In this document: positions 1 through 33,106 of the stretch, piece by piece
Position numbering within the stretch: the stretch's first letter is position 1
Layout: each line of letters starts with the position of its first letter
Source of the DNA: Pseudomonadota bacterium
Lineage (GTDB): Bacteria; Pseudomonadota; Alphaproteobacteria; Rickettsiales; SXRF01
Direction: 5' to 3'
Assembly: GCA_028873525.1 (NCBI GenBank)
Contig: JAGWIM010000011.1
Location: 1 to 33,106 of the forward strand
Length of the DNA: 33,106 nt
The notes under the pieces: generated by a model
Databases searched by the model: none
Told to the model about the DNA's origin: nothing
What the model saw: the letters and a program-made list of their open reading frames with translations, nothing else
Translations under genes and position numbers: made by a program

Positions 1-2
1 AG

Positions 3-377
3 GTGGTGCGCAACCTGGTCGGCAACGCCATTAAATACACCAACCCCGACACCGAAATCGTGCTGGGTGCCCGGCTGACTTCGCAATTGCCGGAAGACCC
101 GCTGTTCCGCAACCTGTCGCGCGCCATCTGCTTTTCAGTGCAGGACAAGGGCGAGGGCATCGCCAGCGAACATATCCCGCGGCTTTCCGAGCGGTTCTAC
201 CGCATCGACACGGCGCGCACGCGCAAGGTCGGCGGCACCGGGCTGGGGCTGGCTATTGTCAAGCACGTGCTGAACCGGCATCATGGCCTGATGACGATTG
301 ACAGCATGGTGGGCGAGGGCAGCACATTTTCAGTCTACCTGCCGGTCTATGACGATGTGAGCGCGCCGCTTTCCTGA
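3..377 (+). CDS. phoR: Sensor histidine kinase C-terminus, PhoR-like (5' truncated by window)
   Basis: HATPase_c motifs: N box LVGNAIKYT, G1 DKGEGI, G2 GGTGLGLAIVKHV; directly upstream of pst genes. Confidence 0.8.
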   Translation: MVRNLVGNAIKYTNPDTEIVLGARLTSQLPEDPLFRNLSRAICFSVQDKGEGIASEHIPRLSERFYRIDTARTRKVGGTGLGLAIVKHVLNRHHGLMTIDSMVGEGSTFSVYLPVYDDVSAPLS

Positions 378-452
378 TCCTCTCCCCTTGATGGGATCGA
401 TGTGAAGATCATCGGGGATAGAGGGGAGGGGTATTTTTATAGGTAAGAAAAT

Positions 453-1433
453 ATGATGATGACTGCTTCGCCATTGCATACTCCCCACCCTCACCCTATC
501 CCTCAAGAGGGAAGGCGGATACGCCGCCGGATCGATGGGGCGGTCGTAGTGTTGCTGTGGCTGGCGGCGGCGGTATCGGTATTGGTGACGCTGGCCATTG
601 TCTTTTCCGTGCTGGTGGAAGCGGTGCGGTTTTTCCGCATCGTGCCGCTGAGTGATTTTCTCTTCGGGTTACAGTGGTCGCCGCAGATGGCGATGCGCGC
701 CAACCAGGCCGGATCCTCCGGCGCGTTCGGCGCCGTACCGCTGTTCCTCGGCACGCTTTTAATCACGCTGGTGGCGATGGCGGTCGCCATCCCTATTGGA
801 CTGTTGTCGGCTATTTACCTCGCGGAATATGCACATCGCCGCACCCGCGCCGGCCTGAAACCGATGCTGGAAATCCTCGCCGGCATCCCGACGGTGGTCT
901 ACGGCTATTTCGCCATCATGCTGGTAGCGCCGCTGTTGCAGGAGCTGGGCGCGGCGCTTGGGCTTGACATCGCTGCTGAAAGCGCGCTGGCCGCCGGGTT
1001 GGTGATGGGCGTCATGATTATTCCCTTTGTCTCGTCGCTGTCAGACGACATCCTCATCGCCGTGCCGCAATCGCTGCGCGATGCGTCCTATTCGCTGGGC
1101 GCCACGCAATCCGAGACGATAAAAAAAGTCGTTTTTCCGGCGGCGCTGCCGGGCATTATGGGGGCTATACTTTTGGCGGTGTCGCGTGCCATCGGCGAGA
1201 CCATGATCGTCGTCATGGCGGCCGGCATGGCGTCCAACCTGACGTTCAATCCACTCAAGTCAGTGACGACGGTGACGGTGCAGATCGTGGCGCTCCTGGT
1301 TGGCGACCAGTCGTTTGATAGTCCTAAAACCCTGGCGGCGTTCGCCCTGGGACTGGCGCTCTTTTGCGTGACGCTGGCGCTTAATGTCGTGGCGCTGGTG
1401 ATTGTCAATAAATATAAGGAGAAATATGAATAG
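453..1433 (+). CDS. pstC: Phosphate ABC transporter permease PstC
   Basis: Binding-protein-dependent permease motif (SLGATQSETIKKVVFPAALPGIMGAILLAVSRAIGETM); followed by pstA and pstB. N-terminus carries repeat-derived residues. Confidence 0.93.
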   Translation: MMMTASPLHTPHPHPIPQEGRRIRRRIDGAVVVLLWLAAAVSVLVTLAIVFSVLVEAVRFFRIVPLSDFLFGLQWSPQMAMRANQAGSSGAFGAVPLFLGTLLITLVAMAVAIPIGLLSAIYLAEYAHRRTRAGLKPMLEILAGIPTVVYGYFAIMLVAPLLQELGAALGLDIAAESALAAGLVMGVMIIPFVSSLSDDILIAVPQSLRDASYSLGATQSETIKKVVFPAALPGIMGAILLAVSRAIGETMIVVMAAGMASNLTFNPLKSVTTVTVQIVALLVGDQSFDSPKTLAAFALGLALFCVTLALNVVALVIVNKYKEKYE

Positions 1434-2700
1434 CGCGACAATGAGTCACATTCAGCACCTGCGGCGTCTGCGCGCGGAAACGCGCTTCCGCCGCTGTGGG
1501 CAGGGTGCGCTGACCATCGCCGTGCTGATACTGGTGGTGCTGGTCGGCAGCGTTGTCTGGCGCGGCATCCCCGGCTTCATCCAGACGCAAGTCCGGTTGG
1601 CTGTCACCTTCGACCCGGCGCTGCTTGATCTGGCGAACGGCGGCGGCATTGCCGGTGTGCGGCCGTACAGTTACCAGCTTCTGGCGCAGGCGTCGCTGCG
1701 TAAACTATTTCCCGGCGCCGCCGGCCACGATGCGCAGCGCGAGCTGGACGATCTCTTAAGCCCCAATGACGGCGAGGTGATCAAGCCGGTACTGGAAAAA
1801 ACCCCGTCGTTGCTGGGAAATAGCGCCAAGGTGTGGATCCCGGCGTCGAGCAATGCCGATCTCTACATTAAAGGAAAAATTTCCGAACGGACGCCGGAGG
1901 CCGATCGCAAACTGAGCGATCGGCAAATCGCCTGGATAAACACGCTTGAAACCCAGGGCAGCGTCCGCCGCGTGTTCGATACCGGCTTTTTTACCAAGGG
2001 CGATTCGCGCGCGCCGTCCGCCGCCGGGTTCCTCAGCGCCATGATCGGCTCAGCGCTGACGCTGGTTATCTGCCTGCTGGTGGCGTTTCCGCTTGGCGTG
2101 ATGACGGCGGTCTATCTTGAAGAATTTGCGCGCGGGAATGTGCTCGTTCGTTTCATCGAGGTTAACATCAACAATCTCGCCGCCGTGCCGTCGATTGTCT
2201 TCGGCCTGCTCGGGCTTGCCGTCTACATCAACCTGATGGGTGTGCCGCGCTCGTCGCCGCTGGTCGGCGGCCTGACGCTGGCGATGATGATCCTGCCGGT
2301 CATCATTATTGCCACGCGTGCCGCCATTGCTTCCATACCGGGATCGATACGCGATGCGGCGCTGGCGCTCGGCGCCACACACGTGCAGGTGGCGTGGCAG
2401 CATGTGTTGCCGCTGGCGATGCCCGGCATCATGACCGGAACCATACTCGGCCTGGCGCGCGCCATCGGCGAAACGGCGCCGCTGCTGATGATCGGCATGG
2501 TGGCGTTCGTCGCCGACATCCCCAGCGGCTTCACCTCGCCCGCCACCGTCATGCCGGTGCAGATTTACCTGTGGGCATCGAGCCCCGAGGCGGGGTTCGC
2601 GCAGAAAACCGCCGCTGGCATTCTGGTGCTGCTTGTGCTACTCCTCGCCATGAACGCGCTGGCCATCTGGCTGCGCCGGAAGTTTGAAGTGAGGTGGTAG
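1426..2700 (+). CDS. pstA: Phosphate ABC transporter permease PstA
   Basis: Permease motif (ALGATHVQVAWQHVLPLAMPGIMTGTILGLARAIGETAPLLMIG); ATG at 1426 with upstream AAGGAG, overlapping the pstC stop; long N-terminal periplasmic part as in alphaproteobacterial PstA. Confidence 0.92.
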   Translation: MNSATMSHIQHLRRLRAETRFRRCGQGALTIAVLILVVLVGSVVWRGIPGFIQTQVRLAVTFDPALLDLANGGGIAGVRPYSYQLLAQASLRKLFPGAAGHDAQRELDDLLSPNDGEVIKPVLEKTPSLLGNSAKVWIPASSNADLYIKGKISERTPEADRKLSDRQIAWINTLETQGSVRRVFDTGFFTKGDSRAPSAAGFLSAMIGSALTLVICLLVAFPLGVMTAVYLEEFARGNVLVRFIEVNINNLAAVPSIVFGLLGLAVYINLMGVPRSSPLVGGLTLAMMILPVIIIATRAAIASIPGSIRDAALALGATHVQVAWQHVLPLAMPGIMTGTILGLARAIGETAPLLMIGMVAFVADIPSGFTSPATVMPVQIYLWASSPEAGFAQKTAAGILVLLVLLLAMNALAIWLRRKFEVRW

Positions 2701-2724
2701 ATACTCCCCCAGGATACATTGGTC

Positions 2725-3480
2725 ATGTCTAAAATCTCCGCCCGCCACGTCAATGTCCGTTACGGCGCCAAGCAGGCGCTGTTTGATGTCGGCGTCGAGA
2801 TACCGGAAAACAGCGTCACCGCGCTGATCGGCGCGTCGGGTTGCGGCAAGTCCACCTTTCTGCGCTGCCTCAACCGCATGAACGACACCATCGAAGGCTG
2901 CCGCGTCGAGGGCGAAATACTCGTCGGCGGGCAGGACATCAACGCGCCGGATCAGGACGTGGTGCATTTGCGCTCATGGATTGGCATGGTGTTCCAGAAG
3001 CCCAACCCGTTTCCCAAATCCATTTATGACAACGTTGCCTACGGCCCGCGCATCCATCGCCTTGCCGGCAGCAAGGGCGCGCTCGATGCTCTTGTCGTCG
3101 GGAGTCTGCAGAAGGCCGGGTTGTTTGAAGAAGTCAAGGACCGGTTGCTGGAGCCGGGCACCAGCCTGTCGGGCGGCCAACAGCAGCGGCTGTGCATCGC
3201 CCGCGCCATCGCGCTGAACCCTGAGATCATCCTGATGGACGAGCCATGTTCGGCGCTCGATCCTATCGCTACGGCGCGTATCGAAGAACTCATCACCGAA
3301 CTCAAGGACAATTTCACCATCGTCATCGTCACCCATTCGATGCAGCAGGCGGCGCGCGTCTCGCAGCAGACCTGTTTTTTTCACCTGGGCAAGGTCATCG
3401 AGGCCGGCGCTACCAGCCGGATGTTCACCAGCCCGCAGCACCAGCAAACGCAGGATTATATTACCGGAAGGTATGGCTGA
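2725..3480 (+). CDS. pstB: Phosphate ABC transporter ATP-binding protein PstB
   Basis: Walker [13 protein letters not shown], signature LSGGQQQR, Walker [17 protein letters not shown] at 2725 preferred over TTG at 2719. Confidence 0.95.
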
Positions 3481-3507
3481 AGGCTGGACGCCCGCTGCTT
3501 TATGTGG

Positions 3508-3513
3508 TATAAT
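3508..3513 (+). promoter_or_regulatory. Possible -10 element (TATAAT) upstream of the PAS_5-like gene
   Basis: TATAAT in an AT-rich spacer; weak -35 candidate TGGACG about 18 nt upstream. Confidence 0.3.
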
Positions 3514-3556
3514 AAACAGATAAAATTTTATATAAATCATTGCGTTATGAATTCGT

Positions 3557-4039
3557 ATGATTGAAACCACCGCCCCGTCGCCCATGTCCAGCCCGGTCGA
3601 GCGCCGCATCACGCTGCGGTTGCTCGCCTATTGGGAAAAGATGCGTGGTGATCGCGCCATGCCGACTGAGGATGATATTAATTCCGCCGAAATAAGGGAT
3701 CTGTGGGGTAGTTGTTTCCTGGTGCGCGTTTCTGATCTCGACCGGCGGGACTACAACTATACCTATCTCGGCCAGGAGATTATGGAAGCGTATCGCTCCG
3801 GCTTGGCCTCCGGCGATCCGGCGAACATGATTTCACCCAACGCCCGGAAGCTTTCCACCGGCTACAACAAGGTGATCATCACCGGTAAGCCGGTGCTGGA
3901 AGAAGGTGAATTCCGCAACCTTAACAATGATGTGGTGAAATACCGCCAGTGCCTGCTGCCGCTGGGCAAAGGTAATGAAGTATCGGCGGTTTTCGGTGGT
4001 ATGAGGTTCAAAATTTTTCCGGGTGATCCGGTACAATAA
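3557..4039 (+). CDS. PAS domain protein, PAS_5 (PF07310)-like
   Basis: Translation (LLAYWEKMRGDRAMPTEDDINSAEIRDLWGSCFLVRV...YTYLGQEIMEAY) resembles alphaproteobacterial PAS_5 proteins. Confidence 0.65.
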   Translation: MIETTAPSPMSSPVERRITLRLLAYWEKMRGDRAMPTEDDINSAEIRDLWGSCFLVRVSDLDRRDYNYTYLGQEIMEAYRSGLASGDPANMISPNARKLSTGYNKVIITGKPVLEEGEFRNLNNDVVKYRQCLLPLGKGNEVSAVFGGMRFKIFPGDPVQ

Positions 4040-4042
4040 TAG

Positions 4043-4071
4043 TTGACTTTCCCCCTTCCTTGCCCTAAATT
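4043..4071 (+). promoter_or_regulatory. Putative sigma-70 promoter for rplM-rpsI
   Basis: TTGACT (4043-4048), 17-nt spacer, TAAATT (4066-4071). Confidence 0.5.
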
Positions 4072-4100
4072 GCGGCTCCTTTTTTAGCGGATTGAAGACT

Positions 4101-4562
4101 ATGCAGACCTATTCGGCAAAACCGTCGGAAGTGGAAAAAAAGTGGCTGATCATCGACGCCGAGGGCGTCGTGCTTGGCCGGTTGGCATCGCAGGTGGCCA
4201 AGTTGCTGCGCGGCAAGCACAAGACCATCTTCACGCCGCATATCGACACCGGTGACCATGTGGTCATTGTCAACGCCGGGAAGGTGAAACTTACTGGCCG
4301 CAAGCTGAAAAATAAAGTCTATTACCGCCATACCGGCTATCCCGGCGGCATCAAGACGGCGACGCCCGAGTTTATTTTGAACGGCGCGCACCCCGAGCGC
4401 GTCATCGAAAAGGCCGTTGAGCGCATGATGCCAAAAGAAAGCCCGCTGGCGCGCCAGCAGCTTTCCAAGCTGCGCGTGTATGCCGGATCTGATCATCCGC
4501 ATATGGCGCAGAAGGCGGAAGTCTATGATTTCGCCAAAATGAATCCTAAGAACAAGAGGTAA
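4101..4562 (+). CDS. rplM: 50S ribosomal protein L13
   Basis: [27 protein letters not shown]...; adjacent rpsI. ATG 4101 preferred over TTG 4092. Confidence 0.95.
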
Positions 4563-4564
4563 AC

Positions 4565-5050
4565 GTGGCGACGAAAGCAAAAATGCCTGCGAAAAAGGAA
4601 ATGGCTGCCGAAAAAGCGCCGATCATTAAAACCACCAAGGAAAAAGCACCTGCTGGCCATGCCGAGGTGATTACCTACGGCACCGGGCGGCGCAAAAACG
4701 CCATCGCCCGCGTCTGGGTCAAACGTGGCAACGGCAAAATCACCGTCAACGGCAAGGCGCTGGAGCAGTATTTCGCGCGTCCCGTGCTTCGCATGATCAT
4801 CAACCAGCCGTTCGCCTCGATCGACCGCATCGGCAATTTTGACGTCAACTGCACCGTCGTCGGCGGCGGCCTTTCCGGCCAGGCCGGGGCGGTGCGCCTG
4901 GGCCTCAGTCGTGCGCTCAATATTTACGACGAGACCTTCCATAAAAAACTGCGCGTCGGCGGTTTCCTGACGCGCGACAGCCGTGTCGTCGAGCGCAAGA
5001 AATACGGTCATAAGAAGGCGCGCCGCAGCTTCCAGTTCTCTAAGAGATAA
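4565..5050 (+). CDS. rpsI: 30S ribosomal protein S9
   Basis: [27 protein letters not shown]...C-terminal [20 protein letters not shown] start. Confidence 0.95.
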
Positions 5051-5117
5051 GTTGGAGTTACTAGTTACTTACTTAGTAGCACCTTCTGGTAACTAGTAAC
5101 TGGTAACTGGTAACTTT
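5051..5117. repeat. Inverted heptamer-repeat element (TAACTGG type)
   Basis: TAACTAG-TAACTGG-TAACTGG-TAACTTT at 5090-5117, opposed by GTTGGAG-TTACTAG-TTACTTA at 5051-5071. Confidence 0.8.
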
Positions 5118-5119
5118 TT

Positions 5120-6157
5120 ATGCCTATCAACATCGCCATCATCGGTGCATCGGGCTATACGGGCGCAGAGCTGATACGCATCCTGCTTCTGCATCCGCAC
5201 GCGGCGATAAAAATCCTGACTGGCGATTCAAGCGCCGGAAAAAACGTTGAGGATATTTATCCGCATCTGCGCAACAGAGGTCTGCCGAAACTCACTGCGC
5301 TGGAAAAAACCGATTTTTCCAGCATCGACCTCGCCTTCTGCTGCCTGCCGCACGGCACGACGCAAACGGTTATTGCCAACCTGCCGAAGCATCTGAAGAT
5401 TATTGACCTGTCGGCGGATTTTCGACTGGCCGATCCGGCGGTGTACAAGGAATGGTATGGCCACACGCATCAGGCGGTGAAATTACAGAAAGAAGCGGTA
5501 TATGGGTTGACGGAAGTGGCGCGTGCCGAAATCAAAAAAGCGCGGCTGGTTGCCAATCCCGGCTGCTATCCGACCTCTGCCGCGGTGCCATTGGTGCCAT
5601 TGCTGAAAGCAAAAGCGATACTCCCCGGGAGTATCATCGTCGACGCCAAATCGGGCGTCACCGGCGCTGGACGCAAGGTTGCGCAAAACATGCTGTTTGC
5701 TGAAATCGATGGCGGCATCAATGCATACGGTGTCGGCGCGCACCGGCACGCGCCGGAAATTGATCAGAACCTTTCGCGCGCTGCCGGGAAAAAAATCATC
5801 GCCACTTTTACGCCGCATCTGGTGCCGATGAACCGGGGGATTTTATCCACCATTTATGTGCAACTGGCGGGCAAATATACGGTGACCGGCTTGCGCGCTA
5901 TTCTGCTCAAAGCCTATGAACACGAGCCGTTCGTGCAGATACTTCCCTTGGGGTTAGCGCCCTCGACGCATCAGGTGCGCGGCACCAATAATTGCGCCGT
6001 CGGTGTTTTTGCCGACCGCGCGCCGGGGCGGGCGATTCTCGTCTCGGCGATTGACAACCTGGTCAAGGGCGCGTCCGGCCAGGCGGTGCAGAATATGAAC
6101 GTGATGTTCGGCTGGCCGGAGACGACGGGCTTGCAATTGAGTGCGGTTTTCCCATAA
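5120..6157 (+). CDS. argC: N-acetyl-gamma-glutamyl-phosphate reductase
   Basis: GASGYTGAELIRIL, NPGCYPTSA, DAKSGVTGAGR, YGVGAHRHAPEI. Confidence 0.95.
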   Translation: MPINIAIIGASGYTGAELIRILLLHPHAAIKILTGDSSAGKNVEDIYPHLRNRGLPKLTALEKTDFSSIDLAFCCLPHGTTQTVIANLPKHLKIIDLSADFRLADPAVYKEWYGHTHQAVKLQKEAVYGLTEVARAEIKKARLVANPGCYPTSAAVPLVPLLKAKAILPGSIIVDAKSGVTGAGRKVAQNMLFAEIDGGINAYGVGAHRHAPEIDQNLSRAAGKKIIATFTPHLVPMNRGILSTIYVQLAGKYTVTGLRAILLKAYEHEPFVQILPLGLAPSTHQVRGTNNCAVGVFADRAPGRAILVSAIDNLVKGASGQAVQNMNVMFGWPETTGLQLSAVFP

Positions 6158-6166
6158 AATTGCCGC

Positions 6167-6709
6167 ATGAAGCCCCTCATCCTCCCTTACCGCGGAGAAT
6201 ACAACCCGAAAGGCGTCTCGCCGAAAATTTCACCCAGGACATTCATTGCGCCGGGGGCGGCGGTGATTGGCGATGTCGAGATTGGCGAAGATACCGGTGT
6301 GTGGTTCGGCTGCGTCATCCGCGGCGATGTCAATATCGTGCGCATCGGCGCGCGCACCAACATTCAGGACGGCACGGTGATTCACGTCACCCGCAAGACC
6401 GGCCCCACCCATATCGGCTCCAATGTCACCATCGGCCATAGCGTTTTGCTCCATGCGTGCACGCTGGAAGACAACAGCTTTATCGGTATGCACGCCACCG
6501 TTATGGACGGGGCGGTAGTGGAATCCGGCGGCTGGGTGGCGGCCGGAGCGCTGGTAACTCCCGGAAAACGCATCCCGAAGGGGCAAATCTGGGCCGGTAA
6601 CCCGGCGCGGTTTTTTAGAGAATTAACCAAGGAAGAACAGGAGTTTATCCCTGTATCGGCCGAGAATTACGTCGCTCATGCCCGCGAATACCTGGCGCTT
6701 TTCGCTTAA
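6167..6709 (+). CDS. Gamma-carbonic anhydrase-like left-handed beta-helix protein
   Basis: Hexapeptide repeats; VWFGCVIRGDVNIVRIGARTNIQDGTVIHVT, IGHSVLLHACTLEDNSFIGMHATVMDGA. Confidence 0.88.
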   Translation: MKPLILPYRGEYNPKGVSPKISPRTFIAPGAAVIGDVEIGEDTGVWFGCVIRGDVNIVRIGARTNIQDGTVIHVTRKTGPTHIGSNVTIGHSVLLHACTLEDNSFIGMHATVMDGAVVESGGWVAAGALVTPGKRIPKGQIWAGNPARFFRELTKEEQEFIPVSAENYVAHAREYLALFA

Positions 6710-6782
6710 GGACGTATTTTCACAAATATTTCACATTTCTTCCCCCCTGGTTCCTGTAAAATAGGTGGTGGAGGAATAGGTT

Positions 6783-7931
6783 ATGGCATGGAGCGATATT
6801 AGCTATACCATTGAAAAAAGCAGTTTATATGCCGGTTTCAAGCATCTCATCGTCGAGTGGGGCGGGGGAGAGGCATTCCGGACGGCTGCCGGCGCCGGCG
6901 CGGCAGCGCTTACCTTTGGCGTTACACTGCCGGTACTGGCGACGTTGGGTATGCTAGCGGCGGTTAGCGCCGGACTTAGCCAGATGGACTATTTCCATAA
7001 AAGAAATACGCTGAAATCGCTCTACCGCGAGGAAGCGGCGGCGAAGCTGGGTAAGCCAGTCAATAAACTTTCCAAAGACGATTTTGAGGTGTTGGCCGCG
7101 GACAATCCGACGCTGGCCGACGAGGTGGCGAAGGCAAAACGCCAGCGCAACTTCGGCGTGGCGATGTCGTTTGTCGCCAGCGTGGCGTCGGTGGCGGTGG
7201 TGGCGCTGGGGATGCCTGCCATGGGCTATGACCATAACTATTTTCACGCAATGATGACCGGCGCTGAGTTTCTTATCAATGGCGCCGTCGGCGTGCTGGC
7301 CTATAACGCCGTCAAAGCGCCGTTGCATTGGATAGCCGATAAACTGTTCGGTCTTGATAAGGAAACGGCGCATGACCGCATCGTGGCACTTTCGCATCAC
7401 CACGTGGCGGGCAGAGCCGTCGCGCCGGAGCAAGTGCTTTCGGTCTATGCGGCAGCCAACCGGCAGCTTGATCGTTTCATCGAGACCGAATATGGCAAGT
7501 CTTTCGATAAAATGAAGCCGGCCGAACGACAGAAAATAGCCATCGATATCGGCAAGCTGGTGCCGCTTACGCGGTTGGCGCAGGATATTAACAGCGGAAA
7601 ACTAAAACCGACGGCACTGGCGCTGGCGACTGCCGGAGAGGATATTGGCGCGCTGGAGCAGGCGCTGGCGCAGCAGCCGGCAAAGCCCGGTATGATGAGC
7701 GCCCTGTGGCAAACATTGCGCCGCTCCGCCAGGTTGGATGCCGTGCCGGAAACCGGCCATGTCGCTGTTGCTTCGGTGCCGAACGGCATAGTCGTCGAAT
7801 ATGCCTCCGAGCAGCCGGGGCGCAGTTTCGTGCAGCGGCTTGGGGTAAGCCGGTCGGATACCTTGGGGCATGTCGGGCGGGTTGAGCAGTCGCGCATGGC
7901 GGTTTTACAGCGGGTCCCCGATGTTGGGTGA
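6783..7931 (+). CDS. Hypothetical membrane protein
   Basis: 382-aa ORF with GGAGGAATA just upstream; hydrophobic Ala/Gly-rich segments near the N-terminus and middle; family not recognised. Confidence 0.75.
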   Translation: MAWSDISYTIEKSSLYAGFKHLIVEWGGGEAFRTAAGAGAAALTFGVTLPVLATLGMLAAVSAGLSQMDYFHKRNTLKSLYREEAAAKLGKPVNKLSKDDFEVLAADNPTLADEVAKAKRQRNFGVAMSFVASVASVAVVALGMPAMGYDHNYFHAMMTGAEFLINGAVGVLAYNAVKAPLHWIADKLFGLDKETAHDRIVALSHHHVAGRAVAPEQVLSVYAAANRQLDRFIETEYGKSFDKMKPAERQKIAIDIGKLVPLTRLAQDINSGKLKPTALALATAGEDIGALEQALAQQPAKPGMMSALWQTLRRSARLDAVPETGHVAVASVPNGIVVEYASEQPGRSFVQRLGVSRSDTLGHVGRVEQSRMAVLQRVPDVG

Positions 7932-7946
7932 TGGAGGCGGCATTGT

Positions 7947-8918
7947 TTAACATCTATCCTCCGGTACAAAATGTCCCAGTGGTCCGTGGCCTTTGCCTAG
8001 CCCCGGCGCATTCTCGATGGCCTTCCTGACATACTCACGCGCACGGATAACCGAATCGCGCAAGCTCATGCCCTGCGCCAGCGAGGTTGCCATCGCCGAG
8101 GCCAGCGCGCAGCCGGTGCCGTGCGTATGCCGGCTTATAATCCGCGGGCTGGTGAAAATTTCATGGGCACTACCGTCCATCAGCATATCGGTGACGGATT
8201 TCCCCTCGAGATGGCCACCCTTGAGAAGCACCGCTTGGCAGCCCAGCGCCAGAATTTTTTCCGCCGCGCGGCGCATGGCAGGTATACTCCCTATGGATAT
8301 GCCGGATAAATATTCGGCTTCGGGAATATTGGGCGTCACCACCGCCGCCAGCGGGATGAGGCGGATTTTCAGCGTTTCAATGGCATCTTCCGCCAGCAGC
8401 GCCGCGCCGCCCTTGGCGAACATGACGGGGTCTAATATTAATCCTCTCCCCTTGGGGAGGGAATGGTTAGGGAGGGGGAGGGCTTTGCCGGAATTATCAC
8501 CCTCTCCCGCTCCGCTTCGTTTCGCGACCTCCCCCCTCAAGGAGGAGGTGGAGTAAGAAGCAAGGCATTCCGCCACCGTTTCAATTACGCTGGCCTTATG
8601 CAACATGCCGGTTTTGACGACATCGGCGCCGATGTCGTCGAGCACCAGGGAAATCTGCTGGCGGATGAAATCGCTGGGAACGTCGTGGATGCCGAACACG
8701 CCCCACGTGTTCTGGGCGGTAAGCGCCGTAATCGCGGTCGCCGCATACCCCCCCAGGGTAGTGACGGTCTTGATGTCGCCCTGGATGCCGGCACCGCCGC
8801 CGGAGTCGGAACCGGCGATGACGAGGACGCGCCCTGCGGGCGAGCGCTCAGTGCCCGGTGCACGGTGCCTGGTTATGGGGTAATCCATGGGATTTTCGCC
8901 GGGGCGTTTTCGTTTCAT
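7947..8918 (-). CDS. thiD: Hydroxymethylpyrimidine/phosphomethylpyrimidine kinase with in-frame repeat insertions
   Basis: RVLVIAGSDSGGGAGIQGDIKT, LILDPVMFAKGG, VTPNIPEAEYL, VLLKGGHLEG, HTHGTGCALASA. Confidence 0.93.
   Translation of the reverse strand: MKRKRPGENPMDYPITRHRAPGTERSPAGRVLVIAGSDSGGGAGIQGDIKTVTTLGGYAATAITALTAQNTWGVFGIHDVPSDFIRQQISLVLDDIGADVVKTGMLHKASVIETVAECLASYSTSSLRGEVAKRSGAGEGDNSGKALPLPNHSLPKGRGLILDPVMFAKGGAALLAEDAIETLKIRLIPLAAVVTPNIPEAEYLSGISIGSIPAMRRAAEKILALGCQAVLLKGGHLEGKSVTDMLMDGSAHEIFTSPRIISRHTHGTGCALASAMATSLAQGMSLRDSVIRAREYVRKAIENAPGLGKGHGPLGHFVPEDRC
8442..8556. repeat. CTCTCCCC/GGGGAGGG palindromic repeat element inside thiD
   Basis: CCTCTCCCCTTGGGGAGGG...ACCCTCTCCCGC...CTCCCCCCTCAAGGAGGAGG; encodes an extra ~37-aa segment between CLASY and LILDPVMFAKGG. 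Confidence 0.8.
8851..8871. repeat. Heptamer repeat in the thiD N-terminal extension
   Basis: GTGCCCG-GTGCACG-GTGCCTG. Confidence 0.5.
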
Positions 8919-8955
8919 TCCTTGTCATTCCCGCGAACGCAGGGAGACTTAAAAA

Positions 8956-10296
<1,341 letters not shown>

Positions 10297-10308
10297 CCAA
10301 ATGCCCCG

Positions 10309-12246
10309 CTATTCTGCCGCTGCGGCGCTGCCCGCCGTCTTGCGCGCGCGCGACGAGGGCAGCGAGGATTTTCCGGCAACGCTTTTCTTCGTGTGCGCGT
10401 TTCCCTGGCGGTCGACGGCGCCGCCTTCGGCCAGGGTCTTGATTTCATCGCCGGAGAGGGTCTCGTATTCCAGCAGCGCGCCGGCGATGCGGTGCAGCGT
10501 GTCAAGATGCTGCGTCAGCACCTCGTGGGCGCGGGTGCGGGCATCCTCGACGATGCGCTTGACCTCGGCGTCGATGAGATTGGCCATATCTTCGGAGAGC
10601 GCCTGCGTCGGTTGCCCCATGCTGTAGCCGAGGAACACCTCGTGATCTCCGCCGTTGCCGTAAAAGATAGGGCCGACCTTGTCGCTCATGCCCCATTCGG
10701 TGACCATGGCGCGCGCCAGCTTGGTGGCGTATTTGATGTCGCTTGAGGCGCCGCTGGAGACTTTATCATAGCCGAAAATTATTTCCTCGGCGACACGCCC
10801 GCCCATGGAAACCGCCAGGTCGGCGTACATTTTTTCACGCGGGTAGGAGAGTTTGTCGGCTTCCGGCAGGCGCATGACCATGCCCAGCGCCCGCCCGCGC
10901 GGAATAATGGTCGCTTTGTGAATGGGATCGGAAGCCGGGCTGTAGATTGACACCAGAGCGTGGCCGCCCTCGTGGTAAGCGGTCATTTTCTTTTCCTCTT
11001 CGCTCATCACCATCGATTTACGTTCGGCGCCCATCATGACTTTGTCCTTGGCGGATTCCAGGTCACGCATGGTGATGACTTTCTTGCCCAGGCGCGCCGC
11101 CAGCAGCGCCGCTTCGTTGACGATATTGGCGAGATCGGCGCCGGAAAAGCCGGGCGTGCCGCGAGCGATGATGCGCGCATCGACGTCGGGACCCTTGGGG
11201 ACTTTTTTCAGGTGCACGTTAAGAATCTTGGCGCGACCGTTTATGTCGGGGTTGGGTACGGTGATCTGGCGGTCGAAACGGCCGGGGCGCAGGAGCGCCG
11301 GGTCGAGCACGTCGGGACGATTGGTGGCGGCGAGGATGATGACCGATTCGTTGGCCTCGAAGCCATCCATTTCGACCAGCAACTGGTTGAGTGTCTGCTC
11401 ACGTTCGTCATTGCCGCCGCCGAGGCCGGCGCCGCGGTGGCGCCCGACGGCGTCAATCTCATCGATGAAAATAATGCAGGGTGCCGATTTCTTTCCCTGC
11501 TCAAACATGTCACGCACACGGCTTGCGCCGACGCCGACGAACATCTCGACGAAATCCGATCCGGAGATGGTGAAGAACGGCACTTTCGCTTCGCCGGCGA
11601 TGGCGCGCGCCAGCAGGGTTTTGCCAGTGCCAGGCGGGCCGACCAGCAGGCAGCCTTTGGGAATTTTTCCGCCGAGGCGCTGATATTTCTGCGGGTCTTT
11701 GAGGAAATCAACAATCTCGTACAGTTCGTCCTTGGCTTCCTCGATGCCGGCGACATCCTCGAACGTCACGCGCTCGGTTTTTTCGGTGAGCAGCCGCGCC
11801 CGCGATTTGCCGAAGCCCAGTGCGCCGCCGCCGCGACCGCCGCTTTGCATCTGGCGCATGAAGAAGATGTAGACGCCGACCAAGAGCAGCAGCGGGAACC
11901 ACGAGATGAGTACGCTCCACAGCGAGTCCATCTTGCCATCATCGCCGACGGCGGTGATTTTGACGTTCTTGGCGGTCAGCCTGTCGATCATGCCCGGATA
12001 TTCAGGAGCCTGCGTGACGAAGGCGGTGCCGTCGCTCAAATGGCCGGTGACGACCGATCCTTTACCCTGGTCGCTGTGGATGACGACGTCGGTGACCTGG
12101 TTTTGGTCGATTTTGTCGAGCAGGCTGGAGAAGGGGAGGCGGCTCATGCCGCTGCGATCGACGCCGCCCTGGAACATGTTGAAGAGCGCCATCACCACCA
12201 GCAGGATGGCAAGCCAGATCAGAAAATGTTTTGCATAGTTACGCAT
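10309..12246 (-). CDS. ftsH: ATP-dependent zinc metalloprotease FtsH
   Basis: Walker [17 protein letters not shown] zinc site; start [11 protein letters not shown] at 12246. Confidence 0.97.
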
Positions 12247-13369
12247 AGCCGGTGCGCGCTCCTTCCTCTGCCGCGCGGACATCATTCATAGCGGAAAACG
12301 GCGTTGCGGCAAGCGCTTTTGCCGGACGGCGCACGGTATGGATATGGGGACTGCCCGCCGGTTTTTCAAGCCTGCGGACGAGCAGGCGATCATACCGCGC
12401 CTGGCGGATGAACATCAGCGCGCCAAAGCTCCGGCGGTGGTTGAACGCCAGAAAATCCTTGTGCAACCGCTGCAATTTTTCCGCGCGCGGCGGCGTGGCG
12501 CGTCCGCCCAGCGTCATCGTCAGCGCTGCCAACAGCCGCATGCCGTCATCCGGCGGCAGGGTGAGAAAGGCGGTCAGATTGATATAGGCATGGTCGGGAA
12601 AAATGGAGATTATCTCGGGTAATGTAACGGCCAGACGATGTTCGTTCCGGTTGCGGATTTCCCCAAAACGCTGCGCCAGCGCGCCAGCGCGCTCTGACAG
12701 CGTGGCCGGATTTTCCGATTCGGCGATATGTGCGCGGATGCGGTTGCGCGTGTAGCGTGGACTCTGGTTACTCGGATCCTCGATCCAGGGCTGGCCGGCT
12801 TCCATCAGCAACGCCTTGAGCCGCGATTTCAACATGCCCAGCAGTGGCCGCAGCAGGCGGACGCCGTGAACCTGCGACACGGCGGGCATACAGGCCAGCC
12901 CGTCCAGTCCACTGCCGCGCCCCAGGCGGAAAAACAGCGTTTCCGCCTGATCGTCCTGGTGGTGGGCGGTAAGTAAATGCAGCACGTGATGCATTTTGCA
13001 CCAATCGGTCAGCAGGCGGTAACGCGCATCACGGGCAGCGGCCTGAATGCCGGAATCCGGAATCCTGAATCCCGAATCCTGAATCCTCAATATATGCTGT
13101 TCAATCCCCCACGCCTCGCACCACTGTTGCACCTGTTTTGCTTCCTCTGCCGATTCTTTTCTCAATCCATGATCAACCGTCAGCGCAACGGCGCTGCCAC
13201 CTTCAGCGTTTGCCCAGTCATGCGCCAGAAGCAGGAGCGCCATGCTGTCCGCCCCGCCGGAAACAGCTACTGCCAGCGTCGGCGCGTGCTCAAACGGGCC
13301 GCAGGCGGCAAGGAGGGGAAAAAACAGGCGGCGAACACTCTGCACGGGCGACTTTTTGTTGAAGTGCAA
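12239..13369 (-). CDS. tilS: tRNA(Ile)-lysidine synthase with in-frame heptamer repeat
   Basis: PP-loop [31 protein letters not shown]; adjacent to ftsH. Confidence 0.94.
13053..13087. repeat. Five tandem heptamers inside tilS
   Basis: GAATCCG-GAATCCT-GAATCCC-GAATCCT-GAATCCT, contiguous. Confidence 0.9.
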
Positions 13370-13624
13370 GCCCTGATTTTAAGCTACTCCACCGGTTTCA
13401 GGAAATGTTTTCTTTAACGCGGAGCGTTTCCGGCCCGCTGCTTCTGTGCGTCACCCCTTGATTGATTCTATCTCCATGCTATATAGAGTGTATTATAATA
13501 ATATATTTCAATTAAAAGTTGTTTATTAAAGAGGTCTGCCCGTGAAAAGCAATAATCCGCTAACAATATTGAAAATAATTAATAATTTGTTTTGTTCCGG
13601 CATAAATAACCGTCGGCAGGCGGT

Positions 13625-14017
13625 ATGATCGCGCCGCCGATCCTTCTTTATATCGACGATACCTTGGCCGATGTGGAACTGGTGCGCGCGCGGCTGGAAG
13701 AGCAGGGCATTGGCGTTGACGCGGCGTACACAGGAAAGGGAGGCATCACGGCATATGATCCGGCACGGCATGACGCGGTTGCCATCGACTGGAACCTGCC
13801 CGACATGGATGGGGTAGAGGTGGCGGAAACGCTGCTGGTACGCCACCCGCATTGCCCGCTTGCCCTCGTCAGCGGATTATTCAAGGAGGAACAGCTCGCT
13901 GCCGCGAACACGCTGGGTGTCAACCATTGCTTTGAAAAGGACTTCGGCATGAATTACATCATGCGCCTGTGCGCCTTCGTCTACAAATATGCGGGGGGCT
14001 TCCGGCGCTCCGGATAA
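13625..14017 (+). CDS. Single-domain response regulator (CheY-like receiver)
   Basis: Acidic pair YIDD, phospho-acceptor AIDWNLPDMDG, conserved Lys in CFEKDFG; no output domain. Confidence 0.85.
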   Translation: MIAPPILLYIDDTLADVELVRARLEEQGIGVDAAYTGKGGITAYDPARHDAVAIDWNLPDMDGVEVAETLLVRHPHCPLALVSGLFKEEQLAAANTLGVNHCFEKDFGMNYIMRLCAFVYKYAGGFRRSG

Positions 14018-14021
14018 TGTA

Positions 14022-14927
14022 TTACTTGCAGCCGATGCGCTTTTGCTCCTGTTCGGCTTTCCCGGTGATGCTGGTTGAGTTTTTGCGGTACTTGGTCACG
14101 ATCTGCTGCAGTACGACGCAGGCGTCCTTGTCGCGGTCCAGAGCGTCAAGCGATATGGCGAGCTTCAGCAGGTTGTCGGCGGCTTTTGGGCCGTCGGGCA
14201 GCGCCTCGAAGCCCTGGCGGAAATGGTCGGCGGCTTTGACGTAATCGCGGCGGATGTAATAGGTCTCGCCTTCCCAGTAATAGGCGTTGCCGATCAGCGG
14301 ATCATTCGGATACCGTTTGGTGAAGGCGGCGAAGGCGGCGGCGGCCTCGGGGTATTGCGTCTGGTTGAGCAGGCGAAAAGCATAATTATATTGTTCGCGC
14401 GGTGTCTCCGGAGTGCCGTTTTTCGCCTCTGCGCCGGGCGGCGTGAGTATGCCACTGCCGGCAGTGGTCAGGCCCGAAGGTGCGGTCTTTTTCTTAAGGG
14501 TAGTTTTTTCTTCAGGCGCGGCGGGCGTCTCATCACTGGCAGGGGGGGCCGGAGAGGCGGAAGCATCTGGCGATTTGCCCGCCAGTTCATTGAAACGGAA
14601 ATCGGTGTCCCTCTGCGATTTGGCGACGTCCTCGGAGAGTTTTTTCACCTGGAACTGGGTTTCCTCAATCTGACCACGCAACTGGCGCAACTGATCCTCA
14701 ATGGCCGATAGCCGAACATCCAGGCTGGCGGCGACATTGCCGGGAGGGACATTAGCAGCGTCCACCGGCGTACCGCTCTGCGCCACCTGCTTTTGCAGCA
14801 GCATGACGTCGTGCTCGACGTGGTTCAACCGGTCCATTATTTGGGCATTCTCGTTTTCCTGCGCCAGGGCAGGCAGAGGAGCCAACGCCGCACAGAGAGC
14901 AAGGAGAAAAAAATGTATCATTTTCAT
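14022..14927 (-). CDS. cpoB: Tol-Pal system protein CpoB/YbgF
   Basis: Signal peptide, coiled-coil N-terminus, TPR C-terminus (YNYAFRLLNQTQYPEAAAAFAAFTKRYPNDPLIGNAYYWEGE). Confidence 0.92.
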   Translation of the reverse strand: MKMIHFFLLALCAALAPLPALAQENENAQIMDRLNHVEHDVMLLQKQVAQSGTPVDAANVPPGNVAASLDVRLSAIEDQLRQLRGQIEETQFQVKKLSEDVAKSQRDTDFRFNELAGKSPDASASPAPPASDETPAAPEEKTTLKKKTAPSGLTTAGSGILTPPGAEAKNGTPETPREQYNYAFRLLNQTQYPEAAAAFAAFTKRYPNDPLIGNAYYWEGETYYIRRDYVKAADHFRQGFEALPDGPKAADNLLKLAISLDALDRDKDACVVLQQIVTKYRKNSTSITGKAEQEQKRIGCK

Positions 14928-15005
14928 GGCAGGGAATAATAGCGGATTTTGCAGAATTTTCCAGCGCCATTTGAGATGGCTTCGTGACTAAATGGCAGTG
15001 TGATG

Positions 15006-15047
15006 CAAAAACACTTCGCCCCACCACACGCATGTGGCGGGGCGAAG
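15006..15047 (-). terminator. Putative intrinsic terminator downstream of pal
   Basis: CTTCGCCCC-A-CCACA-CGCA-TGTGG-C-GGGGCGAAG stem (15014-15047), followed on the minus strand by TGTTTTTGC. Confidence 0.65.
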
Positions 15048-15072
15048 AAAAAGTACGCTTAAGCCAATAGGC

Positions 15073-15558
15073 TTATTGGTTCATCAGCACCGTCACAGCG
15101 CGGCGGTTCTGGCTCCATGCGGCTTCGTCGTCGCCGATGACCGCCGGGCGTTCTTTGCCATAGCTGATCGTCGAGATGCGCGCGGCGGCGATGCCTTCGC
15201 TCACCAGATACTTTTTGGCGGCGGCGGCACGGCGCTCACCCAGCGCCAGGTTGTATTCGCGGGTGCCGCGTTCGTCACAATGGCCTTCCACCGTCACGTT
15301 GACGCCCGGATATTGCTTGAGCCAGGCGGCCTGGTGCTGCAACGTTTTCTGCGCTTCATCGGACAGTGCCGAGCTGTTCAAGGCAAAAAACACGCGGTCG
15401 CCGACATTTTCCGTCAGATCGGCAGCGCTGCCGGGCTTAGCCGCACCATTGGCTCCGCCTTTGCCGCTCATGCCGGAAGTAGATCCGGGTGTGGATTGGC
15501 ACGCGGCAAGCAGGAATACTGCCGAAAACACGGCCAGCGATTTCATCACTACATTCAT
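15073..15558 (-). CDS. pal: Peptidoglycan-associated lipoprotein Pal
   Basis: Lipobox LLAAC; OmpA-like VTVEGHCDERGTREYNLALGERRA. Confidence 0.95.
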   Translation of the reverse strand: MNVVMKSLAVFSAVFLLAACQSTPGSTSGMSGKGGANGAAKPGSAADLTENVGDRVFFALNSSALSDEAQKTLQHQAAWLKQYPGVNVTVEGHCDERGTREYNLALGERRAAAAKKYLVSEGIAAARISTISYGKERPAVIGDDEAAWSQNRRAVTVLMNQ

Positions 15559-15750
15559 AAGTCACTCCTAACCGAAAGGTTGAAAAATTGTTTACAACGC
15601 CATGATAATAATTAATTTTGCCGATGGCCTGACACCCTGATAGCACCGCCAAGGGGATGTAATCCATGGTGCATGGAGGCAACAGGGTAGCGAAAAGATT
15701 AAAGAAAGCAATATGGACTTAACTATATATCATAAAAATATTCCTCTGTG

Positions 15751-17055
15751 TTATAACGGCAACAGTGGCGACCAAGCCGGGTCGGACGCGCCCATCGGCG
15801 TGATGACTTCGCGCAGATTGTATCCTGTCACGTCAATAGTGTACAGGTACGGCGGCGCTTCCTGGCCGTTTGACGGCGGACTCTGGCGGTCAAAGATGAT
15901 GACGCGGCCATTGGGCGACCAGCTTGGGCCTTCCTCCAGCCAGCCGTTGGAAAGCAACCGTTCGCCGCTGCCGTCTGGCCGCATGACGCCGATATAGAAT
16001 GTGCCGCCCGATATTTTGGTAAAGGCGATCAAGTCGCCTCTCGGCGACCAGACCGGCGTGCCATACCTTCCGTCGCCGAAGCTGATGCGGTGAACGTTGC
16101 CGCCGTCGGCGTTCATGACGTAAAGCTGCTGCGAGCCGCCGCGGTCGGAATTGAAGACGATCTGTGATCCGTCAGGCGAATAGCTGGGCGACGTGTTGAT
16201 GCTGTCTCCGGAGGTGAGGCGTATCAGTTGGCGGCTGCGCAAATCCATCCGGTAAATCTGGGTGTTGCCGCCGTCGGCGATCGACATGATGATCGAGTCG
16301 CCGTTATTCGAGAAGCGCGGGGCGAACGACATCCCCTTGAACGTGCCGAGAGATTCCTCGCGGCCGGTCTGCAGGTCGCGCAAATACACGCGCGGCTCGC
16401 GGCCGGCATAGGAGAGATAAAGGATTTCCTGCGAGTTGGGCGAGAAGCGCGGCGTCAGTACCAGCACGCGCCCGTCAGTGAGGAATTTATGGTTCTCCCC
16501 GTCCTGGTCCATGATGGCGAGGCGCTTGATGCGGTGCGTCGCCAAGCCGGATTCAGCGATATAAACGATGCGCGAGTCAAAATAACCGGACTCGCCGGTC
16601 AGCCGCTCGTAGATTTCGTCGGCGATAATGTGGGCGATGCGCCGCCAGTTACTTTCAAACGTGTGGTATTCCTTGCCGGCGACCTGCTCCTCGCCGTAGA
16701 TGTCCCACAGGCGGAAAGCGACGCGGAGCCTGCCGCCGCCTTCGTCGCTCACCGTGCCGGTGATCAGTGCCGCCGCGTTGATCTGCCGCCAGTCGGCGAA
16801 GCGCGGCATGACGGTGTCCTTGGTGATTTTTTCGATGAAAGCTTCCGGCGGGATGGGTTTGAACAGGCCGCTCCTCTCGAGATCAGCTGAGACGACCTGC
16901 ATGATTTCGCCGCCGATGTCACCGCCGGCGAGGGCAGGCAGGGCAATCGGCATCGGCTCGACATGCCCTTGCGTGATATCAATGTGCAGCGTCGCCTGCG
17001 CCGGCTGGGCATAGGCGAGAATGGCAAGCAACCATAAAGCAGGCAGAAAACGCAT
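15751..17055 (-). CDS. tolB: Tol-Pal system beta-propeller protein TolB
   Basis: Signal peptide and repeated WD40-like PD40 motifs ([28 protein letters not shown]); start [10 protein letters not shown] with AAAGGAA upstream. Confidence 0.95.
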
Positions 17056-17079
17056 GGCATTCCTTTCGCGAAACATGTC

Positions 17080-17110
17080 CTTATACCTCATACTGTGTGT
17101 GAAAAGTCAA
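17080..17110 (-). promoter_or_regulatory. Possible tolB promoter
   Basis: Minus strand TTGACT (17110-17105), 19-nt spacer, TATAAG (17085-17080). Confidence 0.35.
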
Positions 17111-17113
17111 TAC

Positions 17114-17171
17114 TGTCATTGCGAGCGATCGAAGGCCGCGTGGCAATCCGGCCAAAGCGCCATGGGCGCGG
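17114..17171. repeat. REP-like element (GTCATTGCGAGCG end plus shared core)
   Basis: TGTCATTGCGAGCGATCGAAGGCCGCGTGGCAATCC followed by CAAAGCGCCATGGGCGCGG, the core shared with 22719-22737 and 24097-24114. Confidence 0.75.
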
Positions 17172-17182
17172 TAAAATTTAAG

Positions 17183-17212
17183 TTGCAAAATTTATTTTAA
17201 CAATTTAATAAT
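17183..17212 (+). promoter_or_regulatory. Putative promoter of the structured leader and lipoprotein gene
   Basis: TTGCAA (17183-17188), 18-nt spacer, AATAAT (17207-17212). Confidence 0.4.
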
Positions 17213-17242
17213 GTGGCAAGCGCGATAAACGCGCCCGGGGTG

Positions 17243-17427
17243 TCGTAACCTCTTATCTGTCGGCTTTGTGCAGCCGTTACCCGCACTCCCTAGCCTTGGC
17301 TGGGGAGGCTGTAATGTATGTCCAGAGCCGCTAGGCTTAAAGATTGCAGCAAACCTAGCAGATAGGTTTTACGAACTCCCCAGTCACCAGTGATGGTGGC
17401 TTCCATTCATAGCCAGGGGAGTTCTAC
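17243..17427 (+). promoter_or_regulatory. Structured 5' leader, candidate cis-regulatory RNA
   Basis: Closing stem TCGTAACC..TATCTG / CAGATAGG..TTACGA; inner hairpins at 17261-17276, 17286-17307, 17331-17358; terminal stem GAACTCCCC (17373-17381)/GGGGAGTTC (17416-17424) contains the SD. Confidence 0.6.
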
Positions 17428-17955
17428 ATGCTGAAAAAATCATCTTCTACTATCGCGGCGATTGCCTGCGTCGCTCTGCTTTCCGGCTGCATGGCCAACG
17501 GCCAGCAGTACGCATCCGATGTGTATCAGGCCGGTCAGGTCAACGAGCAGCAGGAAGCGAAAACGGTGCGTATCCTGGCGGTGCTGCCCGCGAAAATCGA
17601 AGTGGATAATACGCAGGGTCAGAAAAACGCGCAGGTTATCGGCGGTCTGTTGGGTGCTCTCGGTGGCGCCGTCGCCGGACACCAGATTGCGCAGAACGGC
17701 GGGCAGGGCGCGGTCGTCGGCGGTGCCAGCGGCGCGGCGGTGGGCGTCGCCGCGGGGTCACTGGTCAGCAATAAGGTGCTGGTCAAAGGCGTTTCGATTA
17801 CCTACACGCACCATCACAAGACATATAACTCGGCGCAGGTTGGACGCCTGTGCGAATTCAAGCCGGGCGTCGCCATCATGATTACGACCAAAGCGCATGA
17901 AACCCGTATCCAGCCTAACGCCACCTGCCCGAAAGCAGAAAAGGAGGATGATTGA
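17428..17955 (+). CDS. Glycine-zipper outer-membrane lipoprotein, SlyB-like
   Basis: Lipobox LLSGC; DVYQAGQVNEQQEAKTVRILAVLPAKIEV; glycine zipper GGLLGALGGAVAG. Confidence 0.8.
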   Translation: MLKKSSSTIAAIACVALLSGCMANGQQYASDVYQAGQVNEQQEAKTVRILAVLPAKIEVDNTQGQKNAQVIGGLLGALGGAVAGHQIAQNGGQGAVVGGASGAAVGVAAGSLVSNKVLVKGVSITYTHHHKTYNSAQVGRLCEFKPGVAIMITTKAHETRIQPNATCPKAEKEDD

Positions 17956-17956
17956 T

Positions 17957-18472
17957 ATGCGCCGTTCTTTCTTTTTAACTGTTGCGCTTGCGATGATGCC
18001 CGCGAACGCATTTTCGCAGGCAACATTGCAGGATCAGATTTCCGCCGTCAACCGCGCCTATACTGACGAGCAGGCGTCCGAAGCCGCCGCCCGCAAAGCG
18101 GCGGAGGCGGTGCAGAAAGCGCGTGCCGCCAAAGCGCAGGCGCGCCGCGATCAGGAAAAAAAGCGCGAGGAGGCGTATCAGGATAAATTGCGCCAGATGC
18201 AGCTTGATAACGTACAAATGGATCTGGATGCCAAGAAGGCTATCGTCAATCATGCGGATGACTACATCAAGCAGGACTTGAAGGAGCGGGCGGCTGAAAC
18301 CGACGTGATTCAGTCCAACGCCGACGCCACGAGAAATCTGTCCGAAGGCGCGAAAAAGGAAATGGTGAGCGAGGGAAAAGCCGACGAGAACCTGTCGCAG
18401 GGCGCGGAAAAGAAAATGGAAAGCGAAGGCAAGGCCGACGAAAGAAAAGTCAAGGGATTCTGGGGGTTTTAG
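17957..18472 (+). CDS. Periplasmic coiled-coil protein, DUF5384-like
   Basis: Signal peptide; TLQDQISAVNRAY...DDYIKQDLKERAAETDVIQSNADATRNLSEGAKKEM resembles DUF5384 proteins. ATG at 17957 after AAGGAGG. Confidence 0.7.
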   Translation: MRRSFFLTVALAMMPANAFSQATLQDQISAVNRAYTDEQASEAAARKAAEAVQKARAAKAQARRDQEKKREEAYQDKLRQMQLDNVQMDLDAKKAIVNHADDYIKQDLKERAAETDVIQSNADATRNLSEGAKKEMVSEGKADENLSQGAEKKMESEGKADERKVKGFWGF

Positions 18473-18496
18473 TGATTAATACAATGGATCGTTCTT

Positions 18497-18837
18497 ATGT
18501 ATGGACTCTATAGCAAATCTGAAAACGGCAAAACTGTTGAGTATAAACTCATCGAAGAAATCAGTTTGTTTGGTTGTAAAGTGGTTATATCTTGAAACTA
18601 CTGAAACCAAAAATTACTCCCAAACAAAATGAGCCATTTACGTGGCACGTCAATATCGCGGGCGAGCTAAAAAAAGATGAGAATGCTGTTATTATTGATC
18701 TGAAACCGGCCAATAGAAAATGGAAAACTTAATGGCACATGGAATCCGCCACCTAAAAGCTACGTCAATTCCGCACTTTTGTGGCCGGAAACATTTGAGT
18801 ATTTTTTGAGCGAACGAAAGCGGTTTTTACAAAATTA
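18497..18837 (+). pseudogene. Decayed coding remnant with internal stop and frameshift
   Basis: Protein-like pieces MYGLYSKSENGKTVEYKLIEEISLFGCKVVIS*, KLLKPKITPKQNEPFTWHVNIAGELKKDENAVIIDLKPANRKWKT and (shifted frame) NGTWNPPPKSYVNSALLWPETFEYFLSERKRFLQN*. Confidence 0.45.
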
Positions 18838-18857
18838 ATTCACCGCATGCAGGCGAG

Positions 18858-18890
18858 ATCCTGTGCAATGGCTTCGCCATTCCACAGGAT
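18858..18890. repeat. ATCCTGTG/CACAGGAT hairpin
   Basis: ATCCTGTG-C-AATGGC-TTC-GCCATT-C-CACAGGAT, immediately downstream of tolA. Confidence 0.75.
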
Positions 18891-18902
18891 GACGTGGCGA
18901 CC

Positions 18903-19727
18903 TCACAGCAACATATCCTTCGGGTCGAAGGTGAGTTCCATGTCGTGCCAGGTCTGGTATTTTTGCGGCGGCAGCTTTTTAAGCGGGCTGCATTCGCGCA
19001 CGGCGCGCATGGCGCTGTCGGCGGCGGCGCGGAAGAAACTGTCGCTATTGTAACGCGATTCGTTGCCGGAGGCCAGTTCGACCTTGGTGACGCTGCCGTC
19101 CGGCTCAAGCTGGATACGCAGGACGACGACGAGATTCTGCGCGTCGCGCGCACCTGCCGGCACGTTCCAGCAGCGGGCGATCTGGCTGCGAATGGCATCG
19201 GTCTCGGAGATCGACATCGGCAATTGCGGATTGTACTGGCTGGAAATGTTCTTGCTCTGATGGGCGCTGTCATGCTTCGTTTTTTGATCTTCTTTCTCCG
19301 CCGTGTCCTTGACCGCTTTCAGCACCGCCGCCAGGTCATCCGGCTTGGGTTTTTGTTTCTCCGGGTTTTTCTTTTCTTCTTTGATCTGCTTTCGGGTTTC
19401 TTTTTTCTCCTTGGGTTTGGGCAGCGGCACGCGGTTCTGATCCGGCGGCGTTTCCTCGGCGATTTTCACTGGCGGCGCCGGTTTTTTCTGTGCGGATTTT
19501 TTCTCAGTGGCCTTGGGTTCCTGGGCGCGTTCCGCCGGGCGGATGTTGGTGATGCCGGTTACCGGCACCAGTTCGACGGTGATGGCGTAAGGCTCTTCCG
19601 GCGGCGGCGAGGTCAAAAACGACGGCAGCCCGATCACGCACAACAGCAGGATAAGCAGGTGCAAAAGCAGGGAGAACGTGCGCCCGCGGCGGCGTTCGCG
19701 AAGGTAATAACTGGAGCGCCTGCGCAT
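18903..19727 (-). CDS. tolA: Tol-Pal system protein TolA
   Basis: Single N-terminal TM, long Lys/Pro/Glu-rich linker, C-terminal SQIARCWNVPAGARDAQNLVVVLRIQLEPDGSV. Confidence 0.9.
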   Translation of the reverse strand: MRRRSSYYLRERRRGRTFSLLLHLLILLLCVIGLPSFLTSPPPEEPYAITVELVPVTGITNIRPAERAQEPKATEKKSAQKKPAPPVKIAEETPPDQNRVPLPKPKEKKETRKQIKEEKKNPEKQKPKPDDLAAVLKAVKDTAEKEDQKTKHDSAHQSKNISSQYNPQLPMSISETDAIRSQIARCWNVPAGARDAQNLVVVLRIQLEPDGSVTKVELASGNESRYNSDSFFRAAADSAMRAVRECSPLKKLPPQKYQTWHDMELTFDPKDMLL

Positions 19728-19736
19728 TTGCTGCCG

Positions 19737-20183
19737 CTACTTCTCCCGCCCGTTGTGGTTGACGTCGGTAATCAGCGCGACCTTGGCGAAGCCGGCGGCA
19801 TTGATGGCGCCGACCACCTGCATGATCTTGCCGTAATCGGCGCTTTTGTCGCCGCGCACGAAGATACGGGTGTCACGCTTCTCGCCGGTGATGGCCTTGA
19901 GCTTGGCCTCGAATTCATCAGGCTGCACCTGCGTTTTCTGGATATAGACGCGGCCATCAGAGGTTATGGAGACGGTGAGCGGCTCGTCCTGCCCGGCCAC
20001 CGGCGCCGCTTTCGACGACGGCAGGTCAACGGTGACGCCGGTGGTCATCATCGGCGCTGCGACCATGAAAATCACCAGCAGCACCAGCATGACGTCCACC
20101 ATCGGCGTGACGTTGATCTCCGAAAACGGATCGGCGCGCCGCTTGCGTTGTTTCCTTAAATCCCTGCCCGTGGTGATGGCCAT
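19737..20183 (-). CDS. tolR: Biopolymer transport protein TolR/ExbD
   Basis: FSEINVTPMVDVMLVLLVIFMVAAPMMT; start MAITTGRDLRKQ at 20183. Confidence 0.95.
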   Translation of the reverse strand: MAITTGRDLRKQRKRRADPFSEINVTPMVDVMLVLLVIFMVAAPMMTTGVTVDLPSSKAAPVAGQDEPLTVSITSDGRVYIQKTQVQPDEFEAKLKAITGEKRDTRIFVRGDKSADYGKIMQVVGAINAAGFAKVALITDVNHNGREK

Positions 20184-20187
20184 GCCA

Positions 20188-20937
20188 CTATCCTTCGAGC
20201 TGGCGCGACAGGATGGTGTCGAACTCGGTGGAGAAGTCCTCCAGCTTGTTGGCAAAGCGCGCCGATTCACTGGCAAATTTGTTGTAGGCGATGACCGCCG
20301 GGATGGCGGCGAACAGGCCAATGGCGGTGGCGAACAGCGCTTCGGCGATGCCGGGCGCTACGGCGACCAGCGAGGTATTCCTGGACAGCGCGATGCCGTG
20401 GAAGCTGTGCATGATGCCCCACACCGTGCCGAACAGGCCGATGAATGGCGCCGATGAGCCGGTGGTGGCGAGGAAGCCGAGGCCGGATTCGACGTGCTCC
20501 AGCTCGCGGTTGCGTGCCACCTGCATTACCTGAACAATGCGCTCGCGCAGGTTGAGCTTCATGCCCTGCGCCGATTGCTGTGAGCTGTTTTTCGAGCGGA
20601 ACCACTCCTCCATGGCGGCGACGAAGATGATGGCCATCGGGTGGTTGGCGCGCTTTTTCACCTTCTCGTAGAATTTGTCGAGCGCGTCGGACGACCAGAA
20701 ATCATTCTCGAAGCGCTGCGCCTTGGCTTTGATGGTGCGGAACAGGAAATATTTCTCGAAAATGATCGCCCAGCACCAGAACGAGGCGAAAAGCAGTATG
20801 AGCAGCACGATTTTTACGATCCAGTCGGCTTCCATGAACATACCGATGATGGAAAAATCGTGAAGCGGGGTGTTGCCGGCGAGCGTTGAGGAATCTACGC
20901 CCTGGACGGCGGTGGAAACAGCGGAGGAATCAGGCAT
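20188..20937 (-). CDS. tolQ: Tol-Pal system protein TolQ/ExbB
   Basis: [27 protein letters not shown]...[23 protein letters not shown]. Confidence 0.95.
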
Positions 20938-20954
20938 GGGAATCCTTTTGTTCA

Positions 20955-20988
20955 GATCCTGCGAGCGCCGGAGGCGCCGTACGGGATC
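20955..20988. repeat. GATCC...GGATC hairpin between tolQ and ybgC
   Basis: GATCCTGCGAGCGCC / GGCGCCGTACGGGATC imperfect inverted repeat. Confidence 0.55.
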
Positions 20989-21007
20989 CTGTTGAGTATT
21001 GCATAAG

Positions 21008-21036
21008 ATCCTGTGCAGCCTTACGGCTCACAGGAT
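21008..21036. repeat. ATCCTGTG/CACAGGAT hairpin at the ybgC 3' end
   Basis: ATCCTGTG-C-AGCC-TTAC-GGCT-CACAGGAT; same outer stem as 18858-18890. Confidence 0.75.
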
Positions 21037-21435
21037 GGATAACATCGCCTTGCTCACTGCTTCCGGAAGCCGCACCGGCTTCATCTTCGCCCCGATGACA
21101 GCGAGTTTGACGTCGAGAGTCACGATCGTTTCGCCGCCGCGCCGGATGGTTTGCCGCATGGCCATGCTGACCCTGCTTATATCGTTCAACCGGGTCTCGA
21201 TTGTCAAGAGATCATCGAGCATGGCCGGCTTAAAAAATTCGCAAACGCATTTTCGTACGACAAACCCGATGCTGTGCGCGCGCATTAGCTCCGATTGATT
21301 GAAACCGGCAAGGCGCAACGCTTCCGTGCGCGCCCGCTCGGCGAATTTCAAATAGTTGGCGTAATAGACGATGCCGGCGGCGTCGGTATCCTCGTAATAA
21401 ACGCGGACGGGGAAGGTGTGGGTGTCTTTAGTCAT
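21028..21435 (-). CDS. ybgC: Acyl-CoA thioesterase YbgC
   Basis: Hotdog-fold VYYEDTDAAGIVYYANYLKFAERARTE; upstream of tolQ. Confidence 0.94.
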   Translation of the reverse strand: MTKDTHTFPVRVYYEDTDAAGIVYYANYLKFAERARTEALRLAGFNQSELMRAHSIGFVVRKCVCEFFKPAMLDDLLTIETRLNDISRVSMAMRQTIRRGGETIVTLDVKLAVIGAKMKPVRLPEAVSKAMLSIL

Positions 21436-21511
21436 TCTAAAAATAGGTACTGTCTATTTGACTAATCTCATACGCATGTGAAAGGAAATCCCCGATATTA
21501 TGCTGAATCAT

Positions 21512-21625
21512 TCAATCTGCCAATCTATCGCTATCAATTGGTATTACCCTTTGTGAAACTTTCCTGGCGTATTCAATGGTCGCATCAGCAAAATCGCTGG
21601 TAGTGAGAAAAATGCCTTTAGTAGC
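21512..21625 (-). pseudogene. C-terminal remnant of an Mrr-family restriction endonuclease
   Basis: Minus-strand translation ATKGIFLTTSDFADATIEYARKVSQRVIPIDSDRLAD* resembles the Mrr catalytic-domain end (GVFITT...A..YA....IVLIDG..LA); no start or upstream domain. Confidence 0.6.
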
Positions 21626-21627
21626 TA

Positions 21628-22674
21628 TTATTCCTCACTCTCCACCAGCGGCAATTCGGCCTCCCGGACCGGCGGCTTTAGTCCTAAATGCTTGAAGCAT
21701 CCCTGTGTCAGCACGCGTCCCTGCGGCGTGCGCTGGAGGAAGCCGATTTGCAGCAGGAACGGCTCGATGGTTTCCTCGATGGCGTCGCGCTGTTCGGACA
21801 GTCCGGCGGCGATGGTGCCGACGCCGACCGGGCCGCCCTGGTAATGCTCGGCGATATAATGCAGGTAACGGCGGTCGGCGGAATCCAGCCCCAGCGTGTC
21901 GACTTCGAGCCGTTTCAGCGAGCTGTCGGCCAGCGTTTTATCGATGGCGTCTTTGCCCGCCGCATGGGCGAAGTCGCGAACACGGCGCAGCAGCCGGATG
22001 GCTATTCTTGGCGTGCCGCGCGCCCGGCGGGCGATTTCGATCGAGCCATCCTCCGTCACGGCGATTTCCAGGAGCGCGGCGGCGCGCTCGATGACGCGCT
22101 GCAAATCGGGTGTTTCATAAAACCGCAGGCGCAAGGGTATGCCGAAGCGGTCGCGCAATGGGCCGGTGATCAGGCCCAGCCGCGTGGTGGCGCCCACCAG
22201 CGTGAAGGGCGGCAGGTCGATGCGCACGGTGCGCGCGCCGGGACCTTCGCCGATGATGAGATCGAGCTTGAAGTCCTCCAGCGCCGGGTACAGAATTTCC
22301 TCGACGGCGGGATTCAACCGGTGAATTTCATCAACGAACAGCACGTCGCCCGGCTGTAAATTGGTCAGCACCGCCGCCAAATCGCCGGGCTTGGTGAGAA
22401 TCGGCCCGGAGGTTGGCTTGAACCCTACTCCCATCTCGCGGGCGATGATCTGCGCCAGCGTCGTCTTGCCCAACCCCGGCGGGCCATACAATAATACATG
22501 GTCGAGCGCGTCCTTCCTGCCGCGCGCTGCCTTGACGAATACGCGCAGATTATCGCACACTTCTTTCTGGCCGGTGAATTCCTCGAAAGTCAGCGGGCGG
22601 ATGGTCGCCTGCGCGATGTCCTCCTCGTTTAAGGCAGCGTCGGTGATGCGTTCTTCAGCAAGGTCGGCGGTCAT
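21628..22674 (-). CDS. ruvB: Holliday junction branch migration helicase RuvB
   Basis: [44 protein letters not shown]. Confidence 0.97.
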
Positions 22675-22688
22675 ATGCGCCCCCCCCC

Positions 22689-22799
22689 TTTGTCATTCCC
22701 GCGAAAGCGGGAATCCAGCAAAGCGCCATGGGCGCGGGATAAATTCTTTTGCGCCGCAGACGCGGCGCACTGGATTCCCGCTTTCGCGGGAATGACAAA
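22689..22799. repeat. Composite REP-like element with 30-bp perfect terminal inverted repeats
   Basis: TTTGTCATTCCCGCGAAAGCGGGAATCCAG (22689-22718) / CTGGATTCCCGCTTTCGCGGGAATGACAAA (22770-22799) enclosing CAAAGCGCCATGGGCGCGG and GCGCCGCAGACGCGGCGC. Confidence 0.95.
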
Positions 22800-22804
22800 A
22801 ATAT

Positions 22805-23437
22805 TCATGCTCTCACCAATTCCTTCAAGCTCAGTTTAATCAATTCATCCAACCCGGCCTTTTCTGTTTTCTGGCTGGCCTTGAGCGCGGCGGCGTAGGC
22901 CTCGGTGCGGCTGTAGCCGAGATTGACCAGCGCCGAGATGGCATCATCGGTTATCAGTTGTCGGTTATCAGTTGTCAGTGATTCTTTTACATTTTTCTTA
23001 CTGGCAACTGGCAACTGGTAACTGGTAACTGGTAACTTCGTCACCTTGTCTTTAAGTTCCGTTACTATGCGCTCGGCGAGTTTCGGCCCGATGCCGCTGA
23101 TGGCGCGGAAAGCGGCGGCGTCGCGTGCCAGAATCGCTTGCGCCATTTGCTGCGGCGCGTAAGCCGAGAGAATCGCCAGCGCCGTTTTATTGCCGACGCC
23201 CTGCACGGTGGCGAGCAACCGGAACCAGCCGCGCTCGACGCTGTCGGGAAAGCCGTACAGGTGAATATGGTCCTCGCGCACATGTGTTTCGATGATGAGC
23301 TGCGCCGCTTCGCCCACGGCCGGCAGGGCGGCCAGCGTGCGGCTGGAACAGAACACCAGATAACCGACGCCGAGAACGTCGAGGATCACCGAATCCTCGC
23401 TGATTTCGTCAATGCGCCCGCACAGTTTGCCGATCAT
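22805..23437 (-). CDS. ruvA: Holliday junction DNA helicase RuvA with in-frame repeat insertion
   Basis: MIGKLCGRIDEI, HhH GVGNKTALAIL, GIGPKLAERIVTELKDK; C-terminal domain ALVNLGYSRTEAYAAL. Confidence 0.94.
   Translation of the reverse strand: MIGKLCGRIDEISEDSVILDVLGVGYLVFCSSRTLAALPAVGEAAQLIIETHVREDHIHLYGFPDSVERGWFRLLATVQGVGNKTALAILSAYAPQQMAQAILARDAAAFRAISGIGPKLAERIVTELKDKVTKLPVTSYQLPVASKKNVKESLTTDNRQLITDDAISALVNLGYSRTEAYAAALKASQKTEKAGLDELIKLSLKELVRA
22949..23039. repeat. Inverted heptamer-repeat element inside ruvA
   Basis: TTATCAG-TTGTCGG-TTATCAG-TTGTCAG (22951-22978) opposed to TTACTGG-CAACTGG-CAACTGG-TAACTGG-TAACTGG-TAACTTC (22998-23039). Confidence 0.9.
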
Positions 23438-23446
23438 TTTCCCTAT

Positions 23447-23555
23447 TCCCCGCCAAGGCCGAAGGCCGCTAGAGAAGATCCCCTAGCCGAACCTATCATT
23501 TCGTCGTTTTGACACAAGTACAAATGATTCCCGCTCGCGCTACGCTTGGCGGGGA
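23447..23555. repeat. Inverted repeat in the ruvA-ruvC spacer
   Basis: TCCCCGCCAAG (23447-23457) / CTTGGCGGGGA (23545-23555). Confidence 0.65.
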
Positions 23556-24025
23556 GTGGCGCGGTAATGCGCATGCGCAATTGCCACCGCCAGCGCGTCG
23601 GCGGCGTCGGCTTGTCTAGCCGTGCTCGAGGGAAGCAGGATTTTTACCATCATGCCCACCTGGTTTTTGTCGGCGTGGCCGCTGCCGACCACGCTTTTCT
23701 TTACCTTGTTCGCCCCATATTCATACACCGTGAGTCCGGAAAGGGAAAGGCTCAAAAGAATGGCGCCGCGCGCCTGGCCGAGCTTGAGGCTGGAGCTGCC
23801 GCTTTTGTTGATGAAGGTCTCCTCGACGGCGGCTTCCTGCGGGTGGTGTTTCGCAATGGCGGCGGCAATGCCGTCATGCAGTTGTTTCAGGCGCTCGGCC
23901 ATTCCCGCATCGGCGTCGGTGGCGATGACGCCGCAATCGATAAACGAGAGTTGATTTGATTTTGAAGCAATGACTCCCCAGCCGGTGCGCTGAAGTCCCG
24001 GGTCTATGCCGAGGATGAGGGTCAT
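23540..24025 (-). CDS. ruvC: Holliday junction endonuclease RuvC
   Basis: ILGIDPGLQRTGWGVI, EETFINKSGSSSLKLGQARG, DAADALAVAIAHAH. Confidence 0.96.
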   Translation of the reverse strand: MTLILGIDPGLQRTGWGVIASKSNQLSFIDCGVIATDADAGMAERLKQLHDGIAAAIAKHHPQEAAVEETFINKSGSSSLKLGQARGAILLSLSLSGLTVYEYGANKVKKSVVGSGHADKNQVGMMVKILLPSSTARQADAADALAVAIAHAHYRATPRQA

Positions 24026-24031
24026 ATTTTC

Positions 24032-24146
24032 TTGTCATCCTCGGGCTTGACCCGAGGATCCATCAACGCCGCGTCTGCGGCGTAGAAAGATCGATACCGC
24101 GCCCATGGCGCTTTAAATGGATTCCCGCTTTCGCGGGAATGACAAA
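24032..24146. repeat. Composite REP-like element with unlike ends
   Basis: TTGTCATCCTCGGGCTTGACCCGAGGATCC at one end, GGATTCCCGCTTTCGCGGGAATGACAAAG at the other; middle is the reverse complement of the 22719-22769 core. Confidence 0.85.
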
Positions 24147-24155
24147 GAAAAATTG

Positions 24156-24905
24156 TCATGCGCTCAACTTCTGCAGCATCGCCTCGGGAATCTCGAAGTT
24201 CGAGAAAACTTCCTGCACGTCGTCGCTGTCTTCCAGCGCGTCGATGAGCCTGAGCAGTTGCCCGGCCTGATCTTCATTGACGGGGGTGGTGGTTTTCGGA
24301 AGCCACGTCAGCTTGGCGGATTCGGCGGATCCGGATTTCTTTTCCAATGCGTCGCGCACTTTGGCGAAATTCTCCGAGGCGCAGAGAATGATGTGTGCCC
24401 CCCCATCGAAGCTGCAATCCTCAGCGCCGGCTTCGAGCGCCGCCTCGAACATGGCTTCTTCACTTGCCGCCGCTGCCGGATAGGCGATGCGGCCGGCGTA
24501 ATCGAACATGAAGCCGACGCTGCCGGTTTCGCCCAGGCTGCCGCCGAATTTGTCGAAGGCCGAGCGTACCTCCGAGGCGGTGCGGTTGCGGTTGTCGGTC
24601 AACGCCTGCACGATGAGGGCGGCGCCGCCGGGGCCGTAGCCTTCATAGCGCACCGCTTCGAAATGGTCGGTATCGATGTTGCCGGCGCCGCGCTTGATGG
24701 CGGCTTCGATGCGGTCGCGCGGCATGTTTTCCTCGCGCGCCCACTGGATGGCGGCGCGCAGGCGTGGGTTGGCGTTTGGGTCGGGTGCGCCGGTTTTGCA
24801 GGCGGAAATGATTTCGCGCTGCACCTTGGTGAGGATTTTCGCTTTTCTGGCGTCCTGTGCGCCTTTGCGGCGCATGACGTTCTTAAAGTGGGAATGGCCG
24901 GCCAT
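24156..24905 (-). CDS. yebC: YebC/PmpR family transcriptional regulator or translation factor
   Basis: MAGHSHFKNVMRRKGAQDARKAKILTKVQREI. Confidence 0.96.
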   Translation of the reverse strand: MAGHSHFKNVMRRKGAQDARKAKILTKVQREIISACKTGAPDPNANPRLRAAIQWAREENMPRDRIEAAIKRGAGNIDTDHFEAVRYEGYGPGGAALIVQALTDNRNRTASEVRSAFDKFGGSLGETGSVGFMFDYAGRIAYPAAAASEEAMFEAALEAGAEDCSFDGGAHIILCASENFAKVRDALEKKSGSAESAKLTWLPKTTTPVNEDQAGQLLRLIDALEDSDDVQEVFSNFEIPEAMLQKLSA

Positions 24906-24928
24906 ATGTGATTCGCGTCACCGAATCA

Positions 24929-25978
24929 TCACTGTTGCTGCGGTTCGACGAACACATCGACGCGGTCGGGATTGCCGCCGGGATTCTTGTCGCCTTCGGC
25001 CTCCACCATGATGCGCATCGTGTTGACGCCGGCGTCGATAAGATATGCCCGCACCGACAGCGCGCGCGACAGCGCGATGCGTCGCGCCGTGCTCGGCTGG
25101 TCGTCAACATTGGAGGCATAGGCCGCCAAGCGGACGCGTAGATCCGGATGAGCCAGCAGCAGCGGCTTGATGTGTGCGTCAAGCTCGCTCTTGACCGACA
25201 GAGGCAGCGTCGTCTCCGTGGATTTAAAGGTGATGGTGAAATTAGCCTTTTTCGCATTGCCGGATGGTGCCGACAGCGCTTCGTCGACGGCTTTGACCGG
25301 CGCTGTTTCGGTGGGTGCTTTCTGCGCCGCCGGTTTCGGCGCCGGTGACGCGACCGGGACAGGCATGGTCTGCGCCGCCGGTGGCGCAGCAACGATCGGC
25401 TTCGGCGGCGTTGGCAATGCCGGCGCTGCATTTGGTGATGACACCGGCGGCGGCGGCACGGGCGCCGGTTCAGGCGGGAGTGGGACGGGCACGGGTTTCG
25501 GCGGCGGCACGGGCGCTGGTTCAGGCGGGAGTGGGATGGGCACGGGTTTCGGCGCCGGCGGTTGAACCTGCGCGGCCGGCTTTGCCGGCGGCTTTACGGG
25601 AGCGGCAGGCTTGGCCTTAAACGCCGGTTTTTTTTGTGCGGCGGGTGGAGTTTTTTTGACCGGTCTCTTCCTGGGATGGCGCTTCGTTTTTTTGGAGCGC
25701 TTCTTACCATGGTTTTTCCTGTGCTTTCGCTTATGCGGGGACAGCACATGGCCTTTCGGGCCTTCCACCCAGATAAGCCTGGGCTGGCCTTCCGGCGTTG
25801 GCGCGGCTTCGGCGGCGGACGGCTGCTTCAACTGGTCGAGCGCATGGAGATTAAGCTCGATGGAGGGTTGATCGGCGGCGGGATTTTCCTGTTGCGCCAG
25901 GGCAGGTACGATCGACAGCGTCAGGACGAGGACAGCGGCGGCGAAAAGACGGCACTTGAAAATGGAGATAGGTGGCAT
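24929..25978 (-). CDS. Secreted OmpA-like protein with basic and proline-rich linker
   Basis: Signal peptide, Lys/Arg-rich stretch, PKPVP(I/V)PLPPEPAPVPP repeats, OmpA-like C-terminus. Confidence 0.8.
   Translation of the reverse strand: MPPISIFKCRLFAAAVLVLTLSIVPALAQQENPAADQPSIELNLHALDQLKQPSAAEAAPTPEGQPRLIWVEGPKGHVLSPHKRKHRKNHGKKRSKKTKRHPRKRPVKKTPPAAQKKPAFKAKPAAPVKPPAKPAAQVQPPAPKPVPIPLPPEPAPVPPPKPVPVPLPPEPAPVPPPPVSSPNAAPALPTPPKPIVAAPPAAQTMPVPVASPAPKPAAQKAPTETAPVKAVDEALSAPSGNAKKANFTITFKSTETTLPLSVKSELDAHIKPLLLAHPDLRVRLAAYASNVDDQPSTARRIALSRALSVRAYLIDAGVNTMRIMVEAEGDKNPGGNPDRVDVFVEPQQQ
25452..25553. repeat. 51-bp tandem duplication in the OmpA-like gene
   Basis: Two near-identical units 25452-25502 and 25503-25553. 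Confidence 0.9.
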
Positions 25979-26062
25979 GGCAGACTAATCCGATCCAAAT
26001 AGATTACCTATGGCAGTTAAGGCAAAAAAACGACTTCAAGCAACTGAAATTTCGCGCCGCCG

Positions 26063-26869
26063 CTATTTTTTTCCGGCAAGCAGCTTTTGCAGCGGCGCAT
26101 GAAGGGACTGGTTGCTGGCCAGCAGCGCCGGGGAACAGGCATGGGCGGGCGCGCCGCCCGGTTCGGCTACGACGCCGCCGGCCTCGCGCACCAGGAGCAG
26201 CCCGGCGGCGATGTCCCACGGTTTTACGCTGTGATAAAGGCAGGCGTCGCTGCGCCCCGCCGCGAGGTAGGCGAGATCGAGCGCCGTGGCACCGAAGAAG
26301 CGCAGCGCCGCGCCGCACTGGCTGACCGCATCGAACAGGACGAAGGCGGCCTGCCGCTCGGCTTCCGGCGAGAAGCGGTGGTTGCCGGTGACCAGCATGG
26401 CGTTTTCCAGATTGTCGCGTGAGGAGACGGCGAGGCGGCGGTTGTTGACCGCTGCGCCCTTGTTCTTTTCGGCGGCGAAGAGGTCGTTGTGAATGGGGTC
26501 GTAGATGACCCCGGCCACAATCTCGTTTCTGTTACCCTCGCGTTTTTCCAGGGCGATGGAGACGCAGAAATAGGGGGTGGCGTGGATGAAGTTGGTGGTG
26601 CCGTCGAGCGGGTCGATGATCCAGCGGTACGGCCCGTTGCCGGGAATCTCGCCGCCTTCCTCCAGCAGGAAGCCGAATTCGGGACGGGCGTTCCTCAGTT
26701 CGCGCACCAGCAGCTTTTCGGTGCGAATGTCGGACTTGGTGACGAAGTTGGACGGTCCCTTGCGCGACACCTGCAGTTCACTGACCTCGCCGAAATCCCG
26801 CAGTAGTCCTTTGCCTGCCTTGATGGCGGCGGCGCTCATGACGTTGAGTAGCGGGGTCATCATTGTCAA
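26063..26869 (-). CDS. suhB: Inositol monophosphatase family protein, SuhB-like
   Basis: LLEEGGEI, WIIDPLDGTTNFIHATPYF, KPWDIAAGLLLVREAGG. Confidence 0.92.
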   Translation of the reverse strand: MTMMTPLLNVMSAAAIKAGKGLLRDFGEVSELQVSRKGPSNFVTKSDIRTEKLLVRELRNARPEFGFLLEEGGEIPGNGPYRWIIDPLDGTTNFIHATPYFCVSIALEKREGNRNEIVAGVIYDPIHNDLFAAEKNKGAAVNNRRLAVSSRDNLENAMLVTGNHRFSPEAERQAAFVLFDAVSQCGAALRFFGATALDLAYLAAGRSDACLYHSVKPWDIAAGLLLVREAGGVVAEPGGAPAHACSPALLASNQSLHAPLQKLLAGKK

Positions 26870-27435
26870 GACGCTTTGGCGCGCTCGACATATTCCAGCG
26901 TGGAGGTATCGACGACGATGGTCTCGCCGGCGGGGATGAAGGGCGGCACCATCACGCGCACGCCGTTCTCCAAGATGGCCGGCTTGTAGGACGACGCTGC
27001 CGTCTGGCCGCGCACCACCGGGTCAGCCTCGACGATTTTCATCTTCACCTTTTGCGGCAGCTTCACCGACAGCGGCTTTCCTTCATAGGTTTCGATGTCC
27101 ACCGTCATGCCGTCCTGCAGGAAAGGGCGCGCCTGCCCGAGCATATCCGCAGGCAGGGTGAACTGCTCGTAATTTTCGTTGTCCATGAAGACCAGCGTTT
27201 CTCCCTCGGCATAGAGGAAGTTGCAGGTTTTTGAATCCAGCGACACGCGCTCGATTTTTTCATCCGAGGCGAAGCGCGGCGTGTTCTTGGTGCCGGTCTT
27301 GATGTCCTTCAACTCGACCTGGTTGAACGAGCGCAGGTTGCCGGGCGTGCGGATTTCATGCTTCACCACCAGCCACAACTTGTCCTGCCATTCGATGACC
27401 ATGCCCATTCTAACTGCCGATCCGTCGATTTTCAT
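26866..27435 (-). CDS. efp: Elongation factor P
   Basis: N-terminal KOW and OB domains (VKHEIRTPGNLRSFNQVELKDIKTGTKN...VKLPQKVKMKIVEADPVVRGQTA). Confidence 0.96.
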   Translation of the reverse strand: MKIDGSAVRMGMVIEWQDKLWLVVKHEIRTPGNLRSFNQVELKDIKTGTKNTPRFASDEKIERVSLDSKTCNFLYAEGETLVFMDNENYEQFTLPADMLGQARPFLQDGMTVDIETYEGKPLSVKLPQKVKMKIVEADPVVRGQTAASSYKPAILENGVRVMVPPFIPAGETIVVDTSTLEYVERAKAS

Positions 27436-27995
27436 AATGTCCTCCCCGGTCTATTTGTAGGCGTAACTCCCGTCCGTTCAAATAATACTTCATCTCTTCC
27501 AGTTAATCCGAATTCCTTGATTAATTGGTACAATGTTTTGTAAGGTGCCGCATAGGTAGCTCGTTCCAAGTCTATTCCCGCAAAATGTTCTATCATATCA
27601 AGCAACGTGCCACCTTTTGATTCAGGAAAAACGCTATGTGACAAATGATTACATGCTGCATTTACTAGATTTTTGAGGATTTTTTTGTCTGAACCAAGTC
27701 GCCTGTCTATCCGCTCAAAAATATTCTGCAAACCATTTACGATAAGTCCGACGGCATATGCGCGATTGTCTTCAGACGCGTCTGTCATACCCTTATCCGT
27801 CAACATTTTTTCAACCGCGGCGAAGATTGGAGTTTTTGTCTCACTGACCTGCACCAGATCGTTAAGGTTATTATCTACAACCTTCTCAATAGCGACGAAG
27901 TTTTTTTTGACAATGGCATCGTATACGGCATCACGAACCTGAATGAAAGGGGTAGATTCCTTATACGTGTGATCGTTATCATCATATGTGGACAT
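27432..27995 (-). CDS. Hypothetical protein (start MSTYDDNDHTYKES)
   Basis: AT-richer ORF; start overlaps the thiE end by 14 nt, end overlaps efp start. The longer upstream ORF is thiE read out of frame. Family not recognised. Confidence 0.7.
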   Translation of the reverse strand: MSTYDDNDHTYKESTPFIQVRDAVYDAIVKKNFVAIEKVVDNNLNDLVQVSETKTPIFAAVEKMLTDKGMTDASEDNRAYAVGLIVNGLQNIFERIDRRLGSDKKILKNLVNAACNHLSHSVFPESKGGTLLDMIEHFAGIDLERATYAAPYKTLYQLIKEFGLTGRDEVLFERTGVTPTNRPGRTL

Positions 27996-28827
27996 TGGCG
28001 ATACCCTCATTAAATTCCCTGACCGCTTTCCCCGCGCCGTCCGGATGTTCCCACACGGCGGTGATCGCCGCGATAAAATCCGCACCGGCCTTGACGAGCG
28101 GTGCACAGTTGGCAGGCGTAATACCACCGATGCCCACGCAGGGCAAGACCATAAATTCCTGCCACCATTCAAGAATGTCCGGGCTGGGCGTGCCATACAT
28201 CGCCAGCTTTTCCGGCGATTTGCTTCTGGTCGGGTAAAATGCCCCGAACGCCACGTAATCCGCGCCTTCCTCGCCCGCCACCATGGCCAGGTGCTTCGAG
28301 TCATGACAGGAGACGCCGATAATCTTATCCGCGCCGATAATTTTTCTGATAGCGGCAATGGGATTTTTCTCTTTTCTCCTCTCCCCTTGTGGGAGAGGAC
28401 GGTTTGCCTTGGACTTACGCTCTTGTAAGTCCTTAGGCAAACCGAGGAGAGGGGGATTCTTCTTTTTGTCACCCTCTCCCTGACCCTCCCCCATCAAGGG
28501 GGAGGGGAAATTAGAAAGATCTTCCTGCCCCAGATGCACGCCGTCGGCGCCGCATTTCGCCGCAAGGTCCGGCCGGTCATTTAAAATGAGGGCTGCGCCA
28601 TGTTCGTGGCAGATGGGCAGCAGCGTCTCGGCGGCTTTCAGGATTTCTGCATCGGCGGCATGTTTCAGCCTGAGCTGAAACGCGCCGATAATATTTTTAT
28701 GACCCTCTGCTTGCGCAGAGATGGCCCCGCCGGAAAAGGCGTTCTTCAATGCCTCCGCGAATTCCGGCAACTCAATGAGGGGAGGAGAAATGAGGTAGAG
28801 GCGGCAATGACGGGGCGAAATGTCCAC
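27982..28827 (-). CDS. thiE: Thiamine-phosphate synthase with in-frame repeat insertion
   Basis: LILNDRPDLAAKCGADGVHLGQEDL, IIGVSCHDSKHL, ADYVAFGAFYPTRSK, GIGGITPAN. Confidence 0.92.
   Translation of the reverse strand: MDISPRHCRLYLISPPLIELPEFAEALKNAFSGGAISAQAEGHKNIIGAFQLRLKHAADAEILKAAETLLPICHEHGAALILNDRPDLAAKCGADGVHLGQEDLSNFPSPLMGEGQGEGDKKKNPPLLGLPKDLQERKSKANRPLPQGERRKEKNPIAAIRKIIGADKIIGVSCHDSKHLAMVAGEEGADYVAFGAFYPTRSKSPEKLAMYGTPSPDILEWWQEFMVLPCVGIGGITPANCAPLVKAGADFIAAITAVWEHPDGAGKAVREFNEGIANVHI
28376..28509. repeat. Palindromic repeat element inside thiE
   Basis: GGTTTGCCTTGGACTTAC-GCTCTT-GTAAGTCCTTAGGCAAACC stem (28401-28443) flanked by CTCTCCCCTTGTGGGAGAG and ACCCTCTCCCTGACCCTCCCCCATCAAGGGGGAGGG. 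Confidence 0.9.
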
Positions 28828-28832
28828 ACTGA

Positions 28833-29564
28833 TCAGCGGTGTTTGGGGCGATTTCTTTTTACATGATTGGCAAAGGTGATGTAGTCGTCAAACGGCATGG
28901 AGGCCTTTTGACCCCTGGAATCTTCCAATATAATGGATTTATGTGTTAAGCTCCTATCCTCAAATCGCACTCTTTCCAGGCAACCAGAGAGTTTTTCCGA
29001 AACACGGGTGACATAATTTGAGATTCTTTTGTCAGCATAAAATTCCCGCCAGAGCTGGATGAATCGTTCGGCGTGTGCATTCAATATGGGGGTGACCGCT
29101 TCAATCTGAGCCTCGGTAAGAGGCGCAGGCTTTCTGGAGCGCTTCTTCTTTCCGGAGAGATTTTTTTTACCGTTATTTTCATGATAGGCGTCATTGCTGC
29201 TAGGGAGCAATCGCATATAATGAGCATGGTTGTCGCCTATGTTTTCAACCAGCTCAAATTTGCTTTCGCGGTTGGTGTTTTTATCAATGACATGCACATG
29301 GGCAGGCCCGTGCTCTTCACCGCGGGTGTTTTTGCAGGGCAGATTTTTCTCGCCATGTTGTTGCGATGAATGAAAACCACTGCCCGGTTTTTCTCCTGAT
29401 TCGGCCATTTTTTCAGTGAGGTTTCGCTCGGCTTGCATGACCGCAACGTGATCCTGTTCGGGCGGGCCATACATTACGATGCAAAAACCGCCATAGTGGA
29501 AGCCCCAACCATATTGCCCCTGTTGCGGGGGAACAATTTGTTCGAAGTCTTTAAGTTTGTTCAT
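28833..29564 (-). CDS. DUF4160-like domain protein
   Basis: EEHGPAHVHVIDKNTNRESKFEL resembles the DUF4160 H-x-H-V core; ILNAHAERFIQLWREFYA resembles its C-terminal helix. Start MNKLKDFEQI at 29564. Confidence 0.5.
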   Translation of the reverse strand: MNKLKDFEQIVPPQQGQYGWGFHYGGFCIVMYGPPEQDHVAVMQAERNLTEKMAESGEKPGSGFHSSQQHGEKNLPCKNTRGEEHGPAHVHVIDKNTNRESKFELVENIGDNHAHYMRLLPSSNDAYHENNGKKNLSGKKKRSRKPAPLTEAQIEAVTPILNAHAERFIQLWREFYADKRISNYVTRVSEKLSGCLERVRFEDRSLTHKSIILEDSRGQKASMPFDDYITFANHVKRNRPKHR

Positions 29565-29565
29565 G

Positions 29566-30525
29566 TCAAAACCCACCCTTATAAATCCCGATAATATTTT
29601 CCAGCAGCTTGAGCGCCTCGGCGCGCGGCCGCTGGAAGGTATTGCGGCCGATGATGGAGCCGTTGGCGCCGCCGTCGCGCAGGCCGCGTACCTCGTCCAA
29701 TAGCTCCTGCCCGCTCTTGGCGTTGCCTCCGGAAAACACGACGATGCGCCGCCCGGCAAAGCACGCCTGCCTCACATGCCGGATGCGCTCGGCCAGCGTG
29801 GCCACCGGAATCTTTTCCGCCTCATAGACTTTCTTGGCTTCCGGCTGCTCGATGTGCGCCGTCGGCGGCTTGACCTTGATGATGTGTGCGCCCAGCAGCG
29901 CTGCCATGTGCGCCGCATAGGCAGTGACATCAATGGCGGTTTCGCCTTCCTTGCTTAAATTCCCGCCGCGCGGGTACGACCAGATGACGGTGGCGATGCC
30001 TGCCGCCCTGGCCTCGCATGAAAGCTCGCGGATTTCCTCCATCATGGCCAGCGCAGCGTGCGAGCCGGGATAAATGGTGAATCCGATGGCGGCGCAGCCG
30101 AGGCGCACGGCGTCATCCACCGATCCGGTCACCGCCTGGTCGGGCGCGGCGTCCTTGGGCGCGAGGGAATTGGCGCTGTTGGCTTTAAGGATGGTCGGGA
30201 TTTTCCCGGCGAACGTATCTGCCCCGGTTTCCAGCATCCCCAGCGGCGCGGCATAAGCCGAAAGTCCGGCATCAACGGCCAGTTGGTAATGGTAATGCGG
30301 GTCGTAGGCCGCCGGGTTCCGCGCGAAGCTGCGCGCCGGGCCGTGCTCGAATCCCTGGTCAACCGGCAGGATGACGAGCCTGCCCGTGCCGCCGAGCTTG
30401 CCATGCATCAGGACACGCGCGAGGTTTGCTTTGGTGGCGGCGGATGCGCCCTCATAACGCGAGAGGATTTTTTTCACCTCGGGCGTCAGCGTTTCGATGT
30501 TTTTTACTTTGGTCATGGGTTTCAT
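29566..30525 (-). CDS. fba: Class I fructose-bisphosphate aldolase (DhnA/FbaB type)
   Basis: LVILPVDQGFEHGPARSF, IIKVKPP Schiff-base region, RRIVVFSGGNAKS. Confidence 0.93.
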   Translation of the reverse strand: MKPMTKVKNIETLTPEVKKILSRYEGASAATKANLARVLMHGKLGGTGRLVILPVDQGFEHGPARSFARNPAAYDPHYHYQLAVDAGLSAYAAPLGMLETGADTFAGKIPTILKANSANSLAPKDAAPDQAVTGSVDDAVRLGCAAIGFTIYPGSHAALAMMEEIRELSCEARAAGIATVIWSYPRGGNLSKEGETAIDVTAYAAHMAALLGAHIIKVKPPTAHIEQPEAKKVYEAEKIPVATLAERIRHVRQACFAGRRIVVFSGGNAKSGQELLDEVRGLRDGGANGSIIGRNTFQRPRAEALKLLENIIGIYKGGF

Positions 30526-30932
30526 GCGGCCTCCTTAAGCCACTGGATGCATAAATCTTTTGTATCCTCGTACGGCAGCAAGTCAAGTGCTTCGTACTCG
30601 CCGCTGATGAGTTCCGCGCCGATCTGCCCGGCGATGTCGGCCAGCTTTTCCCGGATTTCCGGCGGCGCCGACGAGCGAAGAAACATATGCCCCAGTTGCA
30701 AAGCGGCCACGGCTTCCGCGCCGGCATCGCCGCAATCGAGGATGAAGCGCGAAGATACCCCCGGGTGGTATTTTTTCGCCTGCCCGTACATATGCAGGAG
30801 GTACAAGCTTCCGGCATAAAAAATCGCCTCCGGCGCGCTTTGTAAAATGACGGGCTTGCCTGATTCCGCCGCCGCCGCCAGCGCCGATTCCACGTGCTCG
30901 ATCGTATGGACGATGATGACGCGCCGGGTCAT
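30522..30932 (-). CDS. Hypothetical protein, possibly aldolase-like TIM-barrel fragment
   Basis: SGKPVILQSAPEAIFYAGSLYLLHMYGQAKKYHPG...FILDCGDAG; overlaps pgk end and fba start by 4 nt each. Confidence 0.65.
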   Translation of the reverse strand: MTRRVIIVHTIEHVESALAAAAESGKPVILQSAPEAIFYAGSLYLLHMYGQAKKYHPGVSSRFILDCGDAGAEAVAALQLGHMFLRSSAPPEIREKLADIAGQIGAELISGEYEALDLLPYEDTKDLCIQWLKEAA

Positions 30933-32158
30933 GCGCGGGAGCGCGCCTTGCGGCTTGCGCGTTCAAGCACTGCCACGCCCGGCAGCTCCTTTCCTTCCAG
31001 CCATTCGAGGAACGCACCGCCGGCCGCCGAAAGATAGCTGAAGCCGTCTTCCAGCCCGGCGCGGGCGAGCGCCGCCACCGTGTCGCCGCCGCCGCCGATG
31101 GAGCGCAGTTGTTTCTTTCCGGTAAGCAGCGCGATGTAGCGCGCCAGCATGATGGTGCCGCTGTCGAACGGCGCGGTTTCAAATGCGCCCATGGGGCCGT
31201 TCCACACGGCGGTCTTGCACGGGATTACCGCCTCGCAGAACAGCTTCACCGTTGCCGGGCCGATGTCGGCGGCGATACCCCAGGCGGGTATATGATCCAC
31301 CCCCACCACTTTATTGCCGCGCTGCGATTCGAGGCTCCGCGCCACCACCACGTCCACCGGCAGCACGATGCGGCAGCCTTTTTTCCCGGCGCGCGCGAGG
31401 ATGTTTTTCGCCGTGTTTTTAAGGCTCTTTTCCACGAGCGACTTGCCGACATCGTACCCCTCCGCGTAGAGAAACGTGTTGGCCATCGCGCCGCCGATGA
31501 CCAGCACATCCACCACCGAGGTGAGATTCTCCAGCAGCGCCAGCTTGCTCGAGATTTTCGAGCCGCCGACGATGGCCGCCACCGGCCTTGCGGTCTTGGA
31601 GAAGATGCGTTGCAGCATATGCAGTTCTTCCTCCATCAGCCGCCCGACGGCGGAAGGAAGCACGGAGGCAATGCCGGTGATCGAGGCGTGTCTGCGGTGC
31701 GAGCAGGAGAAGGCGTCATTGACGAACACGTCGCCGAGCGAGGCCAGATCGCGCGCGAATTGCACGTCGCCTTTTTCCTCCTCCGGATGGAAGCGCAGAT
31801 TTTCCAAGAGCAGCACTTCGCCGGGTTTTAATCTGGCTACCGCCTCGCGCGCCGCCGGGCCGACGCAATCGACGCCGAACTGCACCGGCCTTCCGCCAAG
31901 CGCTTCCGAAATCGCATCCACCAGCGGCGACAGCGACAGCGACGGCACGAATATGCCGCCCGGCCGGTCGAAATGCGACAGCAGCACGATGCGGGCTTTC
32001 TTTTTGACGAGGTATTGCAGCGTCGGCAGCAGGCGCAGGATGCGCGTGCTGTCGGTAACTCTGCCGCCCTGCATCGGCACGTTGAGGTCGGCGCGCACCA
32101 GCACGGTCTTGCCCGCGACCTCCAGGTCTTCCAGCCGCCGGAACGTTATTCTGCCCAT
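30929..32158 (-). CDS. pgk: Phosphoglycerate kinase
   Basis: VLVRADLNVP, LLSHFDRPGG, VGGSKISSKL, WNGPMGAFE, GGGDTVAAL. Start MGRITFRRLEDL at 32158. Confidence 0.96.
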   Translation of the reverse strand: MGRITFRRLEDLEVAGKTVLVRADLNVPMQGGRVTDSTRILRLLPTLQYLVKKKARIVLLSHFDRPGGIFVPSLSLSPLVDAISEALGGRPVQFGVDCVGPAAREAVARLKPGEVLLLENLRFHPEEEKGDVQFARDLASLGDVFVNDAFSCSHRRHASITGIASVLPSAVGRLMEEELHMLQRIFSKTARPVAAIVGGSKISSKLALLENLTSVVDVLVIGGAMANTFLYAEGYDVGKSLVEKSLKNTAKNILARAGKKGCRIVLPVDVVVARSLESQRGNKVVGVDHIPAWGIAADIGPATVKLFCEAVIPCKTAVWNGPMGAFETAPFDSGTIMLARYIALLTGKKQLRSIGGGGDTVAALARAGLEDGFSYLSAAGGAFLEWLEGKELPGVAVLERASRKARSRA

Positions 32159-33106
32159 AAGCGCGCAACATCCAGCATACGGCAGGCGAACGCCCATTCA
32201 TTGTCGTACCACGCGGCGACGCGGCAGAATCGTTTATTGGTGACGAAGGTGCCGGTCAAATCGGCGATGCTGCTATACCCCATATGGGTATAATCCACCG
32301 ACACCAGCGGCTCGCTGGAGGTGCCGAGGATGCCTTTGAGACTGCCCGCCGCCGCTTTCTGAAACGCCGCATTGATTTCATCTTTTGCCGTATCGCGCCT
32401 GGTGAGGAAGGTGAGGTCGATCAGCGACACGTTGGGCACCGGCACGCGGATGGATACGCCGTCGAGCTTGCCCTTCAATTCAGGCAGGACCAGGCCGATG
32501 GTTCCCGCCGCGCCGGTTTTGGTCGGGATCATCGACATCGCCGCCGAGCGGGCGCGGCGCAAATCCTTGTGGCTGTTGTCCACCAGGTTCTGGTCGCCGG
32601 TATAGGCGTGGATGGTTGTCATAAACCCTGATTCGATGCCGATGGCCTCATGCAATACTTTAATAACCGGCGCCAAGCCATTGGTGGTACAGGAGCCGAC
32701 CGAGATGACCTTGGAATATTTTTTCAGCATTTCGTTGTTGACACCGAACACAATCGTGGCGTCGGCATCTTCGGCGGGGGCGGAGATAATCACTTTTTTT
32801 GCGCCGCCCTCGAGATGCTGCGCGGCGTCGGCGCGCTGGTTGAACTTGCCAGAGCATTCGAGCACGAGATCGACTCCCATACCCCCCCAGGGTACAAGTT
32901 TCGGGTCGCGGTGATGCGAGAGCTTTACGATTTTTCCGCCGATGACGAGGTTCTCTCCCGCGACGGCAACGCCCTGCGCGAAGCGCCCATGCACCGAATC
33001 GTATTTCAGCAGATGCGCGTGCGTTTCGGCGGGAGCGGGACCGTTGACGGCGGCCAGATCAATGTCCTTTGCGCCCGTTTCAAAAATAGCGCGCACCACG
33101 CACCGC
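32146..33106 (-). CDS. gap: Glyceraldehyde-3-phosphate dehydrogenase (5' truncated by window)
   Basis: SVGSCTTNGLAPVIKVL, HAYTGDQNLVD, RARSAAMSMIPTKTGAA, WYDNEW. Confidence 0.97.
   Translation of the reverse strand, partial: RCVVRAIFETGAKDIDLAAVNGPAPAETHAHLLKYDSVHGRFAQGVAVAGENLVIGGKIVKLSHHRDPKLVPWGGMGVDLVLECSGKFNQRADAAQHLEGGAKKVIISAPAEDADATIVFGVNNEMLKKYSKVISVGSCTTNGLAPVIKVLHEAIGIESGFMTTIHAYTGDQNLVDNSHKDLRRARSAAMSMIPTKTGAAGTIGLVLPELKGKLDGVSIRVPVPNVSLIDLTFLTRRDTAKDEINAAFQKAAAGSLKGILGTSSEPLVSVDYTHMGYSSIADLTGTFVTNKRFCRVAAWYDNEWAFACRMLDVARLWAE

Follow-up and report, generated by a model that had tools for sequence, protein, structure and literature searches.

What does the strongly folded RNA ahead of the lipoprotein gene in this DNA do, and does it control the gene that follows? 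We think the answer is probably yes: our modelling makes it likely, well short of certain, that this leader belongs to a widespread, modular family of cis-acting RNA switches that stand ahead of mobile-element genes. All coordinates are those of the window, by which we mean the whole stretch of 33,106 nucleotides that was analysed. The leader strand folds at -81.3 kcal/mol while its shuffles reach -58.1 +/- 4.5 (z -5.2, 0/200), and its parts, as we now read them, are as follows.

17183-17212, plus strand: promoter-like TTGCAA-18-AATAAT from a consensus scan, start expected at about 17218
17220-17234, plus: P0 hairpin GCGCG-ATAAA-CGCGC at the 5' end
17237-17390, plus: conserved structured RNA element (models R1/R3), R1 147 bits, with covariation
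17237-17240/17249-17252, plus: H1 hairpin GGGG/CCUC with loop UGUCGUAA, 98% paired, two-sided changes in 3/4 pairs
17243-17248/17369-17374, plus: PKb, UCGUAA within the H1 loop, 99% paired, two-sided changes in 5/6 pairs
17254-17259/17359-17364, plus: P1c, UAUCUG with the P6-loop strand, about 81-91% paired, two-sided changes in 6/6
17261-17264/17273-17276, plus: PK1 pseudoknot CGGC/GCCG, threading through P2, CGG/CCG core 94% paired
17268-17271/17283-17286, plus: P2 stem GUGC/GCAC, 89% paired, two-sided changes in 4/4 pairs
17286-17295/17298-17307, plus: P4 hairpin CUCCCUAGCC/GGCUGGGGAG, which excludes helix A, 93.4% paired
17298-17307/17376-17385, plus: helix A, GGCUGGGGAG/CUCCCCAGUC, about 89-96% paired, two-sided changes in 4/10 pairs
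17308-17315/17343-17350, plus: P5 with conserved internal loop GUAUGUCC..AAAG, 98% paired, two-sided changes in 8/8
17326-17329/17334-17337, plus: P5b, inside P5
17352-17355/17365-17368, plus: P6 hairpin AACC/GGUU, loop carrying the P1c strand, 89% paired, two-sided changes in 4/4
17373-17381/17416-17424, plus: candidate OFF stem GAACUCCCC/GGGGAGUUC, predicted to hide the Shine-Dalgarno (SD) sequence through CUCCCC:SD complementarity
17382-17401, plus: T1 hairpin AGUCACCA-GUGA-UGGUGGCU, 5' arm overlapping the 3' strand of helix A
17416-17421, plus: Shine-Dalgarno GGGGAG, read from the sequence, 6 nt before the ATG at 17428
17428-17955, plus: glycine-zipper lipoprotein gene, the putatively regulated gene, 50% identity to phage P1/P7 Upf50.5
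17957-18472, plus: DUF5384 gene, second of the cassette, Pfam E=1.2e-28

A pseudoknotted leader in a two-gene cassette

An initial annotation of this DNA had proposed a long-range closing stem, and its pairings do exist (TCGTAA 17243-17248 with TTACGA 17369-17374, and TATCTG 17254-17259 with CAGATA 17359-17364), although they are actually two strands of a pseudoknotted fold, PKb and P1c. A further part of that stem, in which the 5' GGGG would pair with a distal CCCC, shows no covariation and was dropped in favour of the local GGGG/CCUC hairpin H1. The second stem that had been described (GAACTCCCC 17373-17381 with GGGGAGTTC 17416-17424, containing GGGGAG) is there, as is the CACCA/TGGTG hairpin, and what had been overlooked is the other partner of CUCCCC, namely GGCUGGGGAG at 17298-17307, which forms helix A. 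A transcription start within 17373-17427 would have spoken against such a leader, and the sole promoter-like site predicts a start near 17218, upstream of the fold. That site is weak alone (1 found versus 1.3 expected in the consensus scan), and its position fits a transcript that begins at the base of P0. Of 88 homologues, 85% have a P0-equivalent hairpin of unrelated sequence next to the element (mean score 7.0 versus 3.6 shuffled), and T1 is likewise present in most of them (mean 6.3 versus 3.8 shuffled; 45/73 clearly above). Just 5' of the promoter, at 17115-17180, lies an interspersed palindromic repeat (CATTGCGAGCG...GCGTGGCAATCC) with 16 matches in the host genome.

The leader and its two genes sit in the tolB-tolA interval, on the opposite strand, and in eight relatives tolA stands beside tolB with a gap of less than about 0.4 kb. 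The whole has the look of a two-gene cassette that was acquired. The glycine-zipper match of the lipoprotein falls below the Pfam cut-off, and DUF5384 was absent from the other 36 genomes in a search of 37 genomes of relatives. Within the host order the lipoprotein has only remote relatives (about 30% identity, with 4.5e-8 as the best E in any other genome), and the RNA is therefore not tied to the lipoprotein gene. Indeed, the idea that the leader belongs to this lipoprotein family was ruled out, since in the phage homologues, including those of P7 and TL-2011b, the lipoprotein gene is again followed by a second gene but has no leader, and since the leader is found ahead of many different genes. 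Elsewhere in the window, ARAGORN calls a 92-nt tRNA-Val(gac) on the minus strand at 4802-4893 where cmscan reports no tRNA in the window, and this is probably a false call.

Two exclusive helices and the next gene's ribosome site

How far is such a fold conserved? A BLASTN search with 17200-17440 across 177 genomes of the host order matched 17237-17402 in other families, several times per genome (best E 4e-33), and a covariance model, R1, built from 16 copies and used at E<=0.01 with E-values from a short calibration, finds matches in 70 of these 177 genomes, with up to 17 copies in each and four in the host genome. Beyond the order, R1 matches 54/387 genomes of the class and 32/399 of the phylum sample. 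The order is probably Rickettsiales, in keeping with an alphaproteobacterial tmRNA in one relative and with homologues of the RNA in Rhizobium and Agrobacterium. A degenerate copy in the host genome (L099, G000:C72:10408-10556), whose AUGUCC core has become GCGUCC, is followed after about 100 nt by an NAD kinase gene.

When 93 copies were aligned to R1 and the pairs counted on a pseudoknotted model read from the sequences, covariation was evident, and 92.4% of the cells of the 50-pair model were paired, against 71.3% after column shuffling. Two-sided changes occur in 41/50 pairs, with 965 two-sided cells versus 290 shuffled, although these homologues are related, so that cell counts are not independent events and the shuffles leave phylogeny in. 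The covariation score is 0.58 versus 0.20 shuffled, and sliding the partners drops pairing to 35-50%. The training structure of R1 contained PKb, P1c, P2, P4, P5 and P5b, and the alignment is biased towards those helices; H1, PK1, helix A and P6 lie outside it. One strand, GGYYGGGGAG, takes part in two exclusive helices, helix A and P4, and both covary (61 two-sided cells versus 12.8 shuffled for P4). Conservation of both partners of a single strand is the signature of a switch.

The coupling to translation comes from the second use of the CUCCCC strand. Of 88 distinct copies, 83 have a predicted ORF start 26-124 nt past CUCCCC, and the 22 nt before these starts pair with AACUCCCC at -8.8 kcal/mol, versus -6.2 for a control set of 116 other SD-bearing genes from the same loci (p=2e-10); an SD bonus entered the choice of start codons and may raise the apparent complementarity, although the controls were likewise SD-filtered. 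GGGGA or GGGAG precedes the start in 56% of leader genes versus 16% of control genes. In addition, strand and SD show matched changes, for example AACCCCCG with CAGGGGGAG (L057), AACCCCCG with GGGGTT (L135) and AACACCCC with GTGTT (L096). A CUCCCC strand that is matched to the SD of the next gene is, as far as sequence can tell, the anatomy of a translational switch. Taken together, the covariation among 88 distinct homologues and the family-wide SD:CUCCCC match bear out the initial view of a cis leader with competing, SD-hiding domains.

Could the competing domains simply respond to heat? An RNA thermometer, in which warming melts the SD stem, had been one of the options first raised, and it would account for an SD that lies inside a perfect 9-bp stem. 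We consider it scarcely credible: in silico the stem is still over 96% formed at 60 C (probability 0.97), which is not the melting expected of a thermometer, and a thermometer would have no need of so elaborate a conserved pseudoknotted core.

What we propose instead is a switch between the two exclusive folds. Transcription would start at the base of P0, and the RNA could then adopt either fold. In the ON fold, helix A (GGCUGGGGAG:CUCCCCAGUC) would close the pseudoknotted core and occupy CUCCCC, leaving the SD free, while in the OFF fold GGCUGGGGAG would pair with CUCCCUAGCC as P4, AGUC would go into T1, and GAACUCCCC would pair with GGGGAGUUC, hiding the SD of the lipoprotein gene. For the window RNA, nested folds are computed at -71.0 for OFF and -49.7 for ON, with pseudoknot energies left out of both, and since the nested OFF fold is the more stable, ON requires cotranscriptional folding or a binder. 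We infer from the model that helix A marks the ON fold, that the RNA passes between the two folds in cells, and that a bound signal, be it a ligand or a factor, stabilises the helix A fold.

Kinship with sRNA-Xcc1

The initial annotation recognised no known Rfam class, and that is true of the window copy itself. At the gathering threshold no Rfam family matches in the window, and a search of 17150-17450 at E<=5 returned only a chance match to CC0196 on the other strand; against RF02221 (sRNA-Xcc1) the window copy gives nothing at E<=5 and so does not reach the gathering cut-off of 53 bits. What the statement missed is that the RNA is homologous to RF02221, which is filed in Rfam as an 88-nt, trans-acting, integron-associated sRNA. 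In some class-level homologues the 3' half gives a weak match to RF02221 (36 bits, E 0.004-0.006), and at some places, such as G635:C9 and G705:C300, R1-type and RF02221 models coincide. The closing helix of RF02221 is helix A, and a core closed by helix A, then P5 with its internal loop, then P6, is common to both.

RF02221 loci, which a search of the phylum found in 54 of 299 genomes, share the 5' domain (H1, PKb, P1c), upstream of and outside the Rfam model: the strand before the 3' side of helix A has on average 8.2 nt of complementarity to the upstream region (4.9 in mismatched loci), and the P6 loop has 6.9 nt (4.9 mismatched). A second model, R3, built on helix A with RF02221 loci excluded, recovers 17/25 RF02221 loci at full length, with a best E of 8e-8. 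Moreover, the P6-loop/PKb strand of RF02221 loci complements the next gene's ribosome site (6.8 versus 5.3 nt; permutation 0/20000), with at least 7 nt in 16/25 loci versus 13% of mismatched pairs. The branches differ here: in the window copy the helix A strand is predicted to hold the ribosome site, a task for which RF02221 loci would mainly use the P6-loop/PKb strand. On these sequence comparisons the two RNAs share a common ancestry as a superfamily, in which the window copy is best placed as a relative of RF02221 and not a member, because it fails the RF02221 score test.

Is the RNA then a base-pairing sRNA that acts mainly in trans, as was proposed for sRNA-Xcc1? A 2011 paper on sRNA-Xcc1 reportedly calls it trans-acting in its title. 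The RNA was cloned as an 88-nt species with RACE-mapped ends (PMC2996969), which speaks for a trans role. We nevertheless regard such a role as improbable, given an ORF at 26-124 nt downstream in 83/88 copies, RNA strands that complement the adjacent gene's ribosome site in cis in both branches, and a conserved 5' domain that falls outside the 88-nt RNA. The shared 5' domain, the recovery by R3 and the cis complementarity lead us to the view that sRNA-Xcc1 is the stable core of a leader that acts in cis. At 87 model positions, the helix A domain matches the 88-nt sRNA in length, and this agreement suggests that helix A forms in cells. Like the window RNA, sRNA-Xcc1 lies upstream of mobile genes, and in 2025 it was noted upstream of symE in Xanthomonas integron cassettes (PMC12444791).

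Downstream genes, and comparison with known switches

Plain BLAST of the window leader or of the RF02221 consensus against plasmids gave no match. Relatives of one copy occur in 254 plasmid records. TraM is a quorum-sensing antiactivator of Ti-plasmid conjugation, and directly upstream of traM lies an RNA that matches R1 at full length in pEHA105; this leader is found in 246 plasmid records, 181 of them at 80% of its length or more and 172/246 from Agrobacterium. We found no published description of the traM-leader RNA in a literature coverage that was incomplete, and earlier recognition is possible. Genes behind the RNA on plasmids also include HTH regulators and, on Ketogulonicigenium pYP1, a gene for a DUF2285 protein. 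QseM-type DUF2285 proteins act as antiactivators of conjugation (PMC10359603), and domain and small size suggest that those here are QseM-like.

This mobile context (209/254 of the plasmids typed conjugative, downstream recombinases, insertion between tolB and tolA) might suit a DNA recombination site or the end of a mobile element, with no role as RNA. That is very unlikely, because the covariation includes G-U pairs, polarity and spacing to the start codon are fixed, the SD is complemented, and the flanking sequence outside the element is unrelated.

Several groups of copies have features of their own. In 18 loci with Rhizobiales-type copies (L169-L178, L197, L090, L091, L137-L139, L141, L143) a near-invariant hairpin, GCGGGGGCGYACCGC, sits 17-26 nt past the element, and its loop GCGYA complements the P0 loop UACGC; in L176 both loops are changed (UACGU / ACGUA), and the sequences suggest kissing of this hairpin with the P0 hairpin. 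One genome, G109, has 17-18 copies (L104, L106, L109, L112, L114 and L116 among its loci), several of which stand ahead of type IV pilin-like genes that are almost identical and share GFSLVELSIVL; two of them are arranged in tandem (L106). This may be a pilin cassette family that has expanded under a single RNA. In Rickettsia-like genomes (G026, G064, G111, G118, G130, G146, G151, G156, G161, G164, G173; 2-9 copies each) the copies L117-L136 precede short ORFs that resemble serine-recombinase N-terminal relatives and have no Pfam match. On the Shinella plasmid unnamed7 (L179) an IS110-family transposase gene comes after the element, whose 3' CUCCCC strand is replaced, as if the leader had been cut by insertion.

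Pfam, run on 69 downstream proteins, gave the pilin-like N-methylation motif 7 times, resolvase/recombinase 4 and 3 times, HTH 4 times, and GIY-YIG, DUF4268 and RovC_DNA-bd twice each, plus singletons; the RovC_DNA-bd matches we take to be DUF2285-type. No common metabolic pathway is seen among the downstream genes, whose Pfam and PHROG matches are diverse, and an attempt to name a metabolite from them was dropped for that reason. Riboswitches usually precede genes of one pathway, although this is not strictly required; the lack of a shared pathway is unusual for a metabolite riboswitch and counts against one. Such diversity (recombinases, HTH proteins, TraM, pilins, lipoproteins), like the 17-18 copies that a genome may carry, would fit a general physiological or regulatory-protein signal, in which case the same leader fold would be run by a host or mobile-element protein, the ribosome or an antisense RNA, with the core as binding platform. 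We hold this to be a serious alternative, though on balance an unlikely one: no conserved partner gene is seen beside the copies, and the loops GUAUGUYCA/AAAG and the multiple pseudoknots seem to resemble ligand pockets.

Our broader proposal, to which we give slightly less than even chances, is that the window RNA and sRNA-Xcc1 form one large unrecognised riboswitch class, through which a single cellular signal governs the translation of mobile-element antiactivators (TraM, QseM-like DUF2285), recombinases and cargo, with RF02221 as its mis-filed 3' half. If this were true, an RNA filed as a trans-acting sRNA would be the core of a cis translational switch in wide use among the conjugative plasmids and other mobile elements of Pseudomonadota, and an RNA layer would be added to the control of horizontal transfer via traM and DUF2285 (QseM-like) genes. 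It also raises a testable question, which is what signal mobile elements read with this RNA.

How does the leader compare with known systems? The switch reading itself is computational and rests on the covariation of both folds, the match of SD to CUCCCC and the same anatomy in sRNA-Xcc1. A riboswitch should have a covarying, conserved 5'-leader structure, which is found here, and exclusive folds tied to the ribosome site, which are found in silico. Like translational riboswitches, this RNA combines a conserved pseudoknotted core, exclusive helices and an SD-hiding expression platform by the start codon; unlike them, it stands ahead of genes that point to no single metabolite, and its riboswitch status is a prediction from sequence.
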